DNA of 64,000 nt from Ruminococcus sp. YE282 (GTDB taxonomy: Bacteria > Bacillota > Clostridia > Oscillospirales > Acutalibacteraceae): assembly GCA_900101355.1 (NCBI GenBank), contig FMUV01000001.1, positions 124,001 through 188,000 on the forward strand. The letters are read 5' to 3'. Shown piece by piece: positions 1 through 64,000 of the stretch; the first letter of the stretch is position 1, and each line of letters begins with the position of its first letter. The notes under the pieces are model-generated. The model saw only the letters and a list, made by a program, of their open reading frames with translations. It was not told the DNA's origin and ran no database searches. The position numbers were made by a program, and so were the translations under genes.

Positions 1-626
1 ACCTTTGGTTTTTATCTTTTCAGGTGTTTTGTATAATGCTCCTTCGCAAATTAAATTTTCTTTGTTAAAATAAGAAACCTTAAAGCGCGGGATTTCTGCC
101 TTTCTTCTTCCGCCATATATCATTAATGCTAAAACACAGGCTTTCATATATTCTTTCTTTTCAACCAGTTTATTAAGTAAATCTTCCAACTCTTCATCTG
201 TAAAAACCGGCTGTTCTCGCACAGCTTCGTTGACGGGATTTTCAATCTTATCCCATATTCTTTGATAATTTGGATATTCGTCATCAAGAATTTTGATTAT
301 GAAATTTTCTAAACTACGCATAACAGATTTTACAAATCTCATTCTTCTTGGCGACCAACCCCATTCATTCAATGCCATATTCTGAAATTTAGACACCTCA
401 CGTTTCTTCATTTCAACAAAACTTTTATTTTTGTTATAGTCTAAATTCCAACACCAAAGAATGTGTAATGCCGCGCGGTACTGAGTAATTGTAGTTTCAG
501 CTCTATCAACAGAAACTAAATGTTCAAGAAAATCTTCTTCAAGGTCAAGACTTTCTTCGTTAGCCTTCGCTAACTTTTCCTCGGAAGTTAAATCGTTATA
601 TACAGTTGACCTACCAGCTTTCGCCA
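1..626 (-). CDS. Tyrosine recombinase/integrase-like protein, partial
   Basis: The reading frame runs leftward from the ATG at 624-626 and leaves the window still open, so the C-terminal catalytic half is missing. The first 130 or so residues look like the helical SAM-like core-binding domain of phage integrases. After it comes a stretch with a GGRRKAEI motif, which matches the box I region carrying the first catalytic arginine. It lies downstream of the tail genes on the same strand, an unusual place for an integrase, so it may be a structural-module recombinase or a regulator with an integrase fold. Family call by motif only. Confidence 0.6.
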
Positions 627-639
627 TAAAATCACCTCT

Positions 640-1086
640 TTATTTTGGAGTAAAAGTCATACTCAATGTATCATTGAAATCTTTCTCAATATTATCTTTT
701 GCTCTTTGCCAAAATTCTTTGTTTCCCACGGTTGGTCTTGCCCAATGTCCGCTCGAAACTATCCAACGCTTGCCCTTATCCGCAAGTTCCAACGCTTGCT
801 CCATATTTGGTTTATCGCCAGTCGAATAATTATGTTCAGTATCTAAATAAGCTGTAAAAGAAACCTCTCCTCCATCTGTGAATTGTTGGCTCTCATTATA
901 GGTTGTCTTTGGAGTTTTCCCCAGCTCGCCAGTTCTAACATACATCACAGGCTTTTTGCCTTTATAAAACCACGAAGTTGCCTCTTGCATATCCTTTTTT
1001 GCTTTCTTATTAACCTTTTTCATAGAGTCCTTTAGTGAACGCATAAGCATTTGGTTTAACTGTGTCATATTTCTTGCTGTGGGCAT
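640..1086 (-). CDS. HK97 gp10-like tail completion protein
   Basis: 148 residues. The basic helical N-terminus with Lys-rich segments followed by a YVRTGELGKT-type stretch is characteristic of HK97 gp10/tail-completion proteins, which join the tail tube to the head connector. It sits between a small protein of unknown role (1088) and the recombinase-like gene. Stop and start of neighbours nearly abut. The role is inferred from motif and position in the morphogenesis block. Confidence 0.55.
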   Translation of the reverse strand: MPTARNMTQLNQMLMRSLKDSMKKVNKKAKKDMQEATSWFYKGKKPVMYVRTGELGKTPKTTYNESQQFTDGGEVSFTAYLDTEHNYSTGDKPNMEQALELADKGKRWIVSSGHWARPTVGNKEFWQRAKDNIEKDFNDTLSMTFTPK

Positions 1087-1087
1087 T

Positions 1088-1576
1088 TTATTTACCTATC
1101 GCTTTCAATACGGATTCCGCACTCAAATCACCCTTTGCAACATCGTCAGAAATTTTTGCAAGTTTGTTCAAATTTTCTTCCGTAATCACAGGGGAAATTT
1201 TATCAACAAGTCCTTCAAGTCCTGCCTGAATCCTGTCTATAATGGTATAAATAGACGACTTTCTTGTATTAACAATCTCCAAAGCATCGGCATAAGCATT
1301 TCCAAAATTAAATCTTACTCTTTGGTTATCGGTTAATGCTTTGTTGTATTCCTCTAAAAATTCCTCGTCCGCGAAAAATTGGTCAGTATCAAATTCCTCG
1401 GCGGGGATATCATTGAATTTACTTTCTGTTACGAAATAGTTATAAAAAACCAACATAGCATTTGCTTTTCCAATATGCGGAGCATAATTTCCATCTCCGT
1501 CAAAGAATTTTTGCGCTATTTCTTGAACTGCCGCGCCATACGCAACAATATCCAAGTTATCCTTTATCTTAAACAT
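1088..1576 (-). CDS. Unknown protein of tail region
   Basis: About 162 residues, acidic, mostly helical, no recognised motif. An AGGAAG ribosome site fits the inner ATG at 1576 better than the upstream ATG at 1582. Its place just before the gp10-like gene allows a tail-assembly role, but nothing in the sequence shows this. Confidence 0.6.
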   Translation of the reverse strand: MFKIKDNLDIVAYGAAVQEIAQKFFDGDGNYAPHIGKANAMLVFYNYFVTESKFNDIPAEEFDTDQFFADEEFLEEYNKALTDNQRVRFNFGNAYADALEIVNTRKSSIYTIIDRIQAGLEGLVDKISPVITEENLNKLAKISDDVAKGDLSAESVLKAIGK

Positions 1577-1600
1577 TTTCATCTTCCTTTCTTAATAAAA

Positions 1601-1626
1601 AACCCGCGCCAAATGCACGGTTCAAT
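1601..1626 (-). terminator. Rho-independent terminator
   Basis: Read on the minus strand, a 6-bp stem CCGTGC/GCGCGG with a short loop is followed by GTTTTTTATT. It lies just upstream of the 1088-1576 gene and would end transcripts coming from the RecU-like gene. Confidence 0.6.
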
Positions 1627-1650
1627 CAAACTAATATTTTATTTACACAC

Positions 1651-1692
1651 AATAGCTCTAAAACGCCGAAATTTGCTCTGTATCGCATTTTT
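1651..1692. repeat. Dispersed repeat R4, copy A
   Basis: Begins AATAGCTCT and ends CTGTATCGCATTTTT. Related copies lie at 36015-36056 (same strand) and at 38407-38449 and 38268-38308 (inverted). All copies are noncoding; function unknown. Confidence 0.55.
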
Positions 1693-1751
1693 ATTTTAGG
1701 AATATAGTTTAACGTTTTTAGCCTAAAATCGCGGTAGAGCAAGCCACAGGC

Positions 1752-2288
1752 TTAAATATTACAATTCTGTAAGAATTTATCCATATTGTATGTATATCGA
1801 GTCCGCGCCATTTGCTGTTCAATAATCACATACTGAACACCATATTTCTCCAAATCGTCATAATTAAAACTTTTCTTGGGTATCGCATTTATGAGTTTAT
1901 TGAACTCAGATATTTCAATAAAAACCGTCGTTTCGATTTTGCGGAACTCAATTACAAAACCACAAATAATTCCGTCGTACTCATTCCATTCATTCAATCC
2001 CGCGATTTGGTGAAAATGTATCTCACCTTTTTCCTCTTTGGTTCTCTCAAACGAAATTGATTTTCCCGCCACGGTTTTCATTTCTAATGCATATAAGATG
2101 CGTTTAGTTGAATCCCAAAGCAAAAAGTCGAATGGGTTGCGGCTGCTAAATCGTAAGTTGCCTCCGCCAAACGATTGCGGCGGGTCGGGCAAGCGATAAA
2201 GTAGGGCATAGCCCGGCACGGATTTCTTTATTTGTGTTTCAAATAGTTTCCCTATATTCATTTCTTCTTTGAACTGTGCTTTTGCCAT
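1752..2288 (-). CDS. RecU-like Holliday junction resolvase
   Basis: 178 residues of the PD-(D/E)XK nuclease fold. A YRLPDPPQS segment, then NPFDFLLW and LYALEMKTVAGKSISF, match the RecU family (FRLPD, PxDF, E-x-K catalytic residues). It would cut four-way junctions during phage recombination or before packaging. The start at 2288 overlaps the preceding gene by 31 nt; an inner ATG at 2261, preceded by AAAGAAGA, is an equally good start. Confidence 0.75.
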   Translation of the reverse strand: MAKAQFKEEMNIGKLFETQIKKSVPGYALLYRLPDPPQSFGGGNLRFSSRNPFDFLLWDSTKRILYALEMKTVAGKSISFERTKEEKGEIHFHQIAGLNEWNEYDGIICGFVIEFRKIETTVFIEISEFNKLINAIPKKSFNYDDLEKYGVQYVIIEQQMARTRYTYNMDKFLQNCNI

Positions 2289-2491
2289 TGTTTGTAAATG
2301 TAAGCGGACTCAGATTTTAGAAACCAACAAGATATTCTGCCGGGCTTGGTTTCATTTTCAATTACAAACTTTGGTTGAACACCTTTTGTTGTGTAGAAAA
2401 TAATTTGCGGTAAGTAGTCGATTGCTATGAGATTTTCCCGCCCATAACAATCAAACACATCTTCTAATGACTTAAATTGTAATGTTTTCAT
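2258..2491 (-). CDS. Small hypothetical protein
   Basis: 77 residues with AAGGAGAG ribosome site. No motif recognised. It directly precedes and overlaps the RecU-like gene, suggesting translational coupling. Confidence 0.6.
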   Translation of the reverse strand: MKTLQFKSLEDVFDCYGRENLIAIDYLPQIIFYTTKGVQPKFVIENETKPGRISCWFLKSESAYIYKQWQKHSSKKK

Positions 2492-2536
2492 TAATTCTCT
2501 CCTTAATTTTGACTATCATTAAACGCAAAAAGAAAA

Positions 2537-2574
2537 GGGAGACGTACCGATAATTAGTAGGTATCATCTCCCTT
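2537..2574 (-). terminator. Terminator hairpin
   Basis: On the minus strand AAGGGAGA pairs with TCTCCCTT around a loop that itself holds ATACC/GGTA-like pairing, followed by TTCTTTTT. It follows the 2609-2866 gene. Confidence 0.6.
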
Positions 2575-2608
2575 ATATAAACTTAATACAACTAACTTCG
2601 GCATATTA

Positions 2609-2866
2609 TCATTCTTGCGTTTCATTTGTTGTTTTCTTTGTTTTCTTTCTCTTTGGTTTCGATTTTGTTTCCTCGACTGTAACTTCCTTAACTTCTTCTA
2701 CTGCCTCAGTATAGTCATCGGGTACAACGGTATATTTGCCGTCTTGATATTTCACTTTAATTTGGTTCGCTTTACGACCAATCGCGGGAAGTTGCACGTC
2801 AATTCCTTCAAAATCAACCACAGTTACACACTCGTTATTGAGCGTTACTCTGCAATTTTTAATCAT
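2609..2866 (-). CDS. Small hypothetical protein with charged tail
   Basis: 85 residues. The first half resembles a small beta domain, and the last 30 residues are a low-complexity Glu/Lys/Thr tail. It has a TAGGAGA ribosome site. Nothing suggests a specific function. Confidence 0.6.
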   Translation of the reverse strand: MIKNCRVTLNNECVTVVDFEGIDVQLPAIGRKANQIKVKYQDGKYTVVPDDYTEAVEEVKEVTVEETKSKPKRKKTKKTTNETQE

Positions 2867-2877
2867 TTTTATTTCTC

Positions 2878-4140
2878 CTATCTGAACGGATTGCCAACAG
2901 TTTTGGTCGGGTATAGGATTTTGGCTTCGTTGAATTTTGCGCGGGTTATATATATAAACTTGTGATTTAAGTAGTTTTGTTCGCGTTGGATGGACTTGCG
3001 AATTTGTCTTGAATAAAATGTTTGGCGGGGAGTAGAAAGCGATTTTTCTGCCACGCCAGAACTGCGATAATAAGTATCATTCGTTATGCAATAAATAGGC
3101 TTTTGTTTATGGTCTATGCGATTTTGGGATTCTAAAATTTGCCGGCTCTCATTGATGTCGTAGGTACACCAGCCCAATTTCGCGCCCTTCTTTATATAGT
3201 TTTGAACTACACCATATGCAGTTTTGAAGTATTTTGCAATTTCTGGTATTGTAAGATGCGGATTTGCTTTTTTGTATTCACAAACTGCTTTTACAAGATT
3301 TGAAGTTGCAATCTCATCACATTTTTGCCAGTCTATTTGTTCCTCAGAAACATTTAGGCTTTCGAGTAGCCCAGATTTAATAATATTATTTTTTATAAAA
3401 TCACCATCGGATTCCGAGCAATCAATAGAAAAATATTTGTCAATACCATTTTCAAAAGCAATTTTTCTCTTATATCTATCGTTTTCCTGTTCTTCTTCTA
3501 AAGTCCGCGCTTTGGGATTTATTGGCTTTGAGTAATGTTGTTTGCCATTCATCTCAACAATTATTTTTTCATTATCATTTATATAAAAATCATATCTTTT
3601 TGACTCTGACCAAGAAAAAGATTTCTCTTTTTCAAAGCAGATATTTAATTGTTCTAATAGCGCATACATATACTTATTAGGATAACTAATTCCATCACCG
3701 CAAACACAAGCCAATGTCTTTGCCGAGCAAAAAGCCTTAATTTGCTTTTTATAAACCCTGCCACAATCGGGACATACTAATTCGACAATTTCATTTGAAT
3801 ATTTTGTGTATTTCTGAGCCTCCGTTATTCCTTTTGGAAAGTATTTCACCATCCACGGTGCGGTAGTTGTTATATCGTTTACTCCCACGACAACCTTTTT
3901 GGGTGGATGGCAACAAGCATTGCATCCACAGTGCATTTTCTCTCCCAAAACATACTCAACAGACCAATCTTCGTTACCGCAATCCAAACATCTATATTTG
4001 TAAAACTTTTGATTGAGGTTATATGGTTTCCCATTTTTGTGGGCAATTTTAGGGCGGATTTCTCTGTCGATAATAATTAAATTACGGTCAAATGTGTCCA
4101 CCTTATCTCCAATTTCTCTTTGAAATTTCAAAGTTGACAT
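2878..4140 (-). CDS. Zn-ribbon plus Vsr-like (EDxHD) homing endonuclease
   Basis: 420 residues from the ATG at 4140, which has AAGGATG upstream; a longer frame starts at 4185. Several CxxC pairs in the first 150 residues indicate zinc ribbons. Residues around 200-225 carry KRYDFYINDNEKIIVEMNGKQHY, the D...E...H pattern of Vsr/EDxHD endonucleases used by phage homing enzymes. Helix-turn-helix segments (PEIAKYFKTAYGVVQNYIKKG and a second near residue 350) would give DNA specificity. It separates the tail tube gene from downstream genes and is probably a free-standing mobile gene. Confidence 0.7.
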   Translation of the reverse strand: MSTLKFQREIGDKVDTFDRNLIIIDREIRPKIAHKNGKPYNLNQKFYKYRCLDCGNEDWSVEYVLGEKMHCGCNACCHPPKKVVVGVNDITTTAPWMVKYFPKGITEAQKYTKYSNEIVELVCPDCGRVYKKQIKAFCSAKTLACVCGDGISYPNKYMYALLEQLNICFEKEKSFSWSESKRYDFYINDNEKIIVEMNGKQHYSKPINPKARTLEEEQENDRYKRKIAFENGIDKYFSIDCSESDGDFIKNNIIKSGLLESLNVSEEQIDWQKCDEIATSNLVKAVCEYKKANPHLTIPEIAKYFKTAYGVVQNYIKKGAKLGWCTYDINESRQILESQNRIDHKQKPIYCITNDTYYRSSGVAEKSLSTPRQTFYSRQIRKSIQREQNYLNHKFIYITRAKFNEAKILYPTKTVGNPFR

Positions 4141-4156
4141 ATAATCATCCTTAATA

Positions 4157-4190
4157 AAAAAGCCGTGACAAGACAAACTCATCACGGCTT
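4157..4190 (-). terminator. Terminator after tail tube gene
   Basis: Minus-strand AAGCCGTGA pairs with TCACGGCTT and is followed by TTTTTA. It directly follows the tail tube gene. Confidence 0.7.
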
Positions 4191-4201
4191 AAATTCAAAT
4201 A

Positions 4202-4951
4202 TTATTCAGCATCGTCCTCAATTTCAATCATATCAACGAAATCACCATTAGCATCTTCGAGTAACGTGAACTGAGCTGAGATGGAAACAGGCTCACCGTC
4301 AGAACTCAAAGCAATCTCAAAGTTTCTTTGAGGTGTAGCCTTGTAGAAAGTTTGCTTGAATGGTGTCAGAACGCCATCTTCATCCTTGTCAACAGTTGAC
4401 ATTGTAATAAAGTAATCCTTTGGAGTTCTCTTTGAATTGAAAGCAACTTTCTTAACACCAGTACGGTTAAGAATATAACTTACAGCATATTCGGTGTCTA
4501 CTGCAATATCACCAGCAGTTGTGGCGGTAAATTTGCCTTCTGCAAAAGTACCAGCGATTACAGCAGTTTCATCACCAGCGGAATCGGCTGGATATGCAAA
4601 TAAAGTGCCAGATTGAATTGTTCCATTGGTTGGAACTGTGATTGAAAGCTCACCAGCAGTAGTTGCCTTAATAATTTGAGTTTCACCATATACAGCAGTA
4701 GTATCAATCTTACCGTCGCTAAATAAAGCGAACATCTTGAAAGGATATACCTGTGCTTCGATAGTTAGCGTACCTTCAGGAGAGTTCGGGAACGCAATAC
4801 GGTTTGAACCCTTCGCTTTTGCATATACGCTATCAGCACTAATATTTGTTGTGGTTGTATTTGCAGTCTTAAAATCAAGGAATAATGCTTTGGTTTTCTT
4901 ATCCTGAATCAGAACATCAGCCACTTGTCTATTAGCTCTGTTAATATCCAT
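4202..4951 (-). CDS. Major tail tube protein (probable)
   Basis: 249 residues, rich in Thr, Ala and beta structure, with an inserted Ig-like stretch around residues 75-160 (TTAGELSITVPTNGT, TTAGDIAVDTEY). The C-terminal TPKDYFITMSTVD and FEIALSSDGEPVSISAQFTLLEDANGD are typical of phage tail tubes. It has its own ribosome site (AAGGAGG) and terminators on both sides, as expected for an abundant structural protein. Confidence 0.65.
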   Translation of the reverse strand: MDINRANRQVADVLIQDKKTKALFLDFKTANTTTTNISADSVYAKAKGSNRIAFPNSPEGTLTIEAQVYPFKMFALFSDGKIDTTAVYGETQIIKATTAGELSITVPTNGTIQSGTLFAYPADSAGDETAVIAGTFAEGKFTATTAGDIAVDTEYAVSYILNRTGVKKVAFNSKRTPKDYFITMSTVDKDEDGVLTPFKQTFYKATPQRNFEIALSSDGEPVSISAQFTLLEDANGDFVDMIEIEDDAE

Positions 4952-4980
4952 AGTTTTCCTCCTTGTTATATTTGAGTATT

Positions 4981-5001
4981 AAAAAAGAGCCTTTCGGCTC
5001 G
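4981..5001 (-). terminator. Terminator upstream of tail tube gene
   Basis: Minus-strand GAGCC-GAAA-GGCTC followed by six T. It ends transcripts from the head completion genes. Confidence 0.75.
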
Positions 5002-5023
5002 TGTTTAGTGAATCCGCGAGGAT

Positions 5024-5824
5024 TCATTTTTTATCAAAATCATTTTTATACCACCGAGCGGGGTCAAACGTGTTTTTCTCGTCGCCCCAAACGGCAACTC
5101 TCGTCCATTCAATTTCATAAATAGACCCTTCACGCATACGCCCGAAATTATCCAATAACTGGAAAATAGTTAAATCCCAAATGTTTGTATAATTCAGGGA
5201 ATAATGTTTAGCAGTCACCGCCGAAATTACATTGGGCAAAGTTAAATTCTTATCTGCCCTTTTATTTCGTTCTCGCTCGCCTTCTTTGATTTGATAGTAT
5301 AATCTTTCCGCGATTTTGTTCTTGAACTTGGGGATTTCTTCTTCCTCCTCTGCAATACAACACACTTGCTGTATATAGTTCAAGATTTCCGAAAAGTTAT
5401 GTGAATCTATAACCCCGACAATATCTTCACGCTGCGGAGTATCAATCGAATAATCCTTGTCTGGATTAACCAAAACAAACACTCCTTCAACAAATAAAAC
5501 CGTTTCCTCGAAAAAGAAGTTGAACACTTCCAAGAAGTTTTGCATTAATGTTGGATTGAGTTGTATTAAATCATATACAGTCAACTCGCGCTTTTCTTCT
5601 TCGGACAGAGAATCCCAAAATTCCTGTCCTTTTTCAACCTCGGCTTTTGTAAAAAATTCTTTGGGGGTCATAGAGATTAAAAACTCATAAAACATAAACT
5701 TCGTAAATGACATTGCCGGCTTAGATTTTGGGTCTGCAATGTCCCGCAGTTTAGGTTTCCTCAACATTCCCACAGACAGCGGAATAGGGAATGGAGAGAT
5801 TTGTGTACCGTAATCAAATCTCAT
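5024..5824 (-). CDS. Head/tail region protein, unknown
   Basis: 266 residues, largely helical and acidic. The start codon overlaps the stop of the preceding gene (ATGA), so translation is coupled. It lies between the putative tail-terminator gene and the tail tube gene. No motif was recognised. Confidence 0.65.
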   Translation of the reverse strand: MRFDYGTQISPFPIPLSVGMLRKPKLRDIADPKSKPAMSFTKFMFYEFLISMTPKEFFTKAEVEKGQEFWDSLSEEEKRELTVYDLIQLNPTLMQNFLEVFNFFFEETVLFVEGVFVLVNPDKDYSIDTPQREDIVGVIDSHNFSEILNYIQQVCCIAEEEEEIPKFKNKIAERLYYQIKEGERERNKRADKNLTLPNVISAVTAKHYSLNYTNIWDLTIFQLLDNFGRMREGSIYEIEWTRVAVWGDEKNTFDPARWYKNDFDKK

Positions 5825-6309
5825 CGGAAGTTAGGCACTACGAATGTCATAACGCATCCGTATAAATAACGACCATTAAAGGGTTCTACGCCGTCCAATT
5901 TCAAATCCCCAATGCCGAAATCTCGCACCACTTTTTCATCATTGATTAGGCAATCTTCAACCATTTGTGAAAGAATATCCGCGCGGTTTCCGTAATAACC
6001 CTCTTTTGAATAATTATCAAGTATGTCGCGGTGACACACGACATACATCATAACCGTGCAAGTTTTTATATTCTCTCTCATATATGTTAAAGCCACGTCA
6101 TAAAATATATAGGATTGCGTATCTTGTATGACTTCATCAACAAATAGGTGCGACTTGACGTGTTCCTTAAATAATTTTCGCACCTCGCTTGAAGTCATCC
6201 CCGAAACGTCACCAAGTAATACTTCTTTAATTCCGTCACTATGGTAGAGGGCATTATGGATTTTATTTTTGAATTTTCCGCGCTCGGAAGTATCTTTCTT
6301 CATATTCAT
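5821..6309 (-). CDS. Tail terminator-like protein (probable)
   Basis: 162 residues with AGGAGG ribosome site. A conserved-looking YIFYDVALTYM and C-terminal GRYLYGCVMTFVVPNFR suggest a small alpha/beta fold of the tail-terminator or completion type. Position between head closure and tail tube genes supports this. Weak evidence. Confidence 0.45.
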   Translation of the reverse strand: MNMKKDTSERGKFKNKIHNALYHSDGIKEVLLGDVSGMTSSEVRKLFKEHVKSHLFVDEVIQDTQSYIFYDVALTYMRENIKTCTVMMYVVCHRDILDNYSKEGYYGNRADILSQMVEDCLINDEKVVRDFGIGDLKLDGVEPFNGRYLYGCVMTFVVPNFR

Positions 6310-6321
6310 ATCCGCCCCTCC

Positions 6322-7392
6322 TTACAGAAATCCTTTAATCGTGACAACTAACTTGGCTGTTTCGTATTCAAACGCACTTAATGATAACTCAAACGATTTA
6401 TTGAGCAACTTTTCGTTGTTGACAGAAATACTGATTGAATTATCTATGTACTGAATATCAAGGTCATTCTTAAAATCACAGTTAATACTCCATTGTGGGC
6501 TTGCCGCGATTTCTTTCCCAGCCTCGTCATAGAACTTCGCCAAGAACACGCTTGGTTCAAGTCCGTTATAAATGACGGGTTCTTCGCATACGATTTCGCA
6601 CGATAAACTGTTCGTTTTATCGTCATTTTCGGCGGGAATATCACATAACCAATATCCCTTACCGTCAATCACATAATAACCATCATTATCGTGCTGTTCT
6701 TCTTGCGTAATCATATATTCTGAATGACCGCTTTTTTGATAATCATATAACACATTGTCTGTACGAGTAATAAAGTAAGTTATAAGTGGTTTCGATGTAT
6801 CAACTGTTACATCCGGCGAGAACGACTTTTCATATAATTTGCAACGCTTATCAATAACAAAACGTTTTCTGTGCGGCAACGCAATACATTCATCATCATT
6901 AGGCATTATTAGCAATAATTGGTCTGTTCGTATAAAGGCATATTGGTCACTCGTTTCACCTGTATTATATTGTGAAGCAGAGGTAATATTTGCCCACCTT
7001 TGAACAATCTGTTTGCGGTCGTTTAACCACGTTATATAATAATTACACAATGCTAAAACCGCTTTGCCATAGATACCATTGTCGTCCTCTAATCCGACAA
7101 TAATCCAATATCTTTCTTTATAGTAAACATATTGCCCCGCTCGGCATAAACCGATAGGGAACAGCATTTGCCGCGAGATAGAGTTAAGTTTTGTATCTTG
7201 CACTTTGCCGTTCATAATAACTCTTGCGGGTGTTCTTTCCGTCAAATCATAATTACATATCTCAACACTTTCAGCCATTGCGGATTGCAACGCTTCCTCA
7301 AAACCATCTTTTGCAAAATTCTCAAAATCCTCTGTTTCAAATCCACTAACTGTATCGTGATTAGTGTTCATTAAATACCATTCTTGTGCCAT
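6322..7392 (-). CDS. Head closure/stopper region protein
   Basis: 356 residues. The N-terminal 170 residues (MSRQMLFPIG-like, YYKERYWIIVGLEDDNG) resemble head-closure proteins, and the C-terminal 100 residues look like an Ig-like beta domain (SPQWSINCDF...LVVTIKG). It follows the connector gene. Assignment is mainly positional. Confidence 0.45.
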   Translation of the reverse strand: MAQEWYLMNTNHDTVSGFETEDFENFAKDGFEEALQSAMAESVEICNYDLTERTPARVIMNGKVQDTKLNSISRQMLFPIGLCRAGQYVYYKERYWIIVGLEDDNGIYGKAVLALCNYYITWLNDRKQIVQRWANITSASQYNTGETSDQYAFIRTDQLLLIMPNDDECIALPHRKRFVIDKRCKLYEKSFSPDVTVDTSKPLITYFITRTDNVLYDYQKSGHSEYMITQEEQHDNDGYYVIDGKGYWLCDIPAENDDKTNSLSCEIVCEEPVIYNGLEPSVFLAKFYDEAGKEIAASPQWSINCDFKNDLDIQYIDNSISISVNNEKLLNKSFELSLSAFEYETAKLVVTIKGFL

Positions 7393-7403
7393 TCAATCAC
7401 CGC

Positions 7404-7793
7404 CTAATTATAAGCAGTAGGCTTTTGGTTCGCAATCATCTGTTCACTTTGAGAATCGCAATAATCCAATTCCTCTTTGACGGCTGCTTTGCCGCCCTGA
7501 CCCATAGTTATACTTACATCTTTACCAGTTATGGAAACCTGCTTATTTATCCTCGAAACCTCGCGCTCCTGATAACTTTGTTTCATAAAGGCAGCTAATG
7601 TATCAATGGAATATTGGTCGAGTTCTCGGTCAAATTCCATCATATCTGAATCAAAGCTAATAGGGGAAAGTTCGATTGAATATCTACCAACCGCTTTCTT
7701 TAACCACACGATTTCAAGGGCTTCGGGAATGACAACTTTATCTTTGAATGAACTCTCAAAGCTGTCAAAAACATCACTTGCGGTAGTATTCAT
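7404..7793 (-). CDS. Head-tail connector-like protein
   Basis: 129 residues, helical, with the DTLAAFMKQSYQEREVSRINKQVSI pattern common in gp6-like connector proteins. The ribosome site is AGGAAGG. It lies between the 178-residue protein and the head-closure gene. Confidence 0.45.
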   Translation of the reverse strand: MNTTASDVFDSFESSFKDKVVIPEALEIVWLKKAVGRYSIELSPISFDSDMMEFDRELDQYSIDTLAAFMKQSYQEREVSRINKQVSITGKDVSITMGQGGKAAVKEELDYCDSQSEQMIANQKPTAYN

Positions 7794-7817
7794 TCACAAG
7801 CACCTTCCTTCTTGGTT

Positions 7818-8351
7818 TTATCTCAACGGATAGCCCGTGTATTTTGAAGCGTAAACAATCTTGCGATAGTCGTTGAATCCAAGACGTTCAATAGCCTCGT
7901 TTAGCGCATATTTCTCCGCGCTTGTTGCAATATAGTTGGGAAGCTCCTGCTCAAATTCAGATTGTGACATAGCAAACAATTTCCTCGCTATATCGTCAGT
8001 AAAGATTTTTTGCGGCTCATCTGCCGTTTCAAAACCAAGCCAAATACGAGTAGCCTTATCCTCAATATAAATAGTGGCGTGGCTACCATTTCCGTCAGTT
8101 CCGCTAAACAGTTTATTGCCATTATAAATCTGTGCCTGAATTTCGTTTCTCGGCAATCTCTGCTTACTCTTTTTAGTGAGCAATACGTCGCCCTCTCTGT
8201 TTCTCAGTGCAAAAGTTACATTCCAACCCGCGATATTGTGGATAACAACGCTTTTATCTAAATCCTTGTCATCAAAATCCACGGTTTCAACTATATCTTC
8301 ATTTGCTGCGGCTTTCTTTGTCGCAGTCTTTTTGACTTTTGTTTCTGCCAT
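7818..8351 (-). CDS. Unknown structural-region protein
   Basis: About 177 residues from the inner ATG, with GAGG eight bases upstream. A Lys/Ala-rich N-terminus is followed by a beta-rich middle (IHNIAGWNVTFALRNREGDVLL). Lies between the capsid block and the connector genes; role unknown. Confidence 0.6.
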   Translation of the reverse strand: MAETKVKKTATKKAAANEDIVETVDFDDKDLDKSVVIHNIAGWNVTFALRNREGDVLLTKKSKQRLPRNEIQAQIYNGNKLFSGTDGNGSHATIYIEDKATRIWLGFETADEPQKIFTDDIARKLFAMSQSEFEQELPNYIATSAEKYALNEAIERLGFNDYRKIVYASKYTGYPLR

Positions 8352-8418
8352 TTTCAATACCTCGTTTCAATTATTATTCAGCCCGTCCCGCGCGGGATAG
8401 ACTGTTTTGTGATTTCAA

Positions 8419-8604
8419 CTAAATAGTATGTTTAACCTCATTGTATAAGGCGATTATCTTATCAAGCCTCTCATTTTTTCTGAAAATCCAATATCTTGTA
8501 TTGCTTACAGAATTAATCTTTGAAGCATAGCACTTCTCCGAAAAGGCTGATATAAAATGATATAATCTCAGAGAATAACAGTAAAAATTAACATTATTTT
8601 GCAT
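8419..8604 (-). CDS. Small hypothetical protein
   Basis: 61 residues. Supported by a good TTAGGAG ribosome site eight bases from the ATG and by lying in the gap after the capsid terminator. Aromatic and basic; no motif. Confidence 0.5.
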   Translation of the reverse strand: MQNNVNFYCYSLRLYHFISAFSEKCYASKINSVSNTRYWIFRKNERLDKIIALYNEVKHTI

Positions 8605-8626
8605 TGGATTTTTCTCCTAACAAGAG

Positions 8627-8655
8627 CGGGTATCTCAATTAAGAAATACCCGCCC
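8627..8655 (-). terminator. Terminator after major capsid gene
   Basis: An 8-bp GC-rich inverted repeat (GCGGGTAT/ATACCCGC) just after the capsid gene stop. The U tract is poor (TCTTGTT), so it may only attenuate or stabilise the mRNA end. Confidence 0.5.
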
Positions 8656-8670
8656 AAAATTTATCAGCAA

Positions 8671-9777
8671 TTAAAGAGTGCTAAGATTTGTGTCCATAAG
8701 AACACCGATTTGATGCTCTTTACCTTTTGCTACGTCCGCAGCTACCTCGGTATCGAACCTTGTGATGTACTTACCAGTCTTGACATCCTCACCAGTCATA
8801 GAAGTCAATCCGCCACGCAACCAAGTCTTAATGGGTGACTGACCGCCAGTAGGAACAACAAAGCCAAGACCTTCAGGCATTAACTTAGCGAAGTTAGTAC
8901 CATCAGCAATAAGCTCGTACTCATTGTAAGGATTGGGAACTTCAACGATGTTTGCACCGTTGTATGTAGCAAGCAAACCGCGAGAAGCAATCTCGTTCAT
9001 AGTCTTTTCAGAAATACCAGTGATGGTGTTGCTGTTGATAGAACCAACATAACCAGCCCACGGAGTAAACTGACCTACAAGACCATAAGCACCGAATACA
9101 GTGGGTTTGCCGTTAGGACGTACCTTGTTGATAACGTCGTCAGCACCAGCCTTTGTAAGACCAGCAGCCTCTACCCAATACTTAACGCCAGTAGCGTTCT
9201 TAATTGCATTGTAAACAGTAACAAGAACATACTTGATTGTCTTGTTGTAAATCTGAGTCTTAACAAGAGCAAGACCCTCGTTTTCGTACTGCATATCACC
9301 AAGAGCTACCCTACGATAGTCAACAGCGTAACCACCAGAGATGGTCTGTGTGCCAACAGGGTATCTCTCTTTTGCAACAGCAATAAAGGGAACGTCGCCA
9401 TTATTAGCTTGCTCACGCGCACCCTCACCTACGAAACCAGGAACTTCACGCTCAATAGACTCGTCGAAACCAACCTGTTCAAAAGAACCGAAAAGACCAA
9501 GCAGTTTCATTTCCTTTAGAACAGCGGGTTCAATAACATAACGTCTAATAGTGTTCAACTCTGCAACAGCAGCAGTGTCGCCACTCTCAGCTCTTTCGCC
9601 GAGTTTCTTAATGTAAGCAACAGCCTTGTCAGCCTTTGCGCCGAACTTGCCAACTTCTTCACCATTAACCATAGCAGAGAAAATCTCTACAACAGCGGAA
9701 TGAGCGTGAAGGTCAGAGTTGGTAATATAGTTAGCGTCTTTACGCGCATTATTAAGTTCAATAGTAGTATTAAACAT
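8671..9777 (-). CDS. Major capsid protein, HK97-like
   Basis: 368 residues. An N-terminal helical segment leads into an HK97-type core with FVGEGAREQANNGDVPF (E-loop region), GGYAVDYRRVALGDMQYE and a C-terminal FVVPTGGQSPIKTWLRGGLTS. Codon use is biased and G+C slightly higher than its neighbours, as usual for highly expressed structural genes. It follows protease/scaffold and decoration-like genes in the standard order. Confidence 0.8.
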   Translation of the reverse strand: MFNTTIELNNARKDANYITNSDLHAHSAVVEIFSAMVNGEEVGKFGAKADKAVAYIKKLGERAESGDTAAVAELNTIRRYVIEPAVLKEMKLLGLFGSFEQVGFDESIEREVPGFVGEGAREQANNGDVPFIAVAKERYPVGTQTISGGYAVDYRRVALGDMQYENEGLALVKTQIYNKTIKYVLVTVYNAIKNATGVKYWVEAAGLTKAGADDVINKVRPNGKPTVFGAYGLVGQFTPWAGYVGSINSNTITGISEKTMNEIASRGLLATYNGANIVEVPNPYNEYELIADGTNFAKLMPEGLGFVVPTGGQSPIKTWLRGGLTSMTGEDVKTGKYITRFDTEVAADVAKGKEHQIGVLMDTNLSTL

Positions 9778-9809
9778 AAGTCACAACTTCCTTTCTATAA
9801 AAGTTTTAA

Positions 9810-10247
9810 TTACTCAGTCGCATCAGCAACACAAACCTTAACTTCAAAAGCAGCCTCGGTTAGTCTAATGCCAGTTTTGGTAACAGTGAAATACACGCCG
9901 CTGCCGGGAGCAGACTCCGCAACAGCCAGTTTGCCATCGTTACCAACAGTTAAAATATCTTCTTCCTCAATATCTGCAACGGTTTTGCCAGAAGCATATG
10001 TAACGTGTTTGCCATCAACAATCAGTTTCAAGCCTTCGATACTCTTAACGTCAATTCCTCTTAGGTATTCGCCAGCAGGAATAGTAATATCGTCAACATA
10101 AGAATCATCGCCATTGATGATGTTCATAATAAGATAAAGAGTTCCTTCGTAAGTAAGGAAAGTATAATTTGCTACTGCGCTTTCAGAAGTGATAGTAGGG
10201 TCATTCTTGGCAGCGATGCCAGCACCCAAAGTTGCAAATTTAATCAT
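9810..10247 (-). CDS. Capsid decoration/stabilisation-like protein
   Basis: 145 residues, beta-rich, with a small GKTVADIEEEDILTVGNDGKL segment. It lies between scaffold and capsid genes, where head decoration proteins are usually encoded. No diagnostic motif. Confidence 0.5.
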   Translation of the reverse strand: MIKFATLGAGIAAKNDPTITSESAVANYTFLTYEGTLYLIMNIINGDDSYVDDITIPAGEYLRGIDVKSIEGLKLIVDGKHVTYASGKTVADIEEEDILTVGNDGKLAVAESAPGSGVYFTVTKTGIRLTEAAFEVKVCVADATE

Positions 10248-10273
10248 TTGTCATCTTCCTTTCTATTTGTAAA

Positions 10274-10843
10274 TTAAGCAAAAATATCGACATCTTCCTC
10301 AACAGCAGGAGTATTAACTTCTACTGCGGCAAAAATGTCCTCAACTTGTGTTTTAGCCGCGTTCTGTTCGGCAACCTTTTTGTCGGTTTCTGCCTTCGCG
10401 GTTTTACCAATGCCCTCGTAAATCTTGCTAACAACGGAATTGATTTCAACGTTTTCAGGGTCAGCAGTAAAGGCTTCGATTTCAGCCTTTGCATATTCTT
10501 TCTCTGTGTCAGAGAACTTAGCAATCGCAGCGTTCATTTCGCCGATAAGCTCCTTAGCCTTTGCTTCGCCAAGAGCCTTATCAAGAGCTTCTTTGGCAGC
10601 CCAAAGTTCAGAATACTTCTGATTCAGCTCTTTGTAATCAGATTCCCACTTTTCGATAGCTGCGTGTAACTCGTCAACAGTGGCTTGCAATTCGTTCTTT
10701 TCAACGATAGCAGCATCAGTAGCGGCATTAGCATCAGCAACCTTTTTATCGCAATCTTCTTTGCATTGGTTGATTTCAACCTCTGCATTTGTATATGCAG
10801 AAACGGTCTGCTCGACAAGAGCTTTAATTTCAGCTTCGGTCAT
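10274..10843 (-). CDS. Nested scaffold protein from internal start
   Basis: A perfect AAGGAGGA lies seven bases before an in-frame ATG at 10843, exactly where the coiled-coil half of the protease/scaffold gene begins (MTEAEIKALVEQ). This would yield a free 189-residue scaffold, as lambda Nu3 arises inside gene C. Confidence 0.65.
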   Translation of the reverse strand: MTEAEIKALVEQTVSAYTNAEVEINQCKEDCDKKVADANAATDAAIVEKNELQATVDELHAAIEKWESDYKELNQKYSELWAAKEALDKALGEAKAKELIGEMNAAIAKFSDTEKEYAKAEIEAFTADPENVEINSVVSKIYEGIGKTAKAETDKKVAEQNAAKTQVEDIFAAVEVNTPAVEEDVDIFA

Positions 10844-11482
10844 AGTCGTTTCCTCCTTGTTTTGTGAATTTAATTCCAATAACTTAGCTGCGGAATCACT
10901 TGGTTTTATGCCAATTAGCGCATATCCACTGTGAATGAATTTCATCGGGATTCTTCCTAAATCTTTGTAACCATACTTATAAACAATTCTGTCCTCATCT
11001 TCCGCCCGCATAATTTCCACGCTGCCCTGTGGATAAATGCCTTGCGCAATATCTTCGTCAAGTTTGTCACAGAAATTCTTATAACAACTGGAATCTATCT
11101 CTCCTTCGCCGATACAAGCCAAAATCGTTTCACCGTTTTCATCTTCAATTTCTTGGATATAACCTTTGGTGAATCTACCGATTGTGGTCGCGTTTTCAAA
11201 GATAGGTACTCCATCTTCGATTTCAGTCATTCCGTGTCCGCAAATTTCAGTTCTATCCTCGTCTAAAAACTCACAACGCAGAAACATACCCTCAATACTG
11301 CCTAATGCTTGTTCACAATATTCTCTTATCCAAGTGATACCATTTAGGTTATACTCAGTACCCACTTCGTTTTCTTCGTCAATGCAGCTATCGGGTTGAA
11401 TCTTATACAACACGAGTTTGAATTTGCGCCGACCATTTTGACCTTTCTTTTTAGACTCGCTAAAAATCTCAAATGTTTTCAT
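10274..11482 (-). CDS. Prohead protease fused to scaffold
   Basis: 402 residues. Residues 1-205 look like a capsid maturation protease: a histidine in CGHGMTEIEDG, a serine in QGSVEIM, and the terminal FIHSGYALIGIKPSD. Residues 214-402 form a long acidic coiled coil (Ala/Glu/Lys heptads) typical of scaffolds. The protease would cut scaffold and capsid N-termini. An internal ribosome site allows separate scaffold synthesis (see 10274-10843). Confidence 0.65.
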   Translation of the reverse strand: MKTFEIFSESKKKGQNGRRKFKLVLYKIQPDSCIDEENEVGTEYNLNGITWIREYCEQALGSIEGMFLRCEFLDEDRTEICGHGMTEIEDGVPIFENATTIGRFTKGYIQEIEDENGETILACIGEGEIDSSCYKNFCDKLDEDIAQGIYPQGSVEIMRAEDEDRIVYKYGYKDLGRIPMKFIHSGYALIGIKPSDSAAKLLELNSQNKEETTMTEAEIKALVEQTVSAYTNAEVEINQCKEDCDKKVADANAATDAAIVEKNELQATVDELHAAIEKWESDYKELNQKYSELWAAKEALDKALGEAKAKELIGEMNAAIAKFSDTEKEYAKAEIEAFTADPENVEINSVVSKIYEGIGKTAKAETDKKVAEQNAAKTQVEDIFAAVEVNTPAVEEDVDIFA

Positions 11483-11547
11483 TCATCTTCACCGCCTTTC
11501 TTTGGAATTTTGTATATATGAAAAAGGTAATAAAATTTACCTTTTAT

Positions 11548-11574
11548 CAACAAAAAAAAGCACCCATTGGGTGC
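11548..11574 (-). terminator. Terminator after portal gene
   Basis: Minus-strand GCACCC-AAT-GGGTGC followed by eight T, directly after the portal stop codon. Confidence 0.8.
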
Positions 11575-11575
11575 A

Positions 11576-13222
11576 TTACTTTTTATCGGAAGGTGACGGC
11601 ATATTATTGCCGTTGTTTCCTTGTGATTTAATTGTATTTTCAGTAGGATTATCGGTTTCTGGTCTACCACCCTTATTATCTGTTTTTGATAACGTAAAAC
11701 TTGTTTGGTGCGGAGGATATTTTTCCGCAAACTTTTCTTCTTTTTCGTGGTCTAACAATGCCGTAAATACTTCTTCTGATAATCCGCAAGCCGCCGCCCA
11801 AGCGGTTATTGAACCATTGCCTTGTAAATATAAATCCTTAAAATCAGCAACTTTTTGCTTTTGATTTACACAAGTAATAGGCAAATAGTTCACTTCTGCT
11901 TTATTATTTCTATCTTTAATAATATTTTCAGCAATACATTTATTTAATTCATTGGCTATTTGCTCAACCCATTGGCAAACTTGTCTTGTAATCAATTCAA
12001 GGTTCTGCTCTTGCGCGGCATAACTACCACTGCCAACACCATTTAATAAAGCTCCCGCGACACCAAGTCCGAGAGACATTCTGTCATTTAAGTTTTCTTC
12101 ATTTTTACTATCAAAAATATTAGTATTACTTGTGTCAAGCATATTGATTTTTGTGCCAGCAGCAACAGAAACAACCGTTGAACCACTCTTATTCTGTTTA
12201 GTCAAAATAGCGTTTTTAACGGTTCTGTGCTGATTCTCTTGCTGTTTGGTTGTCAATGCGCTTGTACCCTTTTCCTTACCTTCCGGAAATGTTTGATAAA
12301 ATACTTTATTATTGATTTCATCAAGTACGCCACGTTTTGTAGCAATAAAATAATCATTATATAAAATGTCATTGATTGCAGCTAATACAAGTGGTCTACC
12401 ATACGGCTCACTCATTTCACTGCGTATTTTATGAACAAGTGTATTCTTTACGTTTAACACGACCCAATTACCATTTTCCTTAAATCCTTGTTTGTCTCTT
12501 TCGTAATAAGCATCTCGGATTTCTTTGGGGAACTTTCTTAATTTGCGCTCAACAGGTTCATTGGAATTAAGTAGAAAATAATCCAAATTAAAAGCTATTT
12601 GATAATAATTATTTCGTCTATGTATAATCCGAGTGAAATCAGTTGGCAATGGAATAATTGATGCTTTAATTTCTGCATCGTTAATTTCGACAATAGAAGA
12701 AATGTCAAAATCATTGTAGTATTTTTGATTACTTATCGGTCTTTGCGCCGTTTCAAAATAATAAAAGGCAATTCCGTCTACCATACCACGCCATAAAGCA
12801 TCTCTAATAAATTCCTTGTCTTTAATCATTTTCAACGTTGAGTTCATTGCTTCCTGATTTTTCTTTTTCTTAGATTTACTTTTTCCGCTTGTAGAAATAA
12901 CCTTGTCCAATGTCAACATTGCAGTAAGGTAATCTACGGTATGAGTATAAGTGCCATTTGTGTTGTATAACATACGCGCAATTTCACGGAGTTCTTTATT
13001 ATGCCCCATTGGGTCACGTATCATCGCCATAAGTTGTTTGGTATCATATAACTCCAATATATCCAAACCAAAATAATAGTAAGACAATGATTGGCTTGTT
13101 GAATATGAATTAAATTCAGCAACGGGGGCGGTAGAAGATATCTCTATGCTATTTGTTTCAACAGGCTTTGAATTATTATATGGTCTATTGTTTTGATAGT
13201 ATCTTTTCTTTTTGTTCGACAT
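11576..13222 (-). CDS. Portal protein
   Basis: 548 residues. Position after the large terminase, size, and segments such as HKIRSEMSEPYGRPLVLAAINDILYNDYF and the C-terminal helix QNLELITRQVCQWVEQIANELNKCI match SPP1/HK97-type portals. It forms the dodecameric DNA channel at the head vertex. The tail of the protein is low-complexity (Asn, Lys, Pro). Confidence 0.75.
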   Translation of the reverse strand: MSNKKKRYYQNNRPYNNSKPVETNSIEISSTAPVAEFNSYSTSQSLSYYYFGLDILELYDTKQLMAMIRDPMGHNKELREIARMLYNTNGTYTHTVDYLTAMLTLDKVISTSGKSKSKKKKNQEAMNSTLKMIKDKEFIRDALWRGMVDGIAFYYFETAQRPISNQKYYNDFDISSIVEINDAEIKASIIPLPTDFTRIIHRRNNYYQIAFNLDYFLLNSNEPVERKLRKFPKEIRDAYYERDKQGFKENGNWVVLNVKNTLVHKIRSEMSEPYGRPLVLAAINDILYNDYFIATKRGVLDEINNKVFYQTFPEGKEKGTSALTTKQQENQHRTVKNAILTKQNKSGSTVVSVAAGTKINMLDTSNTNIFDSKNEENLNDRMSLGLGVAGALLNGVGSGSYAAQEQNLELITRQVCQWVEQIANELNKCIAENIIKDRNNKAEVNYLPITCVNQKQKVADFKDLYLQGNGSITAWAAACGLSEEVFTALLDHEKEEKFAEKYPPHQTSFTLSKTDNKGGRPETDNPTENTIKSQGNNGNNMPSPSDKK

Positions 13223-13236
13223 TTTCTACCTCCTTT

Positions 13237-15126
13237 CTAATTAACAAAAACGCCCACTTCATATTCTTGAATATTATTCATTAAATCTTTTTCAAGTTGT
13301 GTGAAAAACATATCCCCGTAAGAAACGCTGGTATATCTATCTTTGCGATTTTTACCTTGTTCGTGCACAACAATCACGCCAGTTTGTTCTTTTCTCTCAT
13401 AAAGAAGGCTTGTAGTTTCACTTATAAGTGCTTGCGTTTCTAAATATGGAGATTCGTAAAATGCTTGCATTTCTCCATCTTCGGCTTCTAAGTATTCCTT
13501 AATGTTTGGCAGAATATCCTCTTTTGCCTTTTCAAAAGTTACAGGCAAATCAATTCTCTGCGCTTGCAATGTTCCTTTGAAATTCTGAGCAATATCACTG
13601 TTTAATTTTTGAGTTGCATTTACAGCATAAATACACTCTTTTGCTCCTTCTACATAGGTCATTGCTTTATATTCATCATTATTCATACAAGCTAAAGGGG
13701 AATATTCTTTCCCACGTTCTTCGTCATACATAACCTTTGATAACAAAGAAAGAATTGTTATACCGCCATTTCTTGTGTCCAATACTATGAAATCTGCGCC
13801 GAAATCTTCATATAATTGTCTTATTCTCAATGCTTGCTTTGTAACATCTCCACCTTGCATTGAATCAATATATGAAACCACTCTACGATAACCGTTATCA
13901 ATAGTGATAGATTCTTGATTTTCTCTATGGATAGTCGTGGCTTCCGGTAAACCTCTCATACAAGTAAAAATAGAATTATCGTTATTTTTATTTGTAACAA
14001 AAGCTATATCGCAGGATATTATTCTTACCTCATTCTTTTGTTTTGGAATATCATAAGGATTTTTCTTTCCCATCCTAAAATCAATTAAAGTGCGTGGATA
14101 GAAAGGATGCTTATTTACTTGATTTTGGCTTAGTAACTTATATGAGAAATAAGCTGATTGGTTATCTTTTAAGCGACAATTCTTAAACTCTAATAACCAA
14201 GTAAGCCTATCTTGTTTTTTCTTCTCTTTTAATAAATCTTCGCGCTTTTTAATGCCAAAATACAGAGCGACGGTTTCATCAAAGGCTAACAGGCAAGATG
14301 GTTTTCCATTAAGCATATCATCAAATGCCATATCAACTATTTCCCACATCCAAGTATCTTCTCCGCCATTATCAAAATAGCTTGAACTAATATATATATC
14401 CGTTGCATCCTCTTGCAACTCAGCTACTTTTGAGTAGAATGGTGTAGATAGATAGGGAGTAGGTCTAATAAATTTGAACGGCGAAAGAACACTATCATCA
14501 ATCCATTTTGGAATTTGACGACATTCCTCTCTTACTATGTCCGTGGCTCTATATCCGCGTGCAGCATCGGAGGCTACAACGACGTTTATTTTGCTTCCGT
14601 TATAAAAGATTACTTCAACATTGTTGTTATTTGTAATAATCTTTTTTATCTCTCGTTTAAGCACCGGCGACCAAGAACATAATTCCTTTTCAATTTTCTC
14701 CGACACCAGTAATTTTGCCTGATTTTTCGTTCCCGAACAAAGCACAATACTTGACTGAGGATAAAGAATAGCCTTACAACAAGCGTAAATCGCAATAACA
14801 AATGATTTAGCACTCGCGCGGCTTGCGATACAAACAAATGTATTATTAACCCCCATCAAGTAAAGCATTATCACCTGATACAACTTTAGTGATAGTCCGA
14901 GATAGTCAGTAGCAAACCTATGCAGATTTCTCCGCCAAAAAGTTACCCACAATAAAAAATGCCCCAAGAAATTCGCATCGCCCAAAAGCGTTGTACTTGG
15001 GAAATTCTGAGATAACATTTTCTGTTTCTCATCTGCGTGTTCGTAGAGTTTTTTCATTACGCGCGGGTCAATCGTAACTACCGTCTGTTTCTTGGCGGTC
15101 TTTGTCGTACTAATCATCTTCATCAC
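13237..15126 (-). CDS. terL: Terminase large subunit
   Basis: 629 residues. A Walker A-like SRASAKSF near residue 103, the downstream ATPase coupling region and the RNase H-like nuclease with IISCDIAFV and DFIVLDTRNGG aspartates are present. It packages DNA into the prohead. The start (GTG or ATG at 15117-15126) overlaps the end of the upstream gene, indicating coupling with the probable small subunit. Confidence 0.85.
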   Translation of the reverse strand: MMKMISTTKTAKKQTVVTIDPRVMKKLYEHADEKQKMLSQNFPSTTLLGDANFLGHFLLWVTFWRRNLHRFATDYLGLSLKLYQVIMLYLMGVNNTFVCIASRASAKSFVIAIYACCKAILYPQSSIVLCSGTKNQAKLLVSEKIEKELCSWSPVLKREIKKIITNNNNVEVIFYNGSKINVVVASDAARGYRATDIVREECRQIPKWIDDSVLSPFKFIRPTPYLSTPFYSKVAELQEDATDIYISSSYFDNGGEDTWMWEIVDMAFDDMLNGKPSCLLAFDETVALYFGIKKREDLLKEKKKQDRLTWLLEFKNCRLKDNQSAYFSYKLLSQNQVNKHPFYPRTLIDFRMGKKNPYDIPKQKNEVRIISCDIAFVTNKNNDNSIFTCMRGLPEATTIHRENQESITIDNGYRRVVSYIDSMQGGDVTKQALRIRQLYEDFGADFIVLDTRNGGITILSLLSKVMYDEERGKEYSPLACMNNDEYKAMTYVEGAKECIYAVNATQKLNSDIAQNFKGTLQAQRIDLPVTFEKAKEDILPNIKEYLEAEDGEMQAFYESPYLETQALISETTSLLYERKEQTGVIVVHEQGKNRKDRYTSVSYGDMFFTQLEKDLMNNIQEYEVGVFVN

Positions 15127-16018
15127 CGTCTTGTATTGAATATTCTTCGTCCTGCTCGTTCGTGCCGAACTGTAAGTTTTTCAATGGGCGCGTGAAGAAA
15201 CGTTTAATTATCTCGCCAATTCCGTCAAAGTCTTTATATAACTTTTGGTCTTTGTAAAACTCTGAAGGAGTATATTTTTCAATAGTCGCAATAGAAACCC
15301 CTGTAACAAAATCCTTGCTTTCAGTAGTGTCCTTAACGGTTTTTAATCCCGCCTCTTTGAACGTTCTAAGGTATAATTCAGACATATCCTTATATGTCTT
15401 TATATCGCCTTCCCGCAAAGATTTCATTTGTTTCATATAGGTATAACACAACGTCGTAATAAATATTTCTTGGTTACTATCGCAATTCGGGTTTGAATTT
15501 TTGAGGAATTTATAGTGAGAGTTCAGGATTGAGTAATCCATAAGGTCAAATCCGACTCCCCACTTTTCCAAATCTTTAGGGTTAATCTTTTCATCGGGTG
15601 CTTCTTCTTGTACATTGTCATATTCGTCAACGATAGCTACACGTTTACCTTTTACTTTCTTCCTGTCTCCCGACAATTCAAAAATGCCATCGTTCAAAGA
15701 ATCCTCAAAAGTTTTCCCGCGATATTGTGTCATATTTAATTTTCTGAAATAGTTTCCAATAACTGTTTCGTTGTTGGTATCGCAACTATCGAACATATCC
15801 TCATTAAAATATATATCAAATAACATACACATTCTCTGCATAGCCATTTTGTTGCTTTTATATAGATTTCCGTATTCCCAAAATTTGTGGGAGAAACAAT
15901 CCTTGCAAATCGGCAACATAGAATCTGTATATAAATTGCTATATGTTTTATAATATTTATTTAGTGCCAGCGGTTTACCGCAAGCGCAGCAAACCCGCTT
16001 TTCGTTTTGCTTCGGCAT
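15110..16018 (-). CDS. Probable terminase small subunit, zinc ribbon
   Basis: 302 residues. The N-terminus has CCACGKPL and CKDC, a zinc ribbon, followed by a helical region. It overlaps the large terminase by 17 nt and has an AGGTG ribosome site. Position strongly suggests the DNA-recognition subunit of the packaging motor, but the sequence itself gives only the zinc ribbon. Confidence 0.5.
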   Translation of the reverse strand: MPKQNEKRVCCACGKPLALNKYYKTYSNLYTDSMLPICKDCFSHKFWEYGNLYKSNKMAMQRMCMLFDIYFNEDMFDSCDTNNETVIGNYFRKLNMTQYRGKTFEDSLNDGIFELSGDRKKVKGKRVAIVDEYDNVQEEAPDEKINPKDLEKWGVGFDLMDYSILNSHYKFLKNSNPNCDSNQEIFITTLCYTYMKQMKSLREGDIKTYKDMSELYLRTFKEAGLKTVKDTTESKDFVTGVSIATIEKYTPSEFYKDQKLYKDFDGIGEIIKRFFTRPLKNLQFGTNEQDEEYSIQDGDEDD

Positions 16019-16062
16019 ATTTGCCGCACCTCCATCTCAACTAATTTCTGCAATTTTAACTA

Positions 16063-16090
16063 AAAAGAGCCACCCAAACGGGTAGCTCCG
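16063..16090 (-). terminator. Terminator before terminase genes
   Basis: Minus-strand GAGCTACCC-GTTT-GGGTGGCTC followed by TTTTTAG, after the acidic protein gene. Confidence 0.75.
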
Positions 16091-16092
16091 AT

Positions 16093-16674
16093 TTAATCAT
16101 CTACATTATCATATTGGTTCAATATGTAACTGAAATAATCCAAAGCAGCACCTATTGCTTGAACTGCAAGCCTGCGTTCGCAGTTTGAACAATCTTCGCA
16201 ACATTCGCCGCAATCTTCGTCATCTTCTTCAAAGAAATCATAAATTTCGTCGTCCTCATCGAAATCGTAAAGACCGTCAAATTCGTCATCAAGAAGAACG
16301 CTATATATATCATCGTCGTCATCTTCGTAAACGATTTCATACTGTTCGCAATTATTACCGAGCGCAATTTTATTTGAAACATCACCATCAAATAACATAA
16401 TGTCTGTTTCCGCACTCAGCATTTTGCCCTCATCCATAAAAACAGGAACAATACTTAACACAAATTCGTTAGTAAGAGTAACATAATACTCTTTTTCATA
16501 ATCTCCGTGGATAAAGATAACGCCAGTTTTAGTTTCATCATAATCAATAAGCCATTGCCACAATTCTTTCGCGCCTTCCTCAAAAACAACTGCGGTAATG
16601 GTCTTTCCGCCCTCGGCAACATCGTACATATGGCAACCGAGGTCTATAATGCTATCAAAAGTTTTTTCTTTCAT
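16093..16674 (-). CDS. Acidic Cys-rich hypothetical protein
   Basis: About 193 residues from the ATG at 16674 (GAGGAT ribosome site). Very acidic in its second half (DEDDEIYDFFEEDDEDC) with a CGECCEDCSNCE cluster that could bind metal. It overlaps the end of the HU gene. Function unknown; DNA-mimic or chaperone roles are only guesses. Confidence 0.6.
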   Translation of the reverse strand: MKEKTFDSIIDLGCHMYDVAEGGKTITAVVFEEGAKELWQWLIDYDETKTGVIFIHGDYEKEYYVTLTNEFVLSIVPVFMDEGKMLSAETDIMLFDGDVSNKIALGNNCEQYEIVYEDDDDDIYSVLLDDEFDGLYDFDEDDEIYDFFEEDDEDCGECCEDCSNCERRLAVQAIGAALDYFSYILNQYDNVDD

Positions 16675-16684
16675 TTTCTTATCC

Positions 16685-16978
16685 TCACTTTTCAGCAATA
16701 ATATTTTTTATTGTATCGCTTACCTTACACCTAACAACTTTTGTTGCGGGGAATAATTCAATTTGATTTGTCGCGGGATTTCTCGCCTTTCTCGCGGCGC
16801 GGTCTCTAACTTCCATACTTAGGAAGCCTTTCCACAAAATTCGCTTTTCCTCAATCAGTGCATCGGTAAATATGTCAACGAGCGTATCGCAGACTTCCGA
16901 ATATTTTTGCGTAGTTTCCTCGGTAATATTTCCGTCAATTCGCTCGGCTAATTGTTTAACAATCTCATTCTTTCCCAT
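16685..16978 (-). CDS. HU/IHF-family DNA-binding protein
   Basis: 97 residues. The helical dimerisation half is followed by the beta-arm signature (GFLSMEV...RKARNPATNQ...FPATKVVRCKVS) containing the conserved RNP. Likely a DNA-bending protein of the phage nucleoid or packaging apparatus. Good ribosome site (AAGGAGAG). Confidence 0.85.
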   Translation of the reverse strand: MGKNEIVKQLAERIDGNITEETTQKYSEVCDTLVDIFTDALIEEKRILWKGFLSMEVRDRAARKARNPATNQIELFPATKVVRCKVSDTIKNIIAEK

Positions 16979-16992
16979 TTTTCTCTCTCCTT

Positions 16993-18201
16993 CTAATCAA
17001 GTGGAATATCGCATAATGCTTTCACTCTATGTTTTTCTGTAACCACAGTAACGGTTTGCTCTGGTGTGCCGACAAGTCTTGAGTCTATTGTGTAACTATC
17101 CATTCCGTCAACACAACCGCTCTGAATAACCTTAACATCGTCTATGGTTTCCATCGAATTTGTGTGTCTATGTCCTAAATAACACATATCCGGCAGCGGC
17201 AATTTAGCCTTCCGCGCAAAATTAGTCATATGATAAACCACATTTTTGACGGTATCTTTGTCGCCGTGCGTGGCATAAACCATATGTCCTCTAACCATAA
17301 AAGTAGCTATATCGCAATCAAGATAATTACTGACAAATTCAACATTCTCAACGTTTTTCAAGTCTTTCCCGCAAATGTAGGGAACTAATAAATCAAAATT
17401 CTCGCCTTTTATGGTTTCTTCTTTACTCGCGGTTGAGCGTGAATGATTTCCTGCGGTTGTATGTACTTCGACTTTATTAAAGACTTTACTCAGTTCATAA
17501 ATGAAGTCGCTTATCAAATCTGTAACGACCATAATCTGAGTAATAATATTTTCTTTGGCTTCAATCCGCGCATTTAAGTGGATGATGCCGCTAATATTGT
17601 CGCCGCCCAAAATCAGGTAAGCATTTTCCGACTGATACATTCTTTGGATTTCAATAATCTCATCGAGATATTTTTGTAAACGCTCTTTCAAGATTTCAGT
17701 ATTAAACTGATTCATTGGCGAATTGATATTAACTCCGCAATGAATGTCCGTTAAATGAATAATCAGGTCGTTATCGCCCTTCCGCGCAGTTGGCGGCTGA
17801 TAGTCAAATCTAATCGGGCGGTATTCTTCAATGGCACGTTTTACAATATCAAACATTGATTCGCGACGAGCTTGTTCGCGGAGTGACTTGTTATAAGCTG
17901 TGCGCTCGTCGAATAATTGTTGCTTTGCTTTTCTGACCTCTTGCTTGGCTTCTCTTAATTCCTCGATGTACTGCTCTTGCGAAAAATCCTTAAACACGCC
18001 AGATTCATAAAAACACTTTGCTTGTTGATATGGTTTCCTATATGCCGCTTCACTACGATAATCTGAAATATCATCTCTAAATTCTTTATTCATAATATCG
18101 GCAATATCGTCCCAACTATATTCAACTAATCCATTGTCTTTGGCTTGTCCAAGTCGCCATAAATAACTCTGTTCGTTTTCATCCTCAAATCTTCTAAACA
18201 A
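16993..18201 (-). CDS. Calcineurin-like metallophosphoesterase
   Basis: About 402 residues from a TTG at 18201 placed after AGGTGG. An N-terminal helical part precedes a metallophosphoesterase domain: LTDIHCG, GGDNISG, AGNHSR, ATHGDKD and LGHRHTNS provide the D-x-H, GD, GNH, GH and GHxH metal ligands. It may hydrolyse nucleic-acid ends or nucleotides. It sits between ClpP and HU genes. Confidence 0.8.
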   Translation of the reverse strand: MFRRFEDENEQSYLWRLGQAKDNGLVEYSWDDIADIMNKEFRDDISDYRSEAAYRKPYQQAKCFYESGVFKDFSQEQYIEELREAKQEVRKAKQQLFDERTAYNKSLREQARRESMFDIVKRAIEEYRPIRFDYQPPTARKGDNDLIIHLTDIHCGVNINSPMNQFNTEILKERLQKYLDEIIEIQRMYQSENAYLILGGDNISGIIHLNARIEAKENIITQIMVVTDLISDFIYELSKVFNKVEVHTTAGNHSRSTASKEETIKGENFDLLVPYICGKDLKNVENVEFVSNYLDCDIATFMVRGHMVYATHGDKDTVKNVVYHMTNFARKAKLPLPDMCYLGHRHTNSMETIDDVKVIQSGCVDGMDSYTIDSRLVGTPEQTVTVVTEKHRVKALCDIPLD

Positions 18202-18248
18202 TCTCTTTCCACCTTTCTTGAAGTTTAGCGGAAAGAATATCCGCAAAC

Positions 18249-18875
18249 CTATAAAATTTCATCCATATCACAATCTTGACCGACTATGTAATCCACAACA
18301 CCAATATCTTTGCCTTCTTTGGGTAGGAAATACCATTCTCTCCGATAATTATTGTCGAAGCTATCCCCCGAAATCGCGGATTGTGCAATAACATAATCTT
18401 TGGTCATCTTCTCGATTTGATTAATTGAAAAATCTAAATAGTCTTTCACTTTTGCTGTGCTGTTAGCATCTGAACTTTGCCCGTCGTGCAATAGAAATTC
18501 ACTGTGCGGGAAACTAAATCTCTTATGACCCGCCATAAAAACTAATAAAGCCATAGAGAAACACATTCCCAAATTGATTGTATAAACGGGCGTTTTTGAT
18601 AATTTGATACAGTCAATGAGTGAAAAACCGTCAATTACTGAACCGCCGGGGCTATTTATATACAGCCTTATCGGTTCTCTATCTTCAATGTCAATATCTC
18701 TATCTAAACGATTGCAACGCATAATTTGATATACAATTACGTCAACCGCGCTTTCGTTTATTTCAGAATTAAGATAAATCCTTCTATCAAGATTATCTTC
18801 CATTATGAATTTATCGTTATAATCATAAGAAAACGATTCTTCTATATCTCGCATTTCTTCAATATTCTCAACCAT
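18249..18875 (-). CDS. ClpP-like serine protease
   Basis: 208 residues. INSPGGSV, GMCFSMALL (nucleophile serine in GxxxSM) and LLHDG (catalytic histidine region) are those of ClpP. It would form a self-compartmentalised peptidase, possibly with host Clp ATPases, or act as head protease. The ribosome site AGGAGATACATT is clear. Its position between RNA and packaging genes rather than next to portal argues against a standard prohead protease role. Confidence 0.8.
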   Translation of the reverse strand: MVENIEEMRDIEESFSYDYNDKFIMEDNLDRRIYLNSEINESAVDVIVYQIMRCNRLDRDIDIEDREPIRLYINSPGGSVIDGFSLIDCIKLSKTPVYTINLGMCFSMALLVFMAGHKRFSFPHSEFLLHDGQSSDANSTAKVKDYLDFSINQIEKMTKDYVIAQSAISGDSFDNNYRREWYFLPKEGKDIGVVDYIVGQDCDMDEIL

Positions 18876-18885
18876 AATGTATCTC

Positions 18886-20322
18886 CTATAAATGTATCAT
18901 CATTCCCTTAAAGGATTGAATGACACGATATGTTTTATCATTTTTTGATATTTCTTCTTCTAATTTCTCAGCCAAACACTTTTTAGCATCTGCCGCGCCG
19001 TGTACCAAAACCAATTTGTTTGTATTCAGCGAACTTCCGTATTCCACCAAATCGTTGAAACTTGCGTGGCTACTGAAAGTCGTGAGATTTATACAATCCG
19101 CGCGGTTTGGCACTTGTTCGCCATTTATCTTAATGAACTTGTTATCACGATAATTCTTAATCCGATAAGACAAGTAAGATGGGTTATCGCCTGTGTAACC
19201 AGAAAAGATAACCATTGAGTTTGGGTCGCGTAAATATCTTTTCAAATATCCGACAATTCTGCCGTTCGTGCAAAATCCAGAAGAAGAAATAATTATCTTT
19301 GGCATACGGTTTGCAATAACATTGTTGGATTCGTCTTTATCTTCAATGAAATGCACATTCTCCCATTCAAAAACTTCCCGCCATTTTTCAGCGTTATCTC
19401 CATCGAGCAATCGTGAATACATTCTTGATATTTCACAACTCAACATTGAATCAATAAAAATAGGCGTACAGAAATTCTTCTGTGCGCCATAAATTTCGTA
19501 TAATGTTGTAAGTAATTCTTGTGTGCGGCTAAAACTGAAACAGGGGAGAAGTACCGTACCTTTGCGCTCGATAACTGTATTTATCGCGGACTCAAGCAAT
19601 TTGATGTCATATGAGCGTTTCTTTTTGGTTTGCCGTTTAGCCAATCCGTAGGTACTCTCTAAAAGACAAACATCTATGTGCCGGCTCGGAATTTCAGTAT
19701 TCGTAACATAATGATTTTTGGATTTTAATGCTCCGATGTCTGACGTATATAAAACTCTTTTCGTTGAATTTTTGTCGCGGAGTGTTAGTAACAACTGAGC
19801 CGCGCCAAGACAATGAGAATTTCTTAACCATTGAAAACTTACATTGTCGTTCAAAACATAATCTTTGTTATATTCGTTATATACCTCAACCAATTCCAAT
19901 GCTTTGTAAACATCTTCTTCTTCGTATAGAGGCTTATAATCTCGCTTGTATTTTCGAGATAAAATCCGTGCTTCTTCTTTAAGTATTGCACAGGAGTTTA
20001 ATAACATTGGTTTTAGCAATTCCGCAGTTTCTTTTGTGGCTATAATTTTACCACGAAAACCCTCGCGGACTAATCTACCTATGCAACCTGAGTGGTCGAT
20101 ATGAATATGATTTAGGAAAACAAAATCAATTTCTGAGGGTTTGAACTGATATTTCGCGGAATTTGCTCGATATGATTCTATGTAATCGTTAGATTGAAAT
20201 AATCCACATTCAAGCAAGCATTGGGTATGTCCGAATTTAATAAGATACTGAGAACCCGTTACATCCTCGGATGCCTTTCCCGTGAAGAATATGCCATTTG
20301 ATTTTAGTTTCTTTTTAGCCAT
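18886..20322 (-). CDS. Beta-CASP metallo-beta-lactamase nuclease
   Basis: 478 residues. HIHIDHSG is the HxHxDH zinc motif; SDIG, the beta-CASP insert and SSHASFND, then LVHG, complete the ligand set. This family includes RNA endo/exonucleases such as CPSF-73 and RNase J relatives. A phage-encoded RNase beside a tRNA cluster could process tRNA, tmRNA or phage mRNA. Strong AAGGAG ribosome site. Confidence 0.8.
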   Translation of the reverse strand: MAKKKLKSNGIFFTGKASEDVTGSQYLIKFGHTQCLLECGLFQSNDYIESYRANSAKYQFKPSEIDFVFLNHIHIDHSGCIGRLVREGFRGKIIATKETAELLKPMLLNSCAILKEEARILSRKYKRDYKPLYEEEDVYKALELVEVYNEYNKDYVLNDNVSFQWLRNSHCLGAAQLLLTLRDKNSTKRVLYTSDIGALKSKNHYVTNTEIPSRHIDVCLLESTYGLAKRQTKKKRSYDIKLLESAINTVIERKGTVLLPCFSFSRTQELLTTLYEIYGAQKNFCTPIFIDSMLSCEISRMYSRLLDGDNAEKWREVFEWENVHFIEDKDESNNVIANRMPKIIISSSGFCTNGRIVGYLKRYLRDPNSMVIFSGYTGDNPSYLSYRIKNYRDNKFIKINGEQVPNRADCINLTTFSSHASFNDLVEYGSSLNTNKLVLVHGAADAKKCLAEKLEEEISKNDKTYRVIQSFKGMMIHL

Positions 20323-20331
20323 ATACGCTCC

Positions 20332-20517
20332 TTATGTGAGTTTTTTGGCTATGTCTACATATTTGTCCTCTAAGTATCTTCTGTGGCGGGTACGATAAAA
20401 TCCTACGATGTCGCCGTTTTGTTTAACATAACCTCTTGTTGAATTGCGGATAACACCTTTTTCAATTAGTGCTTCCATTTCCTTTTTTGTTATTTCTTTC
20501 AATTTTGGTGTAACCAC
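20332..20517 (-). CDS. Small hypothetical protein
   Basis: 61 residues, basic, no motif. The start is uncertain: the GTG at 20517 lies within its own AAAGGTGG site, and a TTG four codons later is better spaced. It lies between tRNA-Thr and the beta-CASP gene. Confidence 0.5.
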   Translation of the reverse strand: MVTPKLKEITKKEMEALIEKGVIRNSTRGYVKQNGDIVGFYRTRHRRYLEDKYVDIAKKLT

Positions 20518-20545
20518 CTTTTGTAAATTTAGCTTTCGCTATGTT

Positions 20546-20619
20546 TGGAGCTGAAACCGAGAGTCGGACTCGGATTAGTAGGTTACAAATCTACGGTACT
20601 ACCATTATACTATTTCAGC
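20546..20619 (-). tRNA. tRNA-Thr(TGT)
   Basis: Acceptor stem GCTGAAA/TTTCAGC, anticodon loop TTTGTAA (anticodon TGT), T stem CCGAG/CTCGG and encoded CCA. Confidence 0.8.
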
Positions 20620-20637
20620 ATATTACCCTTGCGGGTA

Positions 20638-21442
20638 TTAAGCGGCATTTCGATAATATGATGAATGTCGCGGGATATTATATTTATCGCACCATTTACG
20701 AACCGCATTGTCTGTTACTCCATATATTTTACCGACACTTACAAAAGAATTTTTTGATAGTAAATCAATTAATTCTTTCTTACTTGGTATATATTGAATT
20801 AATTGTTTGTTATAACAATCAGGACATAATAGTGTTTTGCATTTTCCACTTAATTTTTTACCACACTGCAAACACGCATAATCTCTTTTTACTCTAATAG
20901 AAACATCTTTATTTTCTTCTTGCCTTTGTGCAAAAGATTTTTTATTGTTTTTTATTGCAGTTTGCCTAATCGGGTATTGTTTATTGTCATCTTTCCAAGT
21001 ATTTCCAACATTTATTTGAGAGATTGTATTAAAATGCAGTGAATACTTTTTTGCAATTTCATTTTCAGTTAAAATGTTTTCTTCTAAATCAACAATTATT
21101 TTATTAACAGTATCTTGATTTAATTTTTTATAGTATAGCATATCGCCTCCAGCAGTGAGATTATAACCATTTGGATATTTGGTGTTATATTTAGCAATAT
21201 AATATATTTCTTTTTCTTTTAATTCTTCTTTTTTATATCCTTCGATAACCTCAAAATTAAAATTGTTAAATCCAAAATAGTTAAGCATATGATGAAAGTA
21301 AGAATTTTCTGTTGATTTACCAGTATCTCTTTTGACATCACTCTTATTTTTTATGTTGATTATATCTTCTTTTTATATTTGTACTTTGTCCAATATAAGA
21401 TTCACCTGTTATTTTGTTCGTAAATTTGTATATTCCTATCAT
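20638..21442 (-). pseudogene. GIY-YIG homing endonuclease, frameshifted
   Basis: The N-terminal piece from the ATG at 21442 reads GIYKFTNKITGESYIGQSTNIKRRYNQHKK and then hits a stop. Shifting one base at a run of six A near 21345 continues through HHMLNYFGFNNFNFEVIE, GYNLTAGG, an HTH segment and a CxxC zinc finger to the stop at 20638. The two halves make one GIY-YIG enzyme with nuclease, HTH and Zn-finger DNA-binding parts. It is either inactivated or a homopolymer sequencing error. It lies inside the tRNA cluster, a common homing target. Confidence 0.75.
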
Positions 21443-21477
21443 AATAAAACTTCCTTTCTGCAAAAAGATATAAAAAA

Positions 21478-21538
21478 ACAAAGTTAGTAATTGTTGTTGC
21501 AGCAACAAAAAGAGAGCGACTCTCTGTCCTAACTTTGT
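21478..21538 (-). terminator. Branched stem structure with U tract
   Basis: ACAAAGTTAG pairs with CTAACTTTGT, enclosing two hairpins (GAGAG/CTCTC and GTTG/CAAC); on the minus strand it ends in TTTTTTT. It probably terminates the tRNA transcript ahead of the homing gene. Confidence 0.55.
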
Positions 21539-21617
21539 ATTTTGACAAATGTATTCGATTGTGAACAAAAAACTTTCGATTTCTAAAAACAATAGAAACA
21601 AACGATGTTTAATAAAA

Positions 21618-21657
21618 TATCAAATCAGTATAACTCTACCAACTGAGCTACACGAGA
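21618..21657 (-). pseudogene. Orphan 5' half of a tRNA, Ile-like
   Basis: TCTCGTG acceptor strand, TAGCTCAGTTGGTAGAG D arm, then TTATACTGATTTG, with a possible GAT anticodon. No T arm or matching acceptor 3' strand follows. It directly precedes the branched terminator and homing gene, so the 3' half was probably lost or displaced. Confidence 0.6.
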
Positions 21658-21662
21658 ATATA

Positions 21663-21738
21663 TGGCGGCTCTATGGGGACTCGAACCCTAAACTCCGCCG
21701 TGACAGGGCGGTGCTTTAACCAGTTAAACTATAAAGCC
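21663..21738 (-). tRNA. tRNA-Asp(GTC)
   Basis: Acceptor GGCTTTA/TAGAGCC, anticodon loop CTGTCAC, T arm AGGGTTCGAGTCCCC, encoded CCA. Confidence 0.85.
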
Positions 21739-21741
21739 ATA

Positions 21742-21829
21742 TGGTGGGCAGGAAAGGATTTGAACCTTTGAATCGTTGCCGAAACAGTTTTACAGACTGC
21801 TTGCTTTGACCAGACTTGCATACCTACCC
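21742..21829 (-). tRNA. tRNA-Tyr(GTA)
   Basis: Class II tRNA with anticodon stem GCAGT/ACTGT and loop CTGTAAA, long variable arm, T arm AAAGGTTCAAATCCTTT and encoded CCA. Confidence 0.85.
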
Positions 21830-21832
21830 ATA

Positions 21833-21908
21833 TGGTAGCGGATGCCGGAGTTGAACCGTGCGCCACTCGATTGAAAGCCGAGTATCTTGACCGCTTGACT
21901 AATCCGCC
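21833..21908 (-). tRNA. tRNA-Glu(TTC)
   Basis: Acceptor GGCGGAT/ATCCGCT, anticodon stem CTCGG/TCGAG with loop CTTTCAA, encoded CCA. A second tRNA-Glu(TTC) lies at 58142 on the other strand. Confidence 0.8.
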
Positions 21909-21942
21909 ATTTGATTGAACTATTATGCAAAATATGTAAATC

Positions 21943-22055
21943 GCGGGAATTGCACAATCAATTACATCTACTCATACAACGATTAAATTGTAAAAGCAGA
22001 TAGTTAGTCTTTTTTATAATGTAGATAATGTAGAAGGATGATTGTGTTTAGCCGC
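21943..22055 (-). ncRNA. Y-RNA-like structured RNA, unit 9
   Basis: Minus-strand GCGG, CTAA, ACACAATC, ATCCTTCT at the 5' side and GATTGTGC, AATT, CCCGC at the 3' side: the same frame as the eight units around 59.3-62.5 kb. Seven of eight inner stem positions pair. The interior is about 70 nt, AT-rich, with no complete tRNA visible. It lies next to the minus-strand tRNAs, upstream of tRNA-Glu. The rest of the 21910-22270 gap holds a weak GTGGG/CCCAC hairpin at about 22137 and nothing else I can name. Confidence 0.75.
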
Positions 22056-22271
22056 GTTGTTTTAAGATGCGCCGACGCAGCTTTTGCCGCGCCAACGCCA
22101 ATTCTGAAAGAGAAAGATAAAGAAATGAGAGTATAAGTGGGTTATCCCCCACTCATATAAATAAAAGGATTCGTTTGTGTAAATTGCACAAAATACCCTG
22201 TAAACCCTCTAAAATAGGGCGTTTTTGTTGTGAAAAATGCACAAATTTCTTTGATTTCTCTCATATTTGCG

Positions 22272-23480
22272 CTATGAACAAATTTTATGCCTATACCGAT
22301 ATTTACGCTCTTTGTCGATTCTTTTTCTTTCATTGCGATGGCAAGTTTCACAACGAATTTGACGTGAGTGCGCCGATATAACATATTCTTTGCCACAATC
22401 AATACATTTTTGAATTTTGTATCTCTGCAATTTATAGGTTGAACAATAATCGCAATACTTTCTCGTTCTGTTCTTATTGTTCATAATAAATGAACCACAC
22501 TTTTCGCACTTTGATACATTTTGATTACCCACATATTCTTCTAAGAGTAAATATATATTTTCATCTATCGTAAAAGAAGAAATTGTTTTATAAACATCGC
22601 AAGCACTTTCGTTAGCACAATAAGGAATACGGTAACGATTCCCATAAATCTCTATGTAACCATCATCCTCTAATTGCTTTATTAAATTCTGTCGTTCTTG
22701 CTTTTTAACTGATACCTTACCTAATTTACATATTGCAGAATTATTAAATTCAATGTAGTCGCAATTATTGTTTGACTTTAGTTTATAATAAATTAATGTT
22801 CCAAATGCAATCTTTTTTATTTTTTTATTCTTTATCCCGCAAATATAATTTAGCTCCGACTCGTACAAAGTAAACTTTGTATTACCTATAAAATCAACGA
22901 TTTGAGATTCTGATAAACCATATATTTGGTCAATTAATTCTTGCATAAAAATATTTCTTCTGACATTATTTGTTAAAAATTTTTCTTTTGCCTTTTTGCT
23001 TATTTCAATCAAAATATCTTTAGCTATTGATTTAGAAAATCCATTTAACCGTAAATACATACAATAATACTTCAACTTGAAAAGTGTCCGACCTTGCGCC
23101 TTAACAAAATCTCTATTAATTTCTGAAATATATTTTTTAGGATTATATATTTCTGGGTGCTTTTTGAAGTTGCCAGGAGCAACAGCAGAACCAACGGCAA
23201 TTCCTTCTCCGCCAGTTGCGAGATTATAATACATATCATCATCAATGGCGTTGCGCTTTTTAATTTCTTCTATTTCCAAATTAAACGCTTCTTCCTCTGA
23301 ATCACAATGATGCAATATTTCTCTGCGAAAACTATTTCTGCCATATTTTGATATTGCTTTAGCAATTAGCACTCCACTACCTAAATAATTGTCATCTTCG
23401 ATACTTTTATCGGTTGAATGTTTTCCAATATATTTCTTGCCATTCACTAAATTGGTAGTTAAATATACATAATGGTTCAT
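22272..23480 (-). CDS. GIY-YIG endonuclease fused to Zn-ribbon region
   Basis: 402 residues. Residues 1-100 are a GIY-YIG nuclease (YVYLTTNLVNGKKYIGKHST, YNLATGGEG). From about residue 115 to the end the protein parallels the upstream neighbour at 23477-24349: helical middle, then C-x2-C zinc ribbons (KCEKCGSF, CDYCSTYKLQRYKIQKCIDCGKEYVI, CETC). It looks like a homing nuclease grafted onto a copy of that neighbour. The start overlaps the neighbour's stop. Confidence 0.7.
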   Translation of the reverse strand: MNHYVYLTTNLVNGKKYIGKHSTDKSIEDDNYLGSGVLIAKAISKYGRNSFRREILHHCDSEEEAFNLEIEEIKKRNAIDDDMYYNLATGGEGIAVGSAVAPGNFKKHPEIYNPKKYISEINRDFVKAQGRTLFKLKYYCMYLRLNGFSKSIAKDILIEISKKAKEKFLTNNVRRNIFMQELIDQIYGLSESQIVDFIGNTKFTLYESELNYICGIKNKKIKKIAFGTLIYYKLKSNNNCDYIEFNNSAICKLGKVSVKKQERQNLIKQLEDDGYIEIYGNRYRIPYCANESACDVYKTISSFTIDENIYLLLEEYVGNQNVSKCEKCGSFIMNNKNRTRKYCDYCSTYKLQRYKIQKCIDCGKEYVISAHSRQIRCETCHRNERKRIDKERKYRYRHKICS

Positions 23481-24349
23481 TTCTTTTGTTTTTCCCTTTG
23501 ATTTCTTCTATATTCACGGTAATACTTCCTTTTATACTCCAAATTACAAGTATCACATCTACAAGTACAGTTATCTTTGGAATTTACCTCAAACTCTTTG
23601 CCGCAATCAATACATTTAATGATTTTTACGAGCATTGGATTATATGATTTACAATTATTACAATATTTTTTATTACCATATTTATTCCCGCGAGTTAAAA
23701 TCCCGCACTCAGCACATCGAATAAAATTGCCGCCCTTGTATTTCAAATACTCATATCCAAGTTCACGGAAGTCAGATACCAATAGCTTCTGTTCGCCCTC
23801 ATTGTCGATGAATGTCACTCTCACACTGTTGTTTGCGTTTCGCAGCGGCAATTCAAGAAAACCATTATCGGTTAATTCACCGATACATAATTCACGGTCA
23901 AATCGTTTAGAGGAAACCCGCGCCATTTTGAAAATATCCTTTGTGCTTTCATTTACCCAGCCGTCACTATTCGGGTTTCTTAACTGCCCAAGTTTGGCAA
24001 GACATAAGATTGTAAACATAACCCGCTCTTTTTCAGGATTATCAAGCGTAGCTATTTTTTCAAGCTCAGATTCCGTGATACTAACTCCCGCGAGTTCAAG
24101 TAACTCATACCTGTTTACATTCCTAACAATTTTATCTATGGTTTCCTCCCAAGTGAGTTTATCGTTTTGATAGCCAAAATAATTTTTCTGCATAAACTCA
24201 TTTAGCAGTTTATTGATTTTGCTTTTCTTATATCCCAAACAGTGATAATAATACTTCGCAATCATAGATAATGTGAAAAACGGTTTTTCGCCGACATCGC
24301 CACTTTCAAGGTGTTCGATAGCATAATCTTTCTCATTTAATACAATCAT
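23477..24349 (-). CDS. Zn-ribbon DNA/RNA-binding protein, unknown
   Basis: 290 residues. A helical N-terminal two thirds is followed by IRCAECGILTRG...CNNC...IKCIDCGKEF...CDTC, three or more zinc ribbons, and a basic tail. It follows the RNA polymerase and a Cys-rich small protein, so a transcription accessory role is possible. The GIY-YIG gene downstream carries a diverged copy of the same architecture. Confidence 0.55.
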   Translation of the reverse strand: MIVLNEKDYAIEHLESGDVGEKPFFTLSMIAKYYYHCLGYKKSKINKLLNEFMQKNYFGYQNDKLTWEETIDKIVRNVNRYELLELAGVSITESELEKIATLDNPEKERVMFTILCLAKLGQLRNPNSDGWVNESTKDIFKMARVSSKRFDRELCIGELTDNGFLELPLRNANNSVRVTFIDNEGEQKLLVSDFRELGYEYLKYKGGNFIRCAECGILTRGNKYGNKKYCNNCKSYNPMLVKIIKCIDCGKEFEVNSKDNCTCRCDTCNLEYKRKYYREYRRNQREKQKK

Positions 24350-24594
24350 TCTTCGTCACCTCCTTGTAAATGGCTTTCTTTTTCATTTAGAGGGGGCGTA
24401 GAGGCACATTTTTTTGTAAAACTACCCTCGGTAATGAAATTATATTCCTCAGTACCTTTTCTCGGTTTATGCCCACTTTTATAGGGGTATAAAGGGCAAG
24501 TCTTAATATCGCACAGTTTTACCTCTGTTGGACTATCACAACAACAGTCAAGACACTTGGCGCGGATTGCCCTCATCGGGGTCAATTTTCCCAT
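24346..24594 (-). CDS. Small Cys-rich protein
   Basis: 82 residues with AIRAKCLDCCCDSPTEVKLCDIKTCPLYPYK, a compact zinc-binding pattern common in phage proteins annotated only as domain of unknown function. It overlaps the polymerase gene by 47 nt and has a GGAGGTG site. Probably co-expressed with the polymerase. Confidence 0.65.
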   Translation of the reverse strand: MGKLTPMRAIRAKCLDCCCDSPTEVKLCDIKTCPLYPYKSGHKPRKGTEEYNFITEGSFTKKCASTPPLNEKESHLQGGDEE

Positions 24595-27382
24595 AATCCA
24601 CCTCCAATTCTTTCATTGTAAACTGCCGACCACAATATTCAAACTCACCCTCGCCGGAAACCACTTGCGGGAAGTGAATTACATTATCATTTCTCTGTAA
24701 CAGATTTTTGATAATAACATCGCCGCATACATCCCAAGCAAACTTCTTTGAATTTTCACTTTGATAGCATAAATCCAAAACGATATTACACATTTCTTCT
24801 TCACTCGGACAAATCTCAAAGCATTGCTTTCTGAAATGATTTATCATAATCATATAGTCCGCGAACTCCTGCTCTGAGGAAACCTTGCGCTCGGTTAGAT
24901 TTTTCATATGGTTTTTGGTTTTGGCTTTATAATCATTAAAAATCTTTGAGATTCCTACATAGTCTGATTTGCTATATTCAGTTTTACTTTTCAAAATCGT
25001 ATAATCAAACGGCTTTTGAGTTATTTTAATCATATATTCGCTGATATTAGATAAGCAATCTCTAAACGAATCCTCAAAAAACCAACAGATACGATTTATT
25101 GTCGAGTCGCCGCAATCAACAGGGGAGAGTTTGTCGTAGAATTTTATGAAGTCCGACATCTCAGGCGATTGCGCGGGATAGTTACGAATATCGTCTACGC
25201 ACTTTATTCCATACTTACCATATTTGCGGATTGCTGAGTTATTATTGTTCTTAACGTATTTGTTGTATTCCGATTTGAGCTTGGGATAAACATAGCACAT
25301 AAAGTAGGGTTTCTTTGTCGCGGCAATTCGCTCGTTGATTGTTTTCCAATCAATAACCTCTTGTGTATCATTTTCTTTTATTTTTAAGCTGCGCATTGAA
25401 TACCAATACTCTGGCATAGACTTTGCAATAATTCCTTTGCATTTATCAATACAACACTGCTGAAAATGCTGCCCACATCTAATCCTGTATGTCAACATTT
25501 CGTATTCAACAGAATCTTTTGGAAATCTATCACGTACAACCGTCATTGCTGTAACGTGGTTTGTAACTTCGCCTATTTCATCACTAAACGCAAGTTTGTT
25601 GGCAGCAATAATATCTTCCTCTGAGGCAATAACCTTTTCTGCTCGTTTTTGTAAACAAATAATTGTAGGAAGATTATCGGTATTATCCAAAAGAACTCTA
25701 TTATCCGTACAGAAGAAACTATCTCCGTCAAAATCGCACCCATTTTCCGCCTCTGCCGTAGAATCCCAATCATTGATAATGCAAGCCGTCTGAATATATC
25801 TAAACCAATAAGCAACAATATCTGATTTTACAAGTTTTAATTTCCTTATGTTGGAACTTTGACTCATTGGAGCGCGAAAACAAGCGATTTCCTCCGCTCC
25901 TTTATCAATCCAATATTTGTGATAAACTTCTCCTGCCTTTAGTAATCCTGTAATCTCCAAACCAAAGATAGATTGCAATAAGGCATAAGGGTCTCCGCTA
26001 ACCATAGCGAAATTTGCATTAATGCGAATTGCTCCGCGTTCGCCCATTTCAATCCGCTTGCGAATCATACTGTATATCTTTCTACGGATGAATGGGTCGT
26101 TAATCATATCTGATTCAATCATTAACGCTTTAACATAACTCTCAGTATCTTTTGTGAAACAATTATCCTCAGTTAAACTAAATCCCGCGAGAAATGCTAA
26201 ACTCTTTCTGTAATCCAAACCAATAACAGACTTTATTTCATCAACCGTCGGCTGACACAACTCTTTGATTTCCTCATCTGTGAATTGATAGGATTGCAAA
26301 AACTGATAGTTTGTATCTCTTACGTTTTCAAGCTCTTGAGGCGTGGTTTTAGTTACTGCAAACTCATAATTGTTTTTTTGACAATTCTCAAAGTAATCTT
26401 CCCAACTGTCATATGAATCCCACAACTTTAACATAGATTCCGTAAGGATAACATCTGCTTCGCGGACATCGCGCTTTTGCCCCCAAACATCTATGATTTC
26501 GTATGTGCCGGCAATTTTTTCCGCAAACTCCACAAAATCCATAGTATAAAGCATCCCTTTAGTCCAAGCGTATCTAACAGTCATACCCGACAGGGTATCT
26601 TCACACCCTGTCAGGTAGCCGTTTACTTCGCGGGAGTATGAGGGAGACATTAACCCAAACCCATCCGAGCCGTTGTGTTCAATTTCATAATCTTTCTCAA
26701 ACGTCAGTTTTGGTTCTCCGTCACCGCTATCATCAATCACATAAACATCCTCTTTGAATTTCGTTATGCAATCCTTAACCACAATGAAACCTTTTGGCAT
26801 TGGCAGCGGAATTGAGCCAGAACAGATAAGGGCTTGATATGCTTCGAGCTTGGCGGGAACAAGCTTCATATCCATTTTCCTGCCGTTATCTAATTTGCTT
26901 TTTATCTTGTCGTATAGAAGTTCATTGACATAGACAATAGTTGAGTTTTTGATACCGCCATTTGTGCCGAGCAAGCGGCGGTATTTTACTGTATGATTGT
27001 TTTCGTATGTAATTGAAAATCCTTGATTGGCGCGGTCGTAATCCTTTTTGGAGTTCATAACCACACAAACATAATCTTGTTGGAATTGAAGATGATATAG
27101 AGTGTTATAGTAATTGCCAATCAATCGTTTGTTTTCAATGCTTTTGGGTTTCTTCTTGATATTGCGGATTCTTCTTTGTAAGTTATAGATTTTCTCACTT
27201 ACGTTTTCCGCGCCGTTGATTTCATCTATAAATCTCAGACATTGACTATCGTTCAGAGCCACAATAACGCTTGGACATTCTTTCCACGCGGTTTCAAGCG
27301 GGAGGTTAAGTTTCCACTTGTTCCGCTTCAACATTTTGCTCTCTATTTTGTATATGAGCTTATGTGGGCTTTTTTGCTCCAC
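24548..27382 (-). CDS. YonO-like single-chain RNA polymerase
   Basis: 944 residues. CDFDGDSFF at about residues 548-556 is the DxDGD metal-binding motif of two-barrel RNA polymerases. The single-chain layout and length (SPbeta YonO is of similar size) place it with the QDE-1/YonO group. Such enzymes transcribe phage genes from DNA. A FRAPMSQSSNIRKLKLV segment upstream fits the conserved first barrel. The start is a GTG with GGAGG seven bases upstream; it overlaps the previous gene by 40 nt, and an ATG at 27334 is an alternative. Confidence 0.75.
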   Translation of the reverse strand: MEQKSPHKLIYKIESKMLKRNKWKLNLPLETAWKECPSVIVALNDSQCLRFIDEINGAENVSEKIYNLQRRIRNIKKKPKSIENKRLIGNYYNTLYHLQFQQDYVCVVMNSKKDYDRANQGFSITYENNHTVKYRRLLGTNGGIKNSTIVYVNELLYDKIKSKLDNGRKMDMKLVPAKLEAYQALICSGSIPLPMPKGFIVVKDCITKFKEDVYVIDDSGDGEPKLTFEKDYEIEHNGSDGFGLMSPSYSREVNGYLTGCEDTLSGMTVRYAWTKGMLYTMDFVEFAEKIAGTYEIIDVWGQKRDVREADVILTESMLKLWDSYDSWEDYFENCQKNNYEFAVTKTTPQELENVRDTNYQFLQSYQFTDEEIKELCQPTVDEIKSVIGLDYRKSLAFLAGFSLTEDNCFTKDTESYVKALMIESDMINDPFIRRKIYSMIRKRIEMGERGAIRINANFAMVSGDPYALLQSIFGLEITGLLKAGEVYHKYWIDKGAEEIACFRAPMSQSSNIRKLKLVKSDIVAYWFRYIQTACIINDWDSTAEAENGCDFDGDSFFCTDNRVLLDNTDNLPTIICLQKRAEKVIASEEDIIAANKLAFSDEIGEVTNHVTAMTVVRDRFPKDSVEYEMLTYRIRCGQHFQQCCIDKCKGIIAKSMPEYWYSMRSLKIKENDTQEVIDWKTINERIAATKKPYFMCYVYPKLKSEYNKYVKNNNNSAIRKYGKYGIKCVDDIRNYPAQSPEMSDFIKFYDKLSPVDCGDSTINRICWFFEDSFRDCLSNISEYMIKITQKPFDYTILKSKTEYSKSDYVGISKIFNDYKAKTKNHMKNLTERKVSSEQEFADYMIMINHFRKQCFEICPSEEEMCNIVLDLCYQSENSKKFAWDVCGDVIIKNLLQRNDNVIHFPQVVSGEGEFEYCGRQFTMKELEVDYGKIDPDEGNPRQVS

Positions 27383-27864
27383 TCACATACCTCCCTCGCG
27401 GAGTTTAATTCCGTTCCGTCTTGTTTGTAACATTTGATTAATAGATAACCCTGCCGTTCGCCTTGAGGCAAAGTCTTGGTTAATTCAATATCATAAAATC
27501 CATCGCCGGGAGAAACGTTGCCCAACTTCCAAACAAGCTCGTCCTCGGCATACAAGTTCATTTGAAAGTAGCAGTTGTTTTCTCGCGGGTTATAAAGATT
27601 AACCTTCTGTTCTTTTTGGTTGGCAATAAAAATCATTTCTTTTATGCCGGGAACAGCGATGGCAGGTTTATTATCAACTGTTGGTTTTGATACTTCTTGC
27701 TCTCCGTTCCAAGTAACAGCGGCATCATCAGGATTTAGATTTTGCGCCGGCTGTTCGTTCCCGCATTTAGAAAACAATAGGATAACTAAAACCAAACAGG
27801 CGATTAGTAAGATAACCACAATGGGTATAAGTTTGTTCTTTTTCTTAATATCAATATTAAACAT
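27343..27864 (-). CDS. Membrane-anchored small protein
   Basis: 173 residues with one N-terminal transmembrane segment (residues 11-32, IPIVVILLIACLVLVILLF) and a beta-rich extracytoplasmic domain (QKVNLYNPRENNCYFQMNLYAED). No good ribosome site; a copy of the AAATAGCACAAA junction motif directly precedes the ATG. Role unknown. Confidence 0.65.
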   Translation of the reverse strand: MFNIDIKKKNKLIPIVVILLIACLVLVILLFSKCGNEQPAQNLNPDDAAVTWNGEQEVSKPTVDNKPAIAVPGIKEMIFIANQKEQKVNLYNPRENNCYFQMNLYAEDELVWKLGNVSPGDGFYDIELTKTLPQGERQGYLLIKCYKQDGTELNSAREVCEWSKKAHISSYTK

Positions 27865-27873
27865 TTGTGCTAT

Positions 27874-28194
27874 TTATTTTAGAGATATGCGGAAACAGCG
27901 TTCAGACTGTAACCATTGAACCTCTAACCTTTCTTTCTCATATTTTAGTAAATCCGCTATTTGATATATGTAATAACAGTAATCAACCTCTCCGCGCCGG
28001 ATGTTCCTCAAAATGTTATTGATAAAGCTGCAATAATTCTGATACTGAGTTTTACCGTGATATGAACCATAAGAGGGAGTATCGGGGATTACCCTCATTC
28101 TGTCCTCTTGCGCGGGAATGACTGTTCGTTTAAGGTTTTCAAAATCAGATAGCCATTCTTCGTTCGTGTATTCTTTGGGCGGTCTATCGTTCAA
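27874..28194 (-). CDS. Small hypothetical protein, first in minus operon
   Basis: 106 residues beginning at a TTG placed nine bases after AAGGAGG. Acidic and helical, no motif. It is the first gene after the promoter at 28268-28296 and so is the operon leader gene. Confidence 0.6.
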   Translation of the reverse strand: MNDRPPKEYTNEEWLSDFENLKRTVIPAQEDRMRVIPDTPSYGSYHGKTQYQNYCSFINNILRNIRRGEVDYCYYIYQIADLLKYEKERLEVQWLQSERCFRISLK

Positions 28195-28267
28195 TCATAA
28201 GCACCTCCTTTCTTTGTTTGTAAATGTAGTCCCACCTCGCGGCGGTTTATTTATTCAATCCATAGCT

Positions 28268-28296
28268 ATTGTAACACTTTACAAAAGTTTTGTCAA
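28268..28296 (-). promoter_or_regulatory. Promoter of the minus-strand operon
   Basis: Minus-strand TTGACA (28291-28296), 17-nt spacer, TACAAT (28268-28273). The junction motif TAAATAGCAAAAAACAT is immediately upstream, as at 55848 and 62058. Confidence 0.75.
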
Positions 28297-28406
28297 TATG
28301 TTTTTTGCTATTTACATTAATTTTTTTTATTTTTTTGTAGAAGCCACAGAGGGAAGTCTGCGAACTCCGCCGGATTTTTGCATTATAAAGTAAATAGTAT
28401 ATATTA

Positions 28407-28521
<115 letters not shown>

Positions 28522-28530
28522 TTATTATAC

Positions 28531-28590
28531 ACTTTATTATATACTATTCATACATTAATGTATCTTTAGTATTAAAGTATATAATAAAGT
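28531..28590. repeat. Large AT inverted repeat, copy 1
   Basis: ACTTTATTATATACT pairs exactly with AGTATATAATAAAGT across 30 nt. Nearly the whole 75-bp block recurs at 37576-37635. A GC hairpin (CCCTACC/GGTAGGG) follows at 28597. Confidence 0.8.
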
Positions 28591-28739
28591 ACACCTTCCC
28601 TACCTGACGGTAGGGTATATTTTTAACCAACATTCGGATTATTTTTTGCATAAATTCGGAATAGTTTATCACGCAAATTTCGCGGGTTATCTGTTAAAAC
28701 ATAATCCGAAAAACCATATCAGCTAAATTCTGCGGGATA

Positions 28740-29070
28740 AGAAACCGTCTAAAATAGAGGGATTGTGATTACTGTTCTGATGTGGTTTTTATAGGTGGTT
28801 TTCGATAATCGAATTTTTTGGGCAGTAAACCCTCTATTTTCGCGGAGTAGCTATTAAGGAATGACTGTTTCGGTATGTATTGCAAAACGTCTATTTATGG
28901 TGACTTGTAATGAAAAATTTGATTTTTCGGTAAACCTCTATTTTTGAGGGATAGGATGGGGTTTGGTTAGTAGAAGAAATGTGGATAGAATGGGACACAT
29001 AACACTCCTGACGGTAACGCTTTATCGCTTTACTATGTTAAAGCCCCCCTCTATTTTTGGGCTATTCCGG
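28740..29070. other. Divergent intergenic DNA with CCTCTATTTT repeats
   Basis: The 28.2-29.97 kb gap has no credible gene. This part carries four copies of a CCTCTATTTT core (inverted at 28750, direct at 28829, 28932 and 29045). A related string is at 22205. Purpose unknown. Confidence 0.5.
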
Positions 29071-29248
29071 CGGTATCTTCATATTTGTGCATTTTATGAA
29101 GTTGATTTTTGACTATAAAACATTTATTTTATTGTGATATTATTCTATTTTAGCAATATACAATTTGTAATTCTGATTATATAACATTTTGTATAGTTTT
29201 AGATTTTTCGGGAAGGTGTAAAGTAAATTACTTTACATTGTTAAATTT

Positions 29249-29476
29249 TTAACAATCTTTTACAATATTTTATATTTGTTTACAATCTTTTACCGCTTTT
29301 TACATTGACAAAACTTTAACAATCTTTACCATCTCAATACATTGACAAAAAATTAACAATCTTTTGCATAACATTGTTATTAATTTAACAATCTTTTTAG
29401 CAGCAATAATATTTTAACATATTAAAGCGTTAAATCATAACCCGCGCGTTATATTGTTAATATTTTAACAATCTTT
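29249..29476. repeat. TTAACAATCTTT direct repeats (6 copies)
   Basis: Copies at 29249, 29279, 29316, 29353, 29385 and 29465, all on the plus strand, spaced 30-80 nt. They may be initiator-protein sites of a replication origin or regulator sites. Confidence 0.65.
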
Positions 29477-29821
29477 AGCATATAAATATATTTTAGCACT
29501 ATACCATATTAAAATATTTATATCTAACCCGGCAGCCGTCCAGGAACTTATATCTGACTCCCGCGCTAAATATCCATATTATTCTAATATGCTTTTATTT
29601 TATTTGTATTGCGTTTTATTATTTGATTATATATTTATATTACTAATATATATTTAATATAAATACGCTTTGATGCTTGCACAAATAGAGCTATTTATAT
29701 TTAGTTATACCGGCGCAATTATACCGATATAATAGAGTTGTGCATATTATACAATTACATTATACTTGCATTGTGCAATGTGACAAATCAATAATTTTTC
29801 AAAAAAATTTCAAAAAAAGTA

Positions 29822-29850
29822 TTGACATAGTATTAATAGTATGTTATATT
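29822..29850 (+). promoter_or_regulatory. Early promoter 1 with operator
   Basis: TTGACA, 17-nt spacer, TATATT. The spacer holds the palindrome TAGTATTAATAGTATGT-type operator shared by five promoters. Confidence 0.8.
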
Positions 29851-29914
29851 ATAGGTACAGTAAATCACACAAAACATCTACACAAAAAATTATTAAAAAA
29901 CTTTCAAAAAACTA

Positions 29915-29943
29915 TTGACATACTATTAATAGTATGTTATAAT
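29915..29943 (+). promoter_or_regulatory. Early promoter 2 with perfect operator
   Basis: TTGACA, 17-nt spacer, TATAAT. ACATACTATTAATAGTATGT, a perfect 20-bp palindrome, spans the spacer. It drives the gene at 29977. Confidence 0.85.
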
Positions 29944-29976
29944 TAAATCAAGATAAGAGAAGGGAGACAAACAAAA

Positions 29977-30294
29977 ATGATTAAAACATTATTTACAATA
30001 GGCTTATATGATAAAGATACAGAAACACAAATCATAAAAGCCGGCGATGCTAAAAAGATTATAGCAAATACATTATTAAACCAGTATAATATTTTTGCAT
30101 TTACAATGATGGATGCCGAAGGCGTTTACAAGATGGGCAGCACGGGCAATATTATTTTTGAGCCGTCCATCCGCGTAGAAATTGCAAGCGATGCCGATAT
30201 TCCCGCCGCGCAAATTTGCGAGACGCTCAAAGAATTATTAAATCAAGAAACAATAATGACGGAGCGGGAGGAGGTCAATATTTCTTTCATCTAA
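29977..30294 (+). CDS. Hypothetical early protein
   Basis: 105 residues with a GAAGGGAG ribosome site, first gene after the tandem early promoters. Alpha/beta, no recognised motif. First-gene position suggests a takeover or regulatory role, but this is only position. Confidence 0.65.
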   Translation: MIKTLFTIGLYDKDTETQIIKAGDAKKIIANTLLNQYNIFAFTMMDAEGVYKMGSTGNIIFEPSIRVEIASDADIPAAQICETLKELLNQETIMTEREEVNISFI

Positions 30295-30423
30295 AAGTAA
30301 ATAGCACAAAACATATAAACAAATAACGCCGGCGCGATGCCGGTACTCCCGCAAAAATAGCAAGCCTTGACGCGGCGCGGGAGCTTATACAAACTAATTG
30401 CTATTAAATTATAGGAGGCTATT

Positions 30424-30570
30424 ATGCAGGAATTAACAAGAAATTATTTTGATGCTTTAATTAGTATAGGGTACAAATATATTGTTACCCGTGACGGATG
30501 TTATTATTCAGAAATTCACGCCGGCAACGATGCCGAGGCAATAGAAAAATTTAATAATAGAGAATACTAA
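30424..30570 (+). CDS. Small hypothetical protein
   Basis: 48 residues, MQELTRNYFDALISIGYKY..., with ATAGGAGG ribosome site. Looks like a small beta-alpha protein; no known family. Confidence 0.6.
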   Translation: MQELTRNYFDALISIGYKYIVTRDGCYYSEIHAGNDAEAIEKFNNREY

Positions 30571-30583
30571 GGAGGTTATTACT

Positions 30584-30985
30584 ATGTTAAATATTGATAC
30601 TTTAAGAAATAAAGTTGAAACAAGGCAAGCCCGCAGCGCGTGGAGTCGCGGAGTTCGTGAGTATGCGCTTGAGCTTGTGGACGAATACGAGGAAGCCCGC
30701 AACTATAACGAACGCGATGCCCGCGATACTGCCGAGCTTAAAAAGTGGATGCTCAACGGCGCGAGCGACTGGGAACAATATTCTTGGGGAGGTTGCAGCC
30801 TGATTTATAACGGGGATATCGCAGAAAGACTCTGCACGCCGTCGGAGCTGAAAAAGACAAGAAACGGCGAACGCCGCCCGAACGCTCGGGAGGAATGGTT
30901 AGACACGCAAGCCCGCGCATTATATCAAGCCGCCGCCCGTGTGTGCTACGCCTTCCGCGAGATGATGGAAGAAACAACAAAATAA
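30584..30985 (+). CDS. Hypothetical early protein
   Basis: 133 residues, Arg/Glu-rich and helical, AAGGAGG site. Codons are more GC-rich than in the structural module. No motif. Confidence 0.65.
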   Translation: MLNIDTLRNKVETRQARSAWSRGVREYALELVDEYEEARNYNERDARDTAELKKWMLNGASDWEQYSWGGCSLIYNGDIAERLCTPSELKKTRNGERRPNAREEWLDTQARALYQAAARVCYAFREMMEETTK

Positions 30986-31103
30986 ATATATACAAATGCA
31001 GAGCATACCGCGCGGGAGCGTGAGGAGGTGACAGACTCCCGCCGGTATAATGCAGCCAGGCGGAGCGTTGCAAGCCGCTGCCAAATTTCAAGGAGGTATT
31101 ACT

Positions 31104-31673
31104 ATGAAAAAATATACAATCTGGTGTGATGTCGTTTTTATGACATCGGAAGAAGTGGAAAACTATGCGCGAGATATCCGCGAGATTTGCGCGGAAATGG
31201 ACGAGGAAACGCCGGAAGGCTATGCAATGGACGAACGCATCGCGGAAGATAATGCAATGCGCCTTGACGACGAGCGCGAAAATCTGGAAGGCATCGACCT
31301 GCCGGAGTCCATCCTCTGCGTTGCCGACATCGGAAGATGGAACGGGCGCGTCTGTGGTTATCGCGAATTTGATGACCTTGAAAGCTGCCTTTATTCAAAC
31401 GTGGGCGAAATTTCATATTGTGAATGGTATGTTGACCAGTACGGAAATTTACGCGGAACAGAAGCCCATCACGACGGCACAAACGCCTATTTATACAGAA
31501 TGTGGAAGCCCGGACTCTCTGACGGACAGAAGGAAAAATTGCTTTATAAAATCTACTGCGGAAAAGCAACAACGGCAGATATTAACCGCTATACGGTCAG
31601 ACTCGGCGACTATATAGGCGCGGTTTACGGTTGGAAATTCCGCGGGACTGCTCCGGCGTGTGTAAGAGTATAA
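31104..31673 (+). CDS. Hypothetical early protein
   Basis: 189 residues from the ATG after CAAGGAGG; a longer frame from 31050 has no ribosome site. Acidic N-terminal half, aromatic C-terminal half (WYVDQYGNLRGTEAHHDGTNAYLYR). Family not recognised. Confidence 0.65.
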   Translation: MKKYTIWCDVVFMTSEEVENYARDIREICAEMDEETPEGYAMDERIAEDNAMRLDDERENLEGIDLPESILCVADIGRWNGRVCGYREFDDLESCLYSNVGEISYCEWYVDQYGNLRGTEAHHDGTNAYLYRMWKPGLSDGQKEKLLYKIYCGKATTADINRYTVRLGDYIGAVYGWKFRGTAPACVRV

Positions 31674-31701
31674 CACGGAAAAATTGACAAGGAGGAAATA
31701 A

Positions 31702-31905
31702 ATGGAAACTTTAAGAGTTTACGGAATGAAGAACGGCGCGGAGTCCTTATTATTCGCAAATCTTGCCGAACATCCAAACTGCATTGAAAATGCGAAAAGA
31801 ACGGCAACGAAGAACGGCTACAAAATCAGCCGCGCGGTACGGATTGGCACACATCGTAATTGCTTTACTGATGAGGATGTCACGGAAAAATTCTTGACAG
31901 CCTAA
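31702..31905 (+). CDS. Small hypothetical protein
   Basis: 67 residues, AAGGAGG ribosome site, no motif. Followed by a junction motif copy. Confidence 0.6.
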   Translation: METLRVYGMKNGAESLLFANLAEHPNCIENAKRTATKNGYKISRAVRIGTHRNCFTDEDVTEKFLTA

Positions 31906-31949
31906 AATAAATAGCACAAAACATAAACAAAAGAAATGAGGTATTTGAA

Positions 31950-32156
31950 ATGGTTGGAAAAATTATTATCATTGCCGTCGGAATCGCTTATATCGTTTTT
32001 AACTGCATTGTCAGCAAGCGGATGTCGGCAAAGGAAATGGCGGGAAAGTTTATTGCCGGTCAGAATGTTGTCGGAAGAATCGCAACAAACATCTTTTATT
32101 CTCCGGCGTGGCTGCTAAAGGGTATCAAGTTTTTAGCGGTCAATCTCATTAAATAA
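31950..32156 (+). CDS. Small membrane protein
   Basis: 68 residues with an N-terminal hydrophobic helix (IIIIAVGIAYIVFNCIV) and a second weak one near the end. ATGAGG ribosome site. Confidence 0.6.
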   Translation: MVGKIIIIAVGIAYIVFNCIVSKRMSAKEMAGKFIAGQNVVGRIATNIFYSPAWLLKGIKFLAVNLIK

Positions 32157-32266
32157 TTACATAGCTGTGCTATCGGCTTGACGGGCAAATTAAAACACAA
32201 TTAAAGCGATTATATATTGACCGTTTTAATTATGGTTTAACGGAAAAATTCAAAGGAGTGAACGAA

Positions 32267-32431
32267 ATGGCAAAGGGAATTAAATGTACAGTAATTTGCA
32301 ATACAAAGTGGGGTTATTGTATGACTCCGCGCGAATGTAAGAGCATCAGAGAAGCCGTCCGATACGCGAAAGACCTGGGAATGGCTTATAGAGTATTTGT
32401 TGACGGAAAAGTTGTAAAATCAGGATGGTAA
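32267..32431 (+). CDS. Small hypothetical protein
   Basis: 54 residues, MAKGIKCTVICNTKWGYC..., with CAAAGGAGTG site. Basic; resembles small double-stranded nucleic-acid binders only vaguely. Confidence 0.6.
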   Translation: MAKGIKCTVICNTKWGYCMTPRECKSIREAVRYAKDLGMAYRVFVDGKVVKSGW

Positions 32432-32447
32432 ACAAGGAGGAATCACT

Positions 32448-32942
32448 ATGTCATTAGCAGAACTTAAAAGACAGGCGCGAGCCGGCAAAATCAAATTTGA
32501 ATTAACCGAACGCTTCGGCAAAACCGGTGATGAAATCCCTGATTTTTGTCGCGGAATCCGCGAGGTTGCAAGGGTCAATACAGTTGCAATTATTCTTGTG
32601 ACCGCCGACGGAAAAGAAAGCGAGTTGAGGTTTAACGGCGCAAAGCTGGTTGAATATGATGGAAAATCTCTGACTATCTATGCCGCCGGAGAACGCGACG
32701 TAACACCGGAGGAACAGTCCGTACTTGACGGCGCACAGAAAATCCGTGACAGACATATGAAAGTAAATCCGTATGGTAACGGCGGATTTTGGGAGTGCAA
32801 ACATTATTTTGCAAACAGCTCTTGTCCGTGGATGGCAGGATATGAAACGGTGCGCGGCAAACGCTATAACTATAACGGAAAAGTCGTTGACAATTCCGTA
32901 AGGGGTAGAGCTATTCTGCGCTATACAATCCATCAGGTTTAA
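32448..32942 (+). CDS. Hypothetical early protein
   Basis: 164 residues, ACAAGGAGG site.  N-terminal basic helix, central beta sheet, C-terminal Trp/Tyr-rich part with two cysteines (FWECKHYFANSSCPWMAGYE). Unknown. Confidence 0.65.
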   Translation: MSLAELKRQARAGKIKFELTERFGKTGDEIPDFCRGIREVARVNTVAIILVTADGKESELRFNGAKLVEYDGKSLTIYAAGERDVTPEEQSVLDGAQKIRDRHMKVNPYGNGGFWECKHYFANSSCPWMAGYETVRGKRYNYNGKVVDNSVRGRAILRYTIHQV

Positions 32943-32952
32943 GGAGGAAAAT

Positions 32953-33156
32953 ATGGCAAACAGAATCCCGCGACATATCACAGAAATGGACGTTGAATTT
33001 TTGACAGCAACATCCGCCGGAAATCCCGGTACAAAAATGAAAGCGAAAAAAGATGAATACGGCTGGCACGGCACAGATAAAAATGGAAAAAGTTGGTCAT
33101 TATTTCCGTCACATCTCCGTTGCTCTGAGCTTTGCAGATTATCGAATATGAAATAA
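32953..33156 (+). CDS. Small hypothetical protein
   Basis: 67 residues, AAGGAGG site, no motif recognised. Confidence 0.6.
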   Translation: MANRIPRHITEMDVEFLTATSAGNPGTKMKAKKDEYGWHGTDKNGKSWSLFPSHLRCSELCRLSNMK

Positions 33157-33170
33157 TCAAGGAGGAAAAT

Positions 33171-33323
33171 ATGCTCGAACCCAGACAAAGAACGGCACTG
33201 GACGGCAAGGTTTGGTGGTGTGTGTTCGATACAGAGAAACAAAAGTATTCAACGCTTTTGTGTTTCGGAAAATACAAGAAAAAGCGCGATGCGGCATATG
33301 CAATTCAGAGAGCCGCAGAATAA
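33171..33323 (+). CDS. Small hypothetical protein
   Basis: 50 residues, AAGGAGG site. WWCVFDTEKQKYSTLLCFGKYKKKRDA suggests a small beta hairpin with a basic tail. Confidence 0.55.
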   Translation: MLEPRQRTALDGKVWWCVFDTEKQKYSTLLCFGKYKKKRDAAYAIQRAAE

Positions 33324-33337
33324 GGAGAGGTGAGATT

Positions 33338-33511
33338 ATGCCGCTGATTATTATTATCGGAATCCTCGCGGTTTGCGGAGCGGCGGGAGCTGCCGGCGCA
33401 GACCGACACAAACACTACACGCACAAAGACACGGAAAATATGCTAATCGAGATGACCGGCAAAAGCAAAAGAGAGTGCCGCAAAATCTTAAAACGATACG
33501 GCAGAAAATAA
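33338..33511 (+). CDS. Small exported or membrane protein
   Basis: 57 residues: an N-terminal hydrophobic Ala/Gly segment (LIIIIGILAVCGAAGAAGA), then a charged tail. AAGGAGAGG site. Confidence 0.55.
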   Translation: MPLIIIIGILAVCGAAGAAGADRHKHYTHKDTENMLIEMTGKSKRECRKILKRYGRK

Positions 33512-33526
33512 GACAAGGAGGGCAAA

Positions 33527-34156
33527 ATGGATAGATGTATTCTAAAGAATAAGGACGTTGAGGCACTGTTCGCGTGGCGCGACAGGAATAAAGACCTTGT
33601 AAGGCGCGGCGCAAATCCGATGAAAGGCATCGAGGTCATTTTGCCCGACGTAAAATCAAGGGTCAAATATCTACGAACGGAAAATATATTAAACATCCAT
33701 TATGTTGTGGCTAATGAATCATTCAATTATAAAATTGAAATCATTACAGGCAAATGGAAAATCGCAAAGCAGCCCGCCAAAGGTTTCGGCGCACAACAAA
33801 CATTCATCGAGGATATTGTCGGAATGTATTTTGCGCTTATGGCTCTAATAGTCTATGGCGACGATGTGCAATATACAGAGCAGGAACTTGATATTATTGA
33901 TAGCATCACAACGGAAAAATCGAAAGCAAAGCCCGCGCAAAAGCAAACACACATCAAGCGCGACAATGTGATTTATCTTTTCAACAAAGAGCCTTCGGGC
34001 AAACTGAGCGTAAAGCGGAAAGGCGAGAGACGTTCTCCGCGCGGTCAATTCAATGTGCGCGGACATTTCAGACACTTAAAGGGCGGTAAGGTCATTTGGA
34101 TTGCCGAGTATAAAAAAGGAACAGGCACAAAGAAAAACAAAATATACAAGCTGTAA
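33527..34156 (+). CDS. Hypothetical early protein with basic C-terminus
   Basis: 209 residues. Middle part contains a helical bundle (VGMYFALMALIVYGDD); the last 70 residues are strongly basic (KRKGERRSPRGQFNVRGHFRHLK), suggesting nucleic-acid binding. AAGGAGG site. Confidence 0.65.
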   Translation: MDRCILKNKDVEALFAWRDRNKDLVRRGANPMKGIEVILPDVKSRVKYLRTENILNIHYVVANESFNYKIEIITGKWKIAKQPAKGFGAQQTFIEDIVGMYFALMALIVYGDDVQYTEQELDIIDSITTEKSKAKPAQKQTHIKRDNVIYLFNKEPSGKLSVKRKGERRSPRGQFNVRGHFRHLKGGKVIWIAEYKKGTGTKKNKIYKL

Positions 34157-34167
34157 AGGAGCAGACA

Positions 34168-34383
34168 ATGAAAAAATTAAAGCAGATTATAGACGGAGCA
34201 TATAATGAGGGCAAAATCCCGCGAGGTTTGTCTCTGACGGATTTTCGCCTGTTAGAGAGTATCTATATTAACCTAACGGAAAAACGCTCATACGAGTTCA
34301 TACAGGCGACTATACTGCCAATTCTTGACCGCTGCAAAATCAAATATAAGGTGCGCGGCATCGGTTGGATTGTCGGCGCATAA
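34168..34383 (+). CDS. Small hypothetical protein
   Basis: 71 residues, AAGGAG site, mainly helical. No motif. Confidence 0.6.
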   Translation: MKKLKQIIDGAYNEGKIPRGLSLTDFRLLESIYINLTEKRSYEFIQATILPILDRCKIKYKVRGIGWIVGA

Positions 34384-34408
34384 CCCGCAAAATTTTTTCA
34401 AAAAACTA

Positions 34409-34437
34409 TTGACATAATATTCATAGTATGTTATAAT
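34409..34437 (+). promoter_or_regulatory. Promoter with operator
   Basis: TTGACA, 17-nt spacer containing ATATTCATAGTATGT, TATAAT. The preceding TTTTTTCAAAAAACTA is shared with 29890 and 38490. Confidence 0.8.
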
Positions 34438-34519
34438 GGTTAGCGTAATGAGGGAGCGGAAATCCCCCTTGTATTTCAAAATCTAAAGTAAATAACACAA
34501 AACATTGCGGAGGTTGATT

Positions 34520-34714
34520 ATGCTTTTAGAGTTCAAAACAAAGAGAAACACATACGGACATCGTAACTATCTGAGGATAGATACAGAGAAAAAAGAGTAT
34601 TCAACGTTCTGCCGCCGGATTGTAGTTGACGGCGCGGAAATCAAGGCTACCGATATGAAGTCAATTTTAGCACAGGCAAAGGCGGACGGCTACACAGAGA
34701 ACGATAATTATTAA
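34520..34714 (+). CDS. Small hypothetical protein
   Basis: 64 residues, GGAGG site. Resembles 33171-33323 in its beta-hairpin-like KRNTYGHRNYLRIDTEKKEYSTF region. Confidence 0.55.
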   Translation: MLLEFKTKRNTYGHRNYLRIDTEKKEYSTFCRRIVVDGAEIKATDMKSILAQAKADGYTENDNY

Positions 34715-34748
34715 AGAATAATACGACCTTAAAACGGGAGGTGGCAAA

Positions 34749-34952
34749 ATGATTTGGAGCAGAAAAATTGAAGATATGATTTACCATATCTATTATATGC
34801 ACGATTGCCAAAATCAAACAAAACAAATGGAAAAATTGAAATCAATCTGTATGAATGAAATCAATTCACATCCAGAATTAAAGCAAGCATTAACCGACGA
34901 CAAAGCCATAGAATATTTCATTATTCAGATGGCGTTAGAAAACATAGCGTAA
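34749..34952 (+). CDS. Small hypothetical protein
   Basis: 67 residues, helical, GGGAGG site. No motif. Confidence 0.6.
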   Translation: MIWSRKIEDMIYHIYYMHDCQNQTKQMEKLKSICMNEINSHPELKQALTDDKAIEYFIIQMALENIA

Positions 34953-34991
34953 ATAAAACAAGAATTTGATTGACATTAAGAGGTGATTATA

Positions 34992-35261
34992 ATGACATCC
35001 CGCATTTTCGTAAGAAGATTAAACACAAAACACATATACATTTCTGAGCCGTTCAACATTGGCACAGAGGAAAATCGGGTTATTGTTTGCCCGATTGATA
35101 ACGAAATCAAATATATAAAGACAGATGGCGGATATATCGTAAGTGGAGAGGGTTATATTGTTGATAACGACAACGATAAAATCTCTGCAACGAAGAAACG
35201 CCTCGGAACATTCAAAGACGTAACATATACGGAAAGCAGAACTGAGGACGAATTATTTTAA
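34992..35261 (+). CDS. Small hypothetical protein
   Basis: 89 residues from an ATG seven bases after AGAGGTG; an upstream GTG at 34983 is less likely. Beta-rich with repeated GGY/GEGY turns. Unknown. Confidence 0.6.
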   Translation: MTSRIFVRRLNTKHIYISEPFNIGTEENRVIVCPIDNEIKYIKTDGGYIVSGEGYIVDNDNDKISATKKRLGTFKDVTYTESRTEDELF

Positions 35262-35274
35262 GGAGGTAAACAAA

Positions 35275-35754
35275 ATGAAATTTAAGGAGTTTCAGGACAG
35301 GATTATGGCAGTTTATGCCGCGAAATTTCCTAAGAGTTTATGCACCTGCACGCTTATTAAAGGTTTCGGAAAATACATCATCATTGATTGTTACCTCGGT
35401 GCAGGTGATGACGAGTTCCCACACAGAATCGCGGAGAACGATGCAATTTACACAAAGTTGACAATCGACCTTCCGACGAGAAACTGGACGGAAGAAAACG
35501 AACTGCCGGACACGATGACCCTTGAGGCTATCAGAAATTCAATCAAGCACAAGCCGCCGCAGGATGAGTCATATCTTTATTGCAAGTACACAAAGGTTTC
35601 TTTCCGCAAGACAACAGGCGATGCCGAGAAGATAATCAAGGCGTTCACAAGGTTTGTTGACAGGCTTCACAATGAAATCTCCGAGCAGTATGCAAACGAC
35701 AATCTGCTGCCGGACGATATGGAACTTTTTGCAAGAAAGTATGAGAGGTGCTAA
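35275..35754 (+). CDS. Hypothetical early protein
   Basis: 159 residues, AAGGAGG site. Alpha/beta; no recognised domain. Confidence 0.65.
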   Translation: MKFKEFQDRIMAVYAAKFPKSLCTCTLIKGFGKYIIIDCYLGAGDDEFPHRIAENDAIYTKLTIDLPTRNWTEENELPDTMTLEAIRNSIKHKPPQDESYLYCKYTKVSFRKTTGDAEKIIKAFTRFVDRLHNEISEQYANDNLLPDDMELFARKYERC

Positions 35755-35755
35755 T

Positions 35756-35956
35756 ATGTTAGTTTCTGTATATGACATCTGCTGCATCGTTGAACGAGAG
35801 GACAAGCAGATAATAAGATTAACCAGAGAGGACACGGGGCGCAAGTGTTTTGTCGGAGCAGCGACAGAAGTTAAGAAATCAAAATACTCTGACTATCGCG
35901 TGAGCAAAATCCGCGCGGATGGCGACAAACTCTGCATTAAGATTTACAAATTGTAA
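35756..35956 (+). CDS. Small hypothetical protein
   Basis: 66 residues, beta-barrel-like pattern, GAGAGGTG site overlapping the end of the previous gene. Confidence 0.55.
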   Translation: MLVSVYDICCIVEREDKQIIRLTREDTGRKCFVGAATEVKKSKYSDYRVSKIRADGDKLCIKIYKL

Positions 35957-35971
35957 ATAGCACAAAACATT

Positions 35972-36060
35972 CTAAAACGCCGAGAATCAAATGCAAGCGC
36001 ATTTGTACTCGCATAAATAGCTTTATTTTTGCGAGAATTTGCCTGTATCGCATTTTCTCG
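35972..36060 (+). ncRNA. Possible structured leader containing repeat R4 copy B
   Basis: GCCGAGAA near 35975 pairs with TTCTCGGC near 36055, enclosing two hairpins (AAATGC/GCGCATTT and GCATAAA/TTTATTTTTGC). It lies upstream of the lipoprotein gene. The R4 repeat is 36015-36056. Could be an untranslated regulatory RNA; nothing proves it. Confidence 0.4.
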
Positions 36061-36128
36061 GCAAGGAATATAAACATACTACCAACGGAAAAAATCGCGG
36101 CACGAGCCAAAATAAAGGAGTTTAGACT

Positions 36129-36629
36129 ATGAAAAAGATTATTGCTATCACATTGATTATCATTATGGTTGTTTCTCTTGCAGCTTGCGGACAGGCAGAA
36201 ACAACAGGAGCAACCGCAAAGAAAACAAACCTGACATTCACATTCAACGGCGCGGAACATACGGTATTGCCTTATTATCCCATCGAGGATAATTATGTAA
36301 TGCAGATGGCAGACAAAGGATATAAAAAGTTTGATATTTACGATACAAAAACATTAACGGCGGAAATGCTAACCAACCGCACAAATCTTCAAAGGGCTAT
36401 TGTCGAGCGTGTAATCGGAATTGTAACCAACAAGGAACGCAAAGGCGACGGCAGGATTCTCAACACGGATAGCGAGCAGTACAATTATATCAGTTATAAC
36501 GGATGTGATTTAGAGTACACGACCGGCACAATAATCGTTACATATTTGATGTACAATCCAAACACAAACTACGAGGACGATATTATTGAGCGATACGATT
36601 ATATCCTTGATAAAAAATTCGAGGATTAG
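36129..36629 (+). CDS. Lipoprotein
   Basis: 166 residues. A signal peptide (MKKIIAITLIIIMVVSLAAC) ends in a LAAC lipobox, so the mature protein would be lipidated on Cys20 and anchored outside the membrane. The mature part is alpha/beta. It may be a superinfection-exclusion or lysogenic conversion protein, by analogy with other phage lipoproteins. Confidence 0.75.
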   Translation: MKKIIAITLIIIMVVSLAACGQAETTGATAKKTNLTFTFNGAEHTVLPYYPIEDNYVMQMADKGYKKFDIYDTKTLTAEMLTNRTNLQRAIVERVIGIVTNKERKGDGRILNTDSEQYNYISYNGCDLEYTTGTIIVTYLMYNPNTNYEDDIIERYDYILDKKFED

Positions 36630-36631
36630 TA

Positions 36632-36660
36632 TTGACATAATATGAACAGTATATTATAAT
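36632..36660 (+). promoter_or_regulatory. Promoter with operator
   Basis: TTGACA, spacer ATATGAACAGTATAT within 17 nt, TATAAT. Confidence 0.8.
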
Positions 36661-36690
36661 AACCATAGACGGAAAAATTGAGGTGATTAT

Positions 36691-36870
36691 ATGGCTTTAC
36701 TTGCAGTCGTTTTAATTTTAATTGCTTGGGCGGTAATTGCTATTAGGGATGCTACTAAACCCACATTACCGCCGATAGATAACATTCAGGAGCATTGCAA
36801 AACAATTCAGCAGTTGCCGGACAAAAAGGCGCGGCAGAAATATCTTAAAAATTTATCCAAAAGAAAGTGA
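36691..36870 (+). CDS. Small membrane protein
   Basis: 59 residues with one N-terminal transmembrane helix (LLAVVLILIAWAVIAI) and a basic cytoplasmic tail. TGAGGTG site. Confidence 0.6.
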   Translation: MALLAVVLILIAWAVIAIRDATKPTLPPIDNIQEHCKTIQQLPDKKARQKYLKNLSKRK

Positions 36871-36878
36871 GGCACACT

Positions 36879-37058
36879 ATGACATATATTGCTAAATTCT
36901 GGCGTAGTAATCCACAATTAAAAAATGGCGGGTATGAAACCACAAGAGAAATTGAGGCTACAAATGCTCAACAGGCACGAGCAAAAGCGCGGAAAATCAG
37001 TAACCAATGTTTGTATGGTTCTATGGATTTATTAAGTATATCCCGCGCGGAGGATTAA
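36879..37058 (+). CDS. Small hypothetical protein
   Basis: 59 residues; an alpha-helix with ATNAQQARAKARKI. GTGAGG site. Confidence 0.55.
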   Translation: MTYIAKFWRSNPQLKNGGYETTREIEATNAQQARAKARKISNQCLYGSMDLLSISRAED

Positions 37059-37060
37059 AT

Positions 37061-37300
37061 ATGGCGCAAAAACTATCAGACGAAGCGAGACAGCATAAAA
37101 ACAAATACAATGCCGAGTATGTAAAGCAAACCAAAGGTGCAGCACAACGCAAATGGAACGAGGAAAACAAAGAAAGGAAAAAACAAAAATCTTTCTTTCT
37201 ATGGTTGCCGCAAGACAAGGATATTCTTGACCATTTGGATGCTGTTGATAATGTTTCCGGCTATATAAAAGATTTGATTCGCGCAGATATTAATAGATAA
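37061..37300 (+). CDS. Small basic ribbon-helix-helix-like protein
   Basis: 79 residues. Long Lys-rich helix, then SFFLWLPQDKDILDHLDAVDNVSGYIKDLIRADI, which fits a beta strand plus two helices as in CopG/ParG-type ribbon-helix-helix proteins. It sits right next to the iteron arrays, so it could be the protein that binds them. Inference from pattern and place. Confidence 0.45.
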   Translation: MAQKLSDEARQHKNKYNAEYVKQTKGAAQRKWNEENKERKKQKSFFLWLPQDKDILDHLDAVDNVSGYIKDLIRADINR

Positions 37301-37305
37301 CCAAA

Positions 37306-37352
37306 ATAGGGAACATTGATGTTGTGTGTTCAGCATAAATGTTCCCTAAACC
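37306..37352 (+). terminator. Inverted repeat after small operon
   Basis: TAGGGAACAT pairs with ATGTTCCCTA. No U tract, so termination is uncertain. Confidence 0.45.
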
Positions 37353-37427
37353 ATAGAAGGAAAATATCACGGCTTGCCGCGCAAGACGGGATTATAGTAT
37401 TTATATAATATATATATATATATATAA

Positions 37428-37566
37428 TTAAGACTATTCTTAATTTCTATGTAATATATGTAAGACTATTCTTAATTATATATATAATATTTAAGACTAT
37501 TCTTAATTGTTATATATATGTAAGACTATTCTTAATTTCTATATATTAATTTAAGACTATTCTTAA
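37428..37566. repeat. Iteron array II (5 copies)
   Basis: (T/G)TAAGACTATTCTTAA at 37428, 37460, 37491, 37520 and 37551, spaced 29-32 nt, all the same way round. Confidence 0.85.
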
Positions 37567-37575
37567 TTATTATAC

Positions 37576-37635
37576 ACTTTATTATATACTATTCATACAT
37601 TAATTTATATTTAGTATTAAAGTATATAATAAAGT
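37576..37635. repeat. Large AT inverted repeat, copy 2
   Basis: Same 15-nt arms as 28531-28590. A GC-richer inverted repeat (ACACTTG...CAAGTGT) follows at 37634-37695. Confidence 0.8.
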
Positions 37636-37852
37636 ACACTTGCCCATCCGCAGTTTTGTAACCACAACAGAAAACTTTTGACGGATAGACAAGTGTTCTG
37701 TTGTTAAAGGATTATGTATAGCACGAATGATATTTGCAATTTAGCTCCTGCGGAACTAAATTGATTCTTCTAATAAAAAAAGATAGATTTGTTTAACACC
37801 GTTTCAAAAACCATAACACAAGATGTTCGATAAAAACAAGGTGGTAAACAAC

Positions 37853-37911
37853 ACACTATTATATACTTATATACTATTCACTATTATATACTGTTCAGTA
37901 TATAATAGTGT
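37853..37911. repeat. AT inverted repeat, variant
   Basis: ACACTATTATATAC pairs with GTATATAATAGTGT. Precedes iteron array III. Confidence 0.75.
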
Positions 37912-37920
37912 TAATATAAA

Positions 37921-38058
37921 TTAATACTATTCTTAATTTCTATGTATTAATTTAAGACTATTCTTAATTTATATACTCCTTTAAGACTATTCTTAATTAT
38001 TATATATAACATTAAGACTATTCTTAATTTATATACACTCATTTAAGACTATTCTTAA
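37921..38058. repeat. Iteron array III (5 copies)
   Basis: TTAA(G/T)ACTATTCTTAA at 37921, 37952, 37981, 38012 and 38043. The noncoding stretch 37301-38582 holds arrays II and III, the inverted repeats, two R4 repeats and a promoter, and no gene. Confidence 0.85.
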
Positions 38059-38059
38059 T

Positions 38060-38090
<31 letters not shown>

Positions 38091-38267
38091 AGAGGATATT
38101 GGTGCGGCTTGCAGCCTTAATTTGTCTTGTTGGTTTACAGCATTGCCGGATTTTTCGCAACCAACAATCCAAATATCCTTCTTATGGTTAAATACCTTTT
38201 CTTTTTGCGAGATTTGACTTCTCCTGCACTTTTATCACTAAGTAATATCAATTCATTGCTAACATTA

Positions 38268-38449
38268 AAAATGCAATACAGACGATTCTGACGGATTTTA
38301 GAGATATATTAAATTTACGACTATATATCCCGCCATTTTCTCTTATGGTTTTATTTGCGTTCTGACGGACTTTTTATTCACTAATGTAATTTCATTCCTT
38401 TATTATAAAAACGCGATACAGAGCGATTCTCGCAATAACAGAGCTATTT
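38268..38449 (-). repeat. Repeat R4, copies C and D
   Basis: Inverted copies at 38407-38449 and 38268-38308, each reading (on the minus strand) (A/T)AT(A/C)GCTCT-like start and CTGTAT(C/T)GCATTTT-like end. Confidence 0.5.
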
Positions 38450-38504
38450 CCTGTGGTTTCTTCATATCTAATGTAAATCACACAAAAAATTTTTCAAAAA
38501 GGTA

Positions 38505-38533
38505 TTGACATACTATGAACATTATGTTATACT
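38505..38533 (+). promoter_or_regulatory. Promoter with operator
   Basis: TTGACA, spacer TACTATGAACATTATGT, TATACT; a degenerate copy of the shared operator. Drives the SprT-like gene. Confidence 0.75.
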
Positions 38534-38582
38534 GGTTATTGTAATCAAGGTTTGGTTACAGAAATATAAAGGAGTGTATGTT

Positions 38583-39073
38583 ATGAGAGATTTAACAGAG
38601 TACGTTGCAAGGCTATGGATATGTTGGATTCCATCGGCATTAAATATGGAAACATTATTGATTGCACTGTGAACACACGAGCACAAAAGCGTTGGGGTCA
38701 ATGTAGAAAAGTTCCCGGCGGTTATACAATCAATATCAATGCTGTCCTTCTTGACGAGCAAAACAGCGAGGACGGTCTGATGAATACAATCTTGCACGAG
38801 CTGGCGCATAGCGTAGACGGATGTATGAACCACGGCGCAAATTGGAAAGCTGTTGCAAGCCGCATTTATTCAGCCTATGGTTATGAAATTAAAAGGACTG
38901 ACAGCGCGGAGGATAAGGGAGTTATTGAATCCACAAGACAGATAGAATATAAGTATCAGTTCCGCTGTGAGAAATGCGGTAAAGTAATCGGCAGGGCAAG
39001 AGCGAGTAGGTTTACGCGCAATCCCGAAAGGTTTATCCATACCGGCTGCGGCGGACATTTTCAAAAAATCTAA
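38583..39073 (+). CDS. SprT-like metalloprotease, N-terminal frameshift
   Basis: HELAHSVDGCMNHGANW gives the HExxH...H zinc site of SprT/Spartan-type proteases, followed by CEKCGKVIGRARASRF, a zinc ribbon as in SprT. The strong AAAGGAG site serves an ATG at 38583 reading MRDLTEYVAR, but that frame is lost by one base near 38613; the protease frame is open from ATG 38615 (152 residues), which has no good ribosome site. Spartan-like enzymes remove DNA-protein crosslinks. Confidence 0.7.
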
Positions 39074-39093
39074 AATAAATCTCACAAAACATA

Positions 39094-39122
39094 TTGACAA
39101 GTTATAAAACTTGTGGTAGAAT
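39094..39122 (+). promoter_or_regulatory. Promoter
   Basis: TTGACA, 17 nt, TAGAAT. The junction motif (TAAATCTCACAAAACAT) is immediately upstream. Confidence 0.75.
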
Positions 39123-39204
39123 AGGTAACAGTAAAGGGCGGACATCCGCTCATAAATAAATCGGGTAAAATAAATATCACAAAACATTTTAGGAGGTTAT
39201 CGCT

Positions 39205-40158
39205 ATGACAGGATTAGAAAGAGCATATGACAACATTAATAAATTAGTTGAGTTTTGCAATTCAAAAGAAACAAACACAACCTTCGGTGAGAACGGCAAG
39301 ATTATCCACCTCATCAAAGATACCGTCGGCAAGGCAACATACATCTATGGTGAGTATGGTTTCGACAAGGATTTCTTTGTTCATTTGGATAAGAAATTTG
39401 AGGTGGTTGCCATCGCTGCGGATAATGTGGTTTATATCGTTGACACTTATATGTTCAGCGACTATGAAATTACGAGGTCTGGCAAAGAATTACCAGATGG
39501 CGTGAGATGGCTTGGCGACTATTACAATGAACTCAATGAAAAACTCACAAACGAGTTCTTCCCGCGCTATTATGAAAACCTTGTTCCGACAGGCGTGGAC
39601 AGCTATGAGGATTCAAGGCTTGAAGAACTTGCAAGGATTGAACTTCTCGGAAACGGCGAACCGCACAAAGGTCAGCTTGACAGGGATTCCAAAGTAACTG
39701 AATACGACATTGCGAAGCTCCTTGCCGGGTTTGAAAACGAACAGGAAATTTTCGCAGAATGTGTGAACAGAAGCGCAGGAATTTACAACAGCAGAAAGTC
39801 CCGCGAAGTTGCGACAGCAAGATATATCGCAGAACACGACGTTGTTAAGGATTACGAACTGAGAATTGCCGAGGCAATCAGGAACACCGAAGCGAAGAAC
39901 GTTGTTGTGTGGTTTGAAAAGCACAACAAGCAGTCATCGGCAAAGATTTCTCCGCAGAACATTCAGAGAGTGTTAATCCGCAAGTTTGATTACTTCTCTA
40001 CTTATGTATTTATGAACGGCGAAGAAGCAAAGAGAATGTTCTTTGAAATCGGCGCGACAGACAGAGGATGGGGAGAAAACCAGAACAGGCTGACAACAAA
40101 GGATATTGTCAAGATTATGTATCGCGGCAAAGCAATCTATCAGAGGGAGGAAGCATAA
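39205..40158 (+). CDS. Hypothetical protein
   Basis: 317 residues, AGGAGG site. Mixed alpha/beta, high helix in the second half. No recognised domain. GC-richer codon use like the DGR-side and TerD-like genes, suggesting strong expression. Confidence 0.65.
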   Translation: MTGLERAYDNINKLVEFCNSKETNTTFGENGKIIHLIKDTVGKATYIYGEYGFDKDFFVHLDKKFEVVAIAADNVVYIVDTYMFSDYEITRSGKELPDGVRWLGDYYNELNEKLTNEFFPRYYENLVPTGVDSYEDSRLEELARIELLGNGEPHKGQLDRDSKVTEYDIAKLLAGFENEQEIFAECVNRSAGIYNSRKSREVATARYIAEHDVVKDYELRIAEAIRNTEAKNVVVWFEKHNKQSSAKISPQNIQRVLIRKFDYFSTYVFMNGEEAKRMFFEIGATDRGWGENQNRLTTKDIVKIMYRGKAIYQREEA

Positions 40159-40469
40159 TGGTAAACATTACTGAATATCAAAAATGTTCCTGCGGAGCAA
40201 TCACGTTATATACGAATAACGGCGATGCTTATTCTTGCAAGCAGAAAAATCTCCGCAAGTTCTTCCCGAACATCGACCTCCGCAAAATCGAGAGGTTGCC
40301 GGAAAGTTACTGTTGCAATCATTGCGTAAACCATTTCGGACTTGACCTCTGCGGTTGCGGCTCTGGCGAAGAATTTGGAAAATGCGATGAGGGCTATCCC
40401 GAATGTAAACAGCCTATGCAGGTCGTTGGAAAATATACCCGCGTTTGCGCTGCTGATGCTTGGATATGA
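40158..40469 (+). CDS. Cys-rich small protein
   Basis: 103 residues with many cysteines (KCSCGAI, CCNHC, LCGCGSG, CDEGYPEC), consistent with two zinc sites. Start overlaps the previous stop (TAATG). Confidence 0.65.
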   Translation: MVNITEYQKCSCGAITLYTNNGDAYSCKQKNLRKFFPNIDLRKIERLPESYCCNHCVNHFGLDLCGCGSGEEFGKCDEGYPECKQPMQVVGKYTRVCAADAWI

Positions 40470-40477
40470 GGTGTGAA

Positions 40478-40864
40478 ATGAACGACATTGTAAGTTTACA
40501 GGAAATTCTGCGGATAGAGCAATCAATATCTGAATTGCTCAAATCCGCGCGGGATGACATCATAAAAGAGACTGAAACCACGGAAATCGAGGGCGTAAAA
40601 AAGATAAATGATTTCTGTTGTGTGGTTAAATTATCCAAACTCAGAAACAATATTTGGTCAGCGGAATATTATCTGCCGCACGTTCAGGCATCATATGTCA
40701 AAACGGCACTTGCAAGTGTTAAAACTGCCGCAGCGTTCGTGGAAAAAGTCGCGGATATGGTAGAGAATAGGCGCGTGAAAATCGGAAAGAATGTGTACTA
40801 TCTGAACGACACGACAGTTGGTATTCTTATGCGACACTATAAGGGCTTAACGGAGGAATTGTAA
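40478..40864 (+). CDS. Hypothetical protein
   Basis: 128 residues, helical, from the ATG after TGAGGTG. No motif. Confidence 0.6.
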   Translation: MNDIVSLQEILRIEQSISELLKSARDDIIKETETTEIEGVKKINDFCCVVKLSKLRNNIWSAEYYLPHVQASYVKTALASVKTAAAFVEKVADMVENRRVKIGKNVYYLNDTTVGILMRHYKGLTEEL

Positions 40865-41202
40865 TGTCAGAGATTACATCCGGCAGATATGTTTCAACGG
40901 AATATTACGAAGATTTCAGCACTGGAAAAGCATATACAACATCACAGGGAACGCCGCTTTTGAAATATCAAGTAGTCATTGATGTTAAGGTAACGGAAAA
41001 ATCGTATATCTTTAATTTGGTTGACTTCATCGAAAATCACGGATATGCGCCGCAGATTGCCGATATGTTCAGAGATAACAAGCGCGTTGCTATTAGGCGC
41101 GATAAGCCGAGCAAACACGCTATTCATACTTGGTCGGGCAATTCATTTACGTTATATCCTTATCGGGTTGGCGTTCCCTATGTTTTCAACAAGGAGGAAT
41201 AA
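40864..41202 (+). CDS. Hypothetical protein
   Basis: 112 residues, coupled to the previous gene (shared A of TAATG). Beta-rich; unknown. Confidence 0.6.
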   Translation: MSEITSGRYVSTEYYEDFSTGKAYTTSQGTPLLKYQVVIDVKVTEKSYIFNLVDFIENHGYAPQIADMFRDNKRVAIRRDKPSKHAIHTWSGNSFTLYPYRVGVPYVFNKEE

Positions 41203-41204
41203 CT

Positions 41205-41531
41205 ATGGTCTATAACTGTTTTGGATATTTTGAACTCTGCGATAAATTGTTTTTGGGCGTTCCATTGACGAATGACCATATGAACGAAGCAACGAAACAA
41301 ATTTGTTCGTATATCCTTAAAACCGGCGGAGCAAAAAATATGCTAAAGCTCGGCGTTGGAATCCACACAAGAAGGCTTAGTGAATCGGATAAAATCATAA
41401 GACAGCGGTTAGTCTATACGAAGGGTAGTCGCGCGGGTCAGGAGTTAGAAATACACGAAATAAAAAAACTGGGACACTTCCTGCGCGATGGAAATTATGC
41501 CGACTATTACAAGAGAGAAGATATGAAGTAG
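41205..41531 (+). CDS. Hypothetical protein
   Basis: 108 residues, AAGGAGG site. No motif. Confidence 0.6.
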   Translation: MVYNCFGYFELCDKLFLGVPLTNDHMNEATKQICSYILKTGGAKNMLKLGVGIHTRRLSESDKIIRQRLVYTKGSRAGQELEIHEIKKLGHFLRDGNYADYYKREDMK

Positions 41532-41547
41532 ATTGGAAGTGATAACC

Positions 41548-42048
41548 TTGCCATTTAATAAAAGCGACGAATACATTTCTGTGATTTGTCAGGATTGCGG
41601 AAAATCTTTTATGATTGACAAAAGCTATACAAATGTAATTAAGCGTTGCCCGATATGCCAAAGTAGGGCAAACAAAAATCAAAACAGAACTTGCGGATGC
41701 TGCGGACGGAAATTCCCGATGGATAGGCTGAAATATGTTTCAAAAGAAAAATCTCGCACATCGTATCTTTGTTATGAATGTTTTGGCGACTTTACAAAAA
41801 GCGACCATCGTTTGATTAAGTGGGCAGTTGAAAACATAATAAAGAAATACTGTAAACAGAGCGGAAAATCTTTTGAAAACGACATTGAAGGATATATAAC
41901 TCTTTCAAGCGGAACGAAGGAAATCGAATCCGTCGAATACATTGATTATTTCTTTTGTCAAATGTTGGTGTATCAAGGGAAAAATGCGGTCAGGCAATTC
42001 GTGGAAAATTATACATACAATCCGGCGCAAAAGAAGCAGCCGGTCTAA
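41548..42048 (+). CDS. Zinc-ribbon protein
   Basis: About 166 residues. Two to three C-x2-C pairs (ICQDCGKSF, CPICQS, CGCCGRKF, CYECFG), then a helical C-terminal region. Start is a TTG at 41548 after GGAAGTGAT, or TTG 41533. It directly precedes the sliding clamp gene. Confidence 0.6.
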   Translation: MPFNKSDEYISVICQDCGKSFMIDKSYTNVIKRCPICQSRANKNQNRTCGCCGRKFPMDRLKYVSKEKSRTSYLCYECFGDFTKSDHRLIKWAVENIIKKYCKQSGKSFENDIEGYITLSSGTKEIESVEYIDYFFCQMLVYQGKNAVRQFVENYTYNPAQKKQPV

Positions 42049-42057
42049 GGAGAAATT

Positions 42058-43224
42058 ATGAAATTCAAACTCTCAGCTAAAGACTTCAAAAACATTATCG
42101 AGCGCGTAGCCGTTGTTGCTGCGAAGAAATCACCTCTGCCCATACTTGAATGTGTGCAGATTATTGCTAACGATGACACTGTTATGTTCCGAACGACAGA
42201 CCTTGAGGCGTATGTAACCATCACGGCGAACACTGAGGTAATCGAGAATGGAACTGCTATTGTCGAACTCAGCAGCATTAAGAAACTGTACACAGTCAGC
42301 GGCGATGTTACATTCGAGCGGGACGGCATAAAATTCAGCGCATCCAACGGAAAGAAAAAGAATGAGATACCTTGTTATCCCGAATCTCAGAATGAACTTA
42401 TGCCCGAGTTTCCGAATAATCCTCCGCGCGAATCCGCGATTATGACCGTGCCGGACAAAGCAGACTTCATTAAGGTTTTGGAAAATCTCGCGCCTTGCTT
42501 GAGTCCTGACCCCGCAAGAGTTATTTACACGGGATATAACATCAACAGCGGCAAGTATGGAATTATCGCAATAGACGGTTATCACGCATTGAGTTTCTTA
42601 AACCCGTGGTGCGAACAGGGAAGGACATTCGACACTGTAATTCCCGGCTATACATACAAAATGTTGAAGAAAGTTTCCAATATCAAAGCAGAAACAAATT
42701 CGTTGGAACTTTACTATGAGGACGGCGGCAAATATATCTTTTATGTTGGCTACGATTATGTCCTCGCAACGAAGGTTATTGATGGAAACTTCTGCGTTTT
42801 TGCGCGGATTGTCGATGGCGACGGCAGTTATAAACACTCATTCAGCTTCAGCGCGGACTCTGCGGGATTGTGTGCTATTGCAAAGGAATATGCTGCGGTT
42901 TCAAAGGATAAAACGCATATTCATTGTATTGAGCTTAACGGAAAACTTGCGACGACCACGAGGACGTTTGATTTCCGAACGGCAGGTTGTGTGGATATTT
43001 TGGGCGGGAATTTGCCCGAAGGATTCCATATTCTGTTGGATTCCAAATATCTGTATGATATTATGAAAACTTTCAATGGCACAGATATTACCATTGAGTG
43101 CGGAACAGAGATTACTCCGTGGAAATTTTACAACGACAATTATGTTGGATTGGTCGCGCCGGGCAGGATGGAAGGCGACGTAAAAGATGATGCAGAATCG
43201 TATGTGAGGAACGCTTTTGCATAA
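42058..43224 (+). CDS. dnaN: DNA polymerase III beta subunit (sliding clamp)
   Basis: 388 residues, usual clamp length is about 366-380. N-terminal MKFKLSAKDFKNIIERVAVVAAKKSPLPILECVQI and DLEAYVTI match DnaN domain I; three similar domains follow. It would tether a polymerase to DNA. A phage-encoded clamp suggests a phage replisome elsewhere in the genome. AAGGAG site. Confidence 0.85.
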   Translation: MKFKLSAKDFKNIIERVAVVAAKKSPLPILECVQIIANDDTVMFRTTDLEAYVTITANTEVIENGTAIVELSSIKKLYTVSGDVTFERDGIKFSASNGKKKNEIPCYPESQNELMPEFPNNPPRESAIMTVPDKADFIKVLENLAPCLSPDPARVIYTGYNINSGKYGIIAIDGYHALSFLNPWCEQGRTFDTVIPGYTYKMLKKVSNIKAETNSLELYYEDGGKYIFYVGYDYVLATKVIDGNFCVFARIVDGDGSYKHSFSFSADSAGLCAIAKEYAAVSKDKTHIHCIELNGKLATTTRTFDFRTAGCVDILGGNLPEGFHILLDSKYLYDIMKTFNGTDITIECGTEITPWKFYNDNYVGLVAPGRMEGDVKDDAESYVRNAFA

Positions 43225-43351
43225 ATGGCTTTCTTTTCGATTTAAGCGTGTCCTACGCGCGGTTTTTGCGGAGAAAAAAAGTTAGGAATGATATTATATT
43301 CCTAAATAGTTTGTCCGTTTTTAGTGGGTTTTATGGGGGGGGGAAAACTAA
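43225..43351 (+). other. Intergenic hairpin and G9 tract
   Basis: TTAGGAAT pairs with ATTCCTAA at 43284-43307. A run of nine G at 43335-43343 stands where the ribosome site of the next gene should be. Confidence 0.5.
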
Positions 43352-43816
43352 ATGAAAACATACATCCATTATGGCTCAAAACAATTCGACAAAGAGCGTT
43401 TTACACCAATTCAAAATTGTTATCCGCGAAATAAGCCTATTGGCGGGTTATGGGCTTCCGAAGTTGGTGCTCGATACAGTTGGAAACGATGGTGTGAAGG
43501 TGAGAATTACCGTACCGACCATTACAGAGCGGATAATTATTTCAAATTCACGATTGCAGAAAATGCAAAAATCCTTACTCTACTATGTGCAGATGATGTA
43601 AAAGCTATGCCAATGCTCGGCAAAGCTGGAATCGTTGATTATAAACCTGATTTTGAAGAAATAATGTCTTTGGGTTATGACGCTATTGATTATCGTCTGA
43701 GCGATGAAGTTGGAGCATTTGCATTTGATAGCCTGTATTGGTGTCTGTACGGCTGGGATTGTGATAGCATTTTGATACTAAACAAAGATATTGTTATACC
43801 AATTACGGAGGAATAA
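43352..43816 (+). CDS. Possible ADP-ribosyltransferase-fold protein
   Basis: 154 residues. HYGSKQFDKERFTPIQN...KPIGGLWASEVGA and YDAIDYRLSD recall small phage proteins of ART-like fold, where an N-terminal H/R-x-[ST] loop binds NAD. I cannot confirm the catalytic triad. The start follows an odd G9 tract. Confidence 0.35.
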   Translation: MKTYIHYGSKQFDKERFTPIQNCYPRNKPIGGLWASEVGARYSWKRWCEGENYRTDHYRADNYFKFTIAENAKILTLLCADDVKAMPMLGKAGIVDYKPDFEEIMSLGYDAIDYRLSDEVGAFAFDSLYWCLYGWDCDSILILNKDIVIPITEE

Positions 43817-43819
43817 ACT

Positions 43820-44047
43820 ATGGAAAATTTTATAGGAATAGCTACTTGTTTCCTCTTTGGTGGAATAATTACAGGGGCATATATTATATTCCGCTTATTG
43901 ATTGAATTAATACTTGATAAAATCAGTTTTTTGGAATCAAAATGGCTATTAATCACATTGATTGTGATGTTTGGGTTATTTTTGCTTGTACTTTTAACAA
44001 TACTATGTGGTGTAATAATCACTTTTGTATTTAATGCAGGAGGATAA
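43820..44047 (+). CDS. Membrane protein
   Basis: 75 residues with two transmembrane helices (IATCFLFGGIITGAYIIFRLL and LLITLIVMFGLFLLVLLTIL). CGGAGG site. Confidence 0.65.
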   Translation: MENFIGIATCFLFGGIITGAYIIFRLLIELILDKISFLESKWLLITLIVMFGLFLLVLLTILCGVIITFVFNAGG

Positions 44048-44048
44048 A

Positions 44049-44228
44049 ATGAAAGATTCAAGAAAGAAATCACATAGACACGATAAAGCTGTAAAGGCTG
44101 CGTATAACCTTCTTGTGAGTTATCGGAAACTTATGGAAGAAAAAGGTTAAGACGAATACGCGGCTGAAATTGAATCGGCATATAAAGATTTATGGTGTGA
44201 ATGTTTGAATGAAAAAGCACCGTGGTAA
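44049..44228 (+). pseudogene. Small ORF with in-frame TAA
   Basis: 33 basic codons (MKDSRKKSHRHDKAVKAAY...) end at a TAA at 44148, after which the same frame continues for 25 codons (DEYAAEIESAYKDLWCE...) to a second TAA. The continuation looks coding, so a point nonsense mutation or recoding is likely. Confidence 0.5.
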
Positions 44229-44250
44229 TGCAAAGAAACGAGGTATATAA

Positions 44251-45087
44251 ATGACTAACACTCTTTATGATTATGACCCGACCAAAGCCGAGCGGAAGGC
44301 TCTTGGCTACGATTGGGCGGAAAAAGCAAGACGGCAGTTTGAATTAGATAAAATCAACCGTGAGTTGAAAATAGGAATGGTAGTGTTCTTTATTAGCGGT
44401 TCAATAGGTAAACGGAGAGTTGATTTTGGAACTATTGACTTTCATTATCCCGGCGCGGTCAGCCTTGCACTATATGACGTTCCGCGTAAAAGAGCCATAG
44501 ACGGCGTTCCTATTGACCAAATGCAATTTCCTACGCCATTCAAGAAATTACCGAAGAACTGGACGTATGACACGGAATTATATAAGGTGACATATTTGCC
44601 TTACCCGCCCGAAGTCGCGGAAGAAGCTAAACATCTTTCTCCGCGCAAAGCCGAGGATGTTAGGCGAGCTATTGACATCGGATTTATCGTTAATCGTCGC
44701 GACGTGGATTATAGTAATATCGAAACCAACTTTTCTAAAGGTGACGGATGGCAGATTGTCAAGAGAAGTACGCCGTTTTCTACGCCATTGCTAAATACAT
44801 ATAAGGCAACGTATGAGATTTACCAAACATACGAAGAAGCCGAGGAAGTAATCAAAGCAGAGGAGCGACAGTTACAAATCGAGTCCGAGATGTCGGATGA
44901 GGAATGGTCTATCTATCAGATTGACAGAACCTTGTCGAAAATCTCTATGTCGGAAACGGATAGGGAACAGTACAGAAAATTTCTTTTGTCTTTGGATAAC
45001 ATTGAGGATGTCGTTGTCCGACTGAGCGACGGTACGATTCAGTGGAAATATGACCGAAACAAAAGATGGAATAACATCGAGGTATAA
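44251..45087 (+). CDS. Hypothetical protein
   Basis: 278 residues, ACGAGG site. Helical ends with a beta-rich centre. No recognised domain. Confidence 0.65.
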   Translation: MTNTLYDYDPTKAERKALGYDWAEKARRQFELDKINRELKIGMVVFFISGSIGKRRVDFGTIDFHYPGAVSLALYDVPRKRAIDGVPIDQMQFPTPFKKLPKNWTYDTELYKVTYLPYPPEVAEEAKHLSPRKAEDVRRAIDIGFIVNRRDVDYSNIETNFSKGDGWQIVKRSTPFSTPLLNTYKATYEIYQTYEEAEEVIKAEERQLQIESEMSDEEWSIYQIDRTLSKISMSETDREQYRKFLLSLDNIEDVVVRLSDGTIQWKYDRNKRWNNIEV

Positions 45088-45121
45088 CTAAAATAAATAG
45101 CAAAAAACTTTTATATTTCTA

Positions 45122-45150
45122 TTGACATTCGCGGAAAACCGTGATATAAT
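45122..45150 (+). promoter_or_regulatory. Promoter of riboswitch transcript
   Basis: TTGACA, 17 nt, TATAAT; junction motif variant 12 nt upstream. Confidence 0.8.
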
Positions 45151-45158
45151 AATAAAGA

Positions 45159-45301
45159 CCATTAAGAGTGCGTAAGGGAACAAGCCCAATGACCGTACAC
45201 CAACCTACCGAGTGGCAAGGTGGTAATGCTTGTCTGTATCGCTACAATGATATAGAACCAATGGGAATCTTTTACACCTCTAATGAGATAAATTAGAGAG
45301 G
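45159..45301 (+). promoter_or_regulatory. SAM-I (S-box)-like riboswitch
   Basis: Closing stem CCATT/AATGG (45159 and 45260). Inside, AAGAG, a GTGCG/CGTAC stem, GGGA and GCCC with ATGA (kink-turn), CAACC and AAGGTGGTAAT occur in the order and spacing of the S-box core. Downstream, CCTCTAAT can pair with ATTAGAGAGG, hiding the ribosome site, so control is probably translational. It precedes the gene at 45312. Confidence 0.6.
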
Positions 45302-45311
45302 ATTTGAAACA

Positions 45312-45632
45312 ATGACAAACAACAGAACAATCAAAGAATTAAGCAAAAAGAATGGCAGAGTATATGTATTTCTTGCCAATGTAGAGGTCGGCGAGCAGTT
45401 CCTTCAGCAAGCCGAAGATGAGGGTTTTAACTTCGCGGACGGCGCAAAACCCACGGAACGCTGCTATGCTGAGATTATGGCGGTCAACGGAAACAAGACA
45501 ATCAACTTTGTCGGCGCGAACGGCAGGATTGCTTTCGGCAGCGGAGCGAAGAAGATTGGCGACCAGAAGTTAATCCGCGTGGACTATGAGAAGTATCTAA
45601 CCGGCGCGGAAAACTATGAATACAAGCAGTAA
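45312..45632 (+). CDS. Hypothetical protein under riboswitch control
   Basis: 106 residues: MTNNRTIKELSKKNGRVYVFLANVEVGEQFLQQAEDEGFNF... Small alpha/beta fold, not recognised. The SAM-I-like leader implies that its synthesis responds to S-adenosylmethionine; a link to methylation or SAM depletion is inference only. Confidence 0.65.
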   Translation: MTNNRTIKELSKKNGRVYVFLANVEVGEQFLQQAEDEGFNFADGAKPTERCYAEIMAVNGNKTINFVGANGRIAFGSGAKKIGDQKLIRVDYEKYLTGAENYEYKQ

Positions 45633-45647
45633 TATCAAGGTCAAGCA

Positions 45648-45815
45648 ATGCCGAAGATTCAGCGTAGAGGAATAATATTCTTTATCGAGAAAAATATCCG
45701 TGGTGCTTGGGTTATCTATGGATTGGAAGGAATTAAGCAATACTATGGATATACCAAAGAACAGGCACGGCAAAAATATCTTGATGAAGCGCGAACAATA
45801 ATAAATGAGAAATGA
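45648..45815 (+). CDS. Small hypothetical protein
   Basis: 55 residues, MPKIQRRGIIFFIEKNIRGAW..., basic; AAGGTCAA weak site. Confidence 0.5.
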   Translation: MPKIQRRGIIFFIEKNIRGAWVIYGLEGIKQYYGYTKEQARQKYLDEARTIINEK

Positions 45816-45822
45816 GGTTATT

Positions 45823-46152
45823 ATGACAAAACTGAGAGTGTGGTGGATTCCGCAAGTTCCAATGGAAGCCTTTTACATTCCTGTCGAATCGCCCGAAGAA
45901 GGTCAAAAGGTAATGAATATCCTTGCGACCTATGACTGTTTCCGGTATAACCACAATGTTAAGCCGGATTATGCCAACACGGGCGGCTTGGAATACTTCA
46001 ATGAAGAAAGCGGCGAGTGGGAAGATTGGTACTTTGAGGACGAAAATTCCTACTATGACAACCTTGATGAATACATTGAGGAACAGTCCGACCGCGCGGC
46101 TGAAATTGAAGCTCAGAACAAGGCTTTACTCGAACAGGTGTATTTCGATTAA
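45823..46152 (+). CDS. Acidic hypothetical protein
   Basis: 109 residues, very acidic C-terminal half (YYDNLDEYIEEQSDRAAEIEAQ). TGAGG site. Confidence 0.6.
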   Translation: MTKLRVWWIPQVPMEAFYIPVESPEEGQKVMNILATYDCFRYNHNVKPDYANTGGLEYFNEESGEWEDWYFEDENSYYDNLDEYIEEQSDRAAEIEAQNKALLEQVYFD

Positions 46153-46164
46153 GAGGTGTTATGA

Positions 46165-46374
46165 ATGTTAAACGTTGAAAGACGGACAGACAAAAAATTT
46201 TTTAACTGCAATAATTGCGGAGCAACGAATTATGAATCGGAATGGAATGATACTGTTGATTATTTAACGCATATTTCCACCGAAAACGGCAGCGGTTCAT
46301 TTATTTGTATTAGGCTTTGTGATAAATGTCTTAAAGAGTTGAAAAATAAACTCAACGATATTCAAACGGACTAA
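46165..46374 (+). CDS. Small zinc-ribbon protein
   Basis: 69 residues with FNCNNCGATNY and LCDKCLKEL, a four-cysteine zinc ribbon. AGAGGTG site. Confidence 0.6.
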   Translation: MLNVERRTDKKFFNCNNCGATNYESEWNDTVDYLTHISTENGSGSFICIRLCDKCLKELKNKLNDIQTD

Positions 46375-46380
46375 GAGTTG

Positions 46381-46536
46381 TTTGCGGTGGCGGAATAGGT
46401 AGACGCTATAACGAGAGGTAGAGACAGACAGTGGTTCGATTCCACCCTTTGCAACTTGTAGGCGTAGTAGCCATAGCAAAGAGGCTCGTGTTGGTAATAA
46501 TCGGTCTTATGTGAGGTGCAAATCCTCACCCGCAAA
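46381..46536 (+). tRNA. tRNA-Leu-like composite with internal insert
   Basis: Outer ends pair perfectly (TTTGCGG/CCGCAAA), with a Leu-type D arm (GGCGGAATAGGTAGACGC) and a terminal T arm (GTGAGG/CCTCAC). Between them, instead of one anticodon arm, there are about 60 extra nt including a second T arm (GTGGTTCGATTCCAC) and a TTTGC/GCAAA stem. Either a degenerate fusion of two tRNAs or a tRNA-like RNA. Two further hairpins follow (ACCAC/GTGGT at 46571; GCGGGACG/CTCGTCCGC at 46625). Confidence 0.5.
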
Positions 46537-46691
46537 TGACTGCAAATAAAATATGTTTTTTATCGACGGAATAACCACAATATATAGTGGTATAAGAAAA
46601 ACCAAACACAATATATAGTATGTGGGCGGGACGTGTAATCTCGTCCGCAAATAAACGCAAGTAAAATAAATAGCACAAATGATTGTGAGAT

Positions 46692-47249
46692 ATGTTTGTA
46701 TATAGATATTATAATATAATGACAGACCAATTTGAATATGTTGGCGTGAATTTTGGGAATACGATAAACGAATTGATGAGGCGTGTATATAACCATAATT
46801 ACCAAGATGATTGGTGTAAAAATGGATTTTATCGCATTGATTATATCGAGGTGATAAATAAAAGCGAAGCATATGCTTTAGAAAGCCATTTGATTTCATT
46901 ATATGAAACATTTCTCCGTCAAAATAAGGATAAATCTAATTATGGTATAAATAGTTTATTGCCAAAACATTTTGAATGGATTATATTGCGCTATGTGCGT
47001 GATGGCAAAGTAGTTGTTGTGCCTGAACTTAAAATTCGACAAAGACAATGCAAAAGTAATGTTAAAAGGGTTTTAGAATGGCTTGATAAAAAGTCTATTG
47101 GCGAAACATTTTATATTAAAGAGATGTTAGCCGATTTAGAGTTGAGCCAGCAGCAGTTAAAAACTATAAAGCGTGGTAATTTATACATTAAAAATCTTCT
47201 TGCGAAAATGAGAATAAATCAGCGAAAAGGATTATATCAAAAAATCTAA
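46692..47249 (+). CDS. GIY-YIG-like endonuclease
   Basis: 185 residues. VYRYYNIMTDQFEYVGVNFGNT...RRVYNHN resembles the N-terminal GIY-YIG beta hairpin and Arg helix. The C-terminal part has two HTH-like helices (IKEMLADLELSQQQLKTIKRGN). Likely a homing enzyme beside tRNA-like sequence. Confidence 0.5.
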   Translation: MFVYRYYNIMTDQFEYVGVNFGNTINELMRRVYNHNYQDDWCKNGFYRIDYIEVINKSEAYALESHLISLYETFLRQNKDKSNYGINSLLPKHFEWIILRYVRDGKVVVVPELKIRQRQCKSNVKRVLEWLDKKSIGETFYIKEMLADLELSQQQLKTIKRGNLYIKNLLAKMRINQRKGLYQKI

Positions 47250-47279
47250 AATAAATAGCAAAAAACTTTCATATTTCTA

Positions 47280-47308
47280 TTGACAAATGAAAGAATCGGA
47301 GGTATAAT
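47280..47308 (+). promoter_or_regulatory. Integrase promoter
   Basis: TTGACA, 17 nt, TATAAT, flanked on both sides by junction motif copies (47252 and 47310). Confidence 0.8.
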
Positions 47309-47341
47309 GTAAATAGTAAAAAACATTTAGGAGTGATTATA

Positions 47342-48292
47342 ATGTTGAACGCTAATACACTTACAATTACATCTCCATTTCTTTTCCCGAATCAGGAATT
47401 TTATATGGAAGCTCCGGCGGAACAGCCGAAACTCAAAAAGGACGGAACGCCCAAGCGCGTAAAGTGCAACAAGCAGCGCGGCAAAAAGTCTGAGGTTTAT
47501 CCCATTCAGGTCAGCGACATCCGCAGATTTATGGATTGGTTTGCAGACCACGGCAAGTGGGAGTGCTACCTTGCTTTTGTCATCGGTATCAATATGGCAC
47601 GTCGCGCAGGTGATACGCTTGCACTGAGATGGGAGCATTTCTTTAATGCAAACGGTACATTCCGCGCGGATTTGCTTGAAATCGTAGAGGACAAGACAGA
47701 TAAACTTGCTAACCCGCACATCAACTCGGCAGTAAGAAAAGCAATCAATCTGTATGTCGAGAAAACGGGCGTGAATCCTGCGGATAACGGTTATCAGAAC
47801 TACGTATTTGTTCAAACGAGCGGAAACTACAAAGGTAGAGTTATTTCTTATAATGCTTATCGCCTTTGCTTGAAGAAAGCTGCGGACGAACTCGGTGTTG
47901 AGTATAACGTCGGAACGCACAGTACACGAAAGACTTTCGGTATGGTTTCTCGTATGCTCCACGCGGGCGATTATGACTCGATGGAACTTCTGCAAACTAT
48001 CTACAACCATTCCGACACAAAAACCACAAAGAGCTACATTGGATTAACCAAGAAGAAGGTTGACCAGTATTTCGACGATATGGGCGAGTTCTTTGATGAT
48101 TATGTGACGGGTGAAAAGACATTCACAGAAGTCGCGGAAGCTCCTGTTGTGAGTATTGACGTAAACGACCTGCGAGATGTTATCAAGATGGCTTATAAGG
48201 CTGGCGCGGATAATGCCGGAACGACAGACCCCGCCGTTCACCTTGAGGCTATGAATAATCTTCTCGCTATGATTGACGGATTGCAGAAATGA
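47342..48292 (+). CDS. Tyrosine recombinase (integrase)
   Basis: About 316 residues. ARRAGDTLALRWEH (Arg I), HSTRKTFG (HxxR) and YNHSDTKTTKSYIGLT (H...Y nucleophile) form the full catalytic set. A C-terminal extension of about 70 residues follows. It could integrate the prophage or resolve replicons. It has its own promoter. No att core was found. Start assigned to the ATG after TTTAGGAGTG. Confidence 0.8.
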   Translation: MLNANTLTITSPFLFPNQEFYMEAPAEQPKLKKDGTPKRVKCNKQRGKKSEVYPIQVSDIRRFMDWFADHGKWECYLAFVIGINMARRAGDTLALRWEHFFNANGTFRADLLEIVEDKTDKLANPHINSAVRKAINLYVEKTGVNPADNGYQNYVFVQTSGNYKGRVISYNAYRLCLKKAADELGVEYNVGTHSTRKTFGMVSRMLHAGDYDSMELLQTIYNHSDTKTTKSYIGLTKKKVDQYFDDMGEFFDDYVTGEKTFTEVAEAPVVSIDVNDLRDVIKMAYKAGADNAGTTDPAVHLEAMNNLLAMIDGLQK

Positions 48293-48304
48293 GGTATATT
48301 TTGT

Positions 48305-48754
48305 ATGTATAATAATTTTTTACTTGATGGCTGTATTTATAGCGAAAACGAAAAATACTCTTTGAATACTCCATTTAAGTGGAAGGACGAAAGAATTAGC
48401 GTTGAGTTTGATTTAATTAGAGAGGGTAACAATGTTTCGTTAAAAGCGATAATCCCTGCGAATAAATACTCTGAATTTCAGTCTATGAAAGGCACTATTC
48501 GTTGTATTCAAAGGGTATCTGGGAAAGAATTTATTATCACATTTTTGCCGGAAGATATAATTCGCATTATCAGTGATGATTATGAGGTTGTCAATGTTGC
48601 ATATCAAAGCAAATGTGAAAAATATCTTATGGATAGAGAAAAGAAATGGCTTGCAAAAGAGGAAGAAGAACGCAAGCAAAAAGAAGCAGAAGAAGCTGAG
48701 CGTATGAGTCATTTTTGGTATCGGTTATTCCATCGCAAAAGTGAGGTGAGATAA
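48305..48754 (+). CDS. Hypothetical protein
   Basis: 149 residues, beta-rich N-terminal 100 residues, then a charged coiled coil (KKWLAKEEEERKQKEAEEAER). TGAGGT site. Confidence 0.6.
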   Translation: MYNNFLLDGCIYSENEKYSLNTPFKWKDERISVEFDLIREGNNVSLKAIIPANKYSEFQSMKGTIRCIQRVSGKEFIITFLPEDIIRIISDDYEVVNVAYQSKCEKYLMDREKKWLAKEEEERKQKEAEEAERMSHFWYRLFHRKSEVR

Positions 48755-48936
48755 TGAAAGCATCAATCGCTCTGATTGTCCTTGCACTTGTTTTAAGTGT
48801 GGCTGCAACTGTGTTGTGTTTATATGTTGGGATTGCAACAGACAGACCTTTCCAAATCGTTTTAGGCGGGTTAAACGCAACGCTTGTGCTGTTTAATACG
48901 GCAAATCTAATATCGGTTATACGGAGGAATAAATGA
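48754..48936 (+). CDS. Two-helix membrane protein
   Basis: 60 residues, two hydrophobic helices. Overlaps both neighbours, indicating coupled translation. Possibly a holin-like or immunity peptide; no proof. Confidence 0.6.
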   Translation: MKASIALIVLALVLSVAATVLCLYVGIATDRPFQIVLGGLNATLVLFNTANLISVIRRNK

Positions 48937-49130
48937 CTGCAATCGCAGGAATCCCGAAAACGGAAACAATATGGGTGACATACACCTCTGAAAAAGGCGA
49001 GGTTTACCATATCACGGCGAAAACCAACAACAGAGATTATTACTACCTTTATAAAATAGTTGATGGCAAAGCACAGAAACTCGGACGAGCAAGAACACCT
49101 ACGGAACTTGAAGAAAAATTTTTGAAATAA
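48933..49130 (+). CDS. Small hypothetical protein
   Basis: 65 residues, beta-strand-rich, CGGAGG site. No antitoxin signature despite preceding a MazF-like gene. Confidence 0.6.
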   Translation: MTAIAGIPKTETIWVTYTSEKGEVYHITAKTNNRDYYYLYKIVDGKAQKLGRARTPTELEEKFLK

Positions 49131-49145
49131 ATCTCACAAAACATA

Positions 49146-49174
49146 TTGACAAAGTTGTTACCTTGTGTTACAAT
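49146..49174 (+). promoter_or_regulatory. Promoter of PemK/MazF-like gene
   Basis: TTGACA, 17 nt, TACAAT; junction motif directly upstream. The leader 49185-49305 can close with AACCCG/CGGGTT and holds GAGTG/CACT pairing, so it may be a structured 5' UTR. Confidence 0.65.
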
Positions 49175-49305
49175 AGTGTTACAAGATAACCCGACGGGTG
49201 GAAGGAGTGTTAATGCTTTTCAACTGACAACTGAATAATTCACATAGAGGCACTAAATCCAGCCTACGCGGGTTACATATTCTTACACAAGGTAGGTGCG
49301 GATTT

Positions 49306-49686
49306 ATGTTAAAGATTAATGAAAAGATTCGCCCTCGATTTGGTGAAGTGTGGATGTGCCATCTCACAGACAAGGGCGGAAGCGTACAGAGTGGTTATAG
49401 ACCTGTGTTCATTCTGTCTAACAATCAGAATAATACATATAGCTCCACGCTAAATGTTATTCCTATTACATCCAAGATGAATAAGAGGAAACTGCCAGTT
49501 CACGTTGAACTTTGGAATTACGCAATATTCGGATTAAAAACTCCAAGCACAATGATGGTCGAACAGACGACAACGGTTTCCATTGAAAGTCTTGAAAGAA
49601 AAATCGGAGCAATTAGCGACCACGCAATCTTGGCGAGCATCGGCAGGGCGATTATCGTTCAGTTCCCGATTTTCGCGGGTTGTTAA
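49306..49686 (+). CDS. PemK/MazF-family protein
   Basis: 126 residues. RPRFGEVWMCHL, YRPVFILSNNQNN, NVIPITSK and MVEQTTTVSIESLERKIG match the MazF/PemK beta-barrel RNase family. Usually a toxin with a small upstream antitoxin; none is recognisable here. It may act as a host-shutoff RNase or be controlled by its long leader. Confidence 0.75.
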   Translation: MLKINEKIRPRFGEVWMCHLTDKGGSVQSGYRPVFILSNNQNNTYSSTLNVIPITSKMNKRKLPVHVELWNYAIFGLKTPSTMMVEQTTTVSIESLERKIGAISDHAILASIGRAIIVQFPIFAGC

Positions 49687-49704
49687 AAACAATAGCAAAA
49701 AAGA

Positions 49705-49733
49705 TTGACATTTATAATCGGCTTTGCTATAAT
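49705..49733 (+). promoter_or_regulatory. Promoter
   Basis: TTGACA, 17 nt, TATAAT, with a partial junction motif upstream. Confidence 0.75.
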
Positions 49734-49765
49734 GTATGTGTAATAATCTGTTTGAGGTGTGAATT

Positions 49766-50761
49766 ATGGGTAAAGTGTCAACAGAAAAGTTATTAGACCG
49801 TTTCTTTGGAAGCCCCGAAGGTGCGAAATACGCAAGTAAACGAAAACTAATTAGAGAAGAACAATTATATGAGTATGAAATGGAAATCGGCAAAGAAATT
49901 GTCGATATGGATGCTGATGAGATAATTGGCTTCTTGTCTAATATGAAAACACGCAGGAACAGCGCGGAAACGAACACAGTAATGAACAATTACTCGTTAG
50001 ACCAAGTGTTAGTCATATACCGCAAAGTTTTTGATTACTACATTGAAGAATTTGAAGTTATAAAAAATCCATTCCGCAATCCCAAACTGCGCGGCACAGA
50101 GTTGTATAATCGGCTCTATGAAAACAAGGAACGCTTTTCTTGGGAAATGGTTGAGGATATTATATGCAAACTTCACTCAGGCGACAATCAAGCCCGCGCG
50201 GATTATATCGAATTGATTATGTTGCTCTACTATAACGGATTTGAGAACGCAACTGAAATCGTGGAAATGCAGGAACAAGATGTAAACCACAAGATGAAGG
50301 CTGTTCTCCTGCCGGGCAAGACAATTCATTTGTCGGACAGATGTTATAATTTGCTTACAAAGTTTAATTCAATGACCGAATTAGAGGGTTGGCGGAACTT
50401 TGTGTTGGCAAGCTGGCACGGAAGTTATTTCAAGTTCATTGTTAGAGCAAGCAAGGCGGATGAGATTGATGAACGACCGCTGAAGGTTATGCGTGAGAAT
50501 ATCAATGTTTATCTATGCAAGTATGTAAACAATGAGTATAACACGCATATCAATTATAGCAACCTTTATTTGCTTGGATTCTATGATTATTTGGTCGGCA
50601 AATTTGGCGAGGGCAGAGTTAATGAAATGCTCTTGTCTAATTATGATAGCGAAGCCGTTCAGCAGTTGCAGCAAGCCGCGCGTGAGTATGGTTTCAAATA
50701 TGAAAACGTATCTCATTTGAAAAGGCGGCTGAGAATGTTTGTTAAACCAGAAGAAGAATAA
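49766..50761 (+). CDS. Integrase-fold protein, MrpR-like
   Basis: 331 residues. Layout resembles a tyrosine recombinase (helical N-terminal domain, then ADYIELIMLLYYNGFENATEIVEMQEQDVN...KTIHLSDRCYNLL) but the catalytic HxxR and Tyr are not visible. In SPbeta, MrpR (YopR) is such a catalytically dead integrase-like repressor. With the YonO-like polymerase this suggests SPbeta-like regulation. Could be the protein binding the shared operators. Confidence 0.45.
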   Translation: MGKVSTEKLLDRFFGSPEGAKYASKRKLIREEQLYEYEMEIGKEIVDMDADEIIGFLSNMKTRRNSAETNTVMNNYSLDQVLVIYRKVFDYYIEEFEVIKNPFRNPKLRGTELYNRLYENKERFSWEMVEDIICKLHSGDNQARADYIELIMLLYYNGFENATEIVEMQEQDVNHKMKAVLLPGKTIHLSDRCYNLLTKFNSMTELEGWRNFVLASWHGSYFKFIVRASKADEIDERPLKVMRENINVYLCKYVNNEYNTHINYSNLYLLGFYDYLVGKFGEGRVNEMLLSNYDSEAVQQLQQAAREYGFKYENVSHLKRRLRMFVKPEEE

Positions 50762-50840
50762 AAGTTGGGCTGTCGAAAGGCAGCCTAACACAAACAAATT
50801 AAAATAAATATCACAAAACATTTAATACGAGGTGCAGAAG

Positions 50841-51473
50841 TTGGGATATTATGTATTGACAAATGGAGAAGGAAGTTACATCACGCTTGATAAGAGCGGG
50901 AATAAGTATATACCAATAAGAAGCTCAAACGCGGCACATAAGTTTCCTGACTTGAAACGCGCAATGAATGTTCTCAATAACTCAATTACAACGTCAATCC
51001 GCAGCCATTATATGCCCGAGTACCACAAGACAGAGGAAATCGTTGAAAAGATTGAAACGGAGCGGCAAAGCGAAATTTGCTTTCGTGAAATTGAAAACAA
51101 CGAAATCGCGGATTGGCAAAAGCGGATTATGCAGTTGCTTGACCTGTTCGGCGGGACGGATAATCGCACAAGTGAACTCTCCGAAAAACTGAGCGACGTG
51201 GACAAAAAGATTGTAGATGTTGAGCATTATATAGAGTTTGGTAAGTTCAATGCTTATCAAGGTTGGATATGTTTCAAGATGTTGCAGAATCTCCTTCAGC
51301 AACGCCGGCAATACAAGAACGAAATGCAGGTTTTGCAAAAGATAAAGAGCTGCCCAATATCCAAAGAAGCAATCAAGGCACTTTCGGACAGCGTGGCGGA
51401 GGCACAGAATAAAGTGTATAAGCCGCGCAAATTCACAGAGTTATTTTCGGGGTGGTCGGAACGAAGAAATTAA
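50841..51473 (+). CDS. Hypothetical protein with coiled coil
   Basis: About 210 residues from a TTG six bases after GAGGTG (or GTG 50832). N-terminal GYYVLTNGEGSYITLDKSGNKYIPI, then long helices. Unknown. Confidence 0.55.
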   Translation: MGYYVLTNGEGSYITLDKSGNKYIPIRSSNAAHKFPDLKRAMNVLNNSITTSIRSHYMPEYHKTEEIVEKIETERQSEICFREIENNEIADWQKRIMQLLDLFGGTDNRTSELSEKLSDVDKKIVDVEHYIEFGKFNAYQGWICFKMLQNLLQQRRQYKNEMQVLQKIKSCPISKEAIKALSDSVAEAQNKVYKPRKFTELFSGWSERRN

Positions 51474-51597
51474 AACTATGGCTTTATTATAACAAGCCGC
51501 GAATCCAAATATATCCACATATGTTGTACATAAGATGGCGGGATTACGAATGGATTATTCCGCGAAACAATAATTACTATCGTTAAGGAGAATTATA

Positions 51598-51879
51598 ATG
51601 TATGTACCAAAGCCTGTCGATACGGCAGATGTTACACTAAGTCCTGACATTGTTGAGTTGGGCGAGAAAATTACAGAGAGCGTCCACGATGTATGGACGG
51701 AAGGTCGGGTTAAAGAGGGATGGACATATGGCGAAACGAGAAATGATGAACTAAAGCAACATCCTTGTCTTGTTCCATATGGAGATTTGTCCGATTCCGA
51801 AAAGGAATACGACCGCAATACCGCGATGGAAACACTCAAACTCATTATGAAGTTGGGCTACAAAATCGAAAAGGTATAA
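51598..51879 (+). CDS. RyR-domain protein
   Basis: 93 residues. YVPKPVDTADVTLSPDIVELGEKITESVHDVWTEGRVKEGW...HPCLVPYGDLSDSEKEYDRNTAMETLK is a complete single RyR (ryanodine receptor) domain. Stand-alone phage and bacterial RyR domains occur near NAD- or nucleotide-related genes, as here. AAGGAG site. Confidence 0.85.
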   Translation: MYVPKPVDTADVTLSPDIVELGEKITESVHDVWTEGRVKEGWTYGETRNDELKQHPCLVPYGDLSDSEKEYDRNTAMETLKLIMKLGYKIEKV

Positions 51880-51901
51880 TAATACATAAGGAGAACAGAG
51901 A

Positions 51902-52448
51902 ATGAAAAAAATTACTTGTTGTTGTAGATTTTCAGAATGACTTTATTGACGGTGCGCTCGGAACTTCCGAAGCTGTGGAAATCGTGCCAAACGTGGTAAA
52001 CAAAATCAACGATTGGGATGGCGACATCGCTTTTACTGCCGACACTCACGGCGAAAATTACCTTGAAGCCAACGAGGGCAAGCATTTGCCGGTCGTACAT
52101 TGCGTACAGAATACGGACGGTTGGGAACTTCGCGCGGAGGTTGCAAAGGCTGTCAAAGAAAAGATGGATGCAAAGGTATTTCAGGGCGTTTCATTCCTAA
52201 AAGATACTTTCGGTTCGCTTGACCTTATGAACTACATTAGCGCAATCGGTTATGAGTATGTTGAGTTTATCGGACTATGCACGGACATTTGCGTTGCAAG
52301 TAACGCGATTATGGCGAAGGCTTTTCTGCTCGAAGCCCAGATTGTCGTTGACCCGTCTTGCTGCGCGGGCGTAACTCCCGAAACCCACGATGCGGCACTT
52401 ACCACAATGAAGATGCGTCAGATTGATATTTTGGAGGTAGCAAAATGA
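51902..52448 (+). pseudogene. Nicotinamidase/isochorismatase, frameshifted
   Basis: From the ATG at 51902 (AAGGAGAACAG site) a run of seven A puts the frame off by one; with six, the product reads MKKLLVVVDFQNDFIDGALGTSEAV. DFQNDF carries the catalytic Asp and GLCTDICV the nucleophilic Cys of PncA. It would turn nicotinamide into nicotinate. The rest of the frame is intact to 52448. Confidence 0.75.
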
Positions 52449-53166
52449 TTAGGATTAAGGGCGACGAAATCACTTTGTCGAGATTTCCCGACGGAACTCT
52501 GCGCCTGATACCAAATCTTCCCAATATTTCGTTAGAAGAATCATCATAAGCGTATGCTCTCATTGCTTGGAACTACGAGAGCGATGAGGAAATGGCGGCA
52601 ATCCTATTCTTGACTAAGCACCTTAAAAATCTTGGATATAATGTCAGTTTGGATATGCCGTATATCCCAAATGCTCGGCAGGATAGAGTAAAAGGAGAAA
52701 ATGACGTATTCACACTCAAATATTTCGCGGAGTTCATCAACTCTCTTGATTTCGATAGAGTATTTGTGTTAGACCCTCGTTCTAATGTTAGCGCGGCACT
52801 GATTGATAAAATCATCGTAGAATCTCCCGAATATTATTGTGATAAGGCAATACAGAAAATATATTATGAAATTGAGTTTAGTCCGCTGATGGCTTTTTAT
52901 CCCGATGAGGGCGCAACGAAACGATACTCCGAGAGCTACGGCTTGGAATGTGCATACGCCGCGAAAAATCGCGACTAGCAGACTGGCAAAATCCTCGGAT
53001 TATCGGTTTCTCATATGCTGTTCTGAATAAGTATATCCGCACAGGAGTATGTGCAGACAGTATTATAAGAGAGCGAATTGTCGCTATGCACGAAAAGAAT
53101 ATATTTAAGCTGTTACCAATGCCGACATTTCCTTATAATGGGAAAATAACGGTTTATGTGGAGTAA
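52445..53166 (+). pseudogene. PRPP synthetase-like gene, degraded
   Basis: Begins with ATGA overlap on the nicotinamidase stop. FPDGT and MPYIPNARQDR are PRPP-synthetase signatures. The frame is broken by an in-frame TAA at 52547 and TAG at 52976 (KNRD-stop-QTGKI), and the last 60 codons lie in another frame (to 53166). The PRPP-binding VDDICS-type loop is absent. A former partner of the nicotinamidase in NAD salvage. Confidence 0.7.
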
Positions 53167-53171
53167 TTAAT

Positions 53172-53825
53172 ATGAAATTTCTTAACAGAATTTTAAAAAA
53201 AGAGGTATATAATATGAAATTTAATGTAATCAACAATTCGTCCAACGTCAATGTTGAGGTTAAAGATAATTTGGACGGTTCTGTTGCAATTATCGTAGAT
53301 GTTAAGCCAAATGGCAAACCGCTTTCAGAGTATAAGCCTGGTGAAACCGCAACTATTGGCGAACGTGAATACATCGTCCTCGGTCACGCAAACGAAACAA
53401 CTGCGCTTGTTACAAAGGATATTGCGAAAACAATGGAGTTTGGTACTTCCGGCGACTATCGCAAGAGTTATGTGCGTGATTATTGCAACGGCGAATTTTA
53501 TAGGGGACTTGTAAAAGCTGTGGGAGCAGACAATATCATTCCCCATACGGTCAATCTTATGTGTGATGATGGTTCAAATAAGGGCATTGTATGTAAGGAT
53601 AATGTATCAATTCTTACTATGGCTAATTATCGCCGCTATCGTGAGCAGCTTCCCGCGATTGGCAAGACGTTCTGGACAGCAACAGACGTAACTGTTCTCG
53701 ATAAGGATTACGCTCGCAGCGTTTGCTGCGTCCGTTCCAGCGGTGTTCCGAGCTGGTGTGGCTGTGGCTGGACTTGCGGTGTGCGCCCGTTTTGTATCTT
53801 GAAATCTTCTGTCTTGGTATCTTGA
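53172..53825 (+). CDS. DGR target protein, C-type-lectin-like
   Basis: 217 residues from 53172, or about 203 from ATG 53214 (AAGAGGT site). The C-terminal part (FWTATDVTV...GVPSWCGCGWTCGVRPFCIL) is the CLec fold of diversity-generating-retroelement variable proteins. The variable repeat encodes residues about 181-207. It is not joined to a tail gene, so its binding target is unknown. The variable codons now encode five cysteines in a short stretch, unusual. Confidence 0.85.
   Translation: MKFLNRILKKEVYNMKFNVINNSSNVNVEVKDNLDGSVAIIVDVKPNGKPLSEYKPGETATIGEREYIVLGHANETTALVTKDIAKTMEFGTSGDYRKSYVRDYCNGEFYRGLVKAVGADNIIPHTVNLMCDDGSNKGIVCKDNVSILTMANYRRYREQLPAIGKTFWTATDVTVLDKDYARSVCCVRSSGVPSWCGCGWTCGVRPFCILKSSVLVS
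53712..53792 (+). repeat. DGR variable repeat (VR)
   Basis: 81 nt aligned without gaps to the template repeat at 54232. Ten differences, all at template adenines (eight to G, one to C, one to T); four of the 14 template adenines are unchanged; no other base differs. Confidence 0.95.
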
Positions 53826-53841
53826 CATCTTGAACTCTTAA

Positions 53842-54204
53842 ATGGACGAATCACAATTTGAGATAGGAAATAAGGCGGAAAAGTTGTATTTTGCGGTGTT
53901 TGATGCTACAACCAACCGCCATCATTATCCTGTTAGATTTCGCAGGTTGTCGGACAAGTTGCAAGAATACGCTCTTGATATATATAGTAATTTAATTGAT
54001 GCTAATTCATTCAAGGCGGATACTCTGCAACACCGAACAACAAAATATGATTTACAAACTAAAGCAATTACGACTTGTAACAAATTTTTAAGTTTAACAA
54101 GATATAGTTTGCACGCAAAACTAATAAGTTTTGCAATAAGCGAGGAATGGACACGATTAGCACACGATGTTAAATTTATGTCGCTCGCTTGGAGAAAAAC
54201 ATAA
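53842..54204 (+). CDS. avd: DGR accessory protein Avd
   Basis: 120 residues, helical and basic (four-helix-bundle pattern), between the target gene and the template repeat, where Avd lies in BPP-1-type DGRs. Avd binds the reverse transcriptase and template RNA and is needed for mutagenic cDNA synthesis. Family call from position, length and helical pattern. Confidence 0.75.
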   Translation: MDESQFEIGNKAEKLYFAVFDATTNRHHYPVRFRRLSDKLQEYALDIYSNLIDANSFKADTLQHRTTKYDLQTKAITTCNKFLSLTRYSLHAKLISFAISEEWTRLAHDVKFMSLAWRKT

Positions 54205-54231
54205 ATTAATACATATAGGTTATGCGCTGTT

Positions 54232-54312
54232 GCTCGCAACGTTTGCTACGTCAATTCCAACGGTGTTCCGAACTGGAATGACTGTGGCTGGACTTACGGT
54301 GTGCGCCCGTTC
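54232..54312 (+). repeat. DGR template repeat (TR)
   Basis: 81 nt with codons AAC, TAC and AAT in VR register, so adenine mutagenesis changes the first two codon positions. Noncoding stretch 54205-54428 around it forms the template RNA spacer. Confidence 0.95.
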
Positions 54313-54428
54313 TGGTGGATTAGTGAGGACTATAAATCGCAACAACAGCGATTACAAGGAGTACGCCACATCATCAAAAGAGCGCATAACCTTTCTCACG
54401 GAGGTTGGGATAAATACAAAAGATTATT

Positions 54429-55850
54429 ATGGATGATTTTCAAACACTTACTGATTTTGGGAATCTCTATAATTCTTACCTTGTTTCGTTAAAAGGCAAA
54501 GGTAAGATAAAGAGTGCGGCGAGATTTAATATTATGGCACTCGAAAACCTTTATGTAATGAAGCAACGTCTTTTAAACCATACATATCGAATTTCGCCGT
54601 ATTCAGAGTTTGTAGTTAAAGAACCAAAAGAAAGAATTATAAAATCTGGTTCATTTCGCGATAAGGTATTACAACATTGTTTATGCGATTATGTGTTGAT
54701 ACCAAAACTTAATAATGAATTTATACTTGATAATTATGCCGGACAGATTGGCAAAGGTACTTTGTTTGGTTTGGATAGATTATCGAAGCATCTATTAGAT
54801 TTCTATTCCGAACGCGGTTGTAATGGTTATATTTTAAAATGTGATATAACTAAATTCTTTTATTCAATTAACCATAATGTAATGAAGAAATTGATTAAAG
54901 AATTATTTACTGATGAGGATATTCAATGGATTTGTAATTCATTTATTGACAGTGTGGATGGTGATGGTCTACCTCTCGGAAATCAAAGTAGTCAAGTTTT
55001 CGCACTTATATATCTTAACGGTCTTGACCATTACATAACCAAGGAATTAGGTTGCAAGTATTATGGTCGATATATGGACGATTTTTATTTACTTTCTGAT
55101 GATAGAGAATATCTCAAAGAATGTTTGGCTAAAATTAAAAAATATTTGGCTAATCTCAAATTAACATTGAATAACAAAACCGAGATTGTTTCAATGAGTA
55201 AGGGAATACGATTTCTCGGATTTCATACATATCTTACCGAGGAGGGCAAGATTATCCGCAAACTTAACAGTGATAACAAAAGACATATTAAAAAGCGTTT
55301 GAGAAAATATGCAAAGTTAGTTTTTGATGGCAGAATGGAGAGAAAACGCTTTAATGAGATATATCAATCGTGGCGAAATCACGCTTCTCACGGTAATTGT
55401 TTTAAACTGATTTATGAAATGGATTTATTTATGGATGAATTAATGAATGAGCAGAAAACAGAATTAAGAATAATTATTGCCGGAAGTAGAGATTTCAATG
55501 ATTACGAATTTCTAAAGAAACAACTGTCTAAATTTATCAAAGACCACCAGAATAGGAGATTTACTATTGTTAGTGGTGCAGCCCGTGGAGCAGACCAACT
55601 CGGAGAGAAATACGCAAGAGAGAAATGTATTCAATTAAAGCGTTTTCCTGCGGACTGGAATAACCTTGGACGGAGTGCAGGATATATTCGCAATACTCAA
55701 ATGCTGGATTATATCAAGCAAAATGATTGTGAGGGATATGTATTGGCATTTTGGGATGGTCAGAGCAAGGGAACACGGCATATGATTAAAACCGCCAAAA
55801 AAGCGGGAGTGACCGTTGAAATAAAATTTTTCAAAAAAAAATTAATGTAA
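54429..55850 (+). CDS. DGR reverse transcriptase fused to SLOG/DUF2493
   Basis: 473 residues. Residues 1-335 are an RT: ILKCDITKFFYSI (motif A), GLPLGNQSSQVFALIYLN (motif B; DGR RTs often have an altered [LIV]GxxxSQ) and YYGRYMDDFYLL (YMDD catalytic loop). Residues about 345-465 (RIIIAGSRDFNDYEFL, TIVSGAARGADQLGEKYA, AFWDGQSKGTRHMI) are a DUF2493/SLOG Rossmann-like domain that binds nucleotide ligands. No strong ribosome site; the start lies at the end of the TR RNA. Confidence 0.85.
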   Translation: MDDFQTLTDFGNLYNSYLVSLKGKGKIKSAARFNIMALENLYVMKQRLLNHTYRISPYSEFVVKEPKERIIKSGSFRDKVLQHCLCDYVLIPKLNNEFILDNYAGQIGKGTLFGLDRLSKHLLDFYSERGCNGYILKCDITKFFYSINHNVMKKLIKELFTDEDIQWICNSFIDSVDGDGLPLGNQSSQVFALIYLNGLDHYITKELGCKYYGRYMDDFYLLSDDREYLKECLAKIKKYLANLKLTLNNKTEIVSMSKGIRFLGFHTYLTEEGKIIRKLNSDNKRHIKKRLRKYAKLVFDGRMERKRFNEIYQSWRNHASHGNCFKLIYEMDLFMDELMNEQKTELRIIIAGSRDFNDYEFLKKQLSKFIKDHQNRRFTIVSGAARGADQLGEKYAREKCIQLKRFPADWNNLGRSAGYIRNTQMLDYIKQNDCEGYVLAFWDGQSKGTRHMIKTAKKAGVTVEIKFFKKKLM

Positions 55851-55865
55851 ATAGCAAAAAACATA

Positions 55866-55894
55866 TTGACAAAATTTTAGAGTTGTGGTATAAT
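55866..55894 (+). promoter_or_regulatory. Promoter of tRNA cluster
   Basis: TTGACA, 17 nt, TATAAT; junction motif directly upstream. It leads into the tRNA/tmRNA region. Confidence 0.8.
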
Positions 55895-56064
55895 TCTAAA
55901 TGTAGTCAAGAGAAGCCGATGTGGGTCGGCAATTCTTAAAATCTTTAATGTAAATAGCACAAAAAATATAAATCGAGTAGTGAGTATAGAGCCATATGAA
56001 GTGCGCCGCGACGTACAACCGTTAGCTGAATCCGTACAAATTCGCTATCGGGCGGCAGAGATTA

Positions 56065-56138
56065 GGAGCCTTGTGTAGTTTGGTTTAGCATCGCGCGATA
56101 GTTAGCGCGGAAAGCAGGTTCGATTCCTGCTGGTTCTG
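56065..56138 (+). tRNA. tRNA with 8-nt anticodon loop
   Basis: Acceptor GGAGCC.../GGTTCT, anticodon stem CGCGC/GCGCG, loop GATAGTTA (8 nt), T arm GCAGG/CCTGC. Anticodon unclear (AGT if the extra base is ignored). No CCA encoded. Confidence 0.55.
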
Positions 56139-56188
56139 GCTGAAAAGAAAATCTCTTAAAAGCACAGATTATGAAAAAGTAGTGACAG

Positions 56189-56281
56189 GAAAATGAGAAT
56201 AGAAGAAAACCGTTGATGATACTACGCGCGGGTTGAATCAACCTCTACTCCCATAGGTGAGAGTCCTATGGCTCGATTTTC
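56189..56281 (+). ncRNA. tRNA-like RNA
   Basis: GAAAAT/ATTTTC ends, a central GGTTG/CAACC hairpin and a long CCATAGG/CCTATGG T-like arm. Not a regular tRNA; could be a degenerate class II tRNA. Confidence 0.35.
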
Positions 56282-56283
56282 AA

Positions 56284-56357
56284 TGGGCTATGGTGTAGCG
56301 GTAACACAGCGGACTTTGACTCTGCCATCTCTGGTTCAAATCCAGATAGCCCAGCCA
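56284..56357 (+). tRNA. tRNA-Gln(TTG)
   Basis: Acceptor TGGGCTA/TAGCCCA, loop CTTTGAC, T arm CTGGTTCAAATCCAG, encoded CCA. The next 350 nt (56358-56708) contain an AAGGCA/TGCCTT hairpin at about 56512 and no recognisable gene. Confidence 0.9.
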
Positions 56358-56708
56358 GAGGTCGAACTGCCTTTAGCCAAAAGAGTTTGTTTTCATACTT
56401 TTGTTTATCGGAAGTAAGGTTTGCGCGTTTTACTTAATAAGAGCGTGGAGTACGGTTTCAATTTAAGCCGAGGGAAGTTTATTCATTCTGACCTATGGAA
56501 AGCGAATGGGTAAGGCAGGATTCGTGCCTTGTATATCGGAGATTACAAGTAATCATATTCCGGGTTGGCTGCGAGATATTGATTACACAGATTAGGATGA
56601 CAACCTACTTTCAACCGCAAAAGATAACAATAGTCAATAAATTTAATGGCTCGCGGCTCGCAAAGAGCGACCACATATTATGACTTTGGCGGAAGTCGCG
56701 GGTTATAT

Positions 56709-56804
56709 GGCGCGGTAATCCTAATTGGTAAGGAGTTGTCCTGCTAAGACAATAGTAGCCGGGTTTATCTCGGTGTGTGAGTTCAAGTCTCACCCGCGCC
56801 GCCA
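56709..56804 (+). tRNA. tRNA-Ser(GCT)
   Basis: Acceptor GGCGCGG/CCGCGCC, loop CTGCTAA, long variable arm, encoded CCA. Confidence 0.85.
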
Positions 56805-56972
56805 ATGGTTCTCGTTGACCCAGAATAACGAGCGATGCCCAATGAGAAGCGGGCGTGAAGTCTGTCAGTCAGACAATGCTGAGATAGCGGCTGCGTGTTA
56901 AAATGCTTGGATTTTGCGGTTTTTCGCAGAGGATTTCGCGTGAAGAAATGGAGTAAGAAAAACCGTATATAT

Positions 56973-57372
56973 GGGGCTGAAATAGATTCGACAGGGCGCA
57001 GAAAACATATAACTTCGCAGGAATGTAACATCCTTAAAGTACATCTTAAAAATAAACGACACTACTGTTGTTACGCTTCATCCCGCGCTTTTAGCAGTTC
57101 TCGGTCAGAGAGCCGTAGCGTGAGATTCCGATAAGCACCTGCTATTCGGTCTAACTTATCGGACGGAAATAGAATAGCAAACAACGGTTTCTTGCCTCCG
57201 TAAAAGGTAAGTGTTGGAGTGGGTGTAATTCCTTACATCTCCATTCGTTTCCCGCGAATTAAAACAATGTTGTGGTTTGCAGATTGCCACGGAGCAAAAT
57301 CGGCTATTGCGTGAAAAGAGTTAGTGTGGGTATGTGTTTTGGACACGGGTTCGATTCCCGTCAGTTCCACCA
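56973..57372 (+). ncRNA. ssrA: tmRNA
   Basis: 5' GGGGCTGAAATAGATTCGAC and 3' GGGTTCGATTCCCGTCAGTT plus CCACCA form the tRNA-like domain; 400 nt is the usual length. The likely tag frame starts near AACGAC at about 57055 and reads NDTTVVTLHPALLAVLGQRAVA to a TGA at about 57121; this frame is a guess because the tag does not end in the usual ALAA. Phage tmRNAs can rescue ribosomes during host takeover. Confidence 0.9.
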
Positions 57373-57868
57373 GTTATAGGGTTAGGCAATTTGTTAGTGT
57401 GCTTTCCTAATTTGGCATATTACTGTAATGCCAAAGGGAAATGAGGGTTTTGCCAATGCCGGATAGAAAGAGGTTGATTCCGGCTATGTTTCTAAAGGAT
57501 GCGGTGCGGAATAGCAGGACTGATATAAGTGATGGAGAAGAAATTCAGAGAAGTTGCTATATGTCGAGGATAAGTAGTCCATCCTGTTCCTTTTGAAACG
57601 AGAATCGACTAAGGGCATCAGGGACTCCCCCGATTGCACGTATTTCGTGCATTACGAAGGCAATAAAGTTAGTAATAACGTGAGCAACTATGGTGAGGGA
57701 AGGGAGTCGCTGGACAGTGGGAAAGTCCAGGTTTTGAAGAAAGATGAACCAAATCCACATCTATAAAAAGGATTGGTGGTAGTGGAATCTTTGTATTCAC
57801 CCGATGAACCTAACTCACATCGTTAAAAAGAGTTGGTGGTGGGTGTGTTGTTTTTACGACTCCGGACA
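57373..57868 (+). ncRNA. Possible large structured RNA
   Basis: About 500 nt without coding sense but rich in stems (GCACG/CGTGC, CTGGAC/GTCCAG, CCGGA/TCCGG). Two tandem copies of a 38-nt unit begin GATGAACC at 57745 and 57802 and end GTTGGTGGT-like. Between tmRNA and tRNA-Gly. ROOL or GOLLD RNAs occupy such phage tRNA sites; I cannot confirm either. Confidence 0.4.
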
Positions 57869-57889
57869 GCCCGGAAAGACGGGCAATTT

Positions 57890-57964
57890 GCAGATATGAT
57901 GTAGCTGGTAGCATATCAGCCTTCCAAGCTGAATGGGCGAGTTCAAATCTCGTTATCTGCTCCA
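57890..57964 (+). tRNA. tRNA-Gly(TCC)
   Basis: Acceptor GCAGATA/TATCTGC, loop CTTCCAA, encoded CCA. Confidence 0.9.
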
Positions 57965-58141
57965 ATGCTGATTGAGCTGGTGAAAGACCTCCCCAACTAT
58001 AAGGGGTGAACTGTTCGGCTCGTATAATTAGCAGCATAGTTGGTAGCACTACGGTCAAGAAGCTATCCGCGATTGGTGGTTGACGTAGGGATTTGACAAC
58101 CAATAACCATCTGACACCTCGGAAAGACGAGGCATATATGT

Positions 58142-58217
58142 GGCGGGTTAGTCAAGAGGTTAAGATACGCGGCTTTCAATCGCGTGACGCTGGGTTCAAT
58201 TCCCGCACCCGCTACCA
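58142..58217 (+). tRNA. tRNA-Glu(TTC)
   Basis: Acceptor GGCGGGT/ACCCGCT, stem CGCGG/TCGCG with loop CTTTCAA, encoded CCA. Confidence 0.85.
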
Positions 58218-58306
58218 TAAGTTCATTTTGAACTTCTTCTCATTAGATAGTTTATTCTTGGATTCGGAATAAATTCATCTTGGCGGCTCGGAAAGACGAG
58301 CAACCT

Positions 58307-58380
58307 GCGGATATGATGTAATGGTAGCATATCAGATTCCCAATCTGATTGTGAGGGTTCAAATCCCTTTATTCGCTCCA
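58307..58380 (+). tRNA. tRNA-Gly(CCC)
   Basis: Stem TCAGA/TCTGA with loop TTCCCAA, T arm GAGGGTTCAAATCCCTT, encoded CCA. Confidence 0.85.
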
Positions 58381-58398
58381 TATAGGTTGGTGCTGAAA

Positions 58399-58761
58399 AT
58401 GATTGAAATAATAATTACATTTGTTGTTCCTATATTACTGAATTTAATAATCATTATTAGTGCAATAATCCAAAATGAAAAAGAGAAACAATGTCACGAA
58501 CACTTACTTCATAGTATTCCACATACTCCTGTTATGGATAAAACTGTGAATGGCGATAGCGATATAAATGAGTTGTTAGAAACTTGTCTCAAATTGGGTT
58601 GTAACGGATTTACTATGAATGAAATGAGAGAGATGCTTAATATAGAGAAAGTTACAAATGATAATATTAGCAAGCCAAAACATTATCCAACAAATTGTGT
58701 GAACTGTGGCGCAGTATTACACGGAAATCAATGCGAATATTGCGGAACGGAATACAATTAA
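58399..58761 (+). CDS. Membrane protein with C-terminal zinc ribbon
   Basis: 120 residues between tRNAs. One N-terminal transmembrane helix (IIITFVVPILLNLIIIISAII), a helical linker and CVNCGAVLHGNQCEYCG. The ribosome site is weak (GGTTGGTG). Unknown role. Confidence 0.65.
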   Translation: MIEIIITFVVPILLNLIIIISAIIQNEKEKQCHEHLLHSIPHTPVMDKTVNGDSDINELLETCLKLGCNGFTMNEMREMLNIEKVTNDNISKPKHYPTNCVNCGAVLHGNQCEYCGTEYN

Positions 58762-58765
58762 ATAT

Positions 58766-58840
58766 GTGGTTGTTGGTGTAACGGTAGCACGGTAGCTTGT
58801 GACGCTATTAGCGTAGGTTCGACCCCTACACTTCCACCCA
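58766..58840 (+). tRNA. tRNA-His(GTG)
   Basis: Loop TTGTGAC, extra 5' G opposite C73, T arm GTAGG/CCTAC, encoded CCA. Two T-T mismatches weaken the acceptor stem. Confidence 0.75.
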
Positions 58841-58842
58841 TA

Positions 58843-58917
58843 TGGCGAGATAGTTTAATGGGTAAAGAACACCACCGGAAGGGTGGAGGCGCAAGTTCGA
58901 CACTTGCCTCGCCAACA
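58843..58917 (+). tRNA. tRNA, anticodon uncertain
   Basis: Acceptor TGGCGAG/CTCGCCA and T arm GCAAG/CTTGC are perfect. The anticodon arm CCACCGGAAGGGTGG gives a 5-nt loop, or a 7-nt loop CGGAAGG with G33 and anticodon GAA. No encoded CCA. Confidence 0.6.
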
Positions 58918-59010
58918 TAAAATTTGTGTGGTGCGTTGCCGAAAAATCGGAGGAAAGCACGATGACCGCGTGGAAAGTCGCGTTGACACTTTGGAAAGAC
59001 AAAGGTATAC

Positions 59011-59085
59011 GCCGATGTAGCTCAGTCAGGTAGAGCAGCGGACGGATAATCCGCGGTGTCGGTGGTTCGATTCCACCCATCGGTT
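59011..59085 (+). tRNA. tRNA-Ile(GAT)-like
   Basis: Acceptor GCCGATG/CATCGGT, stem GCGGA/TCCGC with loop CGGATAA (G in place of the universal U33). No CCA encoded. Confidence 0.7.
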
Positions 59086-59223
59086 GGGCTTTAGAAGGTC
59101 ATACGCCCAACTCACAAGACCTCTCACAGTGATTCGCGACATTGTGGATGCGAAACAAGTGTAATACAACTTGGTTGAGTGCCAAAAAGTGTTGGGCACC
59201 TCGGAAAGACGAGGAGTATACTT

Positions 59224-59299
59224 GTGCGTATAGCAAAATTGGTAATGCACTTGACTTTTAATCAAGAGATTGTCAGTTCGAGCCTGACTACGCACACCA
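59224..59299 (+). tRNA. tRNA-Lys(TTT)
   Basis: Acceptor GTGCGTA/TACGCAC, stem TTGA/TCAA with loop CTTTTAA, encoded CCA. Ends three bases before Y-RNA-like unit 1. Confidence 0.9.
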
Positions 59300-59302
59300 T
59301 AG

Positions 59303-59375
59303 ACGGCTATTTGTAATCTTCCTTCTATCATTGGACTGTAAATCCGATACCACTCATAGATTGCAAAATTCCCGT
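59303..59375 (+). ncRNA. Y-RNA-like unit 1
   Basis: Outer stem ACGG/CCGT, inner stem TTTGTAATC/GATTGCAAA (one G-U), TTCCTTCT after the 5' arm. The interior contains a tRNA-Tyr-like anticodon arm (GGACTGTAAATCC). Confidence 0.8.
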
Positions 59376-59385
59376 TACCTTTTTA

Positions 59386-59470
59386 GCGGCTATGTAGAAA
59401 CTTCCTTCTTCCGTCTCACATACAGAGGTGGATTTCGACCATATGAAATTATAGTTTTTGCAATTCCCGC
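59386..59470 (+). ncRNA. Y-RNA-like unit 2
   Basis: GCGG/CCGC outer stem, TGTAGAAAC/GTTTTTGCA inner stem with two wobbles, TTCCTTCT. The interior has a GGTGGATTTCGACC hairpin resembling a T arm. It ends 31 nt before the TerD-like protein start. Confidence 0.8.
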
Positions 59471-59501
59471 GAAATTAAAAAACAAAAAAGGAGAAAAAGA
59501 A

Positions 59502-61736
59502 ATGAATGTATTAAATGAAATTTTGTTGAGAAGAAAAAATCAGCTCATTCTCGAAAATGTAAACCCGGATTATGGACAGACCGACAGTGAAAAGGCAATG
59601 GTCGGCGCAATCCTCAAAAATGTTCAGTCACTTGGATTTACGTTTGCCCGCGATGTGCTTGAAATTCTGTTTCACTATAACCGCGCGGAGTTAGAGTCAT
59701 TCTATCGTGACCTCATTCCCGAGTTGAAGAAACTTGTCGGCGCAGACGTTCAGTACAATCCTATGTACCCGAACTTCCCGCAGCAGGTAATGGAAGCAAG
59801 CGATGCGGAACTGTTCATTAACGCCATTATTCATTATTGGTCGTTTGGAACGCTTCTCCCGCAGTACGAGAAGCAGGAAAGACTGCCTTTAATTGATGAC
59901 AATAAAATGACGGTTTTATCGACAGGAAATTGCAAGAACGTAGGCGAAATCTTGCAAAATTTGCTTAAATCTCCTACAAATCTGTCTGAAAATGACAGAA
60001 ATGACATAGCAACTTGCATAAAAAATATGCCAAATTATGCAGAATTTTTGCCGGACGAGATTCCGCTCAAAGAAAACGTTGCTTTCTTGGGAAAACTCAT
60101 TATTGAGCAAACTCCGATTAAAACCAGCCGAAATATCGAAAAATATTTCAAAACTGCGACAGATGTTCTTCGTTTGGTCACTGCATTGTCTGACGGCGAC
60201 ATCAGCCTTGCGACAAAGACTCAGTACAGAAACCTTCGTCGAGCAGAACGCAGGATTATAATGAACTTACTTGCAAATTGCGGAAATATCTTGGAGGATT
60301 TGTACTGCTATAAGTATGAGTGGTTGTACATTGGCAAAATGCTCCACGTTGGCGAGTATTGGTATATGAAGAAGTACAACAACGTCAGAGGTGCTTTCTA
60401 TACCTTCCGCAACGAGAAGAAGCCTATGTTTATGGCTGGCAAGGTTCAGGCAGCTATTCTCAAAAACGATATGCTTGAGGCGGCAAATATGCTGAAATCA
60501 AGACCCGGCGATTTTGCAAGACAGCTTGACAAGTTGCTCAGAGATAGCGATGAAAAGCACATTGCATATATCACGGCTGCGTTTGCGGAAGTCGCGGAGA
60601 AAGTTTCAACTCCTGTTCTGTTGCAGGTCAGAGAACACTTTATCGAGCGCAAGGGCGAGAAAATGCCTATAAGAGTGTTCTTCCCGAAGGGCAATGTTGC
60701 AAAAGCTATGGTTATCCCGAATGACCTGCCGGCAATTTCTGTCACCGCTTGTCAGCAAATTGTTGATACTTGCAACAAGGCTTTGGTCGCGCAGTTCAAG
60801 ACGAAAGAGCCTATGGGTAAGGTTTATATCAATCCCGATTTCAAGAACTATCTCGTGCCGTTCAGCCAGAGAAGCGCAAGTTCCGCGAATAAAATCGTTG
60901 TGCGCGGAAGTAAGTTGCCCATCAATCCAAAGGCAAAAGCTGTTCGCGGATTTATTTGGTGGACAAATATGGGTAGCAATGATATGTACGATGGCAGAGT
61001 TGACATTGACCTTTCAGCGGCAATCTATGATGAGAATTGGAACTACGTTGAACACGTTTCCTATACTAATCTCCGCTCTAAGAAGTACAACGCTTGTCAT
61101 TCCGGCGACATCACGAACGGCGGGTCTGTAAACGGCGACGGCGTGGCTGAGTTCCTTGATGTGGATATTGATTCCGTTGCAAGAAATGCAGGAAGATATA
61201 TCGTCTATCAGGTTTACAGTTTCACAAGGCAGAAGTTCTCTGAAATGCCCAACTGCCGATTCGGTTGGATGGAGCGTGAGGACGTTGATAGTGGTGAAAT
61301 CTTTGAACCAAAGACGGTTGAGATGAAGATTGACCTCACTTCCGAGAGTGACGTTGCAATTCCCGTTATCTTCGACTGCGTGGAGCGCAAATTCATTTGG
61401 TGTGATATGAACCTCCGCATTGCACAGACGAGATTGGGCGGCAATAACCTTGAAAGCAATCTCAAAGGTACAACTGCTACTTGCTATGCGCTCACTCATT
61501 TCAACAAGCCCAATCTGTATGAGTTGGTTTACCTCAATGCTTTTGCAAGAGGTGAGATAACCACCGACAGAAACGCGGCGGATATTATCTTCGACAATGA
61601 TAAGACGATTCCTTATGAGGTTGTCGAAACCGTTGACGAGGTTACGGGATTACCTTCTCGCACACTCCGCGACAAAACGGAAGTTCCGATTATAGACAGC
61701 TATAACTTCGATTTTCTTGTCGGAGAGCTGTTATAA
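59502..61736 (+). CDS. Helical (Ro60/TROVE-like?) plus TerD-domain protein
   Basis: 744 residues from the ATG eight bases after GGAG. Residues 1-450 are helix pairs as in HEAT-type rings. Residues about 500-720 are a TerD domain: VDIDLSAAIYDENWNYVEHVSYTNLRS, CHSGDITNGG, GDGVAEFLDVDIDSV, then GWMEREDVDSGEIFEP. TerD domains bind calcium. I recognise the C-terminal half as that of bacterial TerD proteins with long helical N-termini. Flanking by eight Y-RNA-like units suggests that the helical part is an RNA-binding, Ro60-like ring. No vWA domain follows, unlike classical Ro60. GC-rich biased codons suggest strong expression. Confidence 0.65.
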   Translation: MNVLNEILLRRKNQLILENVNPDYGQTDSEKAMVGAILKNVQSLGFTFARDVLEILFHYNRAELESFYRDLIPELKKLVGADVQYNPMYPNFPQQVMEASDAELFINAIIHYWSFGTLLPQYEKQERLPLIDDNKMTVLSTGNCKNVGEILQNLLKSPTNLSENDRNDIATCIKNMPNYAEFLPDEIPLKENVAFLGKLIIEQTPIKTSRNIEKYFKTATDVLRLVTALSDGDISLATKTQYRNLRRAERRIIMNLLANCGNILEDLYCYKYEWLYIGKMLHVGEYWYMKKYNNVRGAFYTFRNEKKPMFMAGKVQAAILKNDMLEAANMLKSRPGDFARQLDKLLRDSDEKHIAYITAAFAEVAEKVSTPVLLQVREHFIERKGEKMPIRVFFPKGNVAKAMVIPNDLPAISVTACQQIVDTCNKALVAQFKTKEPMGKVYINPDFKNYLVPFSQRSASSANKIVVRGSKLPINPKAKAVRGFIWWTNMGSNDMYDGRVDIDLSAAIYDENWNYVEHVSYTNLRSKKYNACHSGDITNGGSVNGDGVAEFLDVDIDSVARNAGRYIVYQVYSFTRQKFSEMPNCRFGWMEREDVDSGEIFEPKTVEMKIDLTSESDVAIPVIFDCVERKFIWCDMNLRIAQTRLGGNNLESNLKGTTATCYALTHFNKPNLYELVYLNAFARGEITTDRNAADIIFDNDKTIPYEVVETVDEVTGLPSRTLRDKTEVPIIDSYNFDFLVGELL

Positions 61737-61745
61737 TACAATTTG

Positions 61746-61829
61746 GCGGCTAAGAGATTCCATCCTTCTAATGATAGGTTCAACTCCTGTTGTAAGTGTG
61801 GTTTACAATGTAGGAAACTCAATTTCCGC
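61746..61829 (+). ncRNA. Y-RNA-like unit 3
   Basis: GCGG/CCGC, inner stem GAGATTCC/GGAAACTC (one mismatch), ATCCTTCT. The interior has a T arm (ATAGG-TTCAACT-CCTGT) followed by TGTAAGT, which pairs with GTTTACA: a T arm and acceptor stem closed by a short loop, i.e. a permuted mini-tRNA. Confidence 0.85.
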
Positions 61830-61845
61830 AATTACACTCATTTTT

Positions 61846-61940
61846 GCGGCTAAGTGCAATCATCCTTCTATTTTTACATAATGAAGAAAATAATGCTAAC
61901 CGTCGTGGTTAGCCCCAAAATTTGATTGCACAATTCCCGC
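61846..61940 (+). ncRNA. Y-RNA-like unit 4
   Basis: GCGG/CCGC, inner stem GTGCAATC/GATTGCAC perfect, ATCCTTCT. Interior hairpin GCTAACC/GGTTAGC. Confidence 0.85.
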
Positions 61941-61957
61941 GCTTTAATTCACATCCT

Positions 61958-62044
61958 GCGGCTAAATCATAACATCCTTCTAAAAAAAGAACTTGCGCTT
62001 TAGGCGCGACTAAATACATAAGATTTTGTTACGATAATTTCCGC
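61958..62044 (+). ncRNA. Y-RNA-like unit 5
   Basis: GCGG/CCGC, inner stem ATCATAAC/GTTACGAT (one wobble), ATCCTTCT. Interior hairpin TTGCGC/GCGCGA. Confidence 0.85.
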
Positions 62045-62075
62045 AAAAAAATTAATGTAAATAGCAAAAAACATA

Positions 62076-62104
62076 TTGACAGAAATATCATTCTATGATA
62101 TAAT
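62076..62104 (+). promoter_or_regulatory. Promoter of Y-RNA-like units 6-8
   Basis: TTGACA, 17 nt, TATAAT; junction motif directly upstream; unit 6 begins 27 nt after the -10 box. Confidence 0.85.
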
Positions 62105-62130
62105 CTTAAATGTAAGTTAAACAAACTATT

Positions 62131-62206
62131 GTGGCTAACAAAATTCATCCTTCTACCCGTATGGGAACAAAATTGGTAGTTTGTCTATTGAATTTTGAAT
62201 TTCCAC
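62131..62206 (+). ncRNA. Y-RNA-like unit 6
   Basis: Outer stem GTGG/CCAC, a compensatory change against GCGG/CCGC. Inner stem CAAAATTC/GAATTTTG perfect. Interior CCCGTATGGG hairpin and a D-arm-like ACAAAATTGGTAGTTTGT. Confidence 0.85.
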
Positions 62207-62221
62207 TTTTACATAGTTTAA

Positions 62222-62353
62222 TCGGCTAAGAAACATCATCCTTCTAAAAAGTGTTAATCTGTTTGTCGTGGGTTCGAGTCCCACCACGCTACGAATGTAG
62301 GGTGTAGCTCAGTTGGTAGAGCAACAGCGAAAAGTCGATGTTTCAATTTCCGA
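62222..62353 (+). ncRNA. Y-RNA-like unit 7 with permuted tRNA
   Basis: Outer stem TCGG/CCGA (compensatory), inner stem GAAACATC/GATGTTTC perfect. Inside, a tRNA 3' half (TGTTAATCTGT, GTGGGTTCGAGTCCCAC, CACGCTA) comes first and the 5' half (TAGGGTG, TAGCTCAGTTGGTAGAGC, ACAG) second. Acceptor strands pair at six of seven positions, ACAG pairs with CTGT, and the Y stem replaces the anticodon loop. Asn-like (GTT). Confidence 0.85.
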
Positions 62354-62370
62354 ACAATAATTGAATTTGG

Positions 62371-62497
62371 GCGGCTAACGAGTATCATCCTTCTTACAGC
62401 TCCAAACTGCAATCGCGGGTTCGATTCCCGCTCATCCAACCTTTGGGTGGTGGTCAAGTGGTAAGACAGCAGTTATGTACGATATTCAAATTCCCGC
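62371..62497 (+). ncRNA. Y-RNA-like unit 8 with permuted tRNA
   Basis: GCGG/CCGC; inner stem CGAGTATC/GATATTCA (seven of eight). A 3' half (ACTGC, GCGGGTTCGATTCCCGC, TCATCCA) precedes a 5' half (TGGGTGG, GGTCAAGTGGTAAGAC, GCAGT). The acceptor (7 bp with two wobbles) and anticodon stem (5 bp) both pair. Gln-like body. Confidence 0.85.
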
Positions 62498-62522
62498 AAA
62501 ATAAATAGCACAAAACATAAAT

Positions 62523-62608
62523 GCGGATATGGCGGAATAGGTAGACGCGCGTGATTTAGGTTCACGTGTCCCTGTGGCGTGTGGGTTCAAGTCCCTCTAT
62601 CCGCACCA
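62523..62608 (+). tRNA. tRNA-Leu(TAG)
   Basis: Acceptor GCGGATA/TATCCGC, stem CGTGA/TCACG with loop TTTAGGT, long variable arm, encoded CCA. Confidence 0.9.
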
Positions 62609-62625
62609 AAATTAAGGAGAACCAT

Positions 62626-62916
62626 ATGAAAAAGATTTTGAGCATTATGTTCACGGTAATTGCAATAACTGGTATAATTTTCACTTTCGCAAGAGCCACA
62701 GCGATTGTCGAAAGAGGAAGTCAAGCATTTGGCGGCGAAATGCTCATTCTTTTAATTCCTGTTATCGCGTGGATTGTTTATTGCAATGTTAATACTACAA
62801 AGCAGGAGTTTAAGGATTACAAGTTGACAGATGAAGCCGAGGGCGCGGGTTATATTGCAAATCCTGATTTCGGTGGGTCAATTCAAATCACAGACATTAA
62901 CGAAATTTCGATATGA
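62626..62916 (+). CDS. Small membrane protein
   Basis: 96 residues with two transmembrane helices (ILSIMFTVIAITGIIFTFA and MLILLIPVIAWIVYCNV), AAGGAGA site. Unknown. Confidence 0.65.
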   Translation: MKKILSIMFTVIAITGIIFTFARATAIVERGSQAFGGEMLILLIPVIAWIVYCNVNTTKQEFKDYKLTDEAEGAGYIANPDFGGSIQITDINEISI

Positions 62917-62977
62917 TAATCACCTCCTTTAAAGGCAAAGCGGAAAGACGTTTGACAGCCGGATAGACGGCAAAAAT

Positions 62978-63064
62978 GCGGGTGTGGTGGAATTGGTAGA
63001 CACATCGGGTTTAAGCCCCGATGGGCGTTTGCCCGTGCAAGTTCGAGTCTTGTCACCCGCACCA
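62978..63064 (+). tRNA. tRNA-Leu(TAA)
   Basis: Acceptor GCGGGTG/CACCCGC, stem TCGGG/CCCGA with loop TTTAAGC, long variable arm, encoded CCA. Confidence 0.9.
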
Positions 63065-63067
63065 TAT

Positions 63068-63144
63068 GCTCCGATAGCTCAATAGGTTAGAGCGTTCGCC
63101 TTATAAGCGATTGACGATTGGTTCAATCCCATCTCGGAGTACCA
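63068..63144 (+). tRNA. tRNA-Ile(TAT)
   Basis: Acceptor GCTCCGA/TCGGAGT, loop CTTATAA, encoded CCA. Confidence 0.8.
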
Positions 63145-63180
63145 CAAACATAGTCAAAATCATTTAAGGAGAAGTTTGCG

Positions 63181-64000
63181 TTGAGTACAGATAAGAAATA
63201 CTATAAAATTTCACAATATACAATGAAATGCCGACTTTATCCGAATAAAACGGTTGCTAAAGGTTTTGATAAGGCAATTCAAGCTATTCATTGTTATCAT
63301 AATTGCCTTTTATACGATATTTTTAATGGAAACATTGAATCTACTGCAAAGCCATATAAGCCAAAAAAGGAATCAAAGCCTGAGAAAAAGAAAAATGAAA
63401 GCGATTTTGATTATCGGCAACGTCTTTACTCTTATGAACAAAAGCAAAAGTACAAAGAGGGCGATATAATTCATTTCCCGAATTTGAATTACGCATTTTC
63501 CGCAGAGTATAAGAACAAGTTAATCGAAGAACATCCCGTAATCGCTAATGCTCCGGCTTCTGCAATCACAGCAAAGATTGGTCTTATGTCCGATGTTAAG
63601 AAATCGCTCGGCAAACTTCCAATCGAATTTCAGAAACCAAAGTATTATAGCAAGAAAAAGCCAAGACAGAGTTTTTCTTATCAAGATGTATTAGGTAAAT
63701 TAGTTGAAACCGATAATAAAAATGTATTGTTTATTAAACTGCCAGAGAAATTTGGCGGCACACGCTCAAATCCTGCAAAGTGTAAAATTCGCGGTTGGAA
63801 TAAAAAAATTCGTTTTGATAGATACGGGGAAATAAATTTTATAGATTATTTCAAATCCAATCCAAACAAAAGGATTACTATTAAAATCGAAAAGGATAAT
63901 TGTGGTGATTATTGGATTGTTTTTTCACTGACCAATGTTTATAAGTCAATGGCAAATCCACAAAATACATTTGGTGGTATTGATGTTGGAATAAAAGATA
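63181..64000 (+). CDS. TnpB/Cas12-like RuvC nuclease, partial
   Basis: 273 residues from a TTG nine bases after AAGGAG to the window end. The N-terminal part (KISQYTMKCRLYPNKTVAKGFDKAIQAIHCYHNCLLYDIF) is TnpB-like, followed by a long Lys-rich insertion. The last residues, FGGIDVGIKD, are the RuvC-I motif with the catalytic Asp. The RuvC-II/III and zinc parts must lie beyond the window. Whether it is a transposon TnpB, a phage-domesticated nuclease or a Cas12 relative cannot be told here. Confidence 0.75.
   Translation, partial: MSTDKKYYKISQYTMKCRLYPNKTVAKGFDKAIQAIHCYHNCLLYDIFNGNIESTAKPYKPKKESKPEKKKNESDFDYRQRLYSYEQKQKYKEGDIIHFPNLNYAFSAEYKNKLIEEHPVIANAPASAITAKIGLMSDVKKSLGKLPIEFQKPKYYSKKKPRQSFSYQDVLGKLVETDNKNVLFIKLPEKFGGTRSNPAKCKIRGWNKKIRFDRYGEINFIDYFKSNPNKRITIKIEKDNCGDYWIVFSLTNVYKSMANPQNTFGGIDVGIKD

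What the first reader, a model, noticed from the sequence alone, without database searches (positions are those of the whole stretch)
59303..62497. Eight-copy structured RNA family flanking a TerD-domain protein: a phage multi-Y-RNA system
Eight units share an outer stem, CTA(A), an 8-9 bp inner stem of varying sequence, (A/T)TCCTTCT, and a closing AATTYCCG. Inner stems differ in every unit yet pair (four perfect, others with wobbles or one mismatch), and outer stems show compensatory changes (GCGG/CCGC, GTGG/CCAC, TCGG/CCGA, ACGG/CCGT). That is direct evidence of a conserved RNA. The tRNA-mimic interiors and a protein with a helical ring-like region match bacterial Ro60/Y RNA logic (YrlA class). 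Bacteria usually carry one to a few Y RNAs; eight around one gene is unusual.
Basis: partly seen in the sequence, partly recalled or inferred. Interest (0 to 1): 0.95.

Follow-up and report, generated by a model that had tools for sequence, protein, structure and literature searches.

The report
Ro60-like RNA particle, built differently
A phage carries eight copies of a structured RNA around one gene, and the same RNA sits beside relatives of that gene in bacteria of many phyla; RNA and protein likely form a particle that would handle damaged or misfolded RNA the way Ro60 and Y RNA do, but with a protein and a binding stem that match neither known family.

The parts
59502..61736 (+). 744-aa protein: predicted Ro60-like helical ring (best match residues 146-461), TerD domain (about 476-660); related to NF041916 (MXAN_6230/SCO0854 family)
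   Evidence: (E 1.2e-115, 387.6 bits, below the curated cut-off of 600)
59303..59375 (+). RNA unit 1 (short)
   Evidence: (49.2 bits)
59386..59470 (+). RNA unit 2 (short), ends 31 nt before the start codon
   Evidence: (44.4 bits)
61746..61829 (+). RNA unit 3 (short)
   Evidence: (46.5 bits)
61846..61940 (+). RNA unit 4 (no tRNA core; extra hairpin in the loop)
   Evidence: (49.1 bits)
61958..62044 (+). RNA unit 5 (short)
   Evidence: (44.0 bits)
62076..62104 (+). Promoter-like site TTGACA-17-TATAAT with TG before the second hexamer, 12 of 12 matches, upstream of units 6-8
   Evidence: consensus match only; 9 sites of all grades found in the region against 6.5 expected
62131..62206 (+). RNA unit 6 (short)
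   Evidence: (47.0 bits)
62222..62353 (+). RNA unit 7 (long): stems plus permuted tRNA core (T arm, closed acceptor-like hairpin, D arm)
   Evidence: YrlA 44.3 bits, E 7e-8, gathering 69; 42.2 bits
62371..62497 (+). RNA unit 8 (long): stems plus permuted tRNA core
   Evidence: YrlA 19.2 bits, E 1.2; 16 bits, with a 3' end at 62431 that misses the true 3' arm
21943..22055 (-). RNA unit 9 (113 nt, no tRNA core seen), 5' of tRNA-Glu in a tRNA cluster
   Evidence: (38.4 bits)

Best explanation
The units are one conserved structured RNA family encoded beside a protein family with a predicted Ro60-like helical ring and a TerD domain, and RNA and protein likely form a stable particle that would work like Ro60-Y RNA. 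Shown: the RNA's two stems covary, the (A/T)TCCTTCT next to the inner stem is nearly invariant, the RNA accompanies the gene across phyla and phages, and some copies carry a permuted tRNA core. Inferred: the outer/inner stem plus UUCCUUCU is the docking site on the ring protein; the variable interior of short units and the tRNA-like core of long units are exchangeable effector modules that gate the ring or tether it to a partner (PNPase or a tRNA enzyme, as in RYPER); the ring captures damaged or misfolded RNA; the TerD domain stands in for Ro60's vWA domain. In the phage the particle likely guards or repairs the phage's own tRNA set, next to which it is encoded, during infection.
Confidence: 0.74

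Rival explanations
1. The units are cis-acting leaders and trailers of the TerD-ring mRNA, bound by the protein to control its own expression, and have no life as separate RNAs.
For: They mostly sit within a few hundred bases of the gene, and unit 2 ends 31 nt before its start codon.
Against: They occur upstream, downstream or both, in one to nine copies; units 6-8 have a perfect sigma-70-type site of their own; unit 9 stands about 37 kb away in a tRNA cluster; a tRNA core has no obvious leader role.
Confidence: 0.12
2. The system is an ordinary, strongly diverged Ro60 with ordinary Y RNAs, missed by Pfam and Rfam.
For: Ro60 entries are the best matches to the ring part; the tRNA core has the YrlA order.
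Against: hhalign of 70 against 23 sequences finds nothing; TerD where Ro60 has vWA; R1 finds nothing at 36 TROVE loci and 20 longer TROVE stretches; 6 of 28 genomes with this system also hold a TROVE gene, and 5 of 6 such TROVE loci have a YrlA-like RNA of their own.
Confidence: 0.12
3. The RNAs are tRNA decoys that soak up tRNA-cutting defence nucleases; the protein merely stabilises them.
For: Long units mimic tRNA and several phage copies lie among phage tRNAs; PMC7790460 (passages seen) offers competitive inhibition of a nuclease as one possible role of YrlA.
Against: Most units have no tRNA core (136 of 167 filtered units are under 95 nt and 4 of those 136 show a T-loop motif), and the RNA is common in bacterial genomes.
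Confidence: 0.15
4. The units are DNA elements (recombination hairpins or mobile repeats), not RNA.
For: Tandem inverted repeats with variable stems.
Against: One fixed strand relative to one gene in 205 of 205 hits, G-U pairs among the pair types, a tRNA core, no hits in 58 other genomes near the host.
Confidence: 0.03

Closest known systems
Ro60/Rsr-YrlA ribonucleoproteins and RYPER (Deinococcus, Salmonella, mycobacteria)
   Same: Predicted helical ring; RNA encoded beside the gene; basal stem plus, in long units, a tRNA-like core of T arm, closed acceptor hairpin and D arm; some RtcB neighbours
   Different: No TROVE by sequence, TerD domain instead of vWA; a basal stem with nearly invariant UUCCUUCU; several copies, most without a tRNA core; R1 finds no unit at TROVE loci
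NCBIfam NF041916, MXAN_6230/SCO0854 family RING domain-containing protein
   Same: Homologous over three stretches (E 1.2e-115); 30 of 30 loci over the family's cut-off in genomes of a Streptomyces family carry the RNA 48-225 nt upstream
   Different: The phage protein scores below the cut-off and shows no RING by Pfam; the family name mentions no RNA
TerD/tellurite-resistance proteins
   Different: Here it is one domain of a ring protein encoded with an RNA
tRNA and tmRNA
   Same: Arms of the core of long units
   Different: Permuted, acceptor end closed, anticodon loop replaced by the binding stem, so it cannot decode

Membership tests
Ro60 / TROVE | TROVE domain (PF05731) detectable by sequence | tested here: not met
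   window protein: no family but M11L at E 0.13, below its cut-off; 9 relatives: none at E<=0.1
Ro60 / TROVE | Profile similarity to TROVE proteins | tested here: not met
   hhalign probability under 1% for whole and ring profiles against 23 TROVE proteins
Ro60 / TROVE | HEAT-repeat ring | tested here: inconclusive
Ro60 / TROVE | vWA domain | tested here: not met
   no vWA by Pfam; TerD at 476-660
Ro60 / TROVE | Binds Y RNA on the outside of the ring and RNA ends in the hole | not testable with these tools
   needs biochemistry
YrlA (RF02553) | Rfam gathering score | tested here: not met
   44.3 against 69 bits; RNAs at the TROVE loci tested also stay below it, 33-61 bits, so the cut-off decides little
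YrlA (RF02553) | tRNA-like core: T arm, closed acceptor stem, D arm | tested here: met
   long units only
YrlA (RF02553) | Encoded beside Ro60 | tested here: not met
   encoded beside the TerD-ring gene; 0 of 36 TROVE loci and 0 of 20 longer TROVE stretches have the unit
NF041916 (MXAN_6230/SCO0854) | Score over the curated cut-off | tested here: not met
   387.6 of 600 bits
NF041916 (MXAN_6230/SCO0854) | RING finger | tested here: not met
   none in the window protein; present in L154, the one full member tested, at residues 114-159
TerD | TerD fold | tested here: met
tRNA (decoding) | Anticodon loop and free 3' end | tested here: not met
   anticodon loop replaced by the binding stem, acceptor closed

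The most novel reading that the evidence does not exclude
Bacteria own a second, widespread Ro-type RNA-surveillance particle: a TerD-ring protein with a set of plug-in RNAs whose common UUCCUUCU stem docks on the ring while each copy's interior (tRNA mimic or other fold) names a different partner or substrate; Streptomyces-type members add a RING finger, linking RNA surveillance to protein tagging, and phages have expanded the RNA set to eight or nine.
Probability: 0.5. Interest if true: 0.95.

Novelty: new variant of a known kind. Interest (0 to 1): 0.88.

Why it matters
A protein family with thousands of relatives (3648 with E<=0.001 among 7997 scored candidates), no Pfam domain in the ten members scanned without a RING and no role that my searches could find gains a constant RNA partner, and an RNA with no matching Rfam family gains a protein. 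Ro60-Y RNA is an old puzzle because its purpose in bacteria is only partly known; a parallel system with many natural RNA variants makes the modular 'stem docks, interior specifies' idea directly testable, and could explain what some TerD domains do in RNA stress and phage conflict.

Tried and rejected
Profile link to TROVE: hhalign of A3 and A6 against A5, no match. Sequence search of solved structures with A3: nothing under E 0.2. vWA or an RNA-binding domain by Pfam: none. Absence from lists, for the record: Ro60 is not among the 50 Foldseek rows shown for either model, and Deinococcus Rsr is not in the VIA list of the ring-only model. A first look with a GGCTA regex suggested that over-cut-off NF041916 loci and TROVE loci alike lack the unit; for the former this was an artefact of the regex (most read GGCTCC or GGCTCA there), corrected by R1; for TROVE it held. 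The 36 TROVE loci have shorter flanks than the positive loci, so I repeated the control on 20 TROVE stretches of up to 7.5 kb. Neighbour clustering found no gene common to most loci; the largest clusters cover 8-10 of 95 loci and look by eye like common unrelated families. RtcB in L050, suggested by the clustering, was not confirmed. A TnpB reading of the partial ORF at 63181 found no Pfam support. Literature: all 10 searches of the open-access library; none of the papers listed links TerD or SCO0854/MXAN_6230 proteins with an RNA partner by title, opening of abstract or the passages I saw; most listed papers were seen as listings only. Chen et al. 2014 and the 2020 review on bacterial Ro60 were not held and not read, and subscription journals are not covered. 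PMC7765460 (passages) reports a Vibrio jumbo phage protein with structural likeness to Ro60-related proteins; whether it is a TROVE or a TerD-ring protein I did not test. The 27-bit-or-lower R1 hits and E 0.01-0.1 hits (L028, L020, L010) are counted but weak.
Full report
What is in the window. Eight units flank the 744-codon gene at 59502-61736: two before it, six after it. Each reads NNGG-CTA(A)-inner arm-(A/T)TCCTTCT-interior-inner arm-AATTYCC-NN. The R1 model also finds a ninth copy at 22055-21943 on the other strand, directly 5' of tRNA-Glu in a tRNA cluster. The window lies in contig C75 of a 2.5-Mb assembly of 81 contigs; it encodes a portal protein and a large terminase, and an IMG/VR contig holds the same gene at 100% identity, so this is phage DNA within its host's assembly; I did not identify the host. 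Three of 148 genomes near the host, the own one included, match the protein family, the others at E 2e-35 and 5.8e-4. A perfect TTGACA-17-TATAAT site precedes units 6-8. All nine copies fold alone into the two stems (z -1.06 to -5.12).

The RNA is real. Related loci were fetched by protein similarity: 5 and 18 viral loci (overlapping), five of 11 matching phage records (fetched; two of the six others are second records of fetched phages), and 80 genome loci (the best 80 of 86). From 1000 bases before to 1500 after the gene in the 80 genome loci, (A/T)TCCTTCT occurs 127 times on the sense and 12 times on the antisense strand; 74 of 80 against 10 of 80 loci have at least one. To test pairing without selecting for it, I took every site matching NNGGC(T/C)(A/G)-N8-10-(A/T)TCCTTCT in 96 loci: 193 sites, of which 14 had no 3' motif in range and were dropped. 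Of the other 179 (83 loci; a few near-identical), 153 pair at 7 or 8 of 8 inner positions, against a mean of 4.3% (maximum 9.7%) in 200 swaps between loci; both variable outer pairs form in 93% against 20%. A pairing-based parser gave 226 candidates in 95 of 104 loci, some clearly spurious; after leaving out five duplicate or broken loci (L018, L021, L029, L081, L102) and filtering, 167 units in 82 loci remained. Of the 89 with at most 68 nt, 76 with distinct 5' inner arms plus six of the window make alignment A4: 95.6% of cells paired, covariation score 0.918 against 0.193 in shuffles and at most 0.160 when slid. Because these units were chosen partly by pairing, one search is the fairer test. 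Close phage relatives show the arms changing together: at 96% protein identity (L002) units 2 and 7 have quite different inner stems that still pair.

Its partner is one protein family. Model R1 hits 93 of 98 loci at E<=0.1: 205 hits, all on the gene's strand. The 98 are all 80 genome loci (77 hit) and 18 of the 28 phage or viral loci fetched (16 hit; the ten left out repeat the same or near-identical contigs). The misses are L008, L011, L073, L091 and L114; L073 and L091 have almost no sequence before the gene, and L010's only hit is E 0.087. Many of these loci contributed training units, so I tested others. In genomes of the family of the Streptomyces that holds L112, I took 20 of 23 matches to NF041916 scoring 200-232 bits (L184-L203): 18 of 20 by motif, 19 of 20 by R1 (R1 does contain the unit of L112). 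Thirty genes over the family's cut-off (L154-L183): 30 of 30 at E<=1, 31 hits, the weakest E 0.13, 48-225 nt upstream, sense strand. Controls: 36 TROVE (Ro60) loci, 0; these have about 0.5-1 kb on each side of the gene, so I repeated it on 20 TROVE stretches of the same 7.5-kb span as L184-L203 (one of 6 kb): 0 of 20; 59 genomes including the window's own, hits only in the own genome (stricter filters and a capped first look). By record titles (higher groups partly from recall) the gene spans Bacillota, Actinomycetota, Bacteroidota, Planctomycetota, Chloroflexota, Cyanobacteria, Gammaproteobacteria, Acidobacteria, Verrucomicrobia and several candidate phyla, plus one Heimdallarchaeota bin whose match is interrupted by stops; many are MAGs, so single odd placements may be binning errors.

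Two kinds of RNA. Of 167 filtered units, 136 are under 95 nt and 31 longer; the T-loop pattern GTTCRA(G/A/T) is in 23 of 31 long and 4 of 136 short units. For alignment A7 I chose 23 of the 31 by eye as holding T and D arms (L028's unit, with a T-loop pattern, was left out; L103's, with a variant loop, was taken). They share a T arm, a stem of seven pairs closed by a short loop where a tRNA's acceptor end would be, and a D arm; of 27 consensus pairs 21 show double changes, 12 of the 15 inside the core. A five-pair stem matching tRNA positions 27-31/39-43 (numbers recalled) forms at least 4 of 5 pairs in 23 of 23, against 176 of 506 swapped. Part of this covariation may be inherited from different parent tRNAs. 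So the long RNA is a circularly permuted tRNA whose anticodon loop is replaced by the binding stem and whose acceptor end is closed. Rfam's YrlA model sees this core in unit 7 (44.3 bits, E 7e-8, cut-off 69) and in 5 of 5 genome loci with long units that I gave it, always below its cut-off; at 6 TROVE loci it found YrlA-like RNAs in 5, likewise below the cut-off. No Rfam family matched the stem itself in the window or in the eight genome loci searched.

How it likely works. In known bacterial Ro particles the basal stem binds the ring, the tRNA-like domain binds PNPase, and the particle steers decay of structured RNA; rsr and Y RNA genes can lie in rtcBA repair operons (passages seen in PMC7790460; PMC8394870; PMC4726728). 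The present system has the same plan with other parts. RtcB lies 8 nt upstream in L044, 128 nt in L063 and about 3 kb downstream in Rhodococcus phage Weasels2: three of 95 loci. Steps shown: RNA conservation, covariation, gene association, tRNA core. Steps inferred: docking, ring function, TerD role, effector modules, and the phage's benefit (guarding its tRNAs and tmRNA). Of 28 genomes tested among those of the 80 loci, 6 also hold TROVE.

What is known. A jumbo-phage survey mentions ROT/TROVE proteins and stand-alone TerD proteins in phages, without joining them in the passages I saw (PMC7824862); a Vibrio jumbo phage paper reports a Ro60-like protein (PMC7765460, passages). None of the ten library searches listed a paper on this pairing; the key Y RNA papers of 2014 and 2020 are not held and were not read. 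Verdict: a new variant of the Ro60-Y RNA kind, not a member of TROVE or RF02553 by the tests run here.

Noticed in passing
window 54429-55850 and 53172-53825: Reverse transcriptase fused to a YspA/SLOG-type domain (PF00078, PF10686), with a small ORF upstream that weakly matches DUF6273; may be a diversity-generating or defence element.
   Followed up: partly
window 56973-57372: Phage-encoded tmRNA with tag DTTVVTLHPALLAVLGQRAVA among phage tRNAs.
   Followed up: no
window 63181-64000: Open frame running off the window end after the tRNAs; looked transposase-like (TnpB) by eye, but no Pfam match to the partial frame.
   Followed up: partly
window 45159-45264: SAM riboswitch just above the Rfam cut-off (45.3 against 44.4 bits) in phage DNA.
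   Followed up: no
L067:4505-4784: Two adjacent long units whose facing halves together score as a tRNA gene spanning both (36.8 bits, above the cut-off of 29), so annotation pipelines may call false tRNAs here; window 62300-62438 comes close (28.1 bits).
   Followed up: partly
L052, L071, L079, L089, L101, L111: A related upstream gene in 6 of 95 loci (ankyrin-repeat-like by eye in L052) within 2.3 kb of the ring gene.
   Followed up: no
L009 and L011: Nucleotidyltransferase genes near the ring gene in Xanthomonas phage XacN1 and Rhodobacter phage RcXuper, as annotated.
   Followed up: no
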